Assembly (NCBI RefSeq): GCF_018847975.1
Contig: NZ_CP072597.1
Coordinates: 4,875,001 to 4,939,000, forward strand
Direction of reading: 5' to 3'
From: Lysobacter sp. K5869
GTDB lineage: Bacteria; Pseudomonadota; Gammaproteobacteria; Xanthomonadales; Xanthomonadaceae
Length of the DNA stretch: 64,000 nucleotides
Each line of letters opens with the position of its first letter. The stretch's first letter is position 1. A program made the translations under genes and the position numbers. Below are positions 1-64,000 of the stretch, piece after piece. The notes under the pieces are model-generated. The model was not told the origin of the DNA, searched no databases, and saw nothing but the letters and a program-made list of their open reading frames with translations.

Positions 1-1029
1 GTGCTGACCCTGCGCAGCGACCACCAGCACACCTCGGCGCTGTCCGATCGCCTGCGCGAGGCCTTCTCCGGCCGCGTGCTGGAAACCGACCACCTCGCCC
101 TGAGCGCCACCGCCAGCGTCGGCGGCGTGCAGATCGGCGAGAAGATCGCCAGCGTCACCGCGGTGCTGGGCAAGGCCAGCCAGTGCCTGCAATCGGCGAT
201 CGACATCGGCGGCAACCGCAGCGAGCTGTTCGATCCGGGCGCGGCCGACCGCGCCGAGGAAGAGCGCATCGCCGCCTGGGTCGCGCGCATCCGCGACGCG
301 CTCGACGCCGACCGCTTCGTCATGAACTACCAGCCGCTGATCAACCTGCACGGCGAGCCGATCGAGATGTACGAGGCGTACCTGCGCATGCAGAGCGCCG
401 GCCCCGACGACGGCAGCGAACTGGTGCAGCCGCTGTCGTTCCTGCAGATCGCCGAGGAACACGGCCTGCTGTGGGAAATCGACCGCTGGGTGGTCGGCAA
501 GGCGATCCAGGTGATCGGCGAGCGCATGCGCCAGGGCAAGCGCACCACCTTGCTGGTCAAGATCACCCAGGCCTCGCTGCAGGACGAAAGCCTGCAGCAG
601 CACATCGTCGAGAAGCTGGCCAAGCACGGCGCCGACGGCAAGCTGCTGGTGCTGCAACTGCCCGAGTCGAAGGTGTTCACCAACCTGCGCGCGGCGCAGG
701 AGTTCCAGTCGCGCGTCTACCACTACGGCGTGCGCGTGGGCCTGGAGCAGTTCGGCGCCGGCCTCAACTCGTTCCAGTTGCTCAACCACTTCGACGCAGC
801 CTTCCTCAAGATCGACCGCGGCTACATGGAAGACCTCACCACCAATCCCGAGCACCAGCAGCGCATCCGCGAGATCGCCGAGAAGGCGCGCGAACTGGGC
901 CGGCAGACCATCGCCGAGTTCGTCCAGGACGCGGCGAGCATGAGCTTGCTGTTCGCGGCCGGGATCGATTACGCGCAGGGGCATTTCCTGGCGGCGGCGG
1001 GGCCGGAGATGGATTACGACTTTCAGTGA
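1..1029 (+). CDS. Degenerate EAL-domain protein, C-terminal part (FimX-like)
   Basis: This is the C-terminal part of a larger protein cut by the window edge; the GTG at base 1 need not be its start. Residues 1-80 resemble the end of a GGDEF-like domain and residues 90-335 an EAL fold. The catalytic positions are replaced: EALLR reads EAYLR, the metal-binding VNLS reads VKIT, LEITES reads LQLPES, and DDFG reads EQFG, while LKID remains. It is therefore probably a c-di-GMP sensor or scaffold rather than a phosphodiesterase, like FimX/Filp proteins of Pseudomonas and Xanthomonas that act in type IV pilus motility. That link is inferred from family resemblance, and no pilus genes are nearby. It converges with htpX across a shared terminator. 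Confidence 0.8.
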   Translation: MLTLRSDHQHTSALSDRLREAFSGRVLETDHLALSATASVGGVQIGEKIASVTAVLGKASQCLQSAIDIGGNRSELFDPGAADRAEEERIAAWVARIRDALDADRFVMNYQPLINLHGEPIEMYEAYLRMQSAGPDDGSELVQPLSFLQIAEEHGLLWEIDRWVVGKAIQVIGERMRQGKRTTLLVKITQASLQDESLQQHIVEKLAKHGADGKLLVLQLPESKVFTNLRAAQEFQSRVYHYGVRVGLEQFGAGLNSFQLLNHFDAAFLKIDRGYMEDLTTNPEHQQRIREIAEKARELGRQTIAEFVQDAASMSLLFAAGIDYAQGHFLAAAGPEMDYDFQ

Positions 1030-1114
1030 AGCGAAAGCGGGAATAGGGGTTGGGGAACTGGGGGATTGGCGGTTGTTGCGGTCCCGCTTGCCTTCGCAGG
1101 ATCGATCGAAAAGA

Positions 1115-1141
1115 AAAAGCCCGCCGGATGGCGGGCTTTTT
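1115..1141. terminator. Bidirectional rho-independent terminator
   Basis: AAAAAGCCCGCC, a GGAT loop and GGCGGGCTTTTT form a perfect stem with A- and T-tracts on opposite sides. It lies between the convergent EAL gene and htpX and can serve both. Confidence 0.85.
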
Positions 1142-1161
1142 CGTGGGTGTCGCGGGTGGGC

Positions 1162-2076
1162 TCAGCGGACCACAGCGGGGCCGCTGGCGCGTTCGGGCGC
1201 GGCGTCGATCAGGGCCTGGATGCGCTCTTCCAGCGGCGGGTGGCTGCGCATCAGCTTGGACAGGCCGTGGCCGACCGCGCCGCTGATGCCGAAGGCCTGG
1301 ACCTGATTCGGCAAGGTGCTCTCGCCGTAGGTCAGCGACAGGCGCTTGAGCGCGGCGATCATCTTCTCGCGACCGGCCAGACGCGCGCCGCCGGCGTCGG
1401 CGCGGAACTCGCGGTAACGCGAGAACGCCATCGCGATCATGCTGGCGAGCAGGCCGAACACGATGTCGAGCGCGAACACCGCGACGAAGTAGAACAGGCC
1501 GCGGCCGCCGCCTTCGCGGTTGCCGCTCATCATCGCGTCGAGCCAGCCGCCGACGATGCGCGCGGCGAACAGCACGAAGGTGTTGAGCACGCCCTGGATC
1601 AGCGCCATGGTGACCATGTCGCCGTTGGCGACGTGGCTGACTTCGTGCGCCAGCACCGCCTCGGCCTCGTCGCGGCTCATCGCCCGCATCAGGCCGGTGG
1701 ACACCGCGACCAGCGAGTTGTTGCGGCTGGCGCCGGTGGCGAAGGCGTTGATTTCCGGCGCGTCGTAGATCGCCACTTCCGGCATGCCGATGCCGGCGGC
1801 TTCGGCCTGGCGGCGCACCGTGCTGACCAGCCACTGCTCGGTTTCGTTGCGCGGCTGTTCGATCACGTAGGCGCCGGTGGTCTTCTTGGCGATCCACTTG
1901 GACATCAGCAGCGAAATCAGCGAACCGCCGAAGCCGAACACCGTGGCCATGACCAAGATCGCGCCGTTGTTGCCCAGGCGGATGCCGAACACGTTCTGCA
2001 GCACCGACATGACGATGCCGAGCAGGACCAGGACGGCCAGGTTGGTGGCGAGGAAAAGGGCTATGCGCTTGAACAT
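1162..2076 (-). CDS. htpX: Inner-membrane zinc metalloprotease HtpX
   Basis: M48B peptidase of 304 residues, the normal length for HtpX. It degrades misfolded inner-membrane proteins together with FtsH. Two N-terminal membrane helices span about residues 5-26 and 37-58. The zinc motif HEVSH is at residues 144-148, and two more hydrophobic stretches follow at about 155-180 and 190-215. The ATG at 2076 begins MFKRIALFL, a typical HtpX N terminus. The gene stands alone, with its 3' end facing the EAL gene. A second, differently built M48 peptidase lies at 6272-7198. Confidence 0.95.
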
Positions 2077-2266
2077 ATGATTATCGTCTTCATGGCGATG
2101 GAGCCGCGCGCCCGCACGGCCTTGCTTCGACCAGCCCTTGCCGGGCCTGTCCTTGTCGGGCGCGACCGCGGCGTAGGCCGCGACCGTTTGCGTTGAAATG
2201 TGGCGAACAACGCGTTAATTCAACGAGAATCCGCCGGGACACCATCGCCGCACGGGTTTTCGTTCA

Positions 2267-3208
2267 TTGTCCGGACATCTGCCGACCACCGATGCGCCCG
2301 CCTACCGCGGCCGCTTCGCGCCCTCGCCCACCGGCGATCTGCACGCCGGTTCGCTGCTGGCCGCGTTCGGCAGCTGGTTGCTCGCGCGCCGGCACGGCGG
2401 AGAATGGTTGGTGCGTATCGAAGACCTCGACCCGCCGCGCGAAGTTCCCGGCGCCGCGCAGCGCCAACTCGATGCGCTGACCGCGTTCGGTTTCGTCAGC
2501 GACTTGCCGGTGGTGCGGCAGAGCCAACGCCACGGTCTGTACGAAGCGGCCTTGCAGCGTTTGCTCGATCAAGACAAAGCCTTCGTGTGTCACTGCAGCC
2601 GCAGCGATCTCGCCGCCGCCGGCGGCGTGCACCGGCGCTGCGTCGCGCACGGCCCGCGCGCGGGCCACGCCGCGCCGCAAGCGGCGGTGCGGCTGCGCGT
2701 GGCCGACGGCGCCGCGGTCGAATTCGACGACGCCCTGCTCGGCCGCCAGCGCCAGGACGTCGCGCGCGAAGTCGGCGATTTCGTCCTGCGCCGCGCCGAC
2801 GGCCACTGGGCCTACCAATTGGCGGTGGTGGTCGACGACGCCGAGCAGCGCATCACCGACGTGGTCCGCGGCGCCGACCTGCTCGATTCGACTCCGCGCC
2901 AGATCCTGCTGCAACGCGCGCTGGACTTGCCGACGCCGCGCTACGCCCATCTGCCGCTGCTGCTCGACGCGCACGGTCGCAAACTGTCCAAATCCGAGGC
3001 CGCGCACCCGCTGAATCCGGCCGATCCGCTGCCGGCCCTGCGCGCGGCCTGGGCCGCGCTCGGGCAGACGCCGGACACGCTGGTTGCGGTGGAAACTGTC
3101 ACGCAACTGCTGCGCGCGGCGCGCGATTCGTTCAATCCGGCACAGATTCCGCAGGCCGCTCCCGGTCTCGCCGCGATGCACAACGATCCCGACCCGAATG
3201 CTGTCTAG
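2267..3208 (+). CDS. gluQ: Glutamyl-Q tRNA(Asp) synthetase
   Basis: GluQRS-type protein of 313 residues. It resembles the catalytic core of glutamyl-tRNA synthetase without the anticodon-binding domain, and attaches glutamate to queuosine in tRNA(Asp). Visible are the HIGH-like HAGS at 26-29 within PSPTGDLHAGSL, the KMSKS-like KLSKS near residue 245, and zinc-site cysteines C109, C111 and C126. The zinc-site tyrosine often seen in this family is not obvious. The start used is TTG at 2267; no in-frame ATG occurs before the conserved RFAPSPTG block, so the true start could be slightly different. phaB follows about 40 bp downstream. Confidence 0.9.
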   Translation: MSGHLPTTDAPAYRGRFAPSPTGDLHAGSLLAAFGSWLLARRHGGEWLVRIEDLDPPREVPGAAQRQLDALTAFGFVSDLPVVRQSQRHGLYEAALQRLLDQDKAFVCHCSRSDLAAAGGVHRRCVAHGPRAGHAAPQAAVRLRVADGAAVEFDDALLGRQRQDVAREVGDFVLRRADGHWAYQLAVVVDDAEQRITDVVRGADLLDSTPRQILLQRALDLPTPRYAHLPLLLDAHGRKLSKSEAAHPLNPADPLPALRAAWAALGQTPDTLVAVETVTQLLRAARDSFNPAQIPQAAPGLAAMHNDPDPNAV

Positions 3209-3250
3209 AATCGGGCCGAGACCGACCTTTTCGGCCATGGAGAGCTCAGC

Positions 3251-3991
<741 letters not shown>

Positions 3992-4320
3992 CGGCGCCGC
4001 CGTCGCCGCGCGGCGTTCGCGCACGCGATCGCCGATTACCCCATTCAGGTCCGAAACCCGGCGCGCGGCCTGCGCGCCGGTTCGATGTTCGGAACCGGCC
4101 CGCCGCCGCTCGAGCGGCCGCCGCCGCGCCCGGCGGCGAACCCGATAAGCGTGGTTTTTCAGCGGTTTTCGCCGCTTCGCTGCAGGCCCGCCGCGCGCCC
4201 GCGCACGGCGTTCGCGCGAGGCCCGCGCACGCGCCGCCGCCGTCCGTCCCGCCCCCTGTTGCAAGCCCCCGCGCCCTGCGCCATGCTGCAAGGCACCACG
4301 ATTTTTAGAGCCAAAGCTCA
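3992..4320 (+). other. Intergenic phaB-phaR
   Basis: About 330 bases of very GC-rich sequence with no convincing gene; the open frames are shadows. It presumably holds the phaR promoter, and perhaps a PhaR operator, but no clear motif stands out. Confidence 0.5.
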
Positions 4321-4836
4321 ATGGCCTCGACTCGCGTCATCAAGAAATATCCGAACCGTCGTCTCTACGACACCGAGATCTCCAGCTACATCACCATCGA
4401 AGACGTGCGCCAGCTCATCGTCGACGGCGAAGAGTTCGAGGTGCGCGACGCGCGCTCCGGCGACGACCTGACCCGTCAGGTGCTGCTGCAGATCATCGCC
4501 GAGCACGAGCAGGACGGCGAACCGGTGCTGTCGACCCAGTTGCTGAGCCAGATCATCCGCTTCTACGGCGATTCGCTGCAGGGCTTCATGGGCAACTATC
4601 TGGAACGCTCGATGCAGCTGTTCCTCGATCAGCAGCAGCAGTTCCGCAACCAGATGGGCGGCATGCTCGGGCAGACGCCGTGGGCGATGATGAATCAGCT
4701 CACCGAGCGCAACCTCAATCTGTGGAAAGAGTTCCAGCAGAATCTGTCCGGCAGCGTCGGCCAGCCGGTCACGCCCAAGCCCAAGGGCAACGGCGAGCCC
4801 GGCGGCAAGCACGATCCGGGCAAGCGCGAGCGTTGA
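4321..4836 (+). CDS. phaR: Polyhydroxyalkanoate synthesis repressor PhaR
   Basis: 171 residues. The N-terminal PHB/PHA accumulation-regulator DNA-binding domain (about residues 5-65) begins RVIKKYPNRRLYDTE, the hallmark of the family, and is followed by a PHB_acc helical segment. The C terminus is rich in Gln, Gly, Pro and Lys. PhaR binds both DNA and nascent PHB, and represses phasin and pha genes when polymer is absent. Its place between two phaB copies fits control of this cluster. Confidence 0.92.
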   Translation: MASTRVIKKYPNRRLYDTEISSYITIEDVRQLIVDGEEFEVRDARSGDDLTRQVLLQIIAEHEQDGEPVLSTQLLSQIIRFYGDSLQGFMGNYLERSMQLFLDQQQQFRNQMGGMLGQTPWAMMNQLTERNLNLWKEFQQNLSGSVGQPVTPKPKGNGEPGGKHDPGKRER

Positions 4837-5087
4837 GCCGCGCCGGGTTCGCGCTCGCGCGCGGCCGATGAGCATCGGGCCGCGCCCGGGTTGAAGCCGA
4901 ATCCGTCGTTTCCCGCGCGCCGCAAGCCGGCGCGCTCCGCGCAGGCGACCTGGGGAGGACGCCCGCGCGATTCCCGCAAACCACGGCCGCGCGCGCAACG
5001 ACAAGACGGCGCGCAGCGCGCTGCGTGCGGCTCTGCATCCGCCGCGCGCCGCACCGCGCGCGGCGCTTTCGTATTCGAGGTCATCGC

Positions 5088-5828
5088 ATGAACAAACGCA
5101 TCGCCGTGGTCAGCGGCGGCATCGGCGGGCTCGGCAGCGAGATTTGCCTCGCCCTCGCCCGCGCCGGCCGGCGCGTGATCGCGCTCGACCTGGGCGCGCG
5201 CGAGCAGCGCATCGCCGAATTCGCCGAACTCACGCGCGGCCACGACATCGGCTTTCAGGCCGCCAACGTCGGCGACTTCGACGACTGCGCCGCCGCCGTG
5301 GAACGCATCGTCGGCCGCGAGGGCGCGATCGACATCCTGGTCAACGCCGCCGGCATCACCCGCGACGGCAGCCTGCGCAAGATGGAACGACGCGCTTGGG
5401 ACGAGGTGCTCAACGTCAACCTCGACGGCGTGTTCAACCTGTGCCGGCACACCGTCGACGCGATGGCCGAGCGCGGCTTCGGCCGCATCGTCAACATCAG
5501 CTCGGTCAACGGCCAGACCGGCCAGTTCGGCCAGACCAACTACTCTGCCGCCAAGGCCGGCATGCACGGCTTCACCATGGCGCTGGCGCGCGAAGTGGCG
5601 CGCAAGGGTGTGACGGTGAATTCGGTATCGCCGGGCTACTGCGAGACGGCGATGGTGATGGCGGTGCCGGAGGAGATCCGCGGCAAGATCGTCGAATCCG
5701 TGCCGGTGGGGCGCTTGGGCAAGCCGAGCGAGATCGCGCGCACGGTGGAGTTTCTGACCGCCGACGAGGCCGGGTTCATCACCGGCGCGAATATTCCGGT
5801 GAACGGTGGGTTGTTCATGAGCTTCTGA
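5088..5828 (+). CDS. phaB: Acetoacetyl-CoA reductase-like SDR (second phaB copy)
   Basis: 246 residues, the same length as the first phaB and alignable end to end. It has the cofactor motif SGGIGGLG, NAAG in place of NNAG at 86-89, and the triad S139, Y152 and K156 in NYSAAKAG. The ATG at 5088 follows an AGGTC stretch. It is a clear paralogue with many substitutions, so either an old duplication or a separate acquisition, possibly with a different 3-ketoacyl-CoA preference. Together with phaB and phaR it makes a phaB-phaR-phaB array. Confidence 0.85.
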   Translation: MNKRIAVVSGGIGGLGSEICLALARAGRRVIALDLGAREQRIAEFAELTRGHDIGFQAANVGDFDDCAAAVERIVGREGAIDILVNAAGITRDGSLRKMERRAWDEVLNVNLDGVFNLCRHTVDAMAERGFGRIVNISSVNGQTGQFGQTNYSAAKAGMHGFTMALAREVARKGVTVNSVSPGYCETAMVMAVPEEIRGKIVESVPVGRLGKPSEIARTVEFLTADEAGFITGANIPVNGGLFMSF

Positions 5829-5968
5829 TGCGGGGCTCGGGGGGATTCGGGCGGTCTTTCGACAACGCACCCGACGCGCCACCTGACGCCCTCAGCTCAC
5901 CGCGCTCTTTCACTGCGTCACTGCCACCGAAATCTTTCGTCCCGCCATTCCCGCCAAAGTCTTCATCC

Positions 5969-6086
5969 CGTCATTCCGGCGAAAGCCGGAATCCATTTTG
6001 CCGTTGCTCCGCGGTTGCTTCATGCGAGGGCCAGGGCAAGAGCAACCGCAAAGTCAAAATGGATTCCGGCTTTCGCCGGAATGACG
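5969..6086. repeat. REP-A inverted pair
   Basis: Arms at 5969-6000 and 6055-6086 are perfect 32-bp reverse complements. Each holds the palindrome ATTCCGGCGAAAGCCGGAAT, followed in the left arm by CCATTTTG. The same arms recur at 27396-27427 and 27470-27501, and singly at 38411-38442, so this is a dispersed REP family arranged as doublets. Confidence 0.9.
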
Positions 6087-6223
6087 GAGTTGAGAGGTTC
6101 CGGCTTTCGCCGGAATGGCGGAGTTGAGAAGTTCCGGCTTTCACGCGACTGACGGAGTTGAGAGGTTCCGGCTTTCACGCGGCTGACGGGATTAAGAGGT
6201 TCCGGCTCGCGCCGGAACGACGG
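6063..6223 (+). repeat. 34-bp tandem repeat array, about 4.7 units
   Basis: Units at 6063-6096, 6097-6130, 6131-6164 and 6165-6198, with a partial unit at 6199-6223. Each begins (A/G)TTCCGGCTTTC and ends GA(G/A). The first unit is part of the right REP-A arm, so the array appears to have grown from a REP element. Units 3 and 4 have lost the inner palindrome, reading TTTCACGCG in place of TTTCGCCGG. There are no unique spacers, so it is not a CRISPR. Confidence 0.88.
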
Positions 6224-6271
6224 CAACGCGGCCACGGCCTTCGCCACAGCCGCCGCCGCGCCGCCACCGCC

Positions 6272-7198
6272 TCAACGCGCCGCGAGCGGCTTGTTCGCGC
6301 AGTTGGCCTGATAGAACGCCAGCGCCGCCGGCATCAGTTGCTGCAGCGTCTGGATGCGGTTGGCCGGATCCGGGTGGGTCGAAGCGAACTCCGGCGGACG
6401 CTGGCCGCCGCCGAGTTCGGACATGCGCTGCCACAGCGGAATCGCCTGACGCGGGTCGTAGCACGCGGCCGCGGCCAGCATCAGCCCGACCTTGTCGGCC
6501 TGGGTCTCGTGATTGCGCCCGTACGGCAGCACCAGGCCGTACTGCGCGCCGGCGCCGAGCGCGCCCATGATCATCTGCTGCTGTTGCGGGTCCATCCCGC
6601 CCACCGCCGCGCCCGCGGCGACCTGACCGAGCTGCACCAGCTTCTGCTGGGCCATGCGCTGCGAACCGTGGCGCAGCAGCGCGTGGGCGATCTCGTGGCC
6701 CATCACCACCGCCAGCGCGTCGTCGTTCTGGGTCACCGGGAACAGGCCGGTGTAGACCGCCATCTTGCCGCCGGGCAGGCAGAAGGCGTTGGCCTCCTGC
6801 GAATTGATCACCGCCACGCTCCACTTGAACTGCTGGTAGTCGGTGGGCGCTTCCTGATTGTTCTGCTTGGCCAGCGCCTGGGTCACCTGCGGCACCTTGT
6901 CGATCAGGCGCTGGGCGATCTGGCTGACCGCCTGGCTCTGCGGCGCGCTCGTCGGCAGCAGCGCGCGCTGCGAGTCGGCGTCGCGGAGCACCTGGGTGAA
7001 GGCCTGATCGCCGAGCTGCACTTCCTCGCCGGCGCTGGTGCCGTAGTGCGCGGTCTCGCCGGTGTAGGGATCGGTCTTGGCGCTGCCGAACCACGACCAC
7101 GCCGCGTACAAGCCGAACAACAGCAGGATCCACCAGCGCATGCCGCCGAAGCCGCGCCGTCCGCCCTGCGCCTGATTGCCGTAGGGATCCACTCTCAT
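6272..7198 (-). CDS. M48-family neutral zinc metallopeptidase, membrane-anchored
   Basis: 308 residues from the ATG at 7198 (MRVDPYGNQ); an upstream in-frame start at 7246 would add 16 residues. A single hydrophobic anchor (WWILLLFGLYAAW) lies near residues 20-35, followed by a periplasmic Oma1/BepA-like M48C domain. It has the zinc motif HEIAH, the downstream ETQAD with the third zinc ligand, and a C-terminal THPDPANRI typical of this group. It probably acts in envelope protein quality control. It has no TPR region, unlike BepA. Confidence 0.85.
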   Translation of the reverse strand: MRVDPYGNQAQGGRRGFGGMRWWILLLFGLYAAWSWFGSAKTDPYTGETAHYGTSAGEEVQLGDQAFTQVLRDADSQRALLPTSAPQSQAVSQIAQRLIDKVPQVTQALAKQNNQEAPTDYQQFKWSVAVINSQEANAFCLPGGKMAVYTGLFPVTQNDDALAVVMGHEIAHALLRHGSQRMAQQKLVQLGQVAAGAAVGGMDPQQQQMIMGALGAGAQYGLVLPYGRNHETQADKVGLMLAAAACYDPRQAIPLWQRMSELGGGQRPPEFASTHPDPANRIQTLQQLMPAALAFYQANCANKPLAAR

Positions 7199-7304
7199 CC
7201 GTCCGCTCCCGAAGAAATGCCGGGCGTCGCCGCCCGCGAAATCCAATAACGCCCTGCCCCGCCGTCAACCTTTTCGCGACCGCCGCGCCGGCGCGGACAT
7301 CAGA

Positions 7305-9152
7305 TCAGATATCCCGCACCACGCGGAAGCCCAGGCGGCCGTTGGTGGTGTCGGCGCTGGTGCCCTGCCGCCACGCCGCGCGCGACTGCGCCGGCGAACT
7401 CGACCACGCACCGCCGCGGAACACCCGCGTGCGACAGCCCGGGTTGAACCACGCCGCACCGTCGCGCGGCGCGCGCCGGTAGTTGTCGTGCCAGCAGTCC
7501 GCCACCCACTCGCTGACATTGCCGCCCATGTCGTGAAGGCCGAATGCATTGGCCGCGTAGCTGCCCACCGGCGCCGGCCCCCAAAAGCCGTCGCCGTAGC
7601 CGGGAAAGGCGTTGCGCCAGCGCCGGCCGCTGGGCGAGACGTCGAGCGCGCCGGTCAGATTGCCGGCCTTCGCCGGCGGCGCGCCGTCGCCCCAGGGGAA
7701 ACGGCCCTGGCTGCCGGCGCGCAGCGCGTATTCGTATTCGGCCTCGCTCGGTAGGCGGTAGCGCTGGCCGGTCGAGGCCGACAGCCATTCGACGTAGGCG
7801 GCAGCGTCCTTGGCGCTGACGTGCACCACCGGCAGATTGTCGGCGGCCGGCTGGCCGGCGTAATCCGAGCGCCAGTCGACCCCGCCGCGACGGACCAGAT
7901 TGCCGCTGCGTTCGTCGTAAGCAGTGGAATAACCGCGGCGGGTGGCGCGTGCGCGGTGCTTGCTCGCGCCCATGAAGCGGCGGAATTCGCCGACCGTGAT
8001 TTCGTAGCGCGACACCGCCAGCCCGCGCTCGAAGCGGATGTTGCGCAGCGGCCGCTCGGCGTCGCTGGACCCCGGCTCGCCGGGCTCGGCGCCCATGCGG
8101 AACGCGCCGTGCGGGATCACCACCATCTGCGGGCCGCGGCCGCCCTGGTTCATCGCGTCGGTGAAGATCTGGCCGGGGCGGAACAGGCCGTAGTGGGTCG
8201 CCAGTTCGATCCGCTCGCGCAGCTCGGCCGCGGCCGGATCGCCGGGCGGAGCGATGCGCAGCAAGGTCGCCAGCACCCCGCGCGCCTCGTCGATGCCGCG
8301 CAGCTTGGGCAGCAGGGCGATGCCGTCGTCGCGCAGGCGGCGGATGCGCTCCTGGCGCTGGGCGGCGATGCGGCCCTGGGCGTCGGAGGCGGTGTCCAGC
8401 TTCGGCCGGATCGGCGCCGCCTTGGCCAGCCAGCGCTCGGCGCCGGCGTAATCGTCGCGGTCGGCGGCCAGTTCGGCGCGGCGGATCAGCGCGCTCTCGG
8501 CCGCGGCGATGCCTTGCTGGGCGCGCACGTCGCGCGGCTGCAGCTCCAGCGCTTGGCGGAAGTACGCCAGCGCGCCGTCCGGCTGGCGGTCCTCGCCGAT
8601 GCGCCCGGCGTTGAGCGCGTCCTCGCCGAGGCGGTTGGCCTCCTGCGCCTGATCGGCGGCGTCCAGGCGCTCCAGGAACGCCTCGACCTTGCGATGCTCC
8701 GGCGCCACCGCGCGCGCCACCGCCGCGGCGCGGTGCGCGTCGCGCAGCGCCAGCGGTTCCTCGTCGATGCGCTTGAGCGCGCCGTCGCCTTCGGCCAGCA
8801 ACAGCGCCACCGCGCGGTCCAGCCCGGCGGCGACCGCGCGGTCGTTGGGCGCGAAGCCGCGCAGGGCGAGGTACAGCGGAATCGCCGAATCGGCCGTGGC
8901 GTAGAGATCGCCGGCCTTGAGCGCGGCGTCGGCGCGCTTGCGCTGCGCGGCTTGGGTCTGCTCGGTCACCGTCACCGCCGGCGCGCGCCACGGCGGCACC
9001 GGCGAGACCGCCTGATCCGCGCTCACCGTCACGATCGGCTGGCGCGGCGCGGTCTGCGCGCCGGCGCGCTGGCCGCGCTCGCCGCAGGCGGCCAACAGCC
9101 CGGCGCAGGCCAGGCCGAGGGCTACCGTGCGGATCCAGTGGGTTGCGCGCAA
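7305..9152 (-). CDS. Lipoprotein with TPR-like helices and a C-terminal formylglycine-generating-enzyme fold
   Basis: 615 residues. The N terminus has a lipobox (LLAAC, Cys about 22). Residues 60-330 are Ala/Glu/Arg-rich and look like TPR-type helical repeats. Residues 345-615 are a SUMF1/FGE-sulfatase domain (MVVIPHGAFRMG near its start; GLHDMGGNVSEWVADCW and LGFRVVRDI near the end). The RGG segment where true FGEs carry the active-site cysteine pair reads RGGAWSSSPAQSRAAW, without cysteine, so formylglycine generation is unlikely. Related FGE-fold proteins act in other roles, including kinase-linked and PvdO-like reactions. The real role is unknown. Confidence 0.8.
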   Translation of the reverse strand: MRATHWIRTVALGLACAGLLAACGERGQRAGAQTAPRQPIVTVSADQAVSPVPPWRAPAVTVTEQTQAAQRKRADAALKAGDLYATADSAIPLYLALRGFAPNDRAVAAGLDRAVALLLAEGDGALKRIDEEPLALRDAHRAAAVARAVAPEHRKVEAFLERLDAADQAQEANRLGEDALNAGRIGEDRQPDGALAYFRQALELQPRDVRAQQGIAAAESALIRRAELAADRDDYAGAERWLAKAAPIRPKLDTASDAQGRIAAQRQERIRRLRDDGIALLPKLRGIDEARGVLATLLRIAPPGDPAAAELRERIELATHYGLFRPGQIFTDAMNQGGRGPQMVVIPHGAFRMGAEPGEPGSSDAERPLRNIRFERGLAVSRYEITVGEFRRFMGASKHRARATRRGYSTAYDERSGNLVRRGGVDWRSDYAGQPAADNLPVVHVSAKDAAAYVEWLSASTGQRYRLPSEAEYEYALRAGSQGRFPWGDGAPPAKAGNLTGALDVSPSGRRWRNAFPGYGDGFWGPAPVGSYAANAFGLHDMGGNVSEWVADCWHDNYRRAPRDGAAWFNPGCRTRVFRGGAWSSSPAQSRAAWRQGTSADTTNGRLGFRVVRDI

Positions 9153-9377
9153 ACCTGCGGCCTCTGCGGGGGATGCGAAGACCCGCGCAGCATATCGCCT
9201 CGCGGGCCGGCGCCGGGCATCGGCGGCGCCGGAGCGGACGATTCGGCAAAGCCGCCGCCGCGGGTTTTCGCATTCTTTCCCGGCCCGTCGCGGCCCGCCG
9301 CGGCGATTTGAGCTATTGTCGCCCGCCGGGCTCCGCCCGGCCCGCCACCGGCCCGCACGCGCTTTCGTTCATCGCCC

Positions 9378-10490
9378 ATGCCTCTTTGGATCGCCACCCC
9401 CGCCGCGCTGCAAGCGCATTTCGACGACAAGCCCGCGCGCATCGGGCTGGACACCGAGTTCATCCGCGAACGCACCTACTGGCCGCAACTGGCCTTGGTG
9501 CAGATCGCGATCGAACGCGACGGCGAGGAGGAACCCACGATCCTGCTGGTCGATCCGCTGCGCCCGGGCATGACCCAGGCGCTGGCGCCGATCCTGGCCG
9601 ACACCGGCATCCTCAAGCTGGTGCACAGTCCCAGCGAGGATCTGGTCGCGTTCAAGCACGCCTGCGGCGTGGTGCCCAAGCCCTTGTTCGACACCCAGCA
9701 GGCCGCGGCGCTGGCCGGCATCGGCGGCGGCCTGGGTTATCAGAAGCTGGTCGAACAGCTCACCGGCGTGGCCCTGCCCAAGGGCGAGACGCGCTCGGAC
9801 TGGATGCGCCGGCCGCTGTCGCCGTCGCAGTTGGAGTACGCCGCCGACGACGTGCGCCATCTGTTCGCCATGCACGACGCGCTCGACGGCCTGCTCGGCC
9901 AGCTCGGTCGCCGCGAATGGCTCGCCGAGGACGCCGCGCGCACCGTCGTCAACGCGCAGAACGAAGCGCCCGAGCGCTGGCCGCACCTGTCGATGCGCAG
10001 CGCCCAATTCCTCGACCGCCCCGCGCAACAGCGCCTGCTGCGCCTGCTGCGCTGGCGCGACGGCTACGCGCGCGACAGCGACAAGCCGCGCAGTTGGATT
10101 CTCGACAACGAACTGGCCGTCGCCATCGCCCGCCAGGCGCCGGCCGACCGCGACGCGCTGCAGCGCCAGATCGAAGGCCACCCCAAGGCACCGCGCAAAC
10201 TGACCGACGCGATCTGGACCGCGCTGTCCGCGCCGCTACCCGACGAAGCCGAGGCGCCCGACGCCGGCATCGCCGAAACCCGCGACAAACAACGCCTGCG
10301 CCAGCTGCAGGACGCCGTCGCCGGCCGCAGCGCCGCGCTCGGCCTGCCCGACGGCGTGCTGGCCTCGCGCCGCTGGCTGGAGGCCCTGCTCGACCACGGC
10401 GAATGGCCCGACGCCCTGTCCGGCTGGCGCCGCGCCGCGCTGGAACCGGCGCTGGCGCCGCTACTGGCCGCGCCCGCCGACGGCGCCTGA
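9378..10490 (+). CDS. rnd: Ribonuclease D
   Basis: 370 residues, usual for RNase D. It is a 3'-5' exoribonuclease that trims tRNA 3' ends. The DEDDy exonuclease domain starts with D25-T-E27 (GLDTEFIRERTYW), continues with LVHSPSEDL and later YAADDVRHL, and is followed by an HRDC domain from about residue 205. The ATG at 9378 comes directly before the family N terminus MPLWIATP. A tRNA-Ala gene lies 100 bp downstream. Confidence 0.93.
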   Translation: MPLWIATPAALQAHFDDKPARIGLDTEFIRERTYWPQLALVQIAIERDGEEEPTILLVDPLRPGMTQALAPILADTGILKLVHSPSEDLVAFKHACGVVPKPLFDTQQAAALAGIGGGLGYQKLVEQLTGVALPKGETRSDWMRRPLSPSQLEYAADDVRHLFAMHDALDGLLGQLGRREWLAEDAARTVVNAQNEAPERWPHLSMRSAQFLDRPAQQRLLRLLRWRDGYARDSDKPRSWILDNELAVAIARQAPADRDALQRQIEGHPKAPRKLTDAIWTALSAPLPDEAEAPDAGIAETRDKQRLRQLQDAVAGRSAALGLPDGVLASRRWLEALLDHGEWPDALSGWRRAALEPALAPLLAAPADGA

Positions 10491-10592
10491 TCCGCGCGCG
10501 AACGCCGTCGCGGCGGGGTTCGCGACGAATTTTCGCCGCAGGGCTAGCGCGACCGCTTCGGTGCCGCTAAACTTGCCGCCTCGGATTCATCC

Positions 10593-10668
<76 letters not shown>

Positions 10669-10679
10669 AATCAGCAACG

Positions 10680-10710
10680 AAAAAGCCGACGAGCGATCGT
10701 CGGCTTTTTT
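10680..10710 (+). terminator. Terminator after tRNA-Ala
   Basis: AAAAAGCCGACGA, GCGA and TCGTCGGCTTTTTT form a strong stem with a T-tract 12 bases after the tRNA. Its A-tract side could also serve the convergent VOC gene. Confidence 0.85.
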
Positions 10711-10746
10711 GTTGCGCGCGATGTCTTCGTGTCGCCTGCGTCGGCC

Positions 10747-11142
10747 TCAATCCAGATTGAGCTGCCACGACACCCCGAACCGATCCTGCACCCACGCGAA
10801 TCGTTGACTGAAGCCGTAGTTGTCCAACGGCATCAGCACTTTCCCGCCTTCGCTCAACTTCTCCGCCAAGACATCGAGTTGCTCGCGCGATTCGCAGGTG
10901 ACGAACAACGAGCTCGACGGGGTGAAGTCGAAGGCGTGCTTGACCGGGCTGTCGCTGCACATCACGGTCAGGTCGCCTAGGGCGAAGCTGGCGACCATCA
11001 CCGTGCCTTCGGGGCCCTGCTCGCCCGGGCCGTAGCGGCGGATGTCGAGGATGCGGCTGTCGGGCAGCAGCGAGACGTAGAGGTTCATCGCGGCTTCGCA
11101 GTGGCCGGTGAACATCAGGAACGGGCAGACCTGGACGGGCAT
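10747..11142 (-). CDS. VOC-family (PhnB-like) protein
   Basis: 131 residues from the ATG at 11142 (MPVQVCPFLMFTG); an in-frame start at 11178 is also possible. It matches the vicinal-oxygen-chelate fold of the PhnB / 3-demethylubiquinone-methyltransferase-like group (FLMFTGHCEAAMNLYVSLLP, and a C terminus FGVSWQLNLD). These proteins are small and usually of unknown substrate; the methyltransferase name is historical. No partner gene points to a pathway. Confidence 0.8.
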   Translation of the reverse strand: MPVQVCPFLMFTGHCEAAMNLYVSLLPDSRILDIRRYGPGEQGPEGTVMVASFALGDLTVMCSDSPVKHAFDFTPSSSLFVTCESREQLDVLAEKLSEGGKVLMPLDNYGFSQRFAWVQDRFGVSWQLNLD

Positions 11143-11393
11143 GGCGCGGCCTTCGTTGCGGCGCGACGCGGCGGTCACGGATGCCGTCAGGGTAGCGCCG
11201 CCGATGTTGCGGCGGCGGCAGGTAAACGTATCGAAGTGTTCGGACGCGGCGCGGGCGTTGAGGCGCGGTTATCTCGATCCGTGGTCGCGACGGCGCAAGG
11301 GGCCGCCGCTCACCGGGACTACGCCGATCGGGAACGCAGCGATTGGGAAGGCGCCGTTCGGAAACGGGGCGATAGACGCCGCGCCGCCCCGAG

Positions 11394-11771
11394 TCAGGAA
11401 CGCTCCGCCAACCGCCGACGATTGCGTGCGACCGTTCGCGCTACCGGCCGCAAGCCGCGCGCGAGCATCGCATCGCCCGCGTGCATCGCTTCGAGCCACC
11501 AGCGCAGCGGGTCGTCGCCGACCGGCCCCAGCCACGGTTGCGGCCGCATCCACCACCCCGCCTGCCATTGCCACCATTGCGCCGACATCTGCCACCACGC
11601 ATTGCCGAGCGCGATCCATTTCTCGTCGACCATGCGTTGCAGTTCGCTCAGGTCGCGCGCGCTCGGCGCGGCGGCCGCGCGCGAGATCGCGCCGAGCCGG
11701 CTGGCGATCACCCACGGCGCGTGTTGGCCGATGGCGATGAGTTGCGAGTGGGAACGCCGTGCGCTGCGCAT
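11394..11771 (-). CDS. Small Trp-rich protein, possibly phasin-like
   Basis: 125 residues from the ATG at 11771 (MRSARRSHSQLIAIG); the frame is open for another 61 codons upstream. There are 12 tryptophans, most between residues 55 and 95 (WWQMSAQWWQWQAGWWMRPQPW), and a basic C terminus ending ARNRRRLAERS. The segment RDLSELQRMVDEKWIALGNA resembles the amphipathic helix of phasin-type PHA-granule proteins, which would fit phaB/phaR 6-8 kb away. That is inference only, and I do not recognise a named family. Confidence 0.55.
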   Translation of the reverse strand: MRSARRSHSQLIAIGQHAPWVIASRLGAISRAAAAPSARDLSELQRMVDEKWIALGNAWWQMSAQWWQWQAGWWMRPQPWLGPVGDDPLRWWLEAMHAGDAMLARGLRPVARTVARNRRRLAERS

Positions 11772-11987
11772 GTCCGCCTCCCGATACGTCGGGCGCCGCG
11801 CGGATGCGGACGCCGATGACACGGGGATCATCTTGGCGCGGCCGGCGTGACCGCGGCGTGTCAGCCGCGCGACATGCGCCGACGCGGAATTGCGCGCTGT
11901 TTCCGATAAAAACGGGCGCGACGGCACCGACCCGCTGCCGCCGCGCCCGCCCACCTCGACGCGTTGAAACTCAGAGCGCGGCCGCGA

Positions 11988-13580
11988 TCAGCAATCCGGC
12001 GCGACGCGGCCGTCGGAACCGGTGTAGGTGTAGGCGTCGGGAATGAAACGCCCGCTGCCGATGCGGTTCCAGATGTTGCTGGTGCCGTAAGTGCCGGTGA
12101 CGCTGGTGCCGGTGGTCTGGCACTGGATCGTCACGCTGGCGCCGTTGGCGAGCGAATCGACCACCGCATAGCTCGTGCCCGGGCCGGAACGCACGTTGAG
12201 CGGCGAACCGGCGGTGGACACGGTGCCCGGCGCGCCGCTCGGGTTGCCGCCGCCCGGATTGAGCAGCTTGTAGTAGCGCGCCCAATCCCAGTTCTTGCCC
12301 GGGTCGGTGTGATCGTTGCCGCTGTAGTGCTGATGGCCTTTCACTTTGACGCTGGCCGGCAACACCCGCACCACGCTGCCCGCCGGGCCCTGGAACGCGC
12401 TGGAACAGCTGATCGCCGAGTACTTCGCGCAGAAGTGGCGGACGATGCCGGCCGAGGCGTTGTACATCGCGGTGGTGTACCACGAGGCGTTGTCGACATA
12501 GCCTTCGTGCTCGATGCCGAGCGTGGTCTGGTTATGCGAGAGCACGTGATGCGCCGCGCGGTTCTCGCGCACCATCTGGGTGATCTGGCCGTCGCTGCTG
12601 CGCACCAGGTAATGGATGCTGACGTGGTCGGGATTGTTCTGGAACCACGAGATGCTGCCGGCGTAGGAGCCTTGCACGGTGTGGATCGTCGCCGAGTCGT
12701 AAGAGCTGCGCTCGGAGCTGTATGGCGAAGCGACCCACAGCGCCGGGCCGTAGTCCGGGCTGGCCGCCGCGGCGGCGACCTTCGGGTCCTTGCTGCGCAG
12801 CGTCTGCGTGTCGGGATCGACGTAGTAATCCGCGGTTTCGATGCGGTCGGCGTCGGCGTTCAAGCGCAGCAGCGGCGCACGCAGGCGCACCAGCGCGGGC
12901 ACGTCGAACGCGCGTTCCCAGGCGATCTCGCGCGCCGGCACCTTGATGCCGTTGTCGTCGACGCCGCGGTCTTGGGTCAACAAAACGTCGTAGGCGAAGC
13001 TGGTGCGCGCATAGTCGGCGACCGCGCTCTTGGCCGCGCCGGCGACGGGCTTGGCGAAACCGGCGTAACGTTCCAGCGCCGGGCGCAGCGCTTCGGCATC
13101 GGGCTTGCGCAGCGCGCCGTCGCGGCCGATCTCGCGGTCGAGCAGCGCCGCGGCGGCGAGGATGTTGAGCGAGGGTTCGGCGAGGATGCGCGATTCCGGC
13201 ACGCCGAGCAGGCGCGCGGCTTCGCCGACCTGATCGGCAAAGCCTTCGCCGCGGTAGAGGCCCATCACGCCATAGGCGCGCGGCATTTCGCCGCGGCCCT
13301 GCGTTTGGGTCGGACGCAGGTGCTGCCAGCGGCTGGCGACATACGCCAGCGATTCGAGCGTGCCGGCGGGAATCGACGGATAACGCGCATACGCCTGACG
13401 GAAGTACGCGGGCAGTTGCGCGCGTTCGCCGCGCAGCGCGTCTTGTTCGGCGCGCACGCGCGCGCTCAGCGCGGGATCGGCTAACGCATCGGCCGCCGCG
13501 GCGGGCTTGCCGGCATGAGCGGCCGGCAAGCAGGCGGCGGCGAGCGCGGCCGCGAGCAAAGTCCTGGAAAGTGCGGTCAC
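11988..13580 (-). CDS. Secreted N-acetylmuramoyl-L-alanine amidase with SH3 module
   Basis: 530 residues from the GTG at 13580 (VTALSRTLLAAALAAACL), with AAGGAC about 8 bases upstream. In order: a signal peptide ending near AHAG; a helical N-terminal region (about 30-250) with lysozyme-like features (YVASRWQHLRPTQ, LNILAAAALLDRE); an Amidase_2 zinc domain (about 290-440) with IHTVQGSYAGS, GIEHEGY and the ligand segment NDHTDPG; and an SH3_3 module at the C terminus (LNVRSGPGTSYAVV to GRVAPDC). It would cut the bond between muramic acid and stem peptide. It lies 71 bp downstream of the SpoIID gene on the same strand, and their SH3 modules are nearly identical, so the two probably form an operon. 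Confidence 0.88.
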   Translation of the reverse strand: MTALSRTLLAAALAAACLPAAHAGKPAAAADALADPALSARVRAEQDALRGERAQLPAYFRQAYARYPSIPAGTLESLAYVASRWQHLRPTQTQGRGEMPRAYGVMGLYRGEGFADQVGEAARLLGVPESRILAEPSLNILAAAALLDREIGRDGALRKPDAEALRPALERYAGFAKPVAGAAKSAVADYARTSFAYDVLLTQDRGVDDNGIKVPAREIAWERAFDVPALVRLRAPLLRLNADADRIETADYYVDPDTQTLRSKDPKVAAAAASPDYGPALWVASPYSSERSSYDSATIHTVQGSYAGSISWFQNNPDHVSIHYLVRSSDGQITQMVRENRAAHHVLSHNQTTLGIEHEGYVDNASWYTTAMYNASAGIVRHFCAKYSAISCSSAFQGPAGSVVRVLPASVKVKGHQHYSGNDHTDPGKNWDWARYYKLLNPGGGNPSGAPGTVSTAGSPLNVRSGPGTSYAVVDSLANGASVTIQCQTTGTSVTGTYGTSNIWNRIGSGRFIPDAYTYTGSDGRVAPDC

Positions 13581-13651
13581 GGGAAGTCCTTGAAGGAGTG
13601 AGGTGGCGGCGCGCAGCGGGAGCGCCGCGCGCCGGTGTCGCGGCGCGCCGC

Positions 13652-15484
13652 TCAGCAATCCGGCGCGACCCGGCCATCGGAGCCGGTCTGGGTGTAGGCG
13701 TCGGGAATGAAGCGCCCGCTGCCGATGCGGTTCCAGATGCTGCTGGTGCCGAAGGTGCCGGTGACCGAAGTGCCGTTGGTCTGGCATTGGATGGTCACGC
13801 TGCTGCCGTCGGCGAGCGTGCCGACCACGGAATAGCCCGTGCCCGGGCCGGAGCGCACGTTGAGCGGCGTGCCGTTGGTGTCGACCGTGCCCGGCGCGCC
13901 GCTGGGGTTGGAGCCGCCGCCGTCGGAGCGGAACGCGTTGCGCATGCCGGCGGGTTTGTTGTTGTTGTTGAAGTAGTGGTCGGTGATCCACTTCCAGTCG
14001 CGGCCGTTGTTGGCCGCCCAGCGCTGGGTGCCCCACTGGCTCATGCCGCGGCCGTGGCCGAAGCAGCCCTTGCCCTTGCCGACCGAATCGCTGAGGCAGG
14101 GCCAGTTGTTGCGCGGCGAGCCGTTGTTGCCGTTGCCGCAGCTCAGGTCGTTGTTGCTGCACGACAGGCCGTCGCCGGGATCGTCCCAGGCGTTGTTTTC
14201 CGAGGAATATTCGCTGAAGGCCGCGCTCTTGCCGTCGCGGCTGAGGATCACGCCGCGGGTGGCGTTGGCGGCGGCGACCGTGGCCGAGACCGAGTCGGCG
14301 TTGAACACCTGACACGAGGTGGTGTTGCAGATGTCGTAGCGGCTGCTGATCGGATGGGCGACGAAGTACGCGCCGTAAGTGCGGTACGCGACCGCGCCGG
14401 CCGCCAGCGATTGCGCGTGCCACGACGGGATCCACTCTTCGTCCAGCCCCTTGGCCACGTAGTCTTCGAGGCTGTAGACCGACACGCCCGAGCACGAACG
14501 TCCGGAACAGCTGGTGCCGACGCGGATGCTCGACGGCACCGACACCGCGGTGGCCGAAACCTGCGCGGCGGCCAGCGTTTGGCCGGCGCGCATGGCTTGC
14601 CCGGCGTTGTCGGCATCGAGCTTGCGCATGAAGTCTTCGCGCTCGCGCCGCGCCGCGGCGTTGCTGTCGGCCTGGGCGTGCACGCGCTTTTCCACGCTGC
14701 GGCCGCTGCCGCGCTGCAAGTCGACGACGAAGTGGCTGGAATCGTTGACCAGCGACAGGCCGTCGAGGCGTTGCGCGCGATAACCCGGCGCCTCGATGTC
14801 GAGCGAGGTAGTCGGCGGCAACGCGTCGGCCTTGGACGCGTTCTCGGCGAACTTGCCGCGCACTTCGAAGTAGCCGTCGGCATCGGTGACCGCGCGCTCG
14901 CCCAGGCCGCTGCGCACGCGCGCGCCGGCCAGCGGCTGGCCCGTGCGCTGGTCGTAGACGTGGCCGCTGAGCACGCTGCAATCGCTGCATTCGGCGGCTT
15001 TCAGCGCGAGCAGATCGAGCGCTTCGGATTCGCGCTTGGGCGACAGCCACACCGTGGTCGGCAGGCCCAGCGCGTTGTCGGAGTGCACGGTGGTGACGAC
15101 CGGCAGATAGCCCGGCGCGCTCACCGTGAGGCGGTATTCGCCTTGCGCGAGGCCGGCCAGACGGCCGCCGGCGGCGGCCAGATCCAGACGCTGCCGCGCC
15201 GCCGCGCCGCCTACCGGCGCCAGACTCACCTGCGCCGCCAGCGCGCGGCCGCTGACGCTGTCGCGCACGCGCAGGTCGAACGCGGCCGCGGTCGCATCGC
15301 TGCGCACGGCGATGCGCGGCGCGTCGGCCTGCGCGGCGGCGGCGGGCGCGCTCTGGCCGGCGAACGCGCTGCCCATGATCAGGGTGCAGAAACCGGCCAG
15401 CCACGGCAGGCCGCTGCGCGCCAGCGGCGCGGGCGCGGCCGGGTCGTGGCCGGGAAGGGAGTTGCGGGTACGGCGAGAGGTCAT
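13652..15484 (-). CDS. Secreted SpoIID/LytB-domain protein with SH3 module
   Basis: 610 residues. In order: a long signal region (hydrophobic stretch at about 28-42); two carboxypeptidase-regulatory-like beta domains (about 48-130 and 170-255); a helical linker; a SpoIID domain (about 315-515) with YSLEDYVAKGLDEEW, AGAVAYRTYG and the closing GHGRGMSQWG; and a C-terminal SH3_3 module (about 525-610). SpoIID of Bacillus is a lytic transglycosylase that acts on glycan strands from which an amidase has removed the peptides. The neighbouring gene encodes an amidase. SpoIID domains are unusual in Gram-negative bacteria. Confidence 0.88.
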   Translation of the reverse strand: MTSRRTRNSLPGHDPAAPAPLARSGLPWLAGFCTLIMGSAFAGQSAPAAAAQADAPRIAVRSDATAAAFDLRVRDSVSGRALAAQVSLAPVGGAAARQRLDLAAAGGRLAGLAQGEYRLTVSAPGYLPVVTTVHSDNALGLPTTVWLSPKRESEALDLLALKAAECSDCSVLSGHVYDQRTGQPLAGARVRSGLGERAVTDADGYFEVRGKFAENASKADALPPTTSLDIEAPGYRAQRLDGLSLVNDSSHFVVDLQRGSGRSVEKRVHAQADSNAAARREREDFMRKLDADNAGQAMRAGQTLAAAQVSATAVSVPSSIRVGTSCSGRSCSGVSVYSLEDYVAKGLDEEWIPSWHAQSLAAGAVAYRTYGAYFVAHPISSRYDICNTTSCQVFNADSVSATVAAANATRGVILSRDGKSAAFSEYSSENNAWDDPGDGLSCSNNDLSCGNGNNGSPRNNWPCLSDSVGKGKGCFGHGRGMSQWGTQRWAANNGRDWKWITDHYFNNNNKPAGMRNAFRSDGGGSNPSGAPGTVDTNGTPLNVRSGPGTGYSVVGTLADGSSVTIQCQTNGTSVTGTFGTSSIWNRIGSGRFIPDAYTQTGSDGRVAPDC

Positions 15485-15900
15485 GGCGAAATCCCGGATC
15501 GGCTGAGTGCGTTCGCCGCCGCGAAGGCGACGAGGGCGAAGGCAACGGGCGGCGCCCGCGGCCTTCGTTGTAGGCCGCGCGGCTGTCGGGCACCTGTCGA
15601 TCGCCGCTCGCGCGCGGCCTCGCGTTCGGTATCGCGATGGCAGTCACTGCCGGGGCGTGCGCGCGCCGACGCTCGCCTGTCGCGCCGCGGTCACGCACGC
15701 GACGCGGACGCGGCGGAGACTGCGCGCGCCGCGTCGACGAACGCGGCGACGCAGCCGACCGCCGGCGTACCGGCGCCCGCGCGCGTCCGACCCGGTAAGA
15801 CGCCCACAGGCGTTAATGGCGATGCCGACCGCCCGCGACGCGGGCGCGGCGGGCGCCGCCGGCCACGGCGCGCCCATCCTCAGTTCCGACAAGGAGTCCC
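15485..15900. other. Divergent intergenic region
   Basis: About 415 bases between the SpoIID gene and a divergent small secreted-protein gene. It should hold both promoters. I see no convincing gene, and no operator I can name. Confidence 0.5.
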
Positions 15901-16377
15901 ATGAACTTCAAGCGTTTCGCCCTGTTCTGCGCGCTGGCCCTGGCCAGCCACGGCGCCCTCGCCTCCGGCTGGACCTCGCTGGGCCGGCTCAACGCGCCGA
16001 CCGGCTTTCCGCAAGCCGACACCTGCAACCTGCGCGTGATCAACCACTACTGGAGCAACAAGCCCATCGTCGTGCCGAGCTCGGTCAACCGCTACGGCCC
16101 GACCAACGTCCAGTACATGTTCGCGCTCGATCTGGCCTCGCTGCGCACCTTCACCAGCAACTCGGTGGCGCTGTCGCGGTTCAAGACCGCGGTCGACGCC
16201 TACAACGCCACCAGCGGCGCCAAGAGCCTGTACGCCAGCCTCAACGTCGGCGATTTCCCGGGCGTGAGCATCAACCTGTCCTATGCCGATTCGGCCGGCC
16301 TCGTGCAAGGCAGCGGCTGGGGCGTGGCCCCGTCGGAACTGCAGTATTACGAACTGCAGGAGTCGTGCCCGCAGTAA
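15901..16377 (+). CDS. Small secreted protein of unknown function
   Basis: 158 residues with a clear signal peptide (MNFKRFALFCALALASHGALA, cleavage after about 21). The mature part contains two cysteines (TCNLRV and ESCPQ at the C terminus) that could form one disulphide, and ends VAPSELQYYELQESCPQ. I do not recognise the family. An AAGGAG ribosome binding site lies 6 bases before the ATG. It is divergent from the SpoIID/amidase genes and may share regulation with them. Confidence 0.75.
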   Translation: MNFKRFALFCALALASHGALASGWTSLGRLNAPTGFPQADTCNLRVINHYWSNKPIVVPSSVNRYGPTNVQYMFALDLASLRTFTSNSVALSRFKTAVDAYNATSGAKSLYASLNVGDFPGVSINLSYADSAGLVQGSGWGVAPSELQYYELQESCPQ

Positions 16378-16399
16378 GCCGCATCGGTTCGGCGGCGTT

Positions 16400-16422
16400 C
16401 CGGGGCCGCGCGCCGGCCCCGG
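16400..16422 (+). terminator. GC-rich hairpin after the small secreted-protein gene
   Basis: CCGGGGCCG, a five-base loop and CGGCCCCGG lie 23 bases after the stop codon. There is no T-tract, so termination is only likely. Confidence 0.4.
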
Positions 16423-16535
16423 GACGCTTCGCGGCCGTGCCGGCCGCGCGTTTCGGGACTATCGGCACTGCCGGCCGTGCGCGGGGCGAGCGACCTTAGG
16501 CCACCGCGCGCGACGCGCCTTGCGGCCTCATCGAC

Positions 16536-17183
16536 ATGACCGGTTCCCGTCAGCACCCGTTGTCTCGTGTTTCGCTGTTGCGGCTCGCCCTGCCCGCGTG
16601 CGCGCTCTTCGCGGCGCCCGCGTTCGCCGCCGCGCCTGCGGCCGCGCCCTCGCCTCCAGCGCCCGCAACGAACGCGCCGGCGCGCGCGCTCGACAATTAC
16701 ACCGTGCTGCGCCTCACCGTCGAGAACCAACGCGGCGAGATTCTGCTGGAGAAAATCGCCGACGGCTGGATGACGCCGGCCGCGCGCTCCAACCAGAACC
16801 GCACCGTGCGCGAATCGCTCGCCGCGCTGGCCAAGGATCTCGGCGTCTCCATCGCAACGCCGCGCTTGGCCGGTCTTTTCAGCTACCAGTTCCGCGAGAA
16901 CCCGGTCGACCCCAACCACGCGGCAGTCTCTTTCCGCGCTCACTACGCCGCGCGCCTCGACGGACCGGCCGGCAAGCCGGCCGACGCGGCCAAGCAATAC
17001 CGCTGGGTCGCGCGCGACCGGCTCGACGAGTTCGTGACGATCCAGGCGCTCAACAAAGAACTGCACCAGATCCTCGACCACCCCGACACGCTGTGGGGCG
17101 GCGCCTTCGTGTTGAGCTTCGAAGGCGACAAGATGGTCTCCACCGAACAGACCGAAGCCTTCTACCCGCTGCGCGGCCCGTGA
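16536..17183 (+). CDS. Secreted Nudix-like protein lacking the catalytic motif
   Basis: 215 residues with a signal peptide ending near AAPAFAAAP, then a Pro/Ala-rich linker. The mature part reads like a Nudix fold: an opening strand TVLRLTVENQRGEILLEK, then DGWMTPAAR, a helix ending LAALAKDLGV, then strands ending in a FEGDKMVSTEQTEAF segment. The Nudix box G-x5-E-x7-REUxEExGU is lost: the glutamates that bind metal are Asn, Ala, Lys and Asp here. If the fold is right this is a secreted pseudo-Nudix protein, perhaps a binder. The fold assignment is inference. Confidence 0.6.
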   Translation: MTGSRQHPLSRVSLLRLALPACALFAAPAFAAAPAAAPSPPAPATNAPARALDNYTVLRLTVENQRGEILLEKIADGWMTPAARSNQNRTVRESLAALAKDLGVSIATPRLAGLFSYQFRENPVDPNHAAVSFRAHYAARLDGPAGKPADAAKQYRWVARDRLDEFVTIQALNKELHQILDHPDTLWGGAFVLSFEGDKMVSTEQTEAFYPLRGP

Positions 17184-17204
17184 TCGGGCCGCGCAACGCC
17201 GCGT

Positions 17205-18179
17205 TCAACGCAGCGGAATCGCCACCGGCCGCAGCGGCGCGGCGTCGCCGCCGCGGATCTTGAGCGGGCCGCCGATGAAAGCGAACTCGTAGACCCGGTC
17301 GCGCGAGAGTTCGTCCAGCGCGATCAGCTCGATGATCGGCACGCCGTGCTGGGCCAGCAGATAGGTGTGCAGCGGCACGTACTCGCCCTGCACTTCCGAT
17401 GGGAAGGTCTCCAGGCTCAGATTGTCGGCGCCGATCACCATCGCGCCGGCCTCCTCCACCAGATAGCGCGCCGCGTCGATGCCCAGGCCCGGCGGCTGCG
17501 CGATGTAGGCGTCGGCCTTCTCGAACAGCTTCATCCGGCCGGTGCGGATCAGCACGATGTCGCCGCGCTGCAGTTCCAGCTTCTGCTTGGCCAGCGCCTC
17601 GCGCAGGTCCTGGCGGGTGATGCGGTACTGATCGGGCAGCATGTCCACGCCCTTGGCCGCGGCGATGTCGAGCAGCACCCCGCGCGCGATCAGCGGCGGG
17701 AATTTCTCGATGCCGGCCTTGCTCCAGCCGCGGTCGCCGACGTGCTTGTCGGCCTCGAACCCGTTCCAGATGCGCCCGCCGATGCCGAAGTGGTTGAGCG
17801 CGTCGATGTGCGTGCCGGTGTGGCTGTACATCGAGAACGCGGTGCCGGTGTAGCTGGTGTGGGCGTTCATCGCCGCGCCGACCTGCATCGGGTCGTCGAT
17901 CTGGGTGCCGCGCGGGGTGTGGGTCATCCAGAACTGGAAGTGCGGATCGCCCGCGGCCTGCCAGCTCGGCATGCCGATGAAGTATTCGGTGGCCAAGTCG
18001 TAGACCTTGCCGCCGCGCAGGCGGCCGAGCACGGCCGCGGTGGACTGCTCGGTGATCAGGTTCAAGCGGCCGATCTGGTCGTCCGGGCCCCAGGGGCTGC
18101 GGCCGACTTCGGCGGCGCCGGCGGGAGCGGCCAGCGCCAGCGCCAAGGCGGCGCCGGCGAGGGTGTGTGCGAGTTTCAT
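17205..18179 (-). CDS. Secreted cyclase-family (kynurenine formamidase-like) metal hydrolase
   Basis: 324 residues from the ATG at 18179, chosen because GGAGA lies 6 bases upstream; an ATG at 18191 would add METS. The signal peptide ends near PAGAAEV. The cyclase-family metal motif H-x-G-T-H-x-D-x3-H is present as HTGTHIDALNHF around residue 120. Later motifs include DIVLIRTGR and GADNLSLE. The family holds kynurenine formamidases, isatin hydrolases and polyketide cyclases, and a periplasmic location argues against a tryptophan-pathway enzyme. A LysR regulator lies just downstream on the same strand and could control it. Confidence 0.82.
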   Translation of the reverse strand: MKLAHTLAGAALALALAAPAGAAEVGRSPWGPDDQIGRLNLITEQSTAAVLGRLRGGKVYDLATEYFIGMPSWQAAGDPHFQFWMTHTPRGTQIDDPMQVGAAMNAHTSYTGTAFSMYSHTGTHIDALNHFGIGGRIWNGFEADKHVGDRGWSKAGIEKFPPLIARGVLLDIAAAKGVDMLPDQYRITRQDLREALAKQKLELQRGDIVLIRTGRMKLFEKADAYIAQPPGLGIDAARYLVEEAGAMVIGADNLSLETFPSEVQGEYVPLHTYLLAQHGVPIIELIALDELSRDRVYEFAFIGGPLKIRGGDAAPLRPVAIPLR

Positions 18180-18365
18180 CGAAGTCTCCATGCGTTCGCG
18201 CCGTGGCGGCGCGGTTCGGTCTGTGTGGGGCGGCGCCGAAGCGGCCGCGTGGACACAGCTTGAGCGCGGCGCGGCGGCGGAAACAGCCGCGCCGGGTGCA
18301 GGGACTATTCGCTGGGCGTCAGCAATCGATGGCGGGCCGGACTACGCGAGGCGAAGGCGTCGCTG

Positions 18366-19274
18366 TCAATCGTCGGCGCCCAAGGCCGCGGGCAACTCCG
18401 CCGCGAGGAAATCGACGAACGCGCGCAGCTTGGCCGGCAAGTGGCGGCCGGTGGCGTACACCGCATGCACGTGGCGCGGCGGTTGGCGATGCTGCGGCAG
18501 CAGTTCGCGCAAACGCCCGTCGGCGATCGCGGGCGCCGCCACGAACGCCGGCAGGCTGCCGACGCCGTGGCCGTCGATCAGCAGATCGCGCAGCAACAAA
18601 CTGTTGTTGGCCGCGACCCGCGGCGCCGGCAGGGTGAACTCGCGCTCGCCGTCGGCGCCGCGCAGCTGCCATGCGCGCGGCGATTCGGACAGGCTGTAAC
18701 CGAGCAAGGCATGGCCGCACAGTTCCTGCGGTTCGCGCGGTTCGCCGTGGCGTTGCAGGTAGGAAGGCGCGGCGCACAGCAGTTGTTCGACCCGTCCCAG
18801 CCGGCGCGCGATCAGGCTCGAATCCTCCAACTCCGCGCGCAGCCGCACCGCCACGTCGAAGCCCTCGCCGACCAAGTCGACGACGCGATCGTCCAGCGCG
18901 AGATCCAGACGCAGATGCGGATGCGCGCGCAAAAACCGGCTCAGCAACGGCGACAGCACGCACAGGCCGAACGACAGCGGCGCGTTGACCCGCAACAGCC
19001 CGTCGATCCGCTCGGAGCCTTCGCGCACGCGCCGCTCCAGCGCGTCGATCTCGTCGAGCAAGCGCACGCACTCGGCGAAGTACAGCCGCCCGCCGTCGGT
19101 GAGGCTCATGCTGCGCGTGGTGCGCTGGAGCAGCACCGTGTCCAGCCGCGCTTCGAGCTGGCGCACCTGCTTGCTCAAGCCGGCGGCCGACAAGGCCAGA
19201 TCGTCGGCGGCGCGGGCGAAGCTGCCGAGCTCGACCACGCGGCGAAAGCTGCGCATCAGCGCGAGTTGATCCAT
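18366..19274 (-). CDS. LysR-family transcriptional regulator
   Basis: 302 residues. The N-terminal winged helix-turn-helix (about 1-60: MDQLALMRSFRRVVELGSFA, then AAGLSKQVRQLEARL) is followed by a periplasmic-binding-protein-like effector domain from about residue 90. It belongs to the large CrgA/DsdC-like set that often regulates neighbouring oxidoreductase or hydrolase genes. The ligand is unknown. It is on the same strand as the cyclase-family gene. Confidence 0.9.
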   Translation of the reverse strand: MDQLALMRSFRRVVELGSFARAADDLALSAAGLSKQVRQLEARLDTVLLQRTTRSMSLTDGGRLYFAECVRLLDEIDALERRVREGSERIDGLLRVNAPLSFGLCVLSPLLSRFLRAHPHLRLDLALDDRVVDLVGEGFDVAVRLRAELEDSSLIARRLGRVEQLLCAAPSYLQRHGEPREPQELCGHALLGYSLSESPRAWQLRGADGEREFTLPAPRVAANNSLLLRDLLIDGHGVGSLPAFVAAPAIADGRLRELLPQHRQPPRHVHAVYATGRHLPAKLRAFVDFLAAELPAALGADD

Positions 19275-19372
19275 GCGGTGGCCGCCATCGTGCGTTCGGG
19301 GCGGCCATGATGCCGCCGCCGGCGCTCAGCGGCCAGCGCGCGGATCGCGCGTCCCGCCGCGCGGCGGGACGC

Positions 19373-21382
19373 TCAGCCCGCCGCGCCTTCCAATACGCCG
19401 AGACGGCGCGGCAGCGCGGCCGGCGCGCTCGGCGCGATCTCGGCCGCAATCGCCAGCGCGGCCGGCGCCGGCGCCGCGGCGAAGCGATGCCGCTCCAGCC
19501 AGGCCTGGAACATCAGCACGTTCCACAAATGGGTATGCCACTTGCGCTCGCCGGCCTGGAATTCGTTCCACACCGTGCGGATCGCGCGCGGGTCGAAGTG
19601 GCCTTCGCGGCGCAGGCGCGATTCGTCCAGCAAGGCCTCGGCCCACTCGCGCAGCGGCCCGCGCAGCCAGCGCGAAACCGGCGCGCCGAAGCCGGTCTTG
19701 GGGCGGTAGATCAGCTTGTTCGGCAGGTAGCGTTCGAGCAGGCGCTTGAGCACGTATTTCTGTTCGCCGCGATGGTGCTTGAGCGCGGTCGGCAGCGACC
19801 AGGCGAATTCGATCACGCTGCGGTCCAGCAGCGGCGAGCGCGTCTCCAGACCGCAGGCGCTGCCGGCGCGGTCGATCTTGGTGAGGATGCCGTTGGGCAG
19901 GTCCATGCGGAAATCGAGGTATTGCACGCGGTCGGCGGCGTCGCCGACCGGCAGGTGGCCGTCGCGGTCGCGGAACAGCGTCGCCGGCTCGCAGGCGCCG
20001 GGCACCGCGGCGGCCGGGTCGCGCCAGCGCGACACCCGTTGCAGGTAGTGGTCTTCGACCCGCTGCGCGCCGAGCTCGGCCCACAGCGCGCGCACGCCGC
20101 CCAGGCGCGCGCGCTCGGCCTCGCCGCCGCTGCGGCGCGGCGCCAGCCGGCGCAGCGACGCCGGCACGCGTTCGTTCCAGCGCGCGTTGCGCACCGCGCG
20201 GCAATACGCGGAATGGCCGAAGAACAGTTCGTCGCCGCCGTCGCCGGTCAGCGCGATGGGGCTGCGCCGCGCCACCAGTTCGCTGGCGATCAGGGTCGGC
20301 ACCTGCGAGGAATCGGCGAAGGGCTCGCACCACACGTCCGGCAAGCGGTCGATCGCTTCCAGCGCTTCGCGCCCGCCGACGCGGTGTTCGGTATGGCGGG
20401 TGCCGAGCGCGCGCGCCACCGCGCGCGCCCAGTCGCTTTCGTCGTGGCGGTCGTCGTCGAAGCCGATGGCGTAGGTGTCGACCGGCGTGGAGGACTGCGC
20501 CTGCATCATCGCCGTCACCAGCGAGGAATCGGTGCCGCCGGACAGGAACGCGCCGACCGCGACCGGCGCGCGCATGCGCGCGGTCACCGCCTGCTGCAGC
20601 AGGATTTCGAGTTGATCGACGGCCTCGTCGGCGCCGATGTCGCCGCGCAGCTCGACCGCCTCGGCCATGCGCTGGCGCGGGCACCAGTAGGTCTGCGCGT
20701 CGCGCTCGGGATGGTGCCCGCTCGCGCCCGCGCGCAAGGCCGCGAAGCTCATGCGCAGCAAGGTGCCCGGAGCGAGCTTGAACACGCCGCAATGGATCGA
20801 GTACGGCGCGGGAATGTAGTCGTAGCGCAGCAGCAGGCTCAGCGCGTCGCGGTCCACCGGCGCGTCGAAGCCCGGCAGCCGGTGCAGCGCCTTGAGCTCG
20901 GAGGCGTAGGCGAAATCGCCGTCGACCCAGCCGTAGTACAGCGGCCGCTCGCCGACCCGGTCGCGGGCCAGCCACAGCTGCCGCTCCTGGCGGTCCCACA
21001 GGCTCAGCGCGAACGCGCCGTCGCAGCGCGCCAGCGCGCGGCGCAGGCCCCAGCGCACGATCGCGCCGAGCATCAGCTCGGCGTCGCTGGCCTGCGGGCC
21101 GACCGCGTTGAGCGCGACCAGCGCGCGATGCAGCGAGTCGCGCTCGTACAGCGCGCCGTCCATGCTCAGCAGATAACGGCCGTCGGCGCTGGCGACCGGT
21201 TGCGCAGCGCCCTGGCGCTCGCGGCAGTGCGCCATCGCGACGCCGGCGGCGGCGTCGCTCCAGACTTCGTGCGCGTACGCGCCGCGATGCTGCAAGGCGT
21301 GGATCATCGAACGCAGGCAATACCGCAGGCGTTCGTCCTCCCAATCCGGCTGCGCGCGCCACACCCCGGCCAAGCCGCTCAT
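19373..21382 (-). CDS. Asparagine-synthetase-like amide ligase without the glutaminase cysteine
   Basis: 669 residues from the ATG at 21382, which has GGAGG 6 bases upstream. The N-terminal glutaminase domain begins MSGLAGVWR: the nucleophile Cys2 found in AsnB enzymes is Ser. The NGEIYN glutamine-binding motif reads DGALYE. The C-terminal synthetase domain is intact, with the ATP pyrophosphatase loop FLSGGTDSSLV, GDGGDELFFGH and KTGFGAPVSRWLRG. It should activate a carboxylate as the AMP ester and may use ammonia or another amine, as in beta-lactam synthetases. No lasso or NRPS genes are nearby. An exopolysaccharide-type AsnB with a decayed domain is the alternative. Confidence 0.82.
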   Translation of the reverse strand: MSGLAGVWRAQPDWEDERLRYCLRSMIHALQHRGAYAHEVWSDAAAGVAMAHCRERQGAAQPVASADGRYLLSMDGALYERDSLHRALVALNAVGPQASDAELMLGAIVRWGLRRALARCDGAFALSLWDRQERQLWLARDRVGERPLYYGWVDGDFAYASELKALHRLPGFDAPVDRDALSLLLRYDYIPAPYSIHCGVFKLAPGTLLRMSFAALRAGASGHHPERDAQTYWCPRQRMAEAVELRGDIGADEAVDQLEILLQQAVTARMRAPVAVGAFLSGGTDSSLVTAMMQAQSSTPVDTYAIGFDDDRHDESDWARAVARALGTRHTEHRVGGREALEAIDRLPDVWCEPFADSSQVPTLIASELVARRSPIALTGDGGDELFFGHSAYCRAVRNARWNERVPASLRRLAPRRSGGEAERARLGGVRALWAELGAQRVEDHYLQRVSRWRDPAAAVPGACEPATLFRDRDGHLPVGDAADRVQYLDFRMDLPNGILTKIDRAGSACGLETRSPLLDRSVIEFAWSLPTALKHHRGEQKYVLKRLLERYLPNKLIYRPKTGFGAPVSRWLRGPLREWAEALLDESRLRREGHFDPRAIRTVWNEFQAGERKWHTHLWNVLMFQAWLERHRFAAAPAPAALAIAAEIAPSAPAALPRRLGVLEGAAG

Positions 21383-21501
21383 GCGCGCCTCCGGGTGGAA
21401 CGAGGATGGTGACGGTTGCGGGTCGCGAGAGTCATCGGGCGCGCTCGGCGGGAGGAAGACGCGGCGGAAGCGGCGCGGCCGCTTCCGCCGACGGGGTCGG
21501 A

Positions 21502-22122
21502 TCAGAAGCGGTACATCACGCTCAGGCTGGCTTCGCCGGTCTTGATGTCGTCGGCGCCGGCCTTGCGGCGGAAGCTGCCGCCGTCGGCCTTGCTCAGGCC
21601 GGTCAGTTCCAGACGCGCGGCGAAGCGGTCGTTGAACCAGTAGTTGGCGCCGACGCCGAGGCTGGCGAGGTTGACCGTTTCGCTGGCCTTGCTCAGGCCG
21701 ACCGCGCCGCGGACCGGGCTGAATTCGTTGCGCGCGCGGCCGACCGACGCCTTGCCGAACACCTCGAAGCGCTCGCCGATCGGGAGGATGCCCAGCGCGC
21801 TGAGCTGCAGCGAACGGGTGTCGTAATCGCCGACGCCGCGACGGCTGACGTCGCCGAACATGTCGTGGTACGAGCCTTCCAGGGCGAAATACTGGTTGAA
21901 GCGATAGCCGCCGCCGAGCACCAGGCTGGCGCCGGTCTTGTCCTGGCTGCGCTTCTGGCCGGCCGGCAGCGCCGAGCGCTTGGCGTCCCATTGGGTCATC
22001 GCGGCGCCGACGCCGCCGAACACGTAGAAACCCTCGCGGTCGCCGGCGCCCTGGGCGCTGGCGGCGGTGGAGAGGCAAAGCGCCAGCGCGGCGGCGCCGA
22101 GCGCGAACAGCTTGCGTTGCAT
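21502..22122 (-). CDS. Outer-membrane beta-barrel protein, OmpA/OmpX-like
   Basis: 206 residues with a signal peptide ending AASAQG. The mature part alternates polar and hydrophobic residues as in an eight-stranded barrel (FYVFGGVGAAM, LVLGGGYRFNQYFALEGSY, LGVGANYWFNDRFAARLEL) and ends in the barrel signature SLSVMYRF with C-terminal Phe. Its position 120 bp upstream of the Cys-less ligase, on the same strand, is suggestive but not proof of a joint role. Confidence 0.88.
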   Translation of the reverse strand: MQRKLFALGAAALALCLSTAASAQGAGDREGFYVFGGVGAAMTQWDAKRSALPAGQKRSQDKTGASLVLGGGYRFNQYFALEGSYHDMFGDVSRRGVGDYDTRSLQLSALGILPIGERFEVFGKASVGRARNEFSPVRGAVGLSKASETVNLASLGVGANYWFNDRFAARLELTGLSKADGGSFRRKAGADDIKTGEASLSVMYRF

Positions 22123-22370
22123 GGGGGTGGAACTCCGTCGTGGGGGGACGGAACCATGCTGCGGGGGCGCCGCAATGGCGTCAGTTGCAGTATCTGGGCG
22201 CGCTGGTGACCGCGGGCGACGCTCGGTAACGGAGTGTTACCGCGAGGGCGGGGGTTGGCGGAATCGCGCTGAAACGAACGCGGCCGGCCGAGAGACCGGC
22301 CGGCCGCGGGGAATGCAAACGATGTCGCTCCGCCGGTTTCGCGCGGCGCAACGCCCGGATGCGCGCGATG

Positions 22371-23741
22371 TCAGTCGGCGGGCAGATCGATGCGGAAGCA
22401 GGCGCCGCCCAGCGCGGAATCGCCGACGCTGGCGCGGCCGCCGTGCTTCTCGGCGACCACGCGCACCAAGGCCAAACCCAGGCCGAAGCCCTCGGGATGC
22501 TTGCGCAACTGCGCGAACGGCTGGAACACGCGTTCGCGCTCGGCTTCGGGCACGCCTTCGCCGTCGTCGTCCACGCACAGCGCGTGACCATCGTCGCTGC
22601 GCCGCACGCTCACCGCCACGCGCGTGCGCGCATGGCGCAGTGCGTTGCCGATCAAGTTGCGCAGCGCCAGCTCCAGCGCTTCGTGATTGGCCGACAGGCG
22701 CTCGACGCCGCCGCTGTCGAAACTCAGCAGCAACGGCGGCTCGGGCTCGAACAAATCGGCCAGATCGGCGAACAGCGCGTTGACCGGCACCGGCGCGCGC
22801 TCGATCCCGACCATGCGCCCGATCCGCGCGTAGGCGACGCTGTGCGAAGCCAAATGCTCCAGACGCTGGATGTCGATCTCCAGGCCTTCGCGCAAATGCG
22901 CGCGCTCCTCGTCGCCGGAGGCCTGTTCCAGCATCTCCAGACCGAAGCGCATGCGCGCCAGCGGCGTGCGGATCTCGTGCGCGACGGCCTGAGCCAGGAT
23001 GCGCTGGCTTTCCAGCACCTGCTGCACCTGCCCGGCCATGTGGTTGAGCGCGTGGCCGAGCGGATTGACCAGCCGCGTGGTGACCTCCGGCGCGCGCGCG
23101 TCCAGCTCGCCCGCGCTCAGCGCCTCGGCGGTGGTGCGCAGTCGGCGCAGATCGCGCCAGAAGCGGTAGACCAGGAAATACAGCGGCAGCGCGATGGCGA
23201 GGAAGTACATCGCCAGGATCACGATCGAATCGATCAGATCCAGGTCGCTCCACGGCACGCCCTGCACCATCACATCGTCGAAATCGCCCAGCGCCACCGC
23301 CTGATCGCTGCCGGGCAGGCGCTGATAGGTGTAGGCCTCGTCCTCGCTCTCCATCACCACTTCGCCGCGCAGCACGCGTTCGTACTCGCGCGCGGTGAGG
23401 GTCTGGCGCAGTTCGTCCAGCAGCGCCAGCCGCACCGGATAGGCGAAACGCTGGCTCAGGTCCTCGCTCAGCGCCGGCCACTCCTCGCGCGGCGTTTCCA
23501 GGTAGCGCTGTTCGATCAGGTAATGGGTGCCGCGCAACTGCGCTTCGCCGTAAGCGCGGCTGTTCTCCGAGGTGATGCTCAGCCACGCGGAGATGCCGCC
23601 GACCACGATCACCGCGTAGATCAGCACCACGATCAGGTAATAGCGCACGAACAGGCCGAAATGGCCTTGCTTGGCGTGGTCGCGCCGGGACAGGTCCGGC
23701 TTGCGCGGCCACAGCCGGCGCAGCCAAGGCGGCGCGCTCAT
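22371..23741 (-). CDS. Sensor histidine kinase, RstB-like
   Basis: 456 residues. Membrane segments lie at about 30-52 and 170-190, with a periplasmic sensor of about 115 residues between them. A HAMP linker follows, then the H-box HEIRTPLARMRFGLEML, the N-box NLIGNALRHARTRV, DDDGEGVP and a GLGLALVRVV G-box. The ATG at 23741 overlaps the regulator's stop codon by four bases (ATGA), so the two are translationally coupled. The signal is unknown; the nearest outer gene is the barrel protein. Confidence 0.93.
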   Translation of the reverse strand: MSAPPWLRRLWPRKPDLSRRDHAKQGHFGLFVRYYLIVVLIYAVIVVGGISAWLSITSENSRAYGEAQLRGTHYLIEQRYLETPREEWPALSEDLSQRFAYPVRLALLDELRQTLTAREYERVLRGEVVMESEDEAYTYQRLPGSDQAVALGDFDDVMVQGVPWSDLDLIDSIVILAMYFLAIALPLYFLVYRFWRDLRRLRTTAEALSAGELDARAPEVTTRLVNPLGHALNHMAGQVQQVLESQRILAQAVAHEIRTPLARMRFGLEMLEQASGDEERAHLREGLEIDIQRLEHLASHSVAYARIGRMVGIERAPVPVNALFADLADLFEPEPPLLLSFDSGGVERLSANHEALELALRNLIGNALRHARTRVAVSVRRSDDGHALCVDDDGEGVPEAERERVFQPFAQLRKHPEGFGLGLALVRVVAEKHGGRASVGDSALGGACFRIDLPAD

Positions 23742-24427
23742 TCCCAGGCGGCTCGATTGAACAGATAGCCCTTGCCGCGCACGGTCTTGATCCGCTCGGG
23801 CTCCTCGGCCAGATCGCCGAGCTTGCGCCGCAAGCGCGAGATGCGCGCGTCGATGGAGCGGTCCAATCCGTCGAACTGGATGCCGCGCAACGCCTGCAGC
23901 AAATCGTCGCGGCTGAGGATCTGGCCGGCGCGGCCGGCCAGCAGCACCAGCAAGTCGAATTCGGCCGTGGTCAGATCGATGCGCACCTCGCGCAGGGTCG
24001 CCTCGCGGGTTTCGCAATCGATGCGCAGCTGGCCGAAGCGAAGCACGCGGCCGTTCTGGCGCGCGGCATGGTCGCGGCGCAGGTGCGCGCGCAAACGCGC
24101 CAGCAGCACCCGCGGCTCGATCGGCTTGCCGATGTAATCGTCCGCGCCCAGTTCCAGGCCCAGCACCTGGTCGATGTCGTCGGTGCGCGCGGTCAGCATG
24201 CAGATCACCCCGGCGTAGCGCGAACGCACCGCGCGGCAGATCTCGAAACCGTCCTGGCCGGGCAGCGACAGGTCCAGCAGCACCACCGCCGGCTGCAGTT
24301 CCAGGATCGCGGCGACCGCGCGCGCGCCGTCGGTTTCCAGGGCCACGTCGTAACCGTGTTTGCCCAAGTAATTGGCTACCAGCGAGCCAAGGCGTTCGTC
24401 GTCTTCGATCAGCAGGATGTCGGTCAT
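23738..24427 (-). CDS. OmpR-family response regulator, RstA-like
   Basis: 229 residues. The receiver domain starts MTDILLIEDDERLG with acidic D10/D11, the phospho-acceptor D in VVLLDLSLPGQDGF (about residue 54) and K in GKPIEPR. The winged-helix output domain ends TVRGKGYLFN. ATG at 24427. It overlaps the downstream kinase gene by ATGA. Confidence 0.94.
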   Translation of the reverse strand: MTDILLIEDDERLGSLVANYLGKHGYDVALETDGARAVAAILELQPAVVLLDLSLPGQDGFEICRAVRSRYAGVICMLTARTDDIDQVLGLELGADDYIGKPIEPRVLLARLRAHLRRDHAARQNGRVLRFGQLRIDCETREATLREVRIDLTTAEFDLLVLLAGRAGQILSRDDLLQALRGIQFDGLDRSIDARISRLRRKLGDLAEEPERIKTVRGKGYLFNRAAWE

Positions 24428-24796
24428 AACCACGGAGCCGGGAGTCCGAGCGCGCCCGCGCTGCGGACGTGCGCCGCGCCGCGGCGCGGGGCCCGGCGGA
24501 AAGCGGTCAAGTATTGCCCGCCGGCCGACAGTTGAATCGTTCGCGCCCCCCGCCGCTTCAGCCGGAAGTCGGAGACCTGACTGATTGGGGGCGCCTCGTT
24601 CAGGCTGGCGGGCGCGCCGGGGCGGCGGGCCGGGAGCGCGAAACGCGCCGATTTTCGGCCGATCCGTCGATCGACAAAAAACGCGGAATCGCGCGCGTGG
24701 GCGAAAGCGCAAGCAACCGCGGCGCATCGCTTTCGCCAGCGACGCCGGCGCGTGCGGACAACCGGCGCGGCTTCCGCGCGGTTTCTCGCGGCCAAC
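24428..24796. other. Upstream region of the RstBA-like pair
   Basis: About 370 bases between the regulator start and the tRNA-Leu terminator. The open frames here look like shadows. It should hold the two-component promoter; no motif is clear. Confidence 0.45.
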
Positions 24797-24824
24797 AAAA
24801 AACCCCGCTTTCGCGGGGTTTTTT
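24797..24824 (-). terminator. Terminator after tRNA-Leu
   Basis: AAAAAACCCCGC, TTTC and GCGGGGTTTTTT form a perfect stem with tracts on both sides, 33 bases beyond the tRNA 3' end on the minus strand. Confidence 0.85.
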
Positions 24825-24857
24825 ATCGCTTCGTCGCTTCGCGCCGAAGCTGTGTAG

Positions 24858-24942
<85 letters not shown>

Positions 24943-25103
24943 CTTCCGCTTCGTTGCCGATGAACCGGCGCCGCTGCGAGGAGGCGTATGTTGCGTTGCG
25001 GCGCCCCGCCTGTCAACGATTATTTGTAACTTTTTTTACCCATCCGCTCCGCGCCGTCGCGCGCGCCCGTCGCCGGCGGCGCGCGACGGGCGGACGATGC
25101 GGC

Positions 25104-25859
25104 TCACAACGCGATGCTGCCGCGCGCCACCACCGGCCCGGTCGGTACGCCGTTCGGCGCGCCGCCCTTGGGTTCGAGGGTGATCGCCAGGGTCGCGCCG
25201 GCGGCGAGCTTGGCCACCGCCTCGGCCGGGACCTTCACCGAGTCGGCCCATTCGGTCGAGATCAGGCCGAGCGAGCGCGGCGGCTCGCCCTTGGGAATCA
25301 GCCACAGCTCGGCGACGCGGCCCTGCGGATCGTGCGGCGCCGGCACCGGCATGGTCATGACCTTGGCGTGGCGCTGATCGATCGACGCCAGCCAGCCGGC
25401 GCTGCCGTCGTCGCGCGCCAGGCGGGTGACCGGGAACGCGGGCTGATGCTCGATCATGATCGGCGGCTGCTGCGCCAGCGGCGGCGCGACCGGCGCCGGC
25501 GCGCGGCCGGTCCACACCGCCACCACGGCCAGCGCCGCGGCGGCCGCGGCAGCGCCGCGCCAGAAGCCGGCGCTGTGCCACAGCCCGCGCGGACGCTCCT
25601 CGCCCACCGGCGACCAGCCCAGGCGCACGCGCAAGCGCGGCCACAGCTGCGCGGGCGCGGCGACCGGCTCGATCTCTTCCAGCAAGGCCGCCAGCCGTTG
25701 CTGCCACTCGTGGACCAAGCGCGCGAACGCGGGATCGGTCTCGATGCGCAGTTCGGCGAGCCGGCGCTCGCGTTCGTTCAAGACGCCCAGCACGTACTCG
25801 CCGGCCTGCACGTCGGCGCTGGGCGGTTCGCGGTCGATGTCGTGTTCGCGAATGTCCAT
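25104..25859 (-). CDS. Anti-sigma factor, RskA family
   Basis: 251 residues. An N-terminal cytoplasmic sigma-binding segment (AGEYVLGVLNERERR, with FARLVHEWQQRLAALLEEIEP) is followed by one membrane helix at about 100-117 and a periplasmic RskA domain (VWTGR to ELWLIPKGEPPRSLG). The family inhibits an ECF sigma factor until it is proteolysed. Its gene starts 4 bases after the sigma gene ends, so they form one operon. Confidence 0.92.
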   Translation of the reverse strand: MDIREHDIDREPPSADVQAGEYVLGVLNERERRLAELRIETDPAFARLVHEWQQRLAALLEEIEPVAAPAQLWPRLRVRLGWSPVGEERPRGLWHSAGFWRGAAAAAAALAVVAVWTGRAPAPVAPPLAQQPPIMIEHQPAFPVTRLARDDGSAGWLASIDQRHAKVMTMPVPAPHDPQGRVAELWLIPKGEPPRSLGLISTEWADSVKVPAEAVAKLAAGATLAITLEPKGGAPNGVPTGPVVARGSIAL

Positions 25860-25863
25860 CGGC

Positions 25864-26445
25864 TCAGCGCTCCAGGCACGCGCGCAGTTGGATCAGCCCG
25901 CGCCGGATCCAGCTCTTGACGCTGCCCAGCGGCGAGCCGGTGCGCTGGGCCAGTTCCTCGTAGGTACAGCCGTCGAAGAACGCGGTGCGGATCAGGCCGC
26001 GCCGGCGCGCGTCGAGTTCGTCCAGGCAGCGGCGCAGGCGTTCGCGGTCGTCCTCGCTCTCCGCGCGCGCCGACGGCGTCGGCGCGGCGTCGGCGATCTC
26101 GTCCATCAGCTCCAGCGGCGCGCGCCGCAGCGACGGCAGCGCGCGCAGGCGGTCGATGGCCTTGTTGCGCGCGATCATCGCCAGCCACACCGCGGCGCTG
26201 GCGCGGCCGGCGTCGAACTGGCCGGCCTTGCGCCAGACCGTGGCGTAGACCTCTTGCAGCACGTCCTCGGCCTCGGCGCGCTCGGGCAGCACGCGCAAGC
26301 ACACGCCGAACAGGCGCGAGGAGGTGTCGCGATACAGCCGCTCGAACGCGGCGCGGTCGCCGCGCGCGATCGCGCCGAGCAATTCGGCGGTGGGGTCGTC
26401 GGCGGCGTCGGGGAATGCGGACTGCGTGGCCGTGATTTCGGTCAT
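25864..26445 (-). CDS. ECF sigma factor, SigK/RpoE-like
   Basis: 193 residues from the ATG at 26445; the frame continues upstream but the family N terminus fits this start. Region 2 spans about 25-90 (AFERLYRDTSSRLFGVCLRV, DVLQEVYATVWRKA, AMIARNKAIDRLR) and region 4 about 130-190 (CLDELDARRRGLIRTAFF, TYEELAQRTGSPLGSVKSW). It is immediately followed by the RskA-type anti-sigma gene, the usual arrangement. Confidence 0.94.
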   Translation of the reverse strand: MTEITATQSAFPDAADDPTAELLGAIARGDRAAFERLYRDTSSRLFGVCLRVLPERAEAEDVLQEVYATVWRKAGQFDAGRASAAVWLAMIARNKAIDRLRALPSLRRAPLELMDEIADAAPTPSARAESEDDRERLRRCLDELDARRRGLIRTAFFDGCTYEELAQRTGSPLGSVKSWIRRGLIQLRACLER

Positions 26446-26801
26446 CTGCGCCTCGAAAGTGCGCGCCGGCTCGGCGCGCGAATGCGGGGATTTTAGCCAG
26501 CGCGCGGGCCGATTCGGCAAACCTGCGCGCGGCGGCGGAGGGGGCCCGGCGGGATCGCCCGCATCCCTCGCCGCGCGCGGCCGAAGCGGCGGCGAGGGCC
26601 GGCGGGCGATGGCGATGGGCGGAAACGGCATGCGCGGACTCGGTCGCGGGCGCGGCCCGGGGCGTTGTCGGGGATACGGACCGCGGCGGCGTGCGGATGC
26701 GCCGCGCGGCTTGCTGCGCGCGCGGCCGCGGGCTATGGTCCCGGCACACCCCAACGCGGGCGGCGCCGTAAGCGCCGCCCGCTCTTGCTTTGGAGCCCAC
26801 G
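26446..26801. other. Divergent promoter region, sigma operon / rnk
   Basis: About 355 bases, extremely GC-rich, without a convincing gene. It must hold the promoters for the sigma/anti-sigma operon (minus) and rnk (plus). The only clear structure is the hairpin just before rnk. Confidence 0.5.
26756..26782 (+). promoter_or_regulatory. Perfect 11-bp hairpin before rnk
   Basis: GCGGGCGGCGC and GCGCCGCCCGC enclose a five-base loop (CGTAA) and are followed by TCTTGCTTT; the rnk ATG is 19 bases beyond the stem. It could be an attenuator or leader structure. The T-rich tail is interrupted, so full termination is uncertain. Confidence 0.5.
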
Positions 26802-27239
26802 ATGAACGAGCGCCACCTGCCCCACCCCGCCGGCCTGCCGCCGCCCCTGATCGTTTCGCGCCTGGATTGCGAACGTTTGGAAGAACTGTTGGACACCCCG
26901 CAGACCGCCGGCCTGGACACCAGCGGCCTGCGCCGCGAACTCGAACGCGCCGAACTGCGCGAACCCGCGCAGATGCCGGGCGATGTGATCACGATGAATT
27001 CGGTGATCCGCTTCGCCGACGAAAGCACCGGCGAAGAGCGCGAAGCCGCGCTGGTCTACCCGCGCGACGCCGACGGCGGCGCGCAACGCATCTCGATCCT
27101 GGCCCCGGTCGGCAGCGCCCTGCTCGGCCTGCGCGTGGGCGCGAGCATCCAATGGCCGCTGCCGGGCGGACGGCATGTGTCGCTGCGCGTGCTGGGGCTG
27201 CGGTATCAGCCCGAAGCGGCGGGCGATCTGCATCGCTGA
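26802..27239 (+). CDS. rnk: Regulator of nucleoside diphosphate kinase
   Basis: 145 residues from the ATG at 26802; an in-frame TTG 12 bases earlier is less likely given GGAG just upstream. An N-terminal Rnk coiled-coil segment (LIVSRLDCERLEELL) is followed by a GreA/GreB C-terminal-type domain (VITMNSVIRFAD, ISILAPVGSALLGLRVG). Rnk proteins bind RNA polymerase through a GreA-like fold and influence Ndk and alginate levels in Pseudomonas. Confidence 0.9.
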   Translation: MNERHLPHPAGLPPPLIVSRLDCERLEELLDTPQTAGLDTSGLRRELERAELREPAQMPGDVITMNSVIRFADESTGEEREAALVYPRDADGGAQRISILAPVGSALLGLRVGASIQWPLPGGRHVSLRVLGLRYQPEAAGDLHR

Positions 27240-27590
27240 AGCCGGACGCGGGGTCGCGTTTCGTGGGTAGGAGCGGCGTGAGCCGCGATCCGACGAAGCG
27301 ACGCAGCCCTGCCGCGATCTCCCGAAGCGCTTAGTCTTCCGTCGCCGTTCCGGCGCGAACCTCGCGCTCGCAATTCCAGCGAAAGCTCCCCTACCCGTCA
27401 TTCCGGCGAAAGCCGGAATCCATTTTGATGTTGCTTTCTCTCTTACGACGATGAGAGCAACGGCAAGGGCAAAATGGATTCCGGCTTTCGCCGGAACGAC
27501 GGGGGTGGGAGTCGGGGTTTGGGGAAGCAAAGCGGAGCCGCGTCGCCTCGGGCTGTCGCGGCTTACGCCGCTCCTACACGCGGGCCGCAA
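27240..27590. repeat. Nested REP region between rnk and the CusS-like kinase
   Basis: The whole gap is repeats. An outer inverted pair of REP-B elements lies at 27267-27290 (GTAGGAGCGGCGTGAGCCGC) and 27556-27577 (reverse orientation). Inside it is an inverted pair of REP-A elements at 27396-27427 and 27470-27501. It separates two converging genes. Confidence 0.85.
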
Positions 27591-29000
27591 CTACGCAGCC
27601 GGCGGCGCCAGACTGAAGCCGACCGTCGTCTGCCCATCGCCGCTGGCCGCGAACACGCTGCCGCCGTGTAGCGACGCGATCGCCTTGACGATCGACAAGC
27701 CCAAGCCGTGATGGCGCTCGCCGCGATGCTCGCGCGCCGCGTCGACCCGGTAGAAACGGTCGAACATCCGCGCCAGATGCTGCGGCTCCACGCACTTGCC
27801 GACGTTGCGCACCGCCACGCTGGCACCGTTGCCGCAGTCGCCGGCCGCGCCCTCGCCGCCGCGCACTTCCACCACGATCTCCGAGCCCGGCGCGGCGTGC
27901 TGGACCGCGTTGTGCAGCAGGTTGGTCATCGCCCGGCGGAACAGCGAGGTATCGATCCAGGCCTCTGCGGCGCCGTCGATGCGCAGCCGCATGCCCGCTT
28001 CTTCGAGCAGGAATTCGAGGAATTCGCCGGTCTTGGCCACTTCCGCGGCGAGCGGCACGCAGACCCGGTCCAGCGCGATGTCGCCCTGCCCCGCGCGCGA
28101 CAGGAACAGCATGTCGTTGACGATGCCGCGCATGCGCTCGAGTTCTTCCAGGTTCGAGGTCAGCACGTCGGTGAGCCGCTGCGCATCGCGCGGGCGTTGC
28201 AGCGCGACCTGGGTCTGGCCCATCAGATTGGTCAGCGGCGTGCGCAATTCGTGGGCGACGTCGGCGTTGAACGCGTCCAGACGGGTGTAGGCGGTCTCCA
28301 GGCGGTCGAGCGCGCCGTTGAACGCGCCGGTCAGGCGGCCCAGTTCCGGCGGCAGGTCGGTCGGCTGCAGGCGCTGCGAGAGCTTGCTCGGGCTCAGCCG
28401 CTGCGCCTCGGCCGACAAGCGCGCGAGCGGGCGCAAGCCGACCCGCGCGATCCAATGCCCCAGCAGCGCCACCATCACCGTGCCGACGATGCCCAGCGCG
28501 AACAGCGCCAGCGCGAAGCTGCGCAGCACCGCGCGGTAAGGCTGCGAATCCATGCCGATCCACACCCGCACCGCCGGACGCTCGCCCTTGCCCGGCACCA
28601 CGTCCTCGAGCACGCGGTACGGCGCCTGACTGTCGGGCAACCACAGCGTGCCCATGCCGTGATCGGCCTTGGTCCGCGCCGCCTCGACTTTGGGCGCGCC
28701 CGCGCCGATGCGGAACGCATGATCGTCGCTCCACGCCCAAATCCGCGTGCTGCGGTCGCTGGAGGTCAGGCCTTCGACCTTGTCCTCGACTTTGTACCAA
28801 CGCTCGCGCAGGTCGCAGACCGCGACGCTGTTGGCGACGTAATGCAGCTTGGTTTCCAGTTCCGCGTGCTGGTAGCGGGCGACCTGATTCTCCAGCAGCT
28901 GATACAGAATCCCGCCGACCAGCGCGAACACCAGCAACGCCGCGCCGGCGAACATCGCCGCCAGCCGATGGGCGATCGCCAATTCGCGCCAGGATTTCAT
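27591..29000 (-). CDS. Sensor histidine kinase, CusS/CzcS-like
   Basis: 469 residues from the ATG at 29000. Membrane helices lie at about 12-34 and 162-185, with a periplasmic domain of about 125 residues between them. HAMP follows, then the H-box HELRTPLTNLMGQTQ, NLLHNAVQHA, MFDRFYRVD and GLGLSIVKAI. The heavy-metal kinase style is clear, though no Cys/His-rich metal site stands out in the sensor. The start overlaps the regulator stop by ATGA. Confidence 0.92.
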   Translation of the reverse strand: MKSWRELAIAHRLAAMFAGAALLVFALVGGILYQLLENQVARYQHAELETKLHYVANSVAVCDLRERWYKVEDKVEGLTSSDRSTRIWAWSDDHAFRIGAGAPKVEAARTKADHGMGTLWLPDSQAPYRVLEDVVPGKGERPAVRVWIGMDSQPYRAVLRSFALALFALGIVGTVMVALLGHWIARVGLRPLARLSAEAQRLSPSKLSQRLQPTDLPPELGRLTGAFNGALDRLETAYTRLDAFNADVAHELRTPLTNLMGQTQVALQRPRDAQRLTDVLTSNLEELERMRGIVNDMLFLSRAGQGDIALDRVCVPLAAEVAKTGEFLEFLLEEAGMRLRIDGAAEAWIDTSLFRRAMTNLLHNAVQHAAPGSEIVVEVRGGEGAAGDCGNGASVAVRNVGKCVEPQHLARMFDRFYRVDAAREHRGERHHGLGLSIVKAIASLHGGSVFAASGDGQTTVGFSLAPPAA

Positions 29001-29704
29001 GCGCCGGCTCTCCCGCTCGCCGCCTCGTCTTCGTCCTCGCGCGTCTCCAGCACATAGCCCATGCCGCGCACGGTGTGCAGCAGCTTGCTGCGGAACGGGC
29101 CGTCGATCTTGGCGCGCAGGCGCTTGATCGCCACTTCCACCACGTTGGTGTTGCTGTCGAAGTTGATGTCCCACACCTGCGCGGCGATCACCGTCTTCGA
29201 CAGGATCTGGCCGCGGCGCTGCGCCAACAGCGCGAGCAAGGCGAACTCCTTGCCGGTCAGGTCCAGGCGGTTGCCGTCGCGGAACGCGCGGCGCGCGATC
29301 AGGTTGATCTGCAGGTCGCCGATGCTCAGCTCGGTCGGCTCCTGCTGGCGCCCGCGCCGCACCAGCGCCTGCAGGCGCGCGAGCAGTTCGATGAAGGAGA
29401 ACGGCTTGACCAGATAGTCGTCGGCGCCGGCGCCGAGGCCGTGCACGCGGTCGTCGATGCGGTCGCGCGCGGTCAGCATGATCACCGGCGTCTGCTTGCG
29501 CAGGCGCAGCTCGCGCAGCACGCTGAAACCGTCGAGCCCGGGCAGCATCACGTCGAGCACGATCACGTCGTAGTCGAACTCGCGCGCCAGATGCAGGCCG
29601 GTGTTGCCCTCGCGCGCCACGTCCACGCTCCAGCCTTGCTCAGCCAGCCCGTCGCGCAGGTAGTCGGCGGTCTTGGCTTCGTCTTCGACGATCAACAGCT
29701 TCAT
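28997..29704 (-). CDS. OmpR-family response regulator, CusR/CzcR-like
   Basis: 235 residues. Receiver MKLLIVEDEAKTADYL with the phospho-acceptor D in VIVLDVMLPGLDGF (about residue 51) and K in VKPFSF; winged-helix output domain with NTNVVEVAIKRLRAKID and TVRGMGYVLE. It lies 49 bp after the end of the RND permease gene on the same strand, so pump and two-component system may be co-transcribed. Confidence 0.93.
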   Translation of the reverse strand: MKLLIVEDEAKTADYLRDGLAEQGWSVDVAREGNTGLHLAREFDYDVIVLDVMLPGLDGFSVLRELRLRKQTPVIMLTARDRIDDRVHGLGAGADDYLVKPFSFIELLARLQALVRRGRQQEPTELSIGDLQINLIARRAFRDGNRLDLTGKEFALLALLAQRRGQILSKTVIAAQVWDINFDSNTNVVEVAIKRLRAKIDGPFRSKLLHTVRGMGYVLETREDEDEAASGRAGA

Positions 29705-29753
29705 GGCGATGGGCGTTTGGCGATTGCGGGTCGTGCCGACATCCTAACTCCGC

Positions 29754-32700
29754 TCAGGCGGCCGCGGGCTGCGCGGCGGGCGCCGGCGCCCGGCGGCGCT
29801 CGCGGCGGCCGCGCAGGAACAGCCGGTCCAGGGTCAGGTACACCACCGGCGTGCTGTAAAGCGTCAGCACCTGGCTGATCAGCAAGCCGCCGACCACCGC
29901 CACGCCCAGCGGCTGGCGCAGTTCCGAGCCGGTGCCGAAGCCGAGCATCAGCGGGATCGCGCCGAGCAGCGCCGCCAGCGTGGTCATCGCGATGGGCCGG
30001 AAGCGGATCAGGCAAGCCTCGTGGATCGCCTCGCGCGGGCTCAGGCCGCGCTGGCGCTGCGCGTCGAGGGCGAAATCGACCAGCAAGATGCCGTTCTTCT
30101 TGACGATGCCGATCAGCAGCACGATGCCGATCAAGGCCATGATCGAGAAATCCAGCTTCCACAGCCACAGCATCAGCACCGCGCCGATGCCGGCCGAGGG
30201 CAGCGTCGACAGGATCGTCAGCGGATGCACGAAGCTCTCGTAGAGCACGCCGAGGATGATGTAGACCGCCAGCAGCGCGGCCAGGATCAGCAGCGGCTGG
30301 GTCGCCAGCGAATCGCGGAAGGCTTGCGCGGTGCCCTGGAAATTGCCGCTCACCGCGGCCGGCAGGCCGATCTCGCGCCCGACTTGCGCGACCGCGTCCA
30401 CGGCCTGCCCGAGCGCGACGCCGGGCGCGAGGTTGAAGGAAATCGTCACCGCCGGCAGCAGGCCGTTGTGGTTGATCGCCAGCGAGCCGGTGTCCGGCGG
30501 CTCCAGCCGCGCCACCGCCGACAGCGGCACCATCTGCCCGGTCAGCGGCGAGCGCAGATGGAAATACGCCAGCGATTCGGCCTTGCCGCGCAGGCGCGGA
30601 TCGATTTCCAGAATCACTTTGTACTGGTTGGTTTCGGTCTGGAACTGGTTGATCTGGCGCTGGCCGAAGGCGTCGTACAGGGCTTGATCGATATCCGCCG
30701 CGCTCAGGCCGAAGCGCGCCGCGGCGGTGCGGTCGATGCTCAGGCGGGTGACGCTGGCGCCGATCTGCTGATCGTTGGACACGTCCCGCAGCAGCGCCGA
30801 TTCGCGCAGTTTCGCGGTCAGCCGCTCGGCCCACACCGACAGTTCGCGGCTGTCCTGGCTGCGCAGCGCGTATTGGTACTGGGTGCGCGCCGGGCCGACG
30901 CCGAGGTTGATGTCCTGCGCCGAGCGCATGTAGATCGCGATCCCCGGCACCGCGGCGAGCTTGGCGCGCATGCGGTCGATGAACTGATCGGCCGACACGT
31001 CGCGGTCGCCGCGGTCCTTCAGCGTGAACCACATGCGGCCGTTGCTCATGCTCGGGCTGCCGCCGGTGGCGCCGACGGAGTGGTTGTAGGCCAGCAGCGC
31101 CGGGTCTTCGGCGGCGATCTTCGCCAGTTGCCGGTGCTTGGCGACCATTTCGTCGTAAGAGATGTCTTGTGCCGCCTCGGTGGTGGCGAACACGAACGCG
31201 GTGTCCTGCGACGGGAAGAACCCCTTGGGAATCCACGCGTAGCCGGCGACCGCGATGGCGACGGTGACGGCGAAACCGGCGAGCACGCTGCGCTGATGGT
31301 TCAAGGCCCATTGCAGGCTGCGGTCGTACCGGCGCAGCAAGCGGTCGGAGAAGCTGTCGCGGCCGTGCGCAGGCCGCAGCGGCTTGCGCATCAGCTGCGC
31401 CGCCATCATCGGCGCCAGGGTCAGCGAGGCGACGATGGAGATCAGGATCGCCACCGTCACCGTCATCGCGAATTCGGCGAACAAGCGGCCGACCACGCCG
31501 CCCATGAACAGCAGCGGGATGAAGGCGGCGATCAGCGACAGGCTGATCGAGACCACGGTGAAGCCGATCTCGCCCGCCCCCTTGAGCGCGGCCTCGACCG
31601 GACCCAGCCCGGCCTCGCGGTGGCGGTGGATGTTCTCGACCACGACGATGGCGTCGTCGACCACGAAGCCGACCGCGATCACCAGCGCCACCAGGGTCAG
31701 GTTGTTGAGGCTGTAGCCCAGCGCGTACATCGCCGCGAACGTGGCCACCAGCGCGACCACCAGCACCGCGCCGACGATCATCGTCGCCGACAGTTGGCGC
31801 AGGAACAGCCCCATCACCAGCACCACCAGGATCACGGTCAGGCCGAGCGTGATCTCGACTTCGTGCAGCGAAGCGCGGATGGTGCGGGTGCGGTCGTTGA
31901 GCACCTCCACCCGCACCGTCGCCGGCAGCGAGCGTTGCAGCGTCGGCAACGCGGCCAGCACGCCGTCGGTGGTCTTGATGATGTTGGCGCCGGGCTGGCG
32001 GAACACGATCAGCGACACGCCGGGCTCGCCGTTGGGCCAGGACGCGACGTAATCGTTCTCCGCGCCGAGGCCGATCTTGGCGACGTCGCCCAAGCGCACC
32101 GGCGCGCCATCGCGATAGGCCACCACCAGTTTTTCGTACTCGCGCGGGTCGAACAATTGATCGTTGGCGTCGAGCGTGCTCATGCGCCGCTCGCCGACCA
32201 GCGCGCCCTTGGCTTGATTGACGCTGGCGTTGCGCGCGGCTTGGCGCAGGTCGGCCAAGGTCAGGCCGAGCGCGGCCAGTCGCTCGGGCGCGGCCTGGAT
32301 GCGGATCGCCGGACGCTGCTGGCCGACCACGTAGACCTCGCCGACGCCGTCGATCTGAGTCAGATTGCGCGCCAGCGCGGTCTCGGCCAGATCGCTCAGC
32401 TGCGTCAGCGGCAACTGCGGCGCGCTCATGCCGATCACCAGGATCGGCGAATCGGCCGGATTGACCTTGAACCAGCGCGGCGGCGCGGGCATGTCCGCCG
32501 GCAGTTGGCTCTGCGCGGCGTTGAGCGCGGCCTGCACTTCCTGCACCGCGCTGTCGATGTTCTTTTCGAGCACGAACTGCAAGGTGATCGTGGTCTGGCC
32601 GAGCGCGCTGGACGAGGTCATCTCGGCCACGCCGGGCACCGCGGTGAGCTGGGTTTCCAGCGGCGTCGCCACCGCCGAGGCCATCGTCTCCGGGCTCGCG

Positions 32701-32891
32701 CCGGGCAGGTCGGCGAGGATGCGCAAGGTCGGAAAATCCGCCTGCGGCAACGGCGCCACCGGCAGCCGCGGCTGCGCGAATACGCCGAGCAGCACCACCG
32801 CGGCGGTCAGCAAGACCGTCGCCACCGGATGGCGCACGAACCAGCCCGACACCGACAAGCGCGAGGCCAGGGGCGCGGACCCGCCGCTCAT
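29754..32891 (-). CDS. RND efflux permease, MdtC/MuxC-type
   Basis: 1045 residues, full length. Hydrophobic segments are arranged in two halves of about six helices, each with a large periplasmic loop. HAE1-family motifs are present: GWFVRHPVATVLLT at the start, PQADFPTLRI, VGFVVDDAIVVVENIHRH (with the intramembrane Asp pair of proton relay) and GIVLLIGIVKKNGILLVDFAL. The second-half style matches MdtC/MuxC, which normally pairs with an MdtB/MuxB partner; only one permease is present here. The start ATG at 32891 overlaps the adaptor stop by ATGA. There is no outer-membrane factor gene adjacent. Confidence 0.93.
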   Translation of the reverse strand: MSGGSAPLASRLSVSGWFVRHPVATVLLTAAVVLLGVFAQPRLPVAPLPQADFPTLRILADLPGASPETMASAVATPLETQLTAVPGVAEMTSSSALGQTTITLQFVLEKNIDSAVQEVQAALNAAQSQLPADMPAPPRWFKVNPADSPILVIGMSAPQLPLTQLSDLAETALARNLTQIDGVGEVYVVGQQRPAIRIQAAPERLAALGLTLADLRQAARNASVNQAKGALVGERRMSTLDANDQLFDPREYEKLVVAYRDGAPVRLGDVAKIGLGAENDYVASWPNGEPGVSLIVFRQPGANIIKTTDGVLAALPTLQRSLPATVRVEVLNDRTRTIRASLHEVEITLGLTVILVVLVMGLFLRQLSATMIVGAVLVVALVATFAAMYALGYSLNNLTLVALVIAVGFVVDDAIVVVENIHRHREAGLGPVEAALKGAGEIGFTVVSISLSLIAAFIPLLFMGGVVGRLFAEFAMTVTVAILISIVASLTLAPMMAAQLMRKPLRPAHGRDSFSDRLLRRYDRSLQWALNHQRSVLAGFAVTVAIAVAGYAWIPKGFFPSQDTAFVFATTEAAQDISYDEMVAKHRQLAKIAAEDPALLAYNHSVGATGGSPSMSNGRMWFTLKDRGDRDVSADQFIDRMRAKLAAVPGIAIYMRSAQDINLGVGPARTQYQYALRSQDSRELSVWAERLTAKLRESALLRDVSNDQQIGASVTRLSIDRTAAARFGLSAADIDQALYDAFGQRQINQFQTETNQYKVILEIDPRLRGKAESLAYFHLRSPLTGQMVPLSAVARLEPPDTGSLAINHNGLLPAVTISFNLAPGVALGQAVDAVAQVGREIGLPAAVSGNFQGTAQAFRDSLATQPLLILAALLAVYIILGVLYESFVHPLTILSTLPSAGIGAVLMLWLWKLDFSIMALIGIVLLIGIVKKNGILLVDFALDAQRQRGLSPREAIHEACLIRFRPIAMTTLAALLGAIPLMLGFGTGSELRQPLGVAVVGGLLISQVLTLYSTPVVYLTLDRLFLRGRRERRRAPAPAAQPAAA

Positions 32892-34066
32892 CGCAGCACC
32901 GTCGCGCGCGGCCGCGCCGACGCCACCGCGGCGCCCGGCTTGAGCCGCGATTGGCCGTCGCGGACCACGGTGTCGCCGGGCTTGAGCGCGCCGGCCTCGG
33001 CCGCGATCACCGCCAGAGCCGAATCCTGATAGCCCACTTTCACCGGCACCGCCGCGACCTTGCTGTCGGCGCCGACCTTGTAGACGAAGCTGCCCTCGAC
33101 CCCGCGCTGCACCGCTTCGCTGGCGACGGTGAGCGCGCCGGCATCGCGGCCGGTGCGCACGCGCACGCTGACCAACTGGCCCGGCCACAGCCGGTCGCCG
33201 GCGTTGGCGAACACCGCGCGCAGGCGCACCGTGCCGGTGGCTTCGTCGATGCGGTTGTCGATCACTTTGAGCTCGCCTTCGGCCAGCAAGCGGCCGGCGT
33301 CGCGGTCCAGCGCCTGCACCGCGACCGCGCCGCCGGCCGTGGCCTGGCGCAGGTTCGGCAGCTGGTCTTGCGACAGCGCGAACACCACCGAGATCGGATC
33401 GACTTGTTCGACCGTAACCAAGCCGTCGGCGTCGCTGGCGCGCACCACGTTGCCGGGGTCGACCTTGCGCAGGCCGACCCGCCCGTCGATCGGCGAAAGG
33501 ATGCGGGTGTAGGACAGTTGCACGCGCGCGGCGTCGATCGAGGCTTGGTTGTCCTGCGCGGTGGCCTGCAACTGCTGCACCGAAGCGGCTTGTTGGTCGA
33601 GCATCTGCCGCGCGATCAATTGGCCGCCGGAGAGCTGGCGGAAGCGGGTCAGGTCCGATTGCGCCGCGCTCAGCTGGGCCGCGTCGCGCGCCCGCCGCGC
33701 CTGCGCGCCGTCGAGGCCGGCGCGGATCGCGCGGTCGTCGATGCGTGCGAGCAGCTGGCCGCGCTGCACGGTCTGGCCTTCGTGGAACAGCACGTCGGTG
33801 AGCACGCCGTCGACTTGGGTGCGCAAGGTCGCGCGGTTGAGCGCGGTGACCGTGCCGATGGTGTCCTGCCAATGCGGCACGTCGCGGCGTTCGACCTGGG
33901 CGGTGACCACCGGCACCGGCGGCGGCGCGGCCGGCGGCGCGGCGCCGCGGCTGTCGCTCCAATCGCCCAGCGCCAGCCCGGCGCCGGCGACGACCACGAG
34001 ACCGGCCGCGGCCAGCGCGCGTTTGCGCAGCCGCGAGGACGGAACGGAAACGGCGGAATCCGGCAT
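32888..34066 (-). CDS. RND periplasmic adaptor (membrane fusion protein)
   Basis: 392 residues from the ATG at 34066, chosen because AAGGA precedes it and an N-terminal membrane anchor follows directly (RALAAAGLVVVAGAGLALG); an open frame extends 48 codons further upstream. MdtA/MuxA-like: lipoyl half-motif VDGVLTDVLFHEGQTVQRGQLLARID, a coiled-coil hairpin (about 120-190), the second lipoyl half LSPIDGRVGLRKVDPGNVV, then a beta-barrel domain. It is translationally coupled to the permease. Confidence 0.93.
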   Translation of the reverse strand: MPDSAVSVPSSRLRKRALAAAGLVVVAGAGLALGDWSDSRGAAPPAAPPPVPVVTAQVERRDVPHWQDTIGTVTALNRATLRTQVDGVLTDVLFHEGQTVQRGQLLARIDDRAIRAGLDGAQARRARDAAQLSAAQSDLTRFRQLSGGQLIARQMLDQQAASVQQLQATAQDNQASIDAARVQLSYTRILSPIDGRVGLRKVDPGNVVRASDADGLVTVEQVDPISVVFALSQDQLPNLRQATAGGAVAVQALDRDAGRLLAEGELKVIDNRIDEATGTVRLRAVFANAGDRLWPGQLVSVRVRTGRDAGALTVASEAVQRGVEGSFVYKVGADSKVAAVPVKVGYQDSALAVIAAEAGALKPGDTVVRDGQSRLKPGAAVASARPRATVLR

Positions 34067-34496
34067 GACGGCATCCTTGACGGCGGAGCGGAATGAGGAG
34101 AGCGGCGCCCTTGGAGAAAAGCGCCGCCCGCGGCCCGCGAGGGGAGGACGCGGGCCACGGCGAAACTCTAGGAGCGCGGCGCCTACGCCACGCTGTCGTC
34201 GGGCTGACAAATTCGACAGTTGGTGTCATGTGGGGCGGCGTGACTTTCGGCCTAGCGGGGCGGCCGGAAGGCAGGAACGAGTGAAGAGGAACGAGGAACG
34301 AGTGGCGGCGGCTGGGTTGTCGCGGCGGCTCGCGGCGGGAGCTCGATGTCCGGCCACGCAGCGGCCAGCGCCGACGGAACGACGCGAAAACGAGCGAAGA
34401 AGAACGAGCAACGAGTCACAACGACTCGTTCCTCGTTCCTCTTCACTACGTTGCTAACATTGGCGCTCCCGCCAATCAGGAAGCGACCGGCCGCGC
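34067..34496. other. Divergent intergenic region with an inverted repeat
   Basis: About 430 bases without a gene. It should hold the adaptor/RND promoter on the minus strand. It also carries a 23-bp inverted repeat (34281-34303 / 34424-34446), listed separately. Confidence 0.55.
34281..34446. repeat. 23-bp inverted repeat with internal related word
   Basis: Arms at 34281-34303 (GTGAAGAGGAACGAGGAACG, then AGT) and 34424-34446 are exact reverse complements, about 120 bases apart. A related word CGAAGAAGAACGAGCAACGA (34394-34413) lies inside, in the orientation of the left arm. It resembles a small non-coding mobile or REP-like element; no open frame is enclosed. Confidence 0.7.
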
Positions 34497-35066
34497 ATGA
34501 ACCCTCCGTCCTCGCCCGCTCCGGCTCCGGCCTGGAAGGTCGATGCCGCGTTGATCCTCGACGCGGCCTTCGCCTCCGACGGCCGTCTGAGCGCGTGGGC
34601 GCGCTTGCCCGACGCGACCTGGCGCGCGCTCGCGCCGGTGCTGGCCGGGCGCTACGACCGGATCGGCTTCGGTTTCGGGTTCGGCATCCGCGTCGGCGCG
34701 GGCAGCGAGGATTTCCTGCGCAGCGGCATCGCCCGCGCGCTCGAGCTCGAGGCGGCCGAGGCGATGCCGGGCCACGCCATCGACGGCCAGCGCTACGACT
34801 TGCAGGTGTGCGAGTTCAACGCCTACACCGCTTACCTGCTCGGCCGCACCGTGTTCAACCACTGGAACTGCAACGACGCCGAGCTGTGCGCGGACGATAT
34901 CTGCTTCTTCCGCGACGGCCGGGTCGAGCTGCTGGCGCAGCCGTGGAATTCGATGCTGCATTTCTTCGCGGTCGAGCACCGCTTCCTGCAGGACGTGGAA
35001 GCCGCGCACCCGCGCTTCGCCGGCGCGGTGTACGTGCGCGAGAACGGCGGGCTGCGCGGCGTCTAG
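34497..35066 (+). CDS. Conserved-looking protein of unknown function
   Basis: 189 residues, ATG at 34497. It has no signal peptide or membrane segment. A Gly/Phe repeat (FGFGFGIRVG) precedes an acidic region, then a Trp/Asn segment (FNHWNCNDAELCADDICFF) with three cysteines. I do not recognise the family. Third-position GC is as in neighbouring genes, so it is likely real. It converges with the glutamine cyclotransferase gene, leaving a 12-bp gap. Confidence 0.65.
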   Translation: MNPPSSPAPAPAWKVDAALILDAAFASDGRLSAWARLPDATWRALAPVLAGRYDRIGFGFGFGIRVGAGSEDFLRSGIARALELEAAEAMPGHAIDGQRYDLQVCEFNAYTAYLLGRTVFNHWNCNDAELCADDICFFRDGRVELLAQPWNSMLHFFAVEHRFLQDVEAAHPRFAGAVYVRENGGLRGV

Positions 35067-35078
35067 GCCGCGCGCGGC

Positions 35079-35921
35079 TCAGCGCTTGCCGGCGGCGGCC
35101 TTGGCCGGCGGCACCAGTTCGATCTGGAACAGGTCCGGCCACAGCTTGCCGGTCACGAACAAACGGTCGCCGGCCGCGTCGTAGGCGATGCCGTTGAGCA
35201 CGTCGGCGCCGCGGGTGCCGCTGCCGTGTTGGCGCAGCAGGCCGGACAGATCGATCCAGGCGCGCACCTGCCCGGTCTTGGGATCGATGCGGGCGATGCG
35301 GTCGGTCTGCCAGACGTTGGCGTAGATCTCGCCCTTGACCCACTCCAACTCGTTGAGCTGATCGACCGCGCGGCCGTGGTCGCTGACCTGGATGCGCGAG
35401 CGCTCGCGCAGCGTGGCCGGATCGAGCAGGCGGATCTGCGCGGTGCCGTCGCTCATATACAGCGTGTCGGCCGAACGGGTCAGGCCCCAACCTTCGCCGG
35501 GATAGCGGAAGGTGCCGGCGAAGGAGAAATCGGCGCGGTTGAGCACGTAGCCGGCGCCGTTGGTCCAGCTCAGCACCAGCAACTGTTCGCCGCGGTCGGT
35601 CATGCCTTCGCCGAACACGTCGTTCGGCAGCGCCGTGCGTTGCAGCACCCGGCCGCTGGCGAGTTCGACCTTGCGCACCGAGGACTGGCCGTTGAGGCCG
35701 GTGCTCTCGTACAGATAGCCGTCCTTCCAGATCAGCCCCTGGGTGAAGGCCTGCGGATCGTGCGGGTGGCGCGCGATCACTTTGTAGGAATAGACCGGCG
35801 TGGCCGCCGCGTGCGGCGCGGCCGGGGTCGGCGCGCAGGCGCTGGCGAGAACGGCGCTGGCAAAGGCGGCGCCGAGCGCGGCGAGAGCGAGCGGACGCGA
35901 GGACGGGCGGCGCTGGGGCAT
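35079..35921 (-). CDS. Glutaminyl-peptide cyclotransferase (glutamine cyclotransferase)
   Basis: 280 residues from the ATG at 35921. The N-terminal signal has a possible lipobox (ASACAP). The rest is a five-bladed beta-propeller of the plant/bacterial QC type, with [20 protein letters not shown] at the first blade, [24 protein letters not shown] and DVLNGIAYD. The family converts N-terminal Gln to pyroglutamate on exported proteins; Xanthomonas has a well-studied member. Located in the periplasm or outer membrane. Confidence 0.9.
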
Positions 35922-36135
35922 GGGCGGGTTCCTGAAACCGGCCGCCAGAATAGCGCGCGGCGCGGCCGCCGGACCGGCCGGCGGCGATGCGCCGGGGCGC
36001 GACGCCTCGCGCCGAGCCGCGCCGAACCTCGGCGAACGCGCCGAACCTGAAGGCCCGCCCCGCCCCCGTCGCACCCCGTGCGACCTGTCCCCGGGTAGAA
36101 TCCGGGGCTCTGCCCCACCCGGTTGCCAGTTTCAG

Positions 36136-38379
36136 ATGACAGATTCCGTACGTACGGCGTTCCACGGCTTCGAACAGATCCCGCTGCGCGAATACGCCGA
36201 ACGCGCCTACCTGGACTACTCGATGTACGTGGTCCTGGACCGCGCCCTGCCGTTCCTGGGCGACGGCCTCAAGCCGGTCCAGCGCCGCATCGTCTACGCC
36301 ATGAGCGAGCTGGGCCTGAACGCCCAGTCCAAGCCGAAGAAGTCGGCGCGCACCGTGGGCGACGTGATCGGCAAATACCATCCGCACGGCGACAGCGCCT
36401 GCTACGAAGCGATGGTGTTGATGGCGCAGCCGTTCTCCTACCGCTACCCGCTGGTCGAAGGCCAGGGCAACTTCGGTTCCACCGACGATCCCAAGTCGTT
36501 CGCGGCGATGCGTTACACCGAGTCCAAGCTGACCCCGATCGCCGAAGTGCTGCTGGGCGAGCTCGGCCAGGGCACGGTCGACTGGACGCCGAACTTCGAC
36601 GGCACCCTGGACGAACCGACCTGGATGCCGGCGCGGCTGCCGCACCTGCTGCTCAACGGCACCACCGGCATCGCGGTCGGCATGGCCACCGACGTGCCGC
36701 CGCACAATTTGAACGAAGTGGTCAGCGCCTGCGTGCGTCTGCTCGACGATCCCGACGCGACCACGCGCGATCTGTGCGAGCACGTGCTCGGCCCGGACTA
36801 CCCGACCACGGCCGAGATCATCACCCCGCGCGCCGACCTGCTGCAGATGTACGAAACCGGCCTGGGCAGCGTGCGCGCCCGCGCCGTGTTCGAGAAGGAC
36901 GGCAGCAACCTGGTCATCACCGCGCTGCCCTACCAGACTTCGCCGAGCAAGGTGATCGAGCAGATCGCCGCGCAGATGCGGGCCAAGAAGCTGCCGTGGC
37001 TGGAAGACATCCGCGACGAGTCCGACCACGCCAACCCGACCCGCATCGTGCTGGTGCCGCGCTCCAACCGCGTCGACGCCGATCAGCTGATGGGCCATCT
37101 GTTCGCGACCACCGACCTGGAACGCAGCTTCCGCGTCAACTTCAACGTCATCGGCCTCGACGGCCGCCCGCAGGTCAAGGGCCTGAAGGCGTTCCTGAGC
37201 GAATGGCTGAGCTTCCGCGCCGACACCGTCACCCGCCGCTTGAACCACCGGCTGGAGAAGGTCGAGCGCCGCCTGCACTTGTTGCAGGGCTTGCTGGTCG
37301 CGTTCCTCAACCTCGACGAAGTCATCCGCATCATCCGCACCGAGGACGAACCGCGTCCGGTGCTGATGAAGCGCTTCGACCTCAGCGAGGAACAAACCGA
37401 CTACATCCTGGAAACCCGCCTGCGGCAGCTGGCGCGGCTGGAAGAGATGAAGATCCGCGGCGAGCAGGCCGAGTTGGAGAAGGAGCGCGAGCAACTGATC
37501 GCCACCCTCGCCAGCAAGACCAAGCTCAAGAAGCTGATCAAGGACGAACTGCTGGCCGACGCCAAGAAATTCGGCGACGCCCGCCGCTCGCCGCTGGTCT
37601 CGCGCGTCGCCGCGCAAGCGCTGTCGGAAACCGAACTGGTCGCCAGCGAACCGATGACCGTGGTGGTCAGCGAAAAGGGCTGGGTGCGCGCGGCCAAGGG
37701 CCACGACATCGACGCCGCCACGCTGAGCTACCGCGAAGGCGACAGCCTGCTCGCCGCCGCGCGCGGCCGCAGCACCCAGCAGGTCGCGTTCCTGGATTCG
37801 ACCGGGCGCGCGTATTCGACGCTGATCCACAGCCTGCCGTCGGCGCGCGGCAACGGCGAGCCGTTGACGGGTCGGTTCTCCCCCGCCGCGGGCGCTTCGT
37901 TCCAGGCGTTGGCCGCGGGCGACAACGACATGCGCTTCGTGCTCGGCAGCAGTCATGGCTACGGTTTCGTGACCCGCTTCGAGAACCTCACCGGCCGCAA
38001 CAAGGCCGGCAAGGCGATGCTGTCGCTGACCCCGAACGCCAAGGTGCTGCAACCGGCGCAGATCGGCGACGTCGATCAAGACCGCGTAGTCGCGGTGACC
38101 AACGTCGGCCACCTGCTCGCGTTCCCGGTGGCCGAACTGCCGGAACTCGATAAGGGCAAGGGCAACAAGATCATCGACATCCCGAAGGCCAAGCTCGGCA
38201 CCGAGCGCGTGGTCGCGGTGGCGGTGGTGGCGCCGGGGCAGACGCTGAGCGTGAAGTCGGGGGCGCGGACGATGAGTTTGTCGTTCAAGGATCTCGATAC
38301 GTATCTGGGTGCGCGGGCGACTCGTGGCGGGTTGTTGCCGCGGGGGTGGCAGAAGGTGGAAGGGTTGGCGGTCGAGTAA
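36136..38379 (+). CDS. parC: DNA topoisomerase IV subunit A
   Basis: 747 residues, the normal ParC length. Visible are the start [33 protein letters not shown], the quinolone-region segment [12 protein letters not shown] with Ser and Glu at the positions that mutate in resistant strains (wild type here), the catalytic Tyr in AAMRYTE, and a C-terminal DNA-wrapping propeller from about 490. There is no parE nearby, as is usual in Xanthomonadaceae. ATG at 36136; REP and terminator sequences follow. Confidence 0.95.
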
Positions 38380-38410
38380 GGGCCGCCGCCACACCGCGCC
38401 TCTCCCCAGC

Positions 38411-38442
38411 CGTCATTCCGGCGAAAGCCGGAATCCATTTTG
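38411..38442 (+). repeat. Single REP-A element
   Basis: Same 32-bp sequence as the left arms at 5969 and 27396, here without a partner, 31 bases after parC. Confidence 0.88.
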
Positions 38443-38521
38443 ATCTTGCTCTGACGCCCTCGGGTGGGAGCATCTATCCACGACGTCAGGCGTTCCAACG
38501 AACACATCGAAGTCTCGAAAC

Positions 38522-38552
38522 AACGCCCCGCATCGCGGGGCGTTTCTTTTTT
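38522..38552 (+). terminator. Terminator downstream of parC
   Basis: AACGCCCCGC, ATC and GCGGGGCGTT are followed by TCTTTTTTG. Strong stem with a T-tract. Confidence 0.85.
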
Positions 38553-38661
38553 GCGCAAGAAATACAGCACATCGAAAATAATCGATGCGAAGCTATTGAC
38601 AACGACGTTTGCGCGGAAGCAACCTACACGCGGAGCCTAGAAACTCCTCACATACCGGTAT

Positions 38662-38690
38662 CCACCTCCGAAAGACTTGGTGGTTTTTTT
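38662..38690 (+). terminator. Weak terminator-like hairpin
   Basis: CCACC and GGTGG with a 12-base loop, followed by seven T. The stem is short, but the T-tract is good. It separates the upstream region from the structured leader that follows. Confidence 0.5.
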
Positions 38691-38692
38691 GT

Positions 38693-38857
38693 GCCTGCGA
38701 TTTCGCAGGCGCGCTCGGCGTATGCGTCATGCGTCGGGAGGGCGGCTAATACAACACCCGCAAGGGGAATACGCCCGCCGTGTATGTGCGGTTTCTAGCC
38801 TCCCGACTTCCCGCCTGCGAATCCTCGCAGGCGGGCCGCATGACTCATGCAATGGAG
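38693..38857 (+). ncRNA. Structured leader of three hairpins before the XAC0095-like gene
   Basis: Hairpin 1: GCCTGCGA/TCGCAGGC (38693-38710). Long stem: GTCGGGAGG (38733-38741) pairs with CCTCCCGAC (38799-38807), enclosing about 57 bases. Hairpin 3: CCCGCCTGCGA/TCGCAGGCGGG (38810-38835), a perfect 11-bp stem with loop ATCC. The outer hairpins share the CCTGCGA/TCGCAGG core. The GGAG ribosome binding site (38854-38857) is 8 bases before the ATG at 38866. It could be a cis-regulatory RNA or a repeat-derived element; no riboswitch class is recognised. Confidence 0.5.
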
Positions 38858-38865
38858 CGCCGCTT

Positions 38866-39099
38866 ATGCCACGCAAATCCCCGTCCGCCAGCCGCGCGGA
38901 CAGCGTTGTGCTGCCTCTGGATGCTTACCTGGAACTGCAGAAGTTCCGCGATGAACTGGTGGGTATCGCCGACACTATCGATCCCGTCGCCACACCGCTT
39001 CCCGGCGTGCGCAAACCCGAACAATCCCGGCGCCGCGCGCTCGCTCGCGTGTTTCGGCTGTGGGCGCAGCAGATAGAGCGCAGTCTGGTCGCGAGTTGA
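38866..39099 (+). CDS. Small XAC0095-like protein
   Basis: 77 residues, ATG at 38866. The N-terminal half SVVLPLDAYLELQKFRDELVG resembles the short XAC0095-type proteins found in Xanthomonas and Lysobacter, usually 70-80 residues and of unknown function. A second helix, RRRALARVFRLWAQQIERSL, is amphipathic. The long structured leader directly upstream is the most unusual thing about it. Family assignment is from memory of the pattern. Confidence 0.6.
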   Translation: MPRKSPSASRADSVVLPLDAYLELQKFRDELVGIADTIDPVATPLPGVRKPEQSRRRALARVFRLWAQQIERSLVAS

Positions 39100-39175
39100 C
39101 CGACTGAACACCCTAGCCGGCAAGGCGTCGTAACCACTGAACTGCGCGGCACGCCGCAATCAGCGCCAACAGGAA

Positions 39176-39197
39176 AAGGCCCCGTTGCCGGGGCCTC
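39176..39197 (-). terminator. Terminator after the frameshifted lipoprotein gene
   Basis: AAGGCCCCG, TTGC and CGGGGCCTC; read on the minus strand the stem ends in CCTTTTCC. It lies 14 bases beyond the stop at 39211. Confidence 0.6.
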
Positions 39198-39210
39198 AGA
39201 GGGCGACAAC

Positions 39211-39611
39211 TCAATCGCCCTTCGTTGCTTCACGCCGATAAATAATCGAACCGGACGGCCTGTCAACATCACGCATGGCGGCCAGTTCGTCTTTGCCTCG
39301 CACGAAGATCATCACACCAAATGGAGTTTGGCATTTCGGGCTGTCAATTGATGAGAACACCAGAAAAATCCTGTCGCCTTCAGGCTGATATTCCCACTTG
39401 CCGTTCCCATCAATGTAGCCGCCAACTTTCGCAGAGCAAGCCAGATCGGCCGGAAATTCATCGGCCGAAACTTCCTGCGCTTATCGAGAACGATGGAGCT
39501 ATCCAAGGATGAGTCCGTGCTCTTCCATTCCCCTGCGAAATCATCTGCGGATCCGACTCCACAGCCGGCCAGCGACAAGGAAATGGCGACAGCCCCGACA
39601 AAGTATTTCAT
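39211..39611 (-). pseudogene. Small lipoprotein gene broken by a one-base frameshift
   Basis: From the ATG at 39611 the frame reads MKYFVGAVAISLSLAGCG, a lipoprotein signal with Cys about residue 17, then ADDFAGEWKSTDSSLDSSIV. Near 39468-39476 the coherent reading moves to another frame, which continues VSADEFPADLACSAKVGGYI, then GNGKWEYQPEGDRIFLVFSS, to RREATKGD and a stop at 39211. The span is 401 bases, one short of a whole number of codons; one added base in that spot restores a 133-residue protein. It could be a decaying gene, a sequencing error in GGAAGTTTC, or phase variation. It may be a second immunity gene of the RHS locus. Confidence 0.75.
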
Positions 39612-39779
39612 TTTCTGCACTCGCAATCAGAAAGCACGTCCCGCACAAGCCCAATAAATAATCCAACAAACTCCCGAAAGACATAACAACCTATCACCAA
39701 GCGTTCTTCAATTGCGCGAAGACCAGTCATCTGATAACGGGCCCAACGCCGAGATCCGCATGCGACTGACCCTATAAAA

Positions 39780-39804
39780 GAAAGGCCCCGTTCCGGAGCC
39801 TTTC
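39780..39804 (-). terminator. Terminator after the putative immunity gene
   Basis: GAAAGGCCCCG, TTC and CGGAGCCTTTC; on the minus strand it ends in CCTTTCTTTT. Eleven bases beyond the stop at 39815. Confidence 0.75.
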
Positions 39805-39814
39805 AAGCGTTGAA

Positions 39815-40222
39815 TCAGCCCCCCTTGCCGGGACGTTTGGATTTATCCACCCAATACTTGCCTCTCGCTTGCGCCAGGGGATCTTTAGACTCCAGGAGGT
39901 ACTTCCCGTAGTTGTCCTGCGACACTTTTCCGCCGTTCTCCGCCGCCATCCTCTCGAAGCACATCATCTTCGCAAAATCGATCTTGCCGAACATAACGGC
40001 CAGATTCAGAGCAGCCTCCGCATCGCCGGCAACGGCACGCTTCAGCTGCGCGCTGGAAGCCGGGTCCTTTTTAACAAAATCAGCGATTTCACCAAGCTTA
40101 GTGTCGTCGCAGGAGGCTGCCCTTAATTGCCCGCCTCCCTGAGAGGCTGCATACCCCTGACCAATAGAAACACCCAGTAAGACACCTAACGCAATCAGCA
40201 CTACGCTCGTCACAAATCTCAT
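39815..40222 (-). CDS. Small exported protein, candidate RHS immunity protein
   Basis: 135 residues from the ATG at 40222, which has GGAGG 6 bases upstream. A hydrophobic signal or anchor (VTSVVLIALGVLLGVSIG) comes first. The rest is helical with two cysteines (SCDDTK, MMCFERM) and segments AEAALNLAVMFGKID and DPLAQARGKYW that suggest a Sel1/TPR-like repeat. It starts 38 bases after the RHS gene ends, on the same strand, and its base composition is low in GC like the RHS tip. Position and export suit an immunity protein against a toxin that works in the periplasm. This is inference. Confidence 0.6.
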   Translation of the reverse strand: MRFVTSVVLIALGVLLGVSIGQGYAASQGGGQLRAASCDDTKLGEIADFVKKDPASSAQLKRAVAGDAEAALNLAVMFGKIDFAKMMCFERMAAENGGKVSQDNYGKYLLESKDPLAQARGKYWVDKSKRPGKGG

Positions 40223-40260
40223 AGCAGCCTCCATCCGTTAATGTTCATCGAACCTCAAAA

Positions 40261-43200
40261 TTATTTCTTATTTTTCTTTCCCGGATACAGTTCCCACTGA
40301 GCACCCGGCCGAGGAGTCGCCTTCGGCGGAATTGAACCTGGGACGGGGTCGCCAATGAAGATCTTGCCGCCCTCCGGATAGCCAACCATGTAACGCGTCC
40401 CCTCTACGTCCTCGCCTGAAACACGGGCCAACTCAGAAAGAAAACTCTTTCCATCCGCATCCGGAACGCCAGCCTCACACGCCAGGATGAGAATTTTCTT
40501 ATACCCACCCTTCCTGTAGTTATCTTTAATCAAATCCCAGACTTCTTGAGCGGAGACCTGCTTTTGGCCGGGACCACGTATAAATTTAGTCCCTGAAACA
40601 CCATGGGTCGCAATCGCAAAAGCCCCAGGCGGCGGATCATACGCAATCGCACTGTAATAAAATGTTCTTGGAGCCTCGGTCCCGGAGTCATCGACAAACC
40701 AACTGACTTGCGCCATCAATCCGAATGGGTCAATCCTGGTAAGCGGACTTGATTCGGCATAGGCAAAGCGGTTAATCCCCCCACCGAGATCCAGAGGATC
40801 GCCCTGAACATAACGCCCTGAAACAGCATCGTAGTCCCGAAGGTAGTTGTATACGAGTCCCGATGCACGATCGTAAGCTTGGCCCACGAATCTCATATTG
40901 AAGATAAGTTCGACACCATCCTGATCAGGATCTTGATCTGGCGCATCGCTGCCGAAAACTTCACTTTTAGTATCCCATCGCCAGATAGCCACGTTACGAT
41001 TTGGATCAATTACCCCCCGCGGCGCGCCCAAGTGGTCCGGCTGCACATACTTCAACGACTGCCCGACACCGCTGCCAACCACCAATCCCACCGGCGCATT
41101 ATCGAACCACACCGCCTGCTGCACCGGCGCCCCAGCACCGTCGTAATCGCCGATCCAATGCCCGGCTTCGTCGTATAGCGTATAGACGCCAACCGCCCCC
41201 ACCCCGCCGTTCGTCGCCGCAACACGTTCGCCCTTGGCGTTGTAGCGATAGCCCATCGTCACCACGCCGCCCTGCTTGACCTGCTGCATCCGGTCGTTGG
41301 CGTTGTAGACGAACTCCCTGGCCGCGCCGCCGATGCTGGTGGTGTTGCCGACCGCGTCGTAACCGCGCGCCACGCCGGCGACGCTGCTCAGGCGATGGCT
41401 GTTGGCGGGATAGACGTAGGTGTCGGTGATACCGCCGTGCAACAGGCTCGTGCGGTTGCCGGTCTTGTCGTAACCATAGGTGTCCAACGCGGTCGAACTG
41501 GCGCCGTCGCGGGTCACCGTCAGTCGGCCGAGGCTGTCGTAGTCGTACTTGGCTTGATTCGCGCTGAGCAAGCCGTCCTTGAGCTCCACCAGTTCGCCGA
41601 CGGTGTTGTAGCCGTAGCCCAGCGACAAGCCGCCGCTGGCCGGATCGAACACGGTCTTGGGCCGGTAGTCGAGGTCGTAAGTGCGGCTCAGGTTACGGCC
41701 GTTGCCGTAAGTCCAACCGGTGACCGGACCGAACGGTTCGTAAGCGGCATTGTTCAACAATACTGCGCGGGTGCCGCCGTAAGGACGCACGCCGACTTCC
41801 TTGATCCGTCCCTGGGCGTTGCGGACGTAATCGACCGTGGTGCCGTCGGGATACGTGGTCGTGTAGAGCTGGCCGGCCATGTTGTAGGCGTAACGCAGGA
41901 CGAAGCTCTTGCTGTCGACCGTCTGTACCTTGCGCACCACGCGGCCGAAGCGGTCGTAGCAGTACTTGAGCTCGGTGCCTTCGGTGCGCATCGCCGCGAG
42001 GCGGCCCTTGGCGAAGGTTTCGCCGGTGGCGCAGACGCCGGGCGCGGTGTCGTAGTCGTACTCGACATCGGCCGGGCCGCTGGCGGTGTAGAAGACCGCC
42101 TTCGGACGGTTCAACGCGTCGTAGGTGTAGCGATGGGCGACGGCGTCGTTGGCGTCCTTCTTGGTCGCCAGCGAGCCGGCCGCGTTGTAGGTGTAGTCGG
42201 TGACGCCGGTGTCCGGGCTGGTCAGCTTAGTGCGGTCGCCGAAGCCGTTGTACGCGTAGACCGTGTTCAGCCCCTTGGGATCGGTGACCTGGGTGACTTG
42301 GTCGAGCGCGTTGTACTGCAGCTTGGTCTCGACGGCGAGGCCGTCGATGTCCTGCAGGGTGCGGTTCAAGCGGTTGAGCGGGTCGTAGAAGTTGTCGGTC
42401 TTGCGGCCCAGCGCGTCGGTGACGCGGTCCGGGTTGCCGTTGGCATCGTAGCGGTAGCCGGTGGCGTTCTGCGCGGAGTCCTTGAGGAACTCCAACCGGC
42501 TCAGCGTGTTGTAGACCCGCGACAAGGTCTTGCGCAGGGTCGTGCCGCCGGCCTTGATGTCCTCTTGCTTGCGGTTTCCGTCCTTGTCGAGGGTGTAGGT
42601 CAGCGTGTTGCCGGCATTGTCGGTGATGCTGGTCAGGCGGTGCCCGGCATCGTAGCCGTAGCGAGTGTAGACGCCGCCCGGCAGCGTGACTTTGCGCACC
42701 AATTGAGTCGGCCAGTACTCGATGAGGGTGATCTGGTCGTCGGTCTCGACGCTGTTGTTGGCGCCGCGGACCTTGGTCGCCGTCAACAAGCCGCGCGCGT
42801 CGTATTCCAGATCGGTGACCACGCCGTTGGCGTCCAGCGACGACAGCGGCCGGCCCAGCGGGTCGTAGCCGAGGATTTCGGTGGTCTGGCCGAGCGCGTT
42901 GGTGACTTTGCGCAAGTCGCCCTTGCGATAAGTGCACAGCGCGGGCTGCGTGGCGCAGGTGCTGTCGTCGCTGCCGAAGTATTGGTAGCTGACGATGTCG
43001 CTGACGTCGGTGCGCGGGCCGTCGACGGACTTCAGCAGTCCCAAAGTGGGGCAAGTGCTGTTGGCCGCGGCGACATCGGCCGCCTCGCAGTAAGCGTACG
43101 TAGTTGTGCGCACCTCGTTGGTCGTGGTGTCGCGCACGGCGATGCTGGCCGGTTGCAGGCGTACGTTGCGGACAATGCGGGTTTCCCGGTTGCCCGCGCT

Positions 43201-44997
43201 GGTCAGCACCACTCGGTTGCTGACGATGTCGGTGCGCGATTGGCTGATGCGTTCGTCGGTGAGGCCGGCCGCTTCCTTGACCGTATGAGTCCGCGCCGCC
43301 TGGCCGGTGATCGGGTCGTTGGCCTCGCTGTAGCTGTGCACCGTCTGCACGCCGCGCCGGTCCGTCGTGCTGCTCAGGCGGCGACGGAAGTCCGTGGATT
43401 CCGGCTGGAACGTACGAGAGAAGACCCCGCGCACATCGGTGAAGGCATTGAGCTTGCGCGGCAGGCCACTCGCCCCGGCGGCGTCCAAGCCATACGTCAT
43501 AACGTTGCCCAGCGAGTCCGTCACGACGGAGCCGCCGTTTGAGGGATAACTCAAGGTCGCCGAATCGGCGCCATCCGCATGCGTAGTGGATACGACCCGC
43601 GCCTTATCGTCGTAGGCGAAGGTGCTGTAACGCTGTCCATCTTCGCGGGTCACGCCGGTCAGGAAGCGCGGATAGCGCGAATCCTCGTAGTGGTAAGTGC
43701 GGGTCGCGCCACCGGGATAGGTGACGGTTCCGACCTGCCCGCCCGCGGTGTAAGCGTAGCTGGCGAGCGCGACGCCGGCCGAACGGATCGCCAGGATCGG
43801 CGCGTTGTCGCCGCCGGCGCCGTATTCGAACACCAGGCCGCGGCCGCTGCTGTGGGTGATCGTCGCCAGGCGCCGCGACTCGTCATAGCCATACGTCAGC
43901 GAAGTGCCGTCTTCCAGACGCTGCTCCACCAGACGGCCGTCGCCATTGAATCTCAGCACCCGGTCCGAACGGTACAACAACCATTGGGCGCCGTCAGCGA
44001 CGATGCGGTTGCCGCTGCCGTCGCCGGCCTCGTAGGCCGCGCCCACGGCGGTGAACGGAATCTGCGAGCCGTCGGCTTCGATCAAACCCATCTGGAAGGT
44101 TTGATTCGAATCCGCCGGGTCGGTGCCCATGGCCAGTTGGATATTGTGCGAGTGCGTCCAGCCGACGCCGAAGCCGGTACGCCCGGCCGACGCCATCGAA
44201 TGGAAATGGCGCTCGAACGCGATCCAGCCCAGATCGAAGTCGGGCGCGGGCTCGGACTTGTCGCCGGTGGTCGGATCGCAGGGGTTCTTGACCGGACACT
44301 CGTTCTTGGGCAGCGGCTTGGTTTCATAAACGATCTGGAAATCCGGCCCGGCGCAAGCTTTCTTTTCCTCGTTCCAAGACAGCACCGAAATCGGGCAGCC
44401 CACGGTACGCACGCGGGTCAGGGAACCGCTGACGGAGACCGTTTCGCATTGGCTCCCGGTCCATGCCGATCGCGTCCCGGTGTACTCGCCGTAATCGTGC
44501 GTGGAGGTTCTGTTGTCGTCCCACAAGGCTTGCTCGGCCCAATCCGGGGCGATCTGGATCGCCGTGGCGGCTGGGCAGCCCTCCCCCGTGCTTTCCTGAT
44601 TGAAGCGCGCGGTAATCTGCGCTTTGAGTTCCTCGATGGAACCGACGTCGGGCGCGCCCGACGTGCTGAAATCGTTGTAGATCCACGGGTCGACGACCGG
44701 CGGCAGCGGCTCGAAATCGTAGTTGTAAAGCGTCCGGTTGCCGAAGACGACGGCCTTGGTCACCAGCATCTTGGGCTCCACTCCTTCGGTCAGCGTGGAG
44801 AGGAAGGTCTTGATTTCCTGCTGCATGCCCGCTTCGGTGCGCTGAGGTTGCGCGGGCACCGAATTGGTCGTCCAAAGCGTGCCGGCCTCCTGGGCTTGGG
44901 CGCTGGTGCTGAGCGCTGCTGCGACGCAGACCGCGAGGACGGCCAACATCGGGCGGCGCGGTAAAGCGCGATTTGAAATTCCTTTTCTCATGGACAT
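40261..44997 (-). CDS. Secreted RHS-repeat protein with a caspase-like C-terminal toxin tip
   Basis: 1578 residues from the ATG at 44997 (AAGGAG 6 bases upstream; a GTG directly before and an ATG at 44991 are also in frame). Signal peptide ending STSAQAQ; an N-terminal region of about 220 residues; a DUF6531-like entry (NPCDPTTGDKSEPAPDFDLG); then about 1100 residues of YD/RHS repeats (YDARGLL, YDANGNPDRVTD, YDALNRP). The conserved core end is DPLDLGGGINRFAYAESSPL, then TRIDPFGL. The tip, residues 1428-1578 (40261-40716), has ATHG (H1465) and ILILACEAG (C1507), the spacing and context of caspase/CHAT-type cysteine peptidases. There is no PAAR or VgrG partner, so export by Sec and display on the surface is the likely route. 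Confidence 0.85.
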   Translation of the reverse strand: MSMRKGISNRALPRRPMLAVLAVCVAAALSTSAQAQEAGTLWTTNSVPAQPQRTEAGMQQEIKTFLSTLTEGVEPKMLVTKAVVFGNRTLYNYDFEPLPPVVDPWIYNDFSTSGAPDVGSIEELKAQITARFNQESTGEGCPAATAIQIAPDWAEQALWDDNRTSTHDYGEYTGTRSAWTGSQCETVSVSGSLTRVRTVGCPISVLSWNEEKKACAGPDFQIVYETKPLPKNECPVKNPCDPTTGDKSEPAPDFDLGWIAFERHFHSMASAGRTGFGVGWTHSHNIQLAMGTDPADSNQTFQMGLIEADGSQIPFTAVGAAYEAGDGSGNRIVADGAQWLLYRSDRVLRFNGDGRLVEQRLEDGTSLTYGYDESRRLATITHSSGRGLVFEYGAGGDNAPILAIRSAGVALASYAYTAGGQVGTVTYPGGATRTYHYEDSRYPRFLTGVTREDGQRYSTFAYDDKARVVSTTHADGADSATLSYPSNGGSVVTDSLGNVMTYGLDAAGASGLPRKLNAFTDVRGVFSRTFQPESTDFRRRLSSTTDRRGVQTVHSYSEANDPITGQAARTHTVKEAAGLTDERISQSRTDIVSNRVVLTSAGNRETRIVRNVRLQPASIAVRDTTTNEVRTTTYAYCEAADVAAANSTCPTLGLLKSVDGPRTDVSDIVSYQYFGSDDSTCATQPALCTYRKGDLRKVTNALGQTTEILGYDPLGRPLSSLDANGVVTDLEYDARGLLTATKVRGANNSVETDDQITLIEYWPTQLVRKVTLPGGVYTRYGYDAGHRLTSITDNAGNTLTYTLDKDGNRKQEDIKAGGTTLRKTLSRVYNTLSRLEFLKDSAQNATGYRYDANGNPDRVTDALGRKTDNFYDPLNRLNRTLQDIDGLAVETKLQYNALDQVTQVTDPKGLNTVYAYNGFGDRTKLTSPDTGVTDYTYNAAGSLATKKDANDAVAHRYTYDALNRPKAVFYTASGPADVEYDYDTAPGVCATGETFAKGRLAAMRTEGTELKYCYDRFGRVVRKVQTVDSKSFVLRYAYNMAGQLYTTTYPDGTTVDYVRNAQGRIKEVGVRPYGGTRAVLLNNAAYEPFGPVTGWTYGNGRNLSRTYDLDYRPKTVFDPASGGLSLGYGYNTVGELVELKDGLLSANQAKYDYDSLGRLTVTRDGASSTALDTYGYDKTGNRTSLLHGGITDTYVYPANSHRLSSVAGVARGYDAVGNTTSIGGAAREFVYNANDRMQQVKQGGVVTMGYRYNAKGERVAATNGGVGAVGVYTLYDEAGHWIGDYDGAGAPVQQAVWFDNAPVGLVVGSGVGQSLKYVQPDHLGAPRGVIDPNRNVAIWRWDTKSEVFGSDAPDQDPDQDGVELIFNMRFVGQAYDRASGLVYNYLRDYDAVSGRYVQGDPLDLGGGINRFAYAESSPLTRIDPFGLMAQVSWFVDDSGTEAPRTFYYSAIAYDPPPGAFAIATHGVSGTKFIRGPGQKQVSAQEVWDLIKDNYRKGGYKKILILACEAGVPDADGKSFLSELARVSGEDVEGTRYMVGYPEGGKIFIGDPVPGSIPPKATPRPGAQWELYPGKKNKK

Positions 44998-45000
44998 CAC

Positions 45001-45601
45001 GTTCTCCTTGTGGGGCAGTCAGGTGCCCGGGCTCAGACGACTACGGCCGCGCGGGCGAAACGGTTCGCCTCGTACGGTCAAGAACATTGTTCGAACAAAC
45101 GACGAAGTGCCCGCGGGCCGCGCAGGGAACCGTGGAGGACCGCCTTCGACGGGAACAAATGACGGGAACTGGTGCTGAGCGATGCCGAGCGCCGCGCTCG
45201 ATCTCGCAGCGGAGTAGATAACGGCAGGCGGTGAATGCGGCATATGACATATCCGTGTCTGGCGCGAGACGGGCCACTCAGTCCTTGTGACGCAGCCCAA
45301 GCATGATTGTCCAAGCCAATCTCTCTGGCAATAGTCGCTTAGGCCGATATCGAACGCACTGACCGGGTCGGCCCGTTTTGGTACGTAATGATTTGTGCAT
45401 TTGCGCGCTGCATGCGAATTGCTGGTCCGTCGGCGCCGCCTTGCCGACTCTGGCGAGACCGCCTTGCCCACCCTGCCCGAACGACACCGCTGGGCCGAAC
45501 CATTCCATTTCCGCCAACCCGCGCAACAGGATGCGGGCGTAGGCTGCCTGCACGCGCCGTCGGCGCGGCGCGGCGATCCCGCGCGTTGACATGGAGTGGA
45601 G
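45001..45601. other. Upstream region of the RHS gene
   Basis: About 600 bases without a convincing gene on either strand; slightly less GC-rich than usual. It should hold the RHS promoter. A perfect 12-base palindrome at 45087-45098 is the only clear site. Confidence 0.5.
45087..45098. promoter_or_regulatory. Palindrome TTGTTCGAACAA upstream of the RHS gene
   Basis: A perfect 12-base palindrome about 90 bases before the RHS start, overlapping GAACATTGTTC (45083-45093), itself an inverted repeat with a 3-base gap. It is AT-richer than its surroundings and looks like a repressor operator, but I cannot name the protein. Confidence 0.35.
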
Positions 45602-45775
45602 ATGGATATGAATCGCGAAAAAGCCGAACAGATCGCGGCGCATCTCGCCGCGGGGATGCTGGCCAGCGGCCAGTACGCCATGAGCGAGGACACCGGCGGC
45701 GACGCCGAGTTCGTCGCGTCGTTGTACAACGCCATCGTCGATAAGCTGGTGGTGGCGCGCTCTTCCGACGGTTGA
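45602..45775 (+). CDS. Small 57-residue protein of unknown function
   Basis: ATG at 45602 (MDMNREKAEQIAAHLAAGML) or at 45608, with GGAGTGGAG just upstream. It ends with a TGA at 45775. The composition is that of a real soluble helical microprotein (acidic middle SEDTGGDAEF, then VASLYNAIVDKLVV). It has no signal peptide and no recognised family. The REP-B doublet follows directly. Confidence 0.6.
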   Translation: MDMNREKAEQIAAHLAAGMLASGQYAMSEDTGGDAEFVASLYNAIVDKLVVARSSDG

Positions 45776-45805
45776 CGCAATTCCCCGCGACGCGGCCCGC
45801 AGCTT

Positions 45806-45890
45806 CTGTAGGAGCGACGCGAGTCGTGATCGCGGGGTTGCAGCGCCGTAGTCGTAGCGGCGCGGTCGCGGCTCACGCCGCTCCTACAGG
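45806..45890. repeat. REP-B inverted pair
   Basis: CTGTAGGAGCGACGCGAGTC from 45806 and, reversed, GCGGCTCACGCCGCTCCTAC ending about 45887. Same family as 27267-27290, 27556-27577 and 56311-56393. Confidence 0.8.
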
Positions 45891-45902
45891 GGGCAGCGAG
45901 CC

Positions 45903-46448
45903 TTACGCGGGACGAGGGTTCGCTTCGTCCAGGTAATGCGCCACCACCTCCTGGAACTTGCGTTCGTCGAAGCGCAAGCCGTTCGTGTAGACGAGCACGG
46001 GCGTGCCGACGGTGGAGTTCGCGGAGGCCATGCGCTTGTAGAAGCGATGGTCGCGATGCGCGGCGAGGAAGCGCTCGGGGTCTTTCAACAAGATCTTGTA
46101 GCCGTGCAGGCCGGAACCGGTGAGGTCGGTGTGGGCCTGCACGCCGGCGATATCGCTCCACTTGATCCGGATCGCGCCGTTCAAGTCCAAGCCGTCGGGG
46201 CCCGCCTTGAGCGGGCTGCCGCCGCGCGCCTTGATCGCGCCTAGCGCGGCCATGCTCAGGCCTAAGACGCAGCCCAACGCGGTCATCGGATAGAAGATGC
46301 GCGGATCGCGCAGCACCGCACGCAGGCTGTCCGGATCGGGACCGCGCAACAGCAGATAGGCGCAGCCGATGCCCAGCGCGAGCAGGAACGCGCTCGCCAA
46401 CAGAATCTTGCCCTTGGCGATCTCGGCAGTGAAGTTCGGATAGTTCAT
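45903..46448 (-). CDS. STM3941-like small membrane protein
   Basis: 181 residues. Two membrane helices (about 15-33 and 52-70) are followed by a cytoplasmic domain of about 110 residues with GLDLNGAIRIKWSDIAGV, typical of the PH-like STM3941 family, and a C-terminal GTPVLVYTNGLRFDERKFQE. Members are often found in toxin/immunity settings, but their function is not established. It is separated from the RHS gene by about 900 bases and a different gene, so a link is weak. Confidence 0.7.
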   Translation of the reverse strand: MNYPNFTAEIAKGKILLASAFLLALGIGCAYLLLRGPDPDSLRAVLRDPRIFYPMTALGCVLGLSMAALGAIKARGGSPLKAGPDGLDLNGAIRIKWSDIAGVQAHTDLTGSGLHGYKILLKDPERFLAAHRDHRFYKRMASANSTVGTPVLVYTNGLRFDERKFQEVVAHYLDEANPRPA

Positions 46449-46601
46449 GCGGGCGCCTCAAAATCCTTTCGCGGCCCGGCGCGGCCGGGCGTCCATGCGG
46501 GCGCGGGCCCGATGCGACGGCAGCCTAGCACGCGACCTGAGCGCCGCCGCGCGGACGCCGCGCCGCCGGTCCGGAGGCAACGGCGCCGCGCGGCCGCGCG
46601 C

Positions 46602-47213
46602 TCAGTCCAGCGGCAACGCCAGCACCTGCCCGGTGCTCAGAATCGCGCCGAACGTGTCGTCGATGCTCGCCAGCGCGGCGCGGTGCAGATCCGCGTGCGG
46701 CAGCACGCGGCCGTCGCCGCTGTCGAGGTCGCGGGTGGCGCAGGCGTCGCTGACGACGATCACTTCGAAACCGAGCGGCACCGCGTCGCGCGCGGCGCCT
46801 GCGACGCAGGCGTGGGTCATCAGGCCGGAGATCACCAGCGTGCCGATGCCGGCGTCCTTGAGTTGACGCTCGAGGTCGGTGGTCGGGAACACGCTGACCG
46901 AAGTCTTGCGCACCACGCGATGGTTCGCGCCGGGTTGCAGGTCGTCGTGGAAGCGCACGCCGTCGCCGTGCTCGGCGAACACCGGCGCTTCCGGCGGCGT
47001 CACGTGCTGGATGTGGAAGACCGGCAGCCCGTGCGCGTCGGCGTGGGCGATGAGCTTGCGCGCGTTGCCTAGCGCCGCGGCGCCGTCGGGAATCGGCATG
47101 CGGCCGCTGAAGTATTCGTTCTGGAAATCGATGACGAGCAACGCGGTGCGGCCGGCCGGCAGCGATCGCGGCGCGGCGGCGCCGGCCAGGGTGCGAATGG
47201 TGGGATGGTTCAT
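46602..47213 (-). CDS. Isochorismatase-fold cysteine hydrolase
   Basis: 203 residues. The catalytic triad of the family is visible: Asp in LLVIDFQNEYF, Lys in RVVRKTSVSVF and Cys in ISGLMTHACVAGAARDA (within the cis-peptide GxMTxxCV motif). Family members hydrolyse isochorismate, nicotinamide, N-carbamoyl amides and others, so the substrate is unknown. No siderophore or NAD genes are nearby. An AraC regulator lies 280 bases upstream on the same strand. Confidence 0.9.
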   Translation of the reverse strand: MNHPTIRTLAGAAAPRSLPAGRTALLVIDFQNEYFSGRMPIPDGAAALGNARKLIAHADAHGLPVFHIQHVTPPEAPVFAEHGDGVRFHDDLQPGANHRVVRKTSVSVFPTTDLERQLKDAGIGTLVISGLMTHACVAGAARDAVPLGFEVIVVSDACATRDLDSGDGRVLPHADLHRAALASIDDTFGAILSTGQVLALPLD

Positions 47214-47492
47214 GGCGGTGTCCGTGTTGGGGGGGATCGAAGACGAACGCGCGCCCGTGCGCCGGCCGATGGGCCCGCGGTTCGATTTGGGTTGGAGGCG
47301 CGTCGCCCGGAGGACCGGATGGCGGCCGCGTCGGCGCGCGCATCGGGCGAAGCGAAATTTAGGCGCGTCGCTTCAGCGCCGCCATTAAGCCGAGTGCTGG
47401 GTCTTTAAACGATCGTCCACGGATGCGTACGGCCCGCACCGCAGATCGATTCGCATCGAACCGTCTTGCGGCGTACACCGCCGGCGTCGTAC

Positions 47493-48410
47493 TCAGCCCG
47501 CCTCCGCGCGGCGCCGGGTCGCGCCCGGGGTTTCGCCGGCGATGGAACGGAACGCCAGATGCATGCCCACCACCGAGGCGTAACCGACTTGCTGCGCCAC
47601 CGCTTCCTGCGAGAGCTCGGTGCCGCGCAACAAGCGCCGCGCCTCGGCCACGCGGATGCGCGCCAGATGCCGCGCCGGCGGCTCGCCGACCAAGGCGTTG
47701 AAGCGCGCCGACAACGCGGACTTGGACATGCCGGCGTGCGCGGCCAGTTCTTCCAGCGAACATTTCTCGCCGAAGTGCGTGTACATGTAGTAGAGGCAGC
47801 GGGCGATGCGCGGATCGCGCAAGGCGCTGGTGCCGTCGTCGCGCTCGCTGTCGACGCCGGCGACGGCCAGTTCCAGGCCGAGGCTGTAGATCAGTTCCAG
47901 CGCCCGCAACAGCACCGGATTGCGCAGCGCCGCGGCGCGTTCGAGTTCCTGGCTCAGCCCGCGCAATGCGTGGCTCAGCATCGGCGCGCCGGCGATGGCC
48001 GCGGCATCGACGATCATCGTCGGCGGAAACAGGCGGCACAGCGGCATCGCGCTGGTGGCGTCGTAATGCAGTCCCGCGCAGAGCACGCGCGGGAGCGATG
48101 TGGGGTCGCCTGCCGACGCCGCCGCCGGCGCGCGCAAAAGCGCGTCGGGCAGCGGCATGGAAACCTCCAGTCTCCCCAACCGCTCCGCGACGCTGTGCGG
48201 AAACAGCGCCAACTCGCCTTCTTGCAGAACCAAGGGACGGCCGCCGTCGTCGAGTTCGACCCGACCGCGCGCGGCATACACGAACAGCCCGTTGACGCCG
48301 GCCGCATGCGGCTCTTGCCAGCGCTGCGGCGAGGCGGTGTCGCAAAGGAATCGCGCTTCCAGGCGGACCCGGGTCAGCAACGCGATCAGCAGGTCGGCTT
48401 GTTCCAGCAT
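47493..48410 (-). CDS. AraC-family transcriptional regulator with cupin_6 domain
   Basis: 305 residues. The N-terminal AraC-type cupin (about 15-190: NGLFVYAARGRVELDD, LQEGELALFPHS) is followed by a helix-turn-helix pair (about 205-300: CSLEELAAHAGMSKSALSAR, LSQEAVAQQVGYASVVGMHL). This type often controls small hydrolase or oxidoreductase genes next door; the isochorismatase-like gene is the obvious candidate. Confidence 0.9.
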   Translation of the reverse strand: MLEQADLLIALLTRVRLEARFLCDTASPQRWQEPHAAGVNGLFVYAARGRVELDDGGRPLVLQEGELALFPHSVAERLGRLEVSMPLPDALLRAPAAASAGDPTSLPRVLCAGLHYDATSAMPLCRLFPPTMIVDAAAIAGAPMLSHALRGLSQELERAAALRNPVLLRALELIYSLGLELAVAGVDSERDDGTSALRDPRIARCLYYMYTHFGEKCSLEELAAHAGMSKSALSARFNALVGEPPARHLARIRVAEARRLLRGTELSQEAVAQQVGYASVVGMHLAFRSIAGETPGATRRRAEAG

Positions 48411-48619
48411 GGTCGAGTTCGATGGCCGCGGCGGGGCGAGGCTTGCGACGATAGGTCAGGCGCGGCGCGGTTGTCAGCCGCGGGCGCGCGCAAACGCCGG
48501 GATCGGCAACATCGGCAGAAGACCGCGTTGCGGCGACTCGCCATCGCTGCCGCGCCGGAAGCGGCGCGGCAGCGATGAGCGGCGCGGGCCAAAGGAACCG
48601 CCGCGCCGACGCGCAACGG

Positions 48620-49087
48620 TCAGTACGACCCGACCGGCCGCGGCCGCGCCTCGAACGCCGGCACCACCGCGCCCTTGGCCGGGCTGCCGTCGGCCTTCCA
48701 GACCAGGGTTTCCACCGGGAACGCCTGGGTCCGCGTCATCGCGTCGACCTGTTTGGCGATCAGCTGCGGCGCGCCCGGCGCGTCCGGGTTCCAGGCGAAC
48801 ACGCCGGCCTTGCCGTACCACACCGCCGGCGTGGCGGCATCGATGCGGCGGTCGGGGCACATCGTGTAGCGGCGCTGCGCCAATACCCGCAACGCGCCGA
48901 CGGGAACCGCGCGCACCCCAGGCGTGGTGCGTTCCTTGGAATGGCCCGGACACAGGTTCGCGGCCTGGGCGATGGCCGATTCGTAAACCTCGGCGTCGCT
49001 TTGTGCGTGGGCCGCGGTGGCGGCGAGCAACAGCGCGGCGGCGATCGCGAAGGCGGCGGGGCGGCGCGGCGAAACGAAAGACGTCAT
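48620..49087 (-). CDS. Secreted protein of unknown function
   Basis: 155 residues from the ATG at 49087 (AAGGAG upstream). Signal peptide ending AAHAQS. The mature part has two cysteines (NLCPGH and YTMCPDRR) and ends VVPAFEARPRPVGSY. I do not recognise the family. Confidence 0.7.
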   Translation of the reverse strand: MTSFVSPRRPAAFAIAAALLLAATAAHAQSDAEVYESAIAQAANLCPGHSKERTTPGVRAVPVGALRVLAQRRYTMCPDRRIDAATPAVWYGKAGVFAWNPDAPGAPQLIAKQVDAMTRTQAFPVETLVWKADGSPAKGAVVPAFEARPRPVGSY

Positions 49088-49463
49088 GGCGAAACTCCTT
49101 GTAGAGCGACTGCGAGGGGGCATCGGGGGATGCCCGCGGGGCATGGCCCGGCGCGGATCCGATCCGCGCGCGGCAGGGCCGGCCGAAGAATAGCCAAGGG
49201 GTCCGCGACGAATGTAAGCGTCGGGTTAGCGCGCGGCCGGCGCGGCGCGAGCCGCGGCCCGCCGCGAATTCAGCGAAATCCCGCGCTGCGAGCGGTGCGC
49301 CCCGGCCGCGCCGGCACCGCTCCAGCGCCCCGCCCCTGCCGCCCGAGCGCCGCCCGTGGCTACAATAGGGCGATGGCAGGGCCCCGCGTTCCGACACGGT
49401 CCGCACCGCGCCGCGATGCGCCCGACCCTCGGAGAACCCGCATAAGCCATTGATTTCAAAGAC
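49088..49463. other. Upstream region of tRNA-Arg
   Basis: About 375 bases with no gene. It holds the promoter of the secreted-protein gene (minus) and of tRNA-Arg (plus). Nothing else is clear. Confidence 0.45.
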
Positions 49464-49540
49464 GGCCCCGTAGCTCAGCTGGATAGAGCATCCCCCTCCT
49501 AAGGGGAAGGTCACACGTTCGAATCGTGTCGGGGTCGCCA
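49464..49540 (+). tRNA. tRNA-Arg (CCT anticodon)
   Basis: 77 nt with encoded CCA. The acceptor GGCCCCG pairs with CGGGGTC (one G-U), the anticodon stem TCCCC/GGGGA encloses CTCCTAA with anticodon CCT (reads AGG), and the T loop is TTCGAAT. No integrase follows. Confidence 0.95.
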
Positions 49541-49644
49541 GCTTCCATCGCGGCGCGCAGTGCGCGCCGGCGCGTCCCGCGCGGACGCCGCATCCGCCAT
49601 CCCGTTTCGCGCGCCCCCCGCGCGCACCATCTGGAGCTTTCGGT

Positions 49645-51177
<1,533 letters not shown>

Positions 51178-51221
51178 TCGCGCCGGTCGCGCTTAGGCGC
51201 GATCGATCGCTGCGACAACGC

Positions 51222-51249
51222 ACGAGGCGGCCGGCGACGGCCGCCTCGT
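51222..51249 (+). terminator. Terminator after the ALDH7 gene
   Basis: ACGAGGCGGCCG, GCGA and CGGCCGCCTCGT form a perfect stem followed by TGCGTTTGC. Confidence 0.7.
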
Positions 51250-51488
51250 TGCGTTTGCGGCGGTGCATCGCACTCGTCGTTATCGCGCCGCGCGGCGACT
51301 AAGGCGTCGAGGGCGACCGAACGTGCGGTCGTCCCCTTAGGAGGGAGATGCTCGAAGCTGCCGCAATGCGAGGCGCCGCACGGCTTTCGCTATTGCACCG
51401 CAACAGCCGCTGCGTTCTGTGATCGCACGCGTGAAAACGCCGCCCCCCCGCACATGACCCGAGGCCCTGCGCGCGCCTAGCATCGGCG

Positions 51489-51505
51489 GGCCAGATGGAC
51501 TGGCC
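51489..51505 (+). promoter_or_regulatory. GGA-loop hairpin in the leader of Cys-rich gene 1
   Basis: GGCCAG, ATGGA and CTGGCC: a 6-bp stem with the loop ATGGA, five bases before AGGAGG. A GGA in a hairpin loop close to the ribosome binding site is the recognition pattern of CsrA/RsmA. A matching hairpin stands before Cys-rich gene 3. Confidence 0.5.
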
Positions 51506-51523
51506 ACACAAGGAGGTCTTGCG

Positions 51524-51742
51524 ATGTCACGACGCACTTACCGCCTCACCGCTTTGGCCCTGGGCGCGTTCGGCTTCTCCGCCGCGCTCACCGCGACCGC
51601 CGGCATTCCCAACTGCGATCACTGCGTGCACGACTATTACCTCTGCCGCGAGAACACGCCCGACGCCAATCCCAGCTGCGTCGAGCAGTTCTTCGATTGC
51701 CAGGTCGCCGGCCGCTGCGAGCCGACGCTGCCGCCGGATTGA
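51524..51742 (+). CDS. Secreted six-cysteine microprotein 1
   Basis: 72 residues with a signal peptide (LTALALGAFGFSAALTATAG). The mature part has six cysteines spaced C-x2-C-x6-C-x10-C-x6-C-x5-C and ends in LPPD. An ideal AGGAGG lies upstream. It is a paralogue of the genes at 51941 and 52708. I do not know a described family with this pattern. Confidence 0.75.
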   Translation: MSRRTYRLTALALGAFGFSAALTATAGIPNCDHCVHDYYLCRENTPDANPSCVEQFFDCQVAGRCEPTLPPD

Positions 51743-51940
51743 TCCATCGCGTCGGCACGACGCTTCGATCCGCCGCATCGACACGTCGCGCATCCGCGCC
51801 GACATCGACCGCGTTTCCGCGCCCCATCCGTACTCGCGCTCTGTCGCGCCCCACCATGGCGCGCCCGGATCGCTGCGCGACGCGCGATCCGCACTCATCC
51901 ATGCAACACCCGCAGTTCCACTCACGACATGGGAGGTCCG

Positions 51941-52171
51941 ATGAACACCCGCAACCGCCGCATCCGCCCGCGCCTGGGCGCGCTCGCCCTGGCCGCGTTC
52001 GGCTTCGCCACCGCGTTGACCGCCACCGCCGAAGTTCCGCGCTGCGATCATTGCCTGGGCGAGTACTACGGCTGCCGCAGCGCCGGCGGCGAATACGAAG
52101 CCTGCGTCAACGCGTTCTGGGATTGCGAAACCGCCAACGGCTGCGCGATCAGCCTGCCGCCGGATTTCTGA
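51941..52171 (+). CDS. Secreted six-cysteine microprotein 2
   Basis: 76 residues from the ATG at 51941, with GGGAGG upstream. Signal peptide LGALALAAFGFATALTATAE; mature part with C-x2-C-x6-C-x9-C-x6-C-x5-C and the shared words CDHC, EYYGC, NAFWDC and LPPDF. No leader hairpin like that of genes 1 and 3 is seen. Confidence 0.75.
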   Translation: MNTRNRRIRPRLGALALAAFGFATALTATAEVPRCDHCLGEYYGCRSAGGEYEACVNAFWDCETANGCAISLPPDF

Positions 52172-52320
52172 TTGCGAAGCCGCGCGCAACCGCGTTGCGG
52201 CGAGCCCGCGGACGCGCGTCCGCGGGCTCGCTCGTCGATGAGCGCGCCCGTCGTTCGCAGTCGCGCACCGCCCGCTCGCGATATGCTGTGACGGCTATCA
52301 CTTCGCGAAGGAACGTCGCC

Positions 52321-52614
52321 ATGCAAATCCCCGTTCGCCAGACCAGCGGCGCGGCCATCTTCAGCCTGATCGCCGGCGTGCTCGGCTGGACCCTGCTGCC
52401 CTTCCTCGGCAGCATCGCCGCGATCGTCAGCGGCCACATGGCGCGCGCGCAGATCCGCCGCGAACCCGACCGCCTCGACGGCGACGGGCTGGCCATCGCC
52501 GGCCTCGTGCTGGGCTGGGCCTCGGTCATCATCGCGGTGCTCAGCGTGATCGCGCTCGTGGTGTTCTTCGGCGGCCTCGCCGCGATCCTCGCCTTCCTCA
52601 GCCAGCAGCACTGA
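52321..52614 (+). CDS. DUF4190-domain membrane protein
   Basis: 97 residues with two hydrophobic segments (about 8-35 and 58-92) separated by the GHMARAQIRREP linker that marks DUF4190 proteins. It sits between Cys-rich genes 2 and 3. A role with them is possible but unsupported. Confidence 0.75.
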   Translation: MQIPVRQTSGAAIFSLIAGVLGWTLLPFLGSIAAIVSGHMARAQIRREPDRLDGDGLAIAGLVLGWASVIIAVLSVIALVVFFGGLAAILAFLSQQH

Positions 52615-52670
52615 GCGGCGTGCTGCGCCGCCGCTTGCCGCGCGCGAACGGCGGCCGCTAGCGTGGCCCG

Positions 52671-52685
52671 GCCAGAAGGACTGGC
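52671..52685 (+). promoter_or_regulatory. GGA-loop hairpin in the leader of Cys-rich gene 3
   Basis: GCCAG, AAGGA and CTGGC: a 5-bp stem with loop AAGGA, 22 bases before the ATG at 52708. The surrounding words CTAGCGTGGC and CCACGCACAGGA echo the leader of gene 1. Confidence 0.5.
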
Positions 52686-52707
52686 GCCACGCACAGGACG
52701 CACCGCC

Positions 52708-52983
52708 ATGGAATTCCGCTCGCCCGCACCCCGCTCGTCCGCGCCGCAGCCGCGCAAAACCGGCTCCCGCCGCCTGCCATTGCTCGCCGTCGGCCTGTTC
52801 GGCTTCGCCGCCGCGCTGACCGCCTCGGCCCAGGTCGAGGAATGCGAACGCTGCCGCCTGCAGTTGGAAAGCTGTCTGCTCAGCGCCGAGTCGCCGATGG
52901 CGACGCAGGGCTGCTACAACCAACACCAGCGCTGCACCAGCAAGCTCGATTGCCCCGCGCCCGAAGCGCTCCGGCAGCCGTAA
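52708..52983 (+). CDS. Secreted six-cysteine microprotein 3
   Basis: 91 residues from the ATG at 52708. It has a longer basic N-region before the signal helix ([19 protein letters not shown]). Cysteines are spaced C-x2-C-x6-C-x12-C-x6-C-x5-C. The sequence between the cysteines is diverged ([23 protein letters not shown]), which shows that the spacing is what is kept. Confidence 0.75.
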
Positions 52984-53149
52984 TCCGCTGCGCGCGCCGC
53001 CGCGCCGGCCGCCGCCGGCGCGGCGGCGTCGCGTCCGGTCCGCCCCGGCCTGTCGGTTTTGTCCGTCGCCCCGCACATCGCGCTCGCCCGAGCGGTATCG
53101 ATTGGGCGATAATCGGCCTTCCCCCAGCCGAGCCGTCCGCACCGAACTC

Positions 53150-54211
53150 GTGTATAGCCTCGCCCGACCCTTCCTCTTCGGACTGGATGCAGAACGCGCC
53201 CACGGCCTGGGCCTGACGGCGCTGGAAACGGCCTATCGCAGCGGCCTCAACCCGCTGGTGGCGCGCGCGCCCAAGCCCTTGCCGACCAAGACCCTGGGCC
53301 TGACCTTTCCCAACCCGGTCGGCCTCGCCGCCGGCCTGGACAAGAACGGCGCCCACATCGACGCGCTGCTCGCGTTGGGCTTCGGCTTCGTCGAAATCGG
53401 CACCGTCACCCCGCGCCCGCAGGACGGCAACCCGCGTCCGCGCATGTTCCGCCTGCCCGAGCAACAAGCCGTCATCAACCGCCTGGGCTTCAACAACCTC
53501 GGCGTCGACGCGCTGGTGCGCAACGTGGCCAAGGCGCGCCGCCGCGGCGGCGGCCTGCTCGGCATCAACATCGGCAAGAACAAGGACACCCCCAACGATC
53601 AGGCCGAGCGCGATTACCTGCACTGCCTGGAGCGGGTGTATCCGCTGGCCGACTACATCACCGTCAACATCTCCTCGCCCAACACCGCGGGCCTGCGCGA
53701 ACTGCAGGAAGAGCAGTCGCTGCGCCGCCTGATCGGCAGCTTGCGCGAAGCGCAGGAGACATTCGCCGCGCGCGAAGGCCGGCGCGTGCCGATGCTGGTC
53801 AAGATCGCGCCCGACCTCAGCGACGACGACATCGAAGCCGCCAGCCGGGTGCTCAGCGAGTTGCAGGTCGACGGCGTGATCGCCACCAACACCACGGTCG
53901 CGCGCGACGGCGTCGAAGGCAGCCCGCACGCCAGCGAAGTCGGCGGCCTGTCGGGCCGGCCGTTGCTGGCCCAGGCCACCACGGTGCTGCGCAAGATGCG
54001 CACGCGCTTGCCGGAGAACATTCCCATGATCGGCGTCGGCGGCATCCTCAGCGGCGCCGACGCGGCCGCCAAGATGGCGGCCGGCGCGAGTCTGGTGCAG
54101 GTCTATTCGGGTCTGGTCTATCGCGGCCCGGCCCTGATCGGCGAATGCGTGGACGCGATCCGCCGGCGCAAGGAAGCCCCCAGCCGCGGCCACGTGCCGC
54201 CGCAGATTTGA
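53150..54211 (+). CDS. pyrD: Dihydroorotate dehydrogenase (quinone), class 2
   Basis: 353 residues from the GTG at 53150 ([18 protein letters not shown]), the usual class 2 start; the frame opens 16 codons earlier. It oxidises dihydroorotate at the inner membrane, passing electrons to quinone. Motifs: [32 protein letters not shown], the catalytic Ser in [14 protein letters not shown], and [19 protein letters not shown]. murB follows. Confidence 0.95.
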
Positions 54212-54284
54212 ACGCTTCCGTCCCAGCCGCTTTCCGAGCCGCCGTCATTCCGCGTCCCAACCCCACCGCCAAGCCGCCGCGCGC

Positions 54285-55325
54285 ATGAATCCGAACGTCC
54301 GCATCGTGCGCGATGCGCCGCTGCAAACCCGCAACACCTTCGGCGTCGCCGCGCGCGCGCCGTGGCTGGTCAGCGTCGACGACGCCGACGCCCTGCCCGA
54401 GGCGCTGGCCGCGCCGCCGCTGCGCGACGGCCTCGCCCTGGCCATCGGCGGCGGCAGCAATCTGCTGTTCGCCGGCGACCCCGACGGCGCCGTGCTCGAA
54501 CTCAGCGGCCGCCGCGTGCGCGCGATCGAGGACGACGGCGAGCGCGCGATCCTGCGCGCCGACGCCGGCGCGGTCTGGCACGGCTTCGTCATGCAGTCGC
54601 TGGCCGACGGTTACGCCGGCTTGGAGAATCTGGCGCTGATCCCGGGCACCGTCGGCGCCTCGCCGATCCAGAACATCGGCGCCTACGGCGTGGAAGTGCG
54701 CGAGTTCGTGCACGCGGTGGACGCCTATGAGCCGGCCACCGGCCGGTGGCATCGCTTCGACAACGCCGCCTGCGCCTTCGCCTACCGCGACAGCCTGTTC
54801 AAGCGCGAAGCCGACCGTTTTCTGATCACCGCGGTCGAGTTCGCGCTGCCGCGCCGCGCCGCGCTCAAGCTCGACTACGCCGGCATCGGCGACGAGCTGG
54901 CCGCGCGCGGCATCGACGCGCCGACGCCGCTGCAGGTCGCCGAAGCGGTGATCGCGATCCGCCAGCGCAAGCTCCCGGACCCCGCCGTGCTCGGCAACGC
55001 CGGCAGCTTCTTCAAGAACCCCATCGTGCCCGCGGCGCAAGCCGAAGCCTTGCTCGCGCAGCATCCGGCGATGCCGATGTTCCGCGGCGACAGCGAGGCC
55101 ACGCGCAAGCTTTCGGCCGCGTGGCTGATCGACGGCTGCGGCTGGAAGGGCCATCGCGACGGCGACGCCGGCGTGTCGGCCGCGCACGCGCTGGTGCTGG
55201 TCAACCACGGCGGCGCCAGCGGCGCGCAGTTGCTCGATCTGGCCCGGCGCATCGCCGACTCGGTGCGCGCACGCTTCGGCGTGGCGATCGAACCCGAACC
55301 GCGCATCGTCGGCGCGCGCTGGTGA
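54285..55325 (+). CDS. murB: UDP-N-acetylenolpyruvoylglucosamine reductase
   Basis: 346 residues, type I MurB as in E. coli. FAD motifs AIGGGSNLLFAGD and LENLALIPGTVGASPIQNIG; catalytic Ser in GNAGSFFKNP; Tyr insertion region YGVEVREF. It makes UDP-MurNAc for peptidoglycan. Its TGA overlaps the start (GTGA) of the transporter gene. Confidence 0.95.
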   Translation: MNPNVRIVRDAPLQTRNTFGVAARAPWLVSVDDADALPEALAAPPLRDGLALAIGGGSNLLFAGDPDGAVLELSGRRVRAIEDDGERAILRADAGAVWHGFVMQSLADGYAGLENLALIPGTVGASPIQNIGAYGVEVREFVHAVDAYEPATGRWHRFDNAACAFAYRDSLFKREADRFLITAVEFALPRRAALKLDYAGIGDELAARGIDAPTPLQVAEAVIAIRQRKLPDPAVLGNAGSFFKNPIVPAAQAEALLAQHPAMPMFRGDSEATRKLSAAWLIDGCGWKGHRDGDAGVSAAHALVLVNHGGASGAQLLDLARRIADSVRARFGVAIEPEPRIVGARW

Positions 55326-56254
55326 GCGCCGGGGCGCCGGTTTCGCCTCCCGCCCCGACGCAGCCGATGCGCGCCGCCGGCCTGATGCTGGCGAGCACCT
55401 TGAGCTTCGGCGTCATGGCCATCGCCATCCGTCTGGCCTCGCAGTCGCTGCACACCTTCGAGGTCGCGTTCTTCCGCAATATGTTCGGCTTGCTGGCGGT
55501 GCTGCCGCTGCTGCTCAGCGCGCGCCGCGCCGAACTGCGCACGCGCCAGTTGCCCAAATATTTCGTGCGCTGCGCGATCGGCATCGTCTCGATGCTGTGC
55601 GGGTTCTGGGCCATCGGCCATCTGCCGCTGGCGCAGGCGATCTCGCTGACCTACTCCACGCCGATCTTCGTCACCATCGCCGCGGCGCTGTTCCTGCACG
55701 AACAAGTGCGCGCGCGGCGCTGGGCCGCGGTCGCGGCCGGCTTCGTCGGCGTGCTGGTGATCGTGCGGCCGGGCTCGACCGAGTTCTCCATCGACAGCCT
55801 CGCCGCCTTGGCCGCGGCGGTGTTGGGCGGGGTGATCTCGATCCAGATCAAGCAGCTGTCGAAGGTCGATTCGGCCAACACCATCGTGCTCTACACCTAT
55901 GCGTTCTGGGTGCCGATGTCGCTGATTCCGGCCCTGCTCGTGTGGCAGTGGCCGCAGGGCGTCGCCTGGGTGTGGATCGTCGCGGCCGGCGTGTTCGGCA
56001 CCGGCGGGCAGGTGCTGTGGACGCATGCGCTCAAGCTCGGCGAGGTGTCGGCGCTGACGCCGATCAGCTTCGTGCAGTTGCCGCTGGTGTCGATCGCCGG
56101 GTGGCTGTGGTTCAACGAAAGCCTGGATCGCTACACGGTGATCGGCGCGGCGATTATTCTCGGGTCGAATGCGTACATCGCGCATCGCGAAGCGTTGCTG
56201 GCGCGCAAGCGGGCGTCGGCGGCGGCTACGGCGGGGGCGGTGCCTGGGGAGTGA
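55322..56254 (+). CDS. DMT-superfamily transporter (two EamA domains)
   Basis: 310 residues from the GTG at 55322, which overlaps the murB stop; an ATG at 55367 (MRAAGLML) is an alternative. About ten membrane helices in two EamA repeats (GVMAIAIRLASQSLHTFEVA, then LGGVISIQIKQLSK). Substrate unknown; related carriers export metabolites or amino acids. Confidence 0.88.
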   Translation: MSAGAPVSPPAPTQPMRAAGLMLASTLSFGVMAIAIRLASQSLHTFEVAFFRNMFGLLAVLPLLLSARRAELRTRQLPKYFVRCAIGIVSMLCGFWAIGHLPLAQAISLTYSTPIFVTIAAALFLHEQVRARRWAAVAAGFVGVLVIVRPGSTEFSIDSLAALAAAVLGGVISIQIKQLSKVDSANTIVLYTYAFWVPMSLIPALLVWQWPQGVAWVWIVAAGVFGTGGQVLWTHALKLGEVSALTPISFVQLPLVSIAGWLWFNESLDRYTVIGAAIILGSNAYIAHREALLARKRASAAATAGAVPGE

Positions 56255-56753
56255 GGCGCGGCGTTCGGCGAGTGGGGCGGTGTAGGCGATTTTCGACGTC
56301 GTCGGGTTGGCGCGGTCGCGGCTCGCGCCGCTCCTACAGTCAGACGCGAACCGGCCGAAGCCCCTGTAGGAGCGGCGCGAGCCGCGACCGCGACACCGCA
56401 AACCACGACGAAATCTCCCCCAAGACCGCTCCCGCGCACCCGCATCACGCATCCGCCTTGATTCGCGGCACATCGGCGCATTCGTCGATGTCGGTCACAT
56501 GCTGCAGCGCACGAACCCGCATCGCGCGGGGCCCGCTTGCGTGACGCGCAGCGGGGCAAAAACGGTCAGCGGCGGCCACATTCGCGGCCAATCTGCCCCG
56601 TCGCGGGAAATCGCCGCCAAGGCCGATTGACCCGTCATCTCCCCGCCGTTATCCAGACGCTGCAGTACGGAGAGGAACCGGCCGCGCGCACGCCCTAGCA
56701 CGCGCCGGATGCGCGTTTCGCTCTGCCTTCATGACGATCACAGGAGAGTTCTC
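56255..56753. other. Intergenic region with a REP-B pair
   Basis: About 500 bases without a gene. The REP-B doublet fills 56311-56393; the remainder should hold the promoter of the hydrolase gene. Confidence 0.55.
56311..56393. repeat. REP-B inverted pair
   Basis: Arms CGCGGTCGCGGCTCGCGCCG, then CTCCTACAG (56311-56339), and, reversed, CTGTAGGAGCGGCGCGAGCC, then GCGACCGCG (56364-56392). The arms are exact reverse complements. Confidence 0.88.
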
Positions 56754-58157
56754 ATGGCCGCATTGAGCCGATACGTCGCCGTCGCCCTGGTGGGCGGCGC
56801 CGTCGCGTTTTCCAGCCTGCCCTCGCAGGCCGAGCAGGGCGATTACGGATTTTTCCAAACGCTGCGCAACCTGTTCTCGCCGCCCAAGGCGGACAACAAG
56901 GTGCAGCCGCAGCAGCGCACCGGCAGCTATCCGCTGCTGAGCCGCGACACCGCGCGCGCCGACGGTTTCGACCCGGCCGCGTACTACCAATGGCAGACCG
57001 TGCAGCTGCCGGCGGAAACCGGCGCGATCTGCGGCAACGGTTCGCCGTACAAGATCTTCGTCAACCGCGTTCCCAACACCACCAACACCATCATCTACAT
57101 GGAAGGCGGCGGCGCGTGCTGGGATTACGCCAGCTGCACCGGCGCCACCGGCGTGCGCGGCGCGCGCAATCCCAACGGCGTGCCCGACGACTACATGAAG
57201 CTGCTCAACCCGGGCGCGAGCCTGGTCAGCCCCTTCGTCACCCGCGTCAGTCCGTTCGACGCGGTCAAGACCCAGGGCTGGAACATGGTCTACGTGCCCT
57301 ATTGCACCGGCGACATCTACAGCGGCGACAAGGTCGCGGTGTACGACGATCCCAGCGGACAGAAGCCGCCGCTGGTGTGGCACCACAACGGCCTGCGCAA
57401 CAGCCGCGCGATCATTTCCTGGCTCAAGGACAACCTGCCGCGGCCGGCGCAGATGCTCAACACCGGCTGCAGCGCCGGCGGCGCCGGCAGCCTGATTTCC
57501 TACGACACCTTCCGCACCGACATCGCGCCGACCAACGGCTTCCTGATCGACGACTCCGGCCCGATCTTCCCGACGCCCAAGAACGGCAACCCGGCCGAGT
57601 ATCCCTCGCAGCCGCTGATGACCAAGATCCGCGACGTGTGGGGTCTGGACGCGCCCAACGGCCCGCTGCAGTTCCTCGCCGCCGGCCTGCCGCAGATGGA
57701 TCTCAACGAACTGGGCTCGATCTATCCGGCGCTGGCCAACAAGCACCGCGGCGACCGTCTCGGCCAGACCCACTTCTGGCAGGATCTGAACTACTCGTCG
57801 TATTCCTACGAGCGTTTCCACGACGACATCCAGCAAGCGCCGAACCAAGCGGCGAAGGAAGCGTTGATCCACGCCAAGTGGGGCGCCGACACCCAGCGCC
57901 TGTCCGCGCGGCTCAACGGGCTGGACAACTTCGGCGGCTACTTCCCGCAGTACCGCGCGCTCAACGAAAGCCACTGCACCACCATCGTCGATTTCAAGAA
58001 CGGCGACGTGCAGGCGCAGAACCTGGAGTTGAAGAGCTTCATCGACTCGGTGCTCGACGGCAACGGCAAGGTGCTCGACGCCAGCGAGACCAGCGACGCG
58101 GCCGACAAGGCCAAGCCGTTCAACTTCTTGTACTGGCTGGTCGATCAGCTGATCTGA
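56754..58157 (+). CDS. Secreted pectinacetylesterase/Notum-like hydrolase
   Basis: 467 residues from the ATG at 56754 (CAGGAGAG upstream). Signal peptide ending PSQAEQG. The alpha/beta-hydrolase motifs of the pectinacetylesterase family are present: IIYMEGGGACWDYASC (oxyanion region) and the nucleophile in NTGCSAGGAGS, with a later LNESHC His. Bacterial members are little studied; the substrate could be an acetylated polysaccharide, a lipid or a polyester. The next gene follows after 13 bp. Confidence 0.85.
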   Translation: MAALSRYVAVALVGGAVAFSSLPSQAEQGDYGFFQTLRNLFSPPKADNKVQPQQRTGSYPLLSRDTARADGFDPAAYYQWQTVQLPAETGAICGNGSPYKIFVNRVPNTTNTIIYMEGGGACWDYASCTGATGVRGARNPNGVPDDYMKLLNPGASLVSPFVTRVSPFDAVKTQGWNMVYVPYCTGDIYSGDKVAVYDDPSGQKPPLVWHHNGLRNSRAIISWLKDNLPRPAQMLNTGCSAGGAGSLISYDTFRTDIAPTNGFLIDDSGPIFPTPKNGNPAEYPSQPLMTKIRDVWGLDAPNGPLQFLAAGLPQMDLNELGSIYPALANKHRGDRLGQTHFWQDLNYSSYSYERFHDDIQQAPNQAAKEALIHAKWGADTQRLSARLNGLDNFGGYFPQYRALNESHCTTIVDFKNGDVQAQNLELKSFIDSVLDGNGKVLDASETSDAADKAKPFNFLYWLVDQLI

Positions 58158-58170
58158 GCGGAACGACGGC

Positions 58171-58791
58171 ATGAAGCGAAACACCGTCATGCTGGGTCTG
58201 GCCCTGACCGTCGCGGCGTTGGCCGCGGCGGTCAGCCTGGGCTGGCATCCGTTCGACGCCGGCCGCGCCGCGGCGGCGCCGCTCGCGCAAGCCGGCGACG
58301 GCGCCGACGGCGGCGCCGCCTTGCCCTCGATGCTGGCCACGCCGCAGGGGCGGCAATTCCAGCAGCGCCGGCAATTCCAGGACGAGGCCAAGCGTTTCTT
58401 CAGCGATGCCAAGACCCTGGGACCGGCCGAGCGCGAACGCCGCGCGCAAACCTTGCGAGCGCAGATCGATCGCTACGAACAGGCCGACGAGTTGTCGGCC
58501 GGCGAAACCATGCTGCTGCGCGTGGGCTTGATCCAGGCCACCGTGCCCGACGAGGCGCAGCAGGCCTTGATGGTGCAGCGTCTGGCCCAGCAGTACCGGG
58601 CTCAGGCGCGCGCGCGCGAGCAGGCGTGGGTCGAACAGCAGGCGCACGATCCGAAGTTCCAGGCCTACAAGCGCAGCGAAGCGCAGATCGTGGCCGAGAC
58701 CCTGAAGATGCAGCGGTTTCCCGACGGGCTGACCCGCGACGAGTATCTGCGCCGGCGTCTGCAGGCCGAGCGCGAGCGCATTTATCGCTGA
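58171..58791 (+). CDS. Membrane-anchored helical protein, possible foldase of the hydrolase
   Basis: 206 residues. One N-terminal membrane helix (MLGLALTVAALAAAVSLGW), then an entirely helical periplasmic part rich in Gln, Glu, Arg and Ala (RQFQQRRQFQDEAKRFFSDA; MVQRLAQQYRAQARAREQAW). The layout is that of lipase-specific foldases (Lif), though shorter than the usual 280-340 residues. It starts 13 bp after the hydrolase gene ends, so the two are surely co-transcribed. The foldase role is inferred from layout. Confidence 0.65.
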   Translation: MKRNTVMLGLALTVAALAAAVSLGWHPFDAGRAAAAPLAQAGDGADGGAALPSMLATPQGRQFQQRRQFQDEAKRFFSDAKTLGPAERERRAQTLRAQIDRYEQADELSAGETMLLRVGLIQATVPDEAQQALMVQRLAQQYRAQARAREQAWVEQQAHDPKFQAYKRSEAQIVAETLKMQRFPDGLTRDEYLRRRLQAERERIYR

Positions 58792-58932
58792 GAGGATGGG
58801 GAGCGGCTTGAGAGTCGCTCCCCTGCTCCGCTCACGCGCCCGAACGACGCGCGCCGAATCCAGTTCGCCAAGAACGCGCGAACGCCGAACATCGCGCGTT
58901 CGATGCGCGCCGCGCTCGCGGACGCTGCGCCC

Positions 58933-60024
58933 TCACTCGTCCTCCGCCAACACCACCCGGTTGCGCCCGCCGCGCTTGGCCGCGTACAGCGCCTGATCGG
59001 CGCGCGCGAACGTCGTTGCGCTCTCCTCGCCGGCGCGGTAACCGGCCAGCCCGATGCTCACCGTCAGCGGCAGCCCGATCGGCAGGTTGGCGATGGCCTC
59101 GCGCACGAACTCGCATTGCAGCAGCGCCTGATGCAGCGGCGCCTCGAACAGCATCAGGAACTCCTCGCCGCCGTAGCGCGCCACGCTGTTCGGCCCGGCC
59201 GAATACAGCCGCAGCGTATCGGCGACCGCTTGCAGCACGCGGTCGCCCTCGGCGTGGCCGTGGACATCGTTGATGGTCTTGAAGTGGTCGATGTCGAGCA
59301 CCGCCACTTGCAGCGGCGCGGCGCTGTGGCTGCGCGCCACCGCCTGTTCCAGCGCCAGCGCGAACGCGCGCCGGTTGGGCAGGCCGGTCAGCGCGTCGGT
59401 GCGGGTCAGCGCGGTGAGGTCGGCATTGCTGGCTTGCAGCGCGGCGTGGCTGGCTTCCAACTCGCCCTGGTAATCGAGCAGGCGGCGCTCGTACCACTCG
59501 CTTTCCTGCAACTGCCGCGCCAGCGCGTGGCTGACCCGGCGCAGTTCCATCGCGCGCGAGGCCTGCCGCGACAACGCGGTCAGCGCTTTTTGCTGATGCG
59601 CGGGCAATTGGCGCGGTTTGGTGTCGATCACGCACAAGGTCCCGAGCGCCTCCCCATCCGGCGTCACCAGCGGCGCGCCGGCGTAGAAGCGGATGTTGGG
59701 GTCGTCGGTGACCAGCGGGTTGTCGGCGAAGCGGGCGTCGTCGCGCGCGTCGGGCACGACCAGGGTGCGGTCGGGGGTCAGGATGGCGTGGGCGCAGAAC
59801 GCCAGTTCGCGCGGGGTTTGCTCCGCGCCCAGGCCCAACCGCGCCTTGAACCACTGGCGCTGCTCGTCGATCAGGCTGACCAAGGCGATCGGCACGTCGC
59901 AGACCGCGGCGGCGATCGCGACCAGATCGTCGAAGTCGCGCTCCGGCGGCGTGTCGAGGATGTCGTAGCGGCGCAGCGCGTCCAGGCGCTGGGCTTCGTT
60001 GGCGGGCGTGGCGGGTTTTTGCAC
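58933..60024 (-). CDS. GAF-domain diguanylate cyclase
   Basis: 363 residues from the GTG at 60024; the frame is open upstream and the start is uncertain. A GAF domain (about 10-160: [40 protein letters not shown]) is followed by a coiled linker and a GGDEF domain (about 200-360) with the active motif ARYGGEEF, so it should make c-di-GMP. There is no RxxD inhibitory site before the motif. It is the opposite activity to the dead EAL protein at 1-1029. Confidence 0.9.
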
Positions 60025-60319
60025 GGCGGTGTCCGGACGGTGACGGTCGCGATCGAAGTGACGGTCGGCTGCCAAACGGCGCGGCCGCGCGCGCGGCCTG
60101 CGCCGGCAGTCTAGCAAGCGCGGGGGCGGCGTCCGCAAGCCGGCGCGCGCGGCCGCGTCAAGCGCCGGCGGGCGTCGGTCCGCCAAGCGGCGATGGCGGT
60201 CACAGCCGCGACGCGACGCGGGCACGGCGCGGTTTCCTTCGCCTGCAATGTCGCGCCGATAGACTCGCGTGCGCGTACCGCGATGCGGCGCGCGGCGGCC
60301 ATGGCGAGGGAGGCAAAGG

Positions 60320-60718
60320 GTGCAGGTGGAAACCAACGATTACGTCGAGCTCAAGCACGAGATCCTCGACGGCATGCGCAGCTTCATGGAGGACGTGGCC
60401 CAGGACGGCGCCGACGCCGGCTACGGCGCGGCCGAGATCGACGAATGCGAGCGCATCCTCGAAGGCTTCCTGGCCAGCCTGCGCAACGCCGCGGGCGACG
60501 GCGAACGCGTGCCCTCGCGCGCGGCGCTGGACCGCACCGCGCGCGCGGCGGTCGAGCAGACGGTGCGCGCGCTCAACGCGCTCAACGCGCGCTGCCGCTA
60601 CAACCTGATCGAGACCGACCAGCGCGAAGGCCTGTGCGAGTTGATCCGCGGCGCGCTCGCCGAAATCGGCGCGCTGCGCGGGGTGGAAGATCCGACCGAG
60701 CCTTGGCGCGAGTGGTGA
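60320..60718 (+). CDS. Small soluble protein of unknown function
   Basis: 132 residues from the GTG at 60320 ([16 protein letters not shown]), with GAGGGAGG upstream. Acidic, helical, with two or three cysteines (DECERI, RCRYN, GLCEL) and the word [17 protein letters not shown] do not recognise it. It converges with the subtilase gene. Confidence 0.65.
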
Positions 60719-60792
60719 AGCCGCGCGCGAGCGCGACCGGCGCGATCCGCGCCGCGAGGCGGCGAACGCGCCGGGCGCGACGCTCGCGGCGA

Positions 60793-60822
60793 TAAAAAAA
60801 CCGGGCCCGCGAACGGGCCCGG
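60793..60822 (-). terminator. Terminator after the subtilase gene
   Basis: AAAAAAA, CCGGGCCCG, CGAA and CGGGCCCGG; on the minus strand the stem is followed by TTTTTTT. About 80 bases past the stop. Confidence 0.8.
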
Positions 60823-60903
60823 TCGTATCTCCGGCAGCCGTGCGGCCGCCCTACCCGCTTCGTCCCCACGGCCGGCCCGCGCGCGGGCCGGCCGCGCGAA
60901 GAC

Positions 60904-63447
60904 TCAGCGCACGCTTTCGCTATCGCCCACCGGCGCGGCGCTGCCGGTGACCACCGCGGTCGGCTTGGGCGCGTCCGGCGTCGCCGGGGCCGGCACCGAC
61001 ACCGCGATCGGCAGATGCAGCGTCGGCGACTTGCGCGTCAGCAGCGGCTTGAGCTGCAACTGGCCGAAGTGCCAGCTGCCGTCGGCCGCGTACTTGCGGC
61101 TCAGCACGATCACGTTGATCGGCGTGGTCGCACCGCGCACCGAGGCGAACACCGGCGGGAACGCGATGCCGTCCACGCCCTGCACCTGCGCCAGCCACAG
61201 CTCCGGCTGGCGCTGGGCGTGGCGGAAGCTGCGCTTGAACGTGCACGCGTTGGCGCAGGCGCTCTGCTCCATGCTGGCCAGATTGAGCGCGGCCGGATCG
61301 CCGCCGGCGGCCGGATCGGCGGCCTGATAACGCGCCGTGGTCTCGTTGAGCACCAGCCCCGCCTTGACCGCCTGATCGACCTGGATCCGGCCCGAGCCGG
61401 TGTCGAACGGATCGGCCGGGGTGACGCCGTCCTCGCGGAACACTTCCTGCTTGGCGGTCATCATCAGCGCCGACTTGATCTCCGGCGCGGTCAGGTCCGG
61501 GCGCGCCTGACGCAGCAGCGCCGCCGCGCCGGCCTGATGCGGCGAGGCCATCGAGGTGCCGCTGAGCAAGCCGACCAGATTCTCGCTGCCGCTGATCGTG
61601 GTGCCGGCCAACACCGCCAACACGCTGACGCCCGGCGCGGCGACGTCGGGCTTGATCAGATTCAAGCCGGTGGCCGGGCCGCGCGAGCTGAAGGCCGCCA
61701 GCACGTCGGGCGTGTTCGGGATCGGCGTCGGCGGATAGCCGATGCCGCCGGTGGACACGTTGCCGTTGCCGGCCGCGAAATCGCGCAGCGCGTTGCTGTC
61801 GTCCTGGCTGGCCAGGAACACCGGCACCGTCGTGCCCGGCACGCTCGGCGTCGCGCCGGTGACCTGATTGTTGGCGATGACCACCGCGACCGCGCCGGCG
61901 GCGGCGGCGTTGTTGACCTTGATCGAGAAGTTGCAGGTGCCGCGGCGCACCACCGCGATCGCACCGCTGAAGCTGCCGGCGGGGAACGCGGCGCAACCGT
62001 CGGCGGCCGTGTCGATGCCGGCGCTCACGCGCACCGGCGTGGTCGGCGGAATCGACGCGGAGAACGCGACGCCGCCGGTGCCTTCGGTGAGCAGGACCGC
62101 CTGCAGACCCGACGGCACCGTGCCCGGGCCGGTGATCTGCAGCAGCGAGGCGAAATCGCCGCGGCCGTGCGTGGTCGCCGCGGTGGTCGAGGTCCACGGC
62201 TGGCGATGGCCGGTGGTGCTCGGGCCGGGGCCGCTGTTGCCGGCCGCGGCGGCGATGAAGATGCCGGCGTCGGCGGCGTTGAGGAAGGCCAGCGAGACCG
62301 CTTCGCCCCACGGATTGGCGCCGCCGCCGATGGAGTAATTGATCACGTCCACGCCGTCGGCGATGGCTTGATCGATCGCCGCCACCGCCGACACGTTCGG
62401 ACACAGGCCTTGGCCGGTGGCGATGTTCGTGTAGCAGATGTCGTAAGCGATGATGTTCGCGTGCGGTGCGACGCCGGAGATGCGGATGTTGCGGCCCTTG
62501 AAGTTCGCGGTCCAGGCGTTGCCGGCCGCGGTCGAAGCGGTGTGGCTGCCGTGGCCGTTGGTGTCGCCGAAGCCGGGTTCCTCGCGGATGCCGGGCACGC
62601 CGCAGGCGCCGGCCGGTTCGCCGCAGACGAAGTCCCAGCCGCCGATCAGCTTGTCGTTGCAGCGGCCTTCGTCGACGCCGCCGGGCGCGCACGTGCCCAG
62701 ATAGTGGCCGGTGCCGTTCGGATTGACGTGGTGATAGCCGGTGTCGTCGACCGCGGCGAACGCCGGGCTGCCGAAGTTGATGCCGGTGTCGAGGATGCCG
62801 ACCACCACGCCCTCGCCGCGCCAGCGCCCGGGCTTGGCGTTCCACAGTTCCGGCGCGCCGATCAAGGTCGGGCCGACGTCGGTGGCGACCGGATACTCGT
62901 GATACGCCTCCACCAGCGCCACGCCGGGCAGCTTGGCCACGCGCGCGGCTTCGCTCGCGCTCATCTGCGTCACCACGCCGTTGACCGCGTGGCGCAGGCG
63001 CCGTTCGACGTTGAGCGGACGGCCGATCGCGGCATTGATGCCGCGTTCGTGGGTGCGCTGCGCGCCGTCGAGATAGCTCAGGTATTTGCTGGCTTGCGCG
63101 CTGCGCACGTCGATGCGCGCGGTGCCGCCGCCGGCGGCGCGGGCGGCGTCGCTGTTGGCGTTCTGCGCGCCGGCGATGCGCTGCGGCGCGGCCAGTCCGG
63201 CCACTTCGCCGTTGTAGCTGCTCAGCGGCGCTTCGTTGTACAGCACCAGATAGCGTTCGCCGCGATGATCGGCCGCGGCGCGTTGCGGTGCGGGTGCGCC
63301 GCCGACGGCGGCGGCGCTCGGGTTCGCATTGTCGTCGCGCAAGCCGCTGACGGCGGCCGCGGCGGCGAGCGCCGTCAATCCGGTCAGGCCGAGCGCGATG
63401 GCGAGGGTCAGACGGTTTTTGGCTTTGAGGTGGTTTGCATTGGGCAT
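60904..63447 (-). CDS. Secreted subtilisin-family (S8) protease with a PA domain
   Basis: 847 residues from the ATG at 63447 (GGAGGACC upstream). Signal sequence, then an I9-type propeptide (about 60-190: ERYLVLYNEAPLSSYNG). The catalytic domain has Asp in VGILDTGINF, His in NGHGSHTASTAAG and Ser in LSGTSMASPHQAG. A protease-associated domain is inserted between His and Ser (about 470-610: AVVRRGTCNFSIKVNNAAAA). The C-terminal extension has a Cys pair (QSACANACTF) and a Pro/Ala-rich end. Probably a digestive exoenzyme sent out by type II secretion. Confidence 0.93.
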   Translation of the reverse strand: MPNANHLKAKNRLTLAIALGLTGLTALAAAAAVSGLRDDNANPSAAAVGGAPAPQRAAADHRGERYLVLYNEAPLSSYNGEVAGLAAPQRIAGAQNANSDAARAAGGGTARIDVRSAQASKYLSYLDGAQRTHERGINAAIGRPLNVERRLRHAVNGVVTQMSASEAARVAKLPGVALVEAYHEYPVATDVGPTLIGAPELWNAKPGRWRGEGVVVGILDTGINFGSPAFAAVDDTGYHHVNPNGTGHYLGTCAPGGVDEGRCNDKLIGGWDFVCGEPAGACGVPGIREEPGFGDTNGHGSHTASTAAGNAWTANFKGRNIRISGVAPHANIIAYDICYTNIATGQGLCPNVSAVAAIDQAIADGVDVINYSIGGGANPWGEAVSLAFLNAADAGIFIAAAAGNSGPGPSTTGHRQPWTSTTAATTHGRGDFASLLQITGPGTVPSGLQAVLLTEGTGGVAFSASIPPTTPVRVSAGIDTAADGCAAFPAGSFSGAIAVVRRGTCNFSIKVNNAAAAGAVAVVIANNQVTGATPSVPGTTVPVFLASQDDSNALRDFAAGNGNVSTGGIGYPPTPIPNTPDVLAAFSSRGPATGLNLIKPDVAAPGVSVLAVLAGTTISGSENLVGLLSGTSMASPHQAGAAALLRQARPDLTAPEIKSALMMTAKQEVFREDGVTPADPFDTGSGRIQVDQAVKAGLVLNETTARYQAADPAAGGDPAALNLASMEQSACANACTFKRSFRHAQRQPELWLAQVQGVDGIAFPPVFASVRGATTPINVIVLSRKYAADGSWHFGQLQLKPLLTRKSPTLHLPIAVSVPAPATPDAPKPTAVVTGSAAPVGDSESVR

Positions 63448-63950
63448 CGAGAGGTCCTCCACGTATCGTTCGCGAAGAAACCGCCCCACGCCTGTCCCCT
63501 GTTCACAGGCACGTCGCGGTTCGAGGTCGGGCCAGGGAGGGATCGCCGTGATCGAGCGTCGTCCGTGAACCGATGCGCTCGCTACCACGCATCGGCCGAT
63601 CGCTCCTGCCACCGTGCCCGCGCACTCACCGTGCCGGGCCGAACCTTCCTACCCACGCCGAACACTGCAAGAGGCGGGAAGATTTCGGCGTGATCATGCG
63701 CACAAATCGCATTCGGTTACAGAGGCATCGGCGGCATGTTGCGCGATTGAAACTTCACTTGGCTAAACCGCCGCGACCGCGCTACGCACTGTGCGCTTGC
63801 GAATGGTGGATGCGCGTGGATTCAGTTTCGTAACGATGTGCGACGGCTCGACGTCGGTTGCGCGCGCGTCGTTGCGGACAAAAAAACGGCGCCCCGCGGG
63901 GCGCCGTCGTTTCGATGCGGCGCCGTCGCGGCGCCGCATCGTCGTCGTTG
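63448..63950. other. Upstream region of the subtilase gene
   Basis: About 500 bases without a convincing gene. It holds the protease promoter and, at its far end, two perfect hairpins behind the next gene. Confidence 0.5.
63880..63940 (-). terminator. Two tandem hairpins after the outer-membrane protein gene
   Basis: First met from the gene: GATGCGGCGCC, GTCGC, GGCGCCGCATC (63914-63940). Then ACGGCGCCCCG directly joined to CGGGGCGCCGT (63886-63907), followed on the minus strand by TTTTTTT (63880-63886). The second is a standard terminator. Confidence 0.8.
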
Positions 63951-64000
63951 TCACCAACCGAAGCCCAAGCCCACGCCGGCCGAGCTTTCGCTGTCGCTGA
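63951..64000 (-). CDS. C-terminal end of a probable outer-membrane protein
   Basis: Only the last 15 codons are inside the window: SDSESSAGVGLGFGW and a TGA at 63951. The Gly-rich alternating end with an aromatic last residue is typical of barrel proteins, and a strong terminator follows. The rest is beyond the edge. Confidence 0.55.
   Translation of the reverse strand, partial: SDSESSAGVGLGFGW

What the first reader, a model, noticed from the sequence alone, without database searches (positions are those of the whole stretch)
11988..15484. A secreted SpoIID plus amidase pair sharing one wall-binding module
Bacillus engulfment uses a two-step machine: an amidase strips peptides from glycan, then SpoIID cuts the bare strands. 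Here a SpoIID-domain protein and a zinc amidase are adjacent, on one strand, both exported, and both end in the same SH3 module (about 85% identical by eye over some 85 residues). This suggests a secreted, Gram-negative version of the two-step murein degrader aimed at other cells, as Lysobacter is a predator. I know of no description of such a pair outside sporulation.
Basis: partly seen in the sequence, partly recalled or inferred. Interest (0 to 1): 0.75.

Follow-up and report, generated by a model that had tools for sequence, protein, structure and literature searches.

The report
Secreted two-enzyme cell-wall stripping pair
A soil bacterium carries two neighbouring genes for apparently exported enzymes, one predicted to strip peptides from bacterial cell wall and one predicted to cut the bare sugar chains, which carry matching wall-gripping tails; the same partnership turns up as a single fused protein in an unrelated group, so the two very probably work together.

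Summary
Window 13652-15484(-) encodes a SpoIID/LytB-domain protein and 11988-13580(-) a zinc-type Amidase_2 protein, 71 nt apart; both end in an 85-residue SH3 module (72 of 85 identical). A second, paralogous pair lies elsewhere in the genome; 11 of 11 SpoIID genes in 13 sampled genus genomes sit beside this amidase; and in 14 of 14 Lysobacter/Luteimonas loci the partners share a homologous C-terminal module (SH3 in 2, an unnamed ~185-residue module in 12). In Chitinophagaceae amidase and SpoIID are one polypeptide (8 of 8 loci; type-IX secretion tail on both fusions scanned), on a distant SpoIID branch (one-clade tree rejected, p 0.007), so the association probably arose twice. Best reading: a secreted, co-targeted two-step murein degrader (amidase, then lytic transglycosylase), in some lineages beside an M23 endopeptidase. 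Action on other cells is plausible but untested. The claim that no such pair is known outside sporulation is wrong: B. subtilis LytB-LytC is an operon-encoded SpoIID-homologue/amidase pair, and Waddlia SpoIID works with AmiA in vitro. LytB also supplies the main rival: SpoIID partner as amidase enhancer. New here: the amidase class, matched modules that differ between loci, the secreted fusion. New variant of a known kind.

The parts
13652..15484 (-). SpoIID/LytB-domain protein, 610 aa
   Evidence: PF08486 4.8e-12; TIGR02669 8.9e-21, 75 bits, under its cut-off of 83.3
15359..15484 (-). putative signal peptide of the SpoIID protein (residues 1-42, ends ...SAFA/GQS)
   Evidence: by eye; not computed
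15044..15283 (-). first beta-sandwich (CarboxypepD_reg-like) domain, residues 68-147
   Evidence: AlphaFold model strands; Pfam reports two CarboxypepD_reg stretches
14717..14980 (-). second CarboxypepD_reg-like domain, residues 169-256
   Evidence: Pfam PF13620 at 172-245; model
13934..14536 (-). SpoIID catalytic domain, residues 317-517
   Evidence: many columns invariant in 77 homologues; model matches SleC 9h68 1.6e-10 and SpoIID 5i1t 2.6e-4
14435..14437 (-). codon of Glu350, aligned to the catalytic Glu101 of C. difficile SpoIID
   Evidence: alignment; role of E101 from PMC6221140 passages; E in 77 of 77
13655..13909 (-). C-terminal SH3 module of the SpoIID protein
13581..13651 (-). 71-nt gap between the genes; AAGGA at 13587-13591
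11988..13580 (-). Amidase_2 protein, 530 aa, GTG start
13512..13580 (-). putative signal peptide of the amidase (residues 1-23)
   Evidence: by eye; not computed
12903..13433 (-). lytic-transglycosylase-like (lysozyme fold) N-terminal domain, residues 50-226; by eye the catalytic Glu is replaced by Ala
12294..12698 (-). Amidase_2 catalytic domain; H300, H416, D426 and E357 invariant
   Evidence: (52 of 52 rows); AmpD 1j3g matched at 4.4e-4
11991..12245 (-). C-terminal SH3 module of the amidase
   Evidence: [quoted passage not shown]

Best explanation
An exported, co-targeted two-step murein degrader. Shown by sequence: an Amidase_2 enzyme with intact expected zinc ligands and a SpoIID-family enzyme with the catalytic Glu are adjacent genes on one strand, each with an apparent signal peptide and the same C-terminal binding module. 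Inferred: both cross the inner membrane by Sec and leave the cell (in the Chitinophagaceae fusions by type IX, as their sorting tail indicates; in Lysobacter perhaps by type II); the matched modules hold both enzymes on the same wall patch; the amidase strips the stem peptides; the SpoIID enzyme then cuts the bare glycan as a lytic transglycosylase. The N-terminal transglycosylase-like domain of the amidase appears to have lost its Glu and probably only binds glycan, so the glycan-cutting step is supplied in trans by the SpoIID partner or, in the fusion, by the SpoIID domain of the same chain. An M23 endopeptidase (cross-link cutter) accompanies the second-type Lysobacter pair and four of five Niastella/Longitalea loci, but not the window pair. 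The likely substrate is foreign wall (bacteriolysis or scavenging), which is inference.
For: Second paralogous pair in the same genome in reversed gene order (SpoIIDs 56% identical over 475 columns). Genus sample: 8 of 13 genomes have SpoIID, the same 8 have the amidase, 5 have neither; 11 of 11 SpoIID genes lie beside it on the same strand. 14 of 14 named Lysobacter/Luteimonas loci are paired (these overlap the genomes) and in 14 of 14 the partners share a homologous C-terminal module, 60-84% identical. Fusion transglycosylase-like/Amidase_2/SpoIID in 8 of 80 loci, being 8 of 8 Chitinophagaceae loci, and amidase-SpoIID fusion in 62 of the 120 listed (of 297) proteins of a search seeded with one, amidase first in 62 of 62. 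SpoIID tree: pairs form one clade (99), fusions sit in the Bacteroidota part; one clade rejected, p-AU 0.0068. Por_Secre_tail on 2 of 2 fusions scanned. M23 next door in 6 of 6 second-type Lysobacter loci and 4 of 5 tandem Chitinophagaceae loci. Catalytic residues kept. Nearest solved SH3 relatives include a GH24 muramidase and proteins named as cell-wall-binding; such a domain of the T. saccata muramidase is reported to bind bacterial cells (PMC10394673, section 14).
Against: No activity, export or binding data. LytB, a SpoIID relative paired with an amidase, is tabled as not hydrolysing murein (PMC10653849 passages). The amidase (E 1e-40 or better) occurs without SpoIID in 25 of the 28 non-genus genomes that have it, so it does not need the partner. 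SpoIID occurs without a detected Amidase_2 in the held flanks in 58 of 58 other loci (the HMM used finds only 4 of 6 Amidase_2 genes of this genome at its cut-off, and 18 of these loci are under 10 kb). M23 is not detected in the two window-type loci, the 6 Luteimonas loci, one of five tandem loci and the 3 Chitinophaga loci, and is present in 2 of the 58 unpaired loci. SpoIID is rare: 3 of 147 genomes of the Chitinophagaceae sample, one of the three not fused. The SH3 tree does not resolve where the modules came from. No promoter-like site was found.
Confidence: 0.62

Rival explanations
1. The SpoIID partner is mainly a LytB-like enhancer: it docks on the wall beside the amidase and raises its activity, with little glycan cutting of its own.
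For: LytB is encoded in one operon with LytC and facilitates its amidase activity (PMC7176660 passages); LytB listed as not hydrolysing murein (PMC10653849 passages); catalytically inactive SpoIID stimulated SpoIIP in one assay, not replicated in another (PMC6934232 passages).
Against: Glu350, aligned to the catalytic Glu101 of C. difficile SpoIID, and the HGRG motif are invariant in 77 of 77 homologues, the following Met in 71 of 77; the best structural match is SleC, titled a lytic transglycosylase. Whether LytB keeps this Glu was not checked, so this does not exclude an enhancer role.
Confidence: 0.2
2. The enzymes remodel the producer's own periplasmic or septal wall, as proposed for Waddlia SpoIID and AmiA.
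For: Waddlia SpoIID is septal and acts with AmiA in vitro (PMC6635528 passages). Apparent Sec signals alone would leave both proteins in the periplasm.
Against: Absent from 5 of 13 genus genomes; SpoIID present in 1 of 369 class genomes sampled, the own one; the 2 fusions scanned carry an outer-membrane secretion tail; the SH3 modules resemble solved modules named as cell-wall-binding, one in a muramidase.
Confidence: 0.12
3. Two independent bacteriolytic enzymes that merely sit together and share a common secretion or binding tail; no sequential action.
For: The SH3 module is also on three M23 peptidases of the genome; the amidase is often found alone.
Against: Fusion of the two activities in another phylum on a different SpoIID branch; module type differs between loci but matches within the pair in 14 of 14.
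Confidence: 0.06

Closest known systems
Bacillus subtilis LytB (CwbA) - LytC (CwlB)
   Same: SpoIID-family protein and N-acetylmuramoyl-L-alanine amidase encoded by one operon; the SpoIID homologue resembles the amidase itself as well as SpoIID (title of Kuroda et al. 1992, seen in the reference list of PMC10653849); LytB has three wall-binding domains needed for deposition on recipient cells (PMC7176660 passages)
   Different: LytC is an Amidase_3 enzyme with CW_binding_2 repeats (recalled) rather than Amidase_2 with a transglycosylase-like domain and a C-terminal SH3 module; LytB is described as an enhancer; Gram-positive
Engulfment complex SpoIID-SpoIIM-SpoIIP
   Same: Amidase, then lytic transglycosylase (PMC6221140 passages); homologous SpoIID domain
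   Different: Membrane complex of sporulating cells; SpoIIP is another amidase family (recalled) and no SpoIIP model is hit here; SpoIIM not searched for
Waddlia chondrophila SpoIID + AmiA
   Same: SpoIID works together with an amidase in vitro, outside sporulation (PMC6635528 passages)
   Different: Assigned to the division septum; gene adjacency and a shared module are not mentioned in the passages read
C. difficile SleC (9h68)
   Same: Best fold match of the SpoIID model (1.6e-10, TM 0.52 on the target); lytic transglycosylase by entry title
   Different: Spore-germination zymogen; no amidase partner known to me
Lysobacter capsici Ami / CwhA bacteriolytic amidase
   Same: Extracellular amidase of the same genus
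   Different: 270-residue mature enzyme (PMC12219114, abstract, section 5 and passages); judged by size not the amidase of this pair; sequences not compared

Membership tests
SpoIID/LytB family (PF08486) | Profile match above the curated cut-off | tested here: met
   46.8 bits against 23; the NCBIfam domain model TIGR02669 stays under its cut-off, 75 against 83.3
SpoIID/LytB family (PF08486) | Catalytic Glu and HGxGM signature | tested here: met
   E350 aligned to Glu101 of 5txu; E and HGRG in 77 of 77, Met in 71 of 77
SpoIID/LytB family (PF08486) | Lytic transglycosylase activity on denuded glycan | not testable with these tools
   needs purified protein
Amidase_2 zinc amidases | Profile match and zinc ligands | tested here: met
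   74.2 bits against 26; H300, H416, D426, E357 invariant in 52 of 52; ligand assignment recalled from AmpD
LytB-LytC system | SpoIID homologue and amidase adjacent with a shared wall-binding module | tested here: met
   the same kind of arrangement, different modules
LytB-LytC system | Amidase_3 and CW_binding_2 repeats (recalled) | tested here: not met
   Pfam shows Amidase_2 and SH3_3 on the amidase, no CW_binding_2 on either
SpoIID-SpoIIM-SpoIIP engulfment complex | SpoIIP as the amidase | tested here: not met
   partner is Amidase_2; no SpoIIP match or 9
SpoIID-SpoIIM-SpoIIP engulfment complex | SpoIIM anchor | not tested
   not searched for
SLT lytic transglycosylases (N-terminal domain of the amidase) | Lysozyme-like fold | tested here: met
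SLT lytic transglycosylases (N-terminal domain of the amidase) | Catalytic Glu | tested here: inconclusive
   by-eye motif ETxW/ESxF gives Ala here; hhalign aligned only the later GxM motif
Type II secretion substrates | Passage through the outer membrane | not testable with these tools
   no simple sequence signal (recalled)

The most novel reading that the evidence does not exclude
Extracellular 'strip, then cut' murein machines evolved at least twice in Gram-negative bacteria by coupling a zinc amidase, whose own transglycosylase domain had lost its Glu, to a SpoIID glycan cutter: as adjacent genes in Lysobacter/Luteimonas, where both partners carry the same, locus-specific binding module, and as one type-IX-secreted chain in Chitinophagaceae; where an M23 endopeptidase sits alongside they form a kit for all three classes of murein bond, used on other bacteria.
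Probability: 0.45. Interest if true: 0.75.

Novelty: new variant of a known kind. Interest (0 to 1): 0.6.

Why it matters
SpoIID-domain proteins are found in many non-spore-formers (stated in PMC6635528, passages), where their role and partners are largely open. A natural amidase-SpoIID fusion and pairs with matched tails make the question of whether SpoIID proteins need an amidase first directly testable in a soluble, single-chain system, and would add a glycan-cutting step to the bacteriolytic proteases and amidases reported from Lysobacter.

Tried and rejected
Hypothesis that loss of the transglycosylase Glu in the amidase tracks pairing with SpoIID: rejected. 16 of 16 SpoIID-paired amidases read (14 loci, the window, the second pair) lack it (A, M, T or Q), 8 of 8 fusions have A, and the third, unpaired amidase type has E in 5 of 5 readable copies; but of the 123 aligned amidases 92 have Q, 15 M, 10 A, 5 T and 1 E, and unpaired ones have Q. 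The loss looks older than the pairing. The column itself was set by eye.

Origin of the modules: the SH3 tree (15 rows) is unresolved; the tree of the other module (26 rows) hints that SpoIID took it from the partner amidase separately in Luteimonas and Lysobacter, but on weak branches, and a single origin is not excluded (6% of bootstrap trees).

Neighbours of the 58 unpaired SpoIID loci: 99 of 101 flanking ORFs scanned (two over 1500 aa dropped); no family matched more than 2 of 99 (only 25 of 143 families are shown), so no other consistent partner. Phage records: no match. Promoter scan: nothing. The module of the second pair: no Pfam family, only a weak PDB match to 2xom (E 0.033). The amidase model is of low confidence over much of the part from about residue 240 on, so the amidase and SH3 folds were not tested structurally. 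Papers: searches listed no description of a Lysobacter or Bacteroidota amidase-SpoIID pair (titles and abstract beginnings seen; the only SpoIID-and-Lysobacter paper is on a Bacillus); the held library lacks most subscription journals.
Full report
WHAT IS THERE. The finding holds at base level. On the minus strand the window encodes a 610-residue SpoIID/LytB-domain protein (13652-15484) followed after 71 nt by a 530-residue Amidase_2 protein (11988-13580) with a GTG start and an AAGGA ribosome-binding site. Pfam finds the domains; in NCBIfam the SpoIID_LytB domain model matches at 8.9e-21 but below its cut-off, and the SH3 modules match the first 64-67 positions of the GsmA model. The two C-terminal SH3 modules are identical at 72 of 85 residues; their DNA is 86% identical, with third positions at 80%. 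Both proteins begin with what looks by eye like a signal peptide. The neighbour upstream of SpoIID (15901-16377) is on the other strand, so the pair is a two-gene unit by position; there is no transcript evidence and the promoter scan found nothing.

A SECOND PAIR IN THE SAME GENOME. The genome has two SpoIID genes and six Amidase_2 genes. The second SpoIID (L014:7604-9751) directly follows an amidase of the same family (L014:5504-7438), in the reverse gene order, and is followed by an M23 peptidase that carries the SH3 module (L014:9816-10592). Here amidase and SpoIID again end in a common module, but a different one of about 185 residues with no Pfam family. The SH3 module occurs five times in the genome: on the window pair and on three M23 peptidases. 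It is thus a general wall-enzyme tail of this organism, not private to the pair.

CONSERVATION. In a sample of 247 family genomes, 13 are of the same genus: 8 have SpoIID (11 genes) and the same 8 have this amidase; 5 have neither. All 11 SpoIID genes lie beside the amidase on the same strand. Outside the genus 5 of 234 genomes have SpoIID: one is paired (G097); in two (G041, G114) the amidase is on another contig, G114's SpoIID being cut by a contig end; two (G094, G120) have no such amidase. Conversely, 25 of the 28 non-genus genomes with the amidase (E 1e-40 or better) have no SpoIID: the amidase is the more independent partner. In a class-wide sample only the own genome of 369 has SpoIID. 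Among 80 named loci (best 80 of 204) the 14 from Lysobacter and Luteimonas are all paired, and in 14 of 14 the C-terminal parts of the two partners are homologous, 60-84% identical, E 4.2e-49 or better: SH3 in two loci, the other module in twelve. These loci overlap with the genomes and are not an independent count. So in each of these loci, whichever module is used, both partners have it. The window locus is syntenic in L060, L061/L152 and L153.

A SINGLE-CHAIN VERSION ELSEWHERE. Eight of the 80 loci encode the transglycosylase-like domain, Amidase_2 and SpoIID in one open frame of 964-1001 residues (stop-to-stop): all eight Chitinophagaceae loci (Niastella, Longitalea, Chitinophaga), and none of the five other Bacteroidota loci. 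The two fusions scanned also carry CarboxypepD_reg and a C-terminal Por_Secre_tail, the type IX sorting domain. A protein search seeded with a fusion lists 120 of 297 hits; 62 of the 120 have both domains, amidase first in 62 of 62, whereas 0 of the 120 listed (of 263) in the search seeded with the window protein do. In the SpoIID tree (91 rows) the Lysobacter/Luteimonas pairs form one clade and the fusions lie in the Bacteroidota part, with many unpaired lineages between. Holding pairs, fusions and tandem copies together costs 50 log units, p-AU 0.0068 (the labels were set before the tree was built, the test was chosen after seeing it, and the tree is a quick one). The simplest reading is two independent origins of the association. 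In a Chitinophagaceae sample SpoIID is rare, 3 of 147 genomes including the centre G247; G247 is fused, G325 looks fused by ORF sizes, and G273 is not, with no amidase found in 16 kb. M23 genes sit next to the pair in 6 of 6 second-type Lysobacter loci and beside the fusion in 4 of 5 tandem loci, but in 0 of 2 window-type loci, 0 of 6 Luteimonas loci and 0 of 3 Chitinophaga loci; 2 of 58 unpaired SpoIID loci have one. The M23 profile was built from three sequences and may miss some. By contrast 58 of 58 unpaired SpoIID loci show no Amidase_2 in the DNA held, even at E of 1; the profile misses 2 of 6 Amidase_2 genes of this genome at its cut-off, and 18 of those loci are under 10 kb, so this is a soft negative.

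HOW IT PROBABLY WORKS. Fusion, adjacency in two duplicated loci, and matched modules make joint action on one wall patch the best inference. The known chemistry of the families (amidase releases stem peptides; SpoIID cuts the bare strands; PMC6221140 and PMC6635528 passages) gives the order. Waddlia SpoIID, however, also acted on intact sacculi, so a strict need for denuded glycan should not be assumed. The LytB precedent leaves a real chance that the SpoIID partner mainly boosts the amidase. That the target is other cells rests on the secretion tail in one lineage, the accessory distribution and the predatory lifestyle recalled for Lysobacter; it is not shown.

AGAINST WHAT IS KNOWN. In B. 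subtilis LytC and its activator LytB share an operon, LytB has three wall-binding domains, and donor LytB reaches recipient cells of other species and can activate their LytC (PMC7176660 passages). A 1992 paper's title already describes that modifier as homologous to both the autolysin and SpoIID (reference list of PMC10653849). Waddlia SpoIID with AmiA is a further case. What I did not find in print is the Amidase_2 version, the secreted fusion, and the matched, locus-specific modules. By size the amidase is not the described L. capsici Ami, a 270-residue mature enzyme. Hence: new variant of a known kind.

Noticed in passing
L014:5504-9751 (G000:C1, about 1.68 Mb): Second amidase-SpoIID pair, gene order reversed, both partners ending in a ~185-residue module without a Pfam family (weak PDB match to 2xom).
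   Followed up: yes
L014:15907-17514(-): Third related amidase near the second pair, not adjacent to a SpoIID gene, in which the transglycosylase-like domain keeps Glu at the expected place; an amidase of this type lies near 6 of 6 second-type Lysobacter loci.
   Followed up: partly
L113:5889-8813, L116:7887-10898, L123:5071-8205, L129:7860-10859, L139:5760-8801: Open frames with two SpoIID domains in tandem just downstream of the amidase-SpoIID fusion; the second domain groups with the fusion's SpoIID, as if copied or converted within a genome.
   Followed up: partly
L015:6475-7305 and 7464-8261: Two adjacent M23 peptidases carrying the same SH3 module.
   Followed up: partly
window 15901-16377(+): Small apparently exported protein (by eye) without a Pfam match, divergent from the SpoIID gene and conserved in DNA in the syntenic loci L060, L061 and L153.
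   Followed up: partly
window 7305-9152(-): Protein that by eye is a lipoprotein with a formylglycine-generating-enzyme-like (sulfatase-modifying) domain.
   Followed up: no
genus sample: The 8 genus genomes with the pair are 5.1-6.3 Mb and the 5 without it 4.4-4.7 Mb.
   Followed up: no
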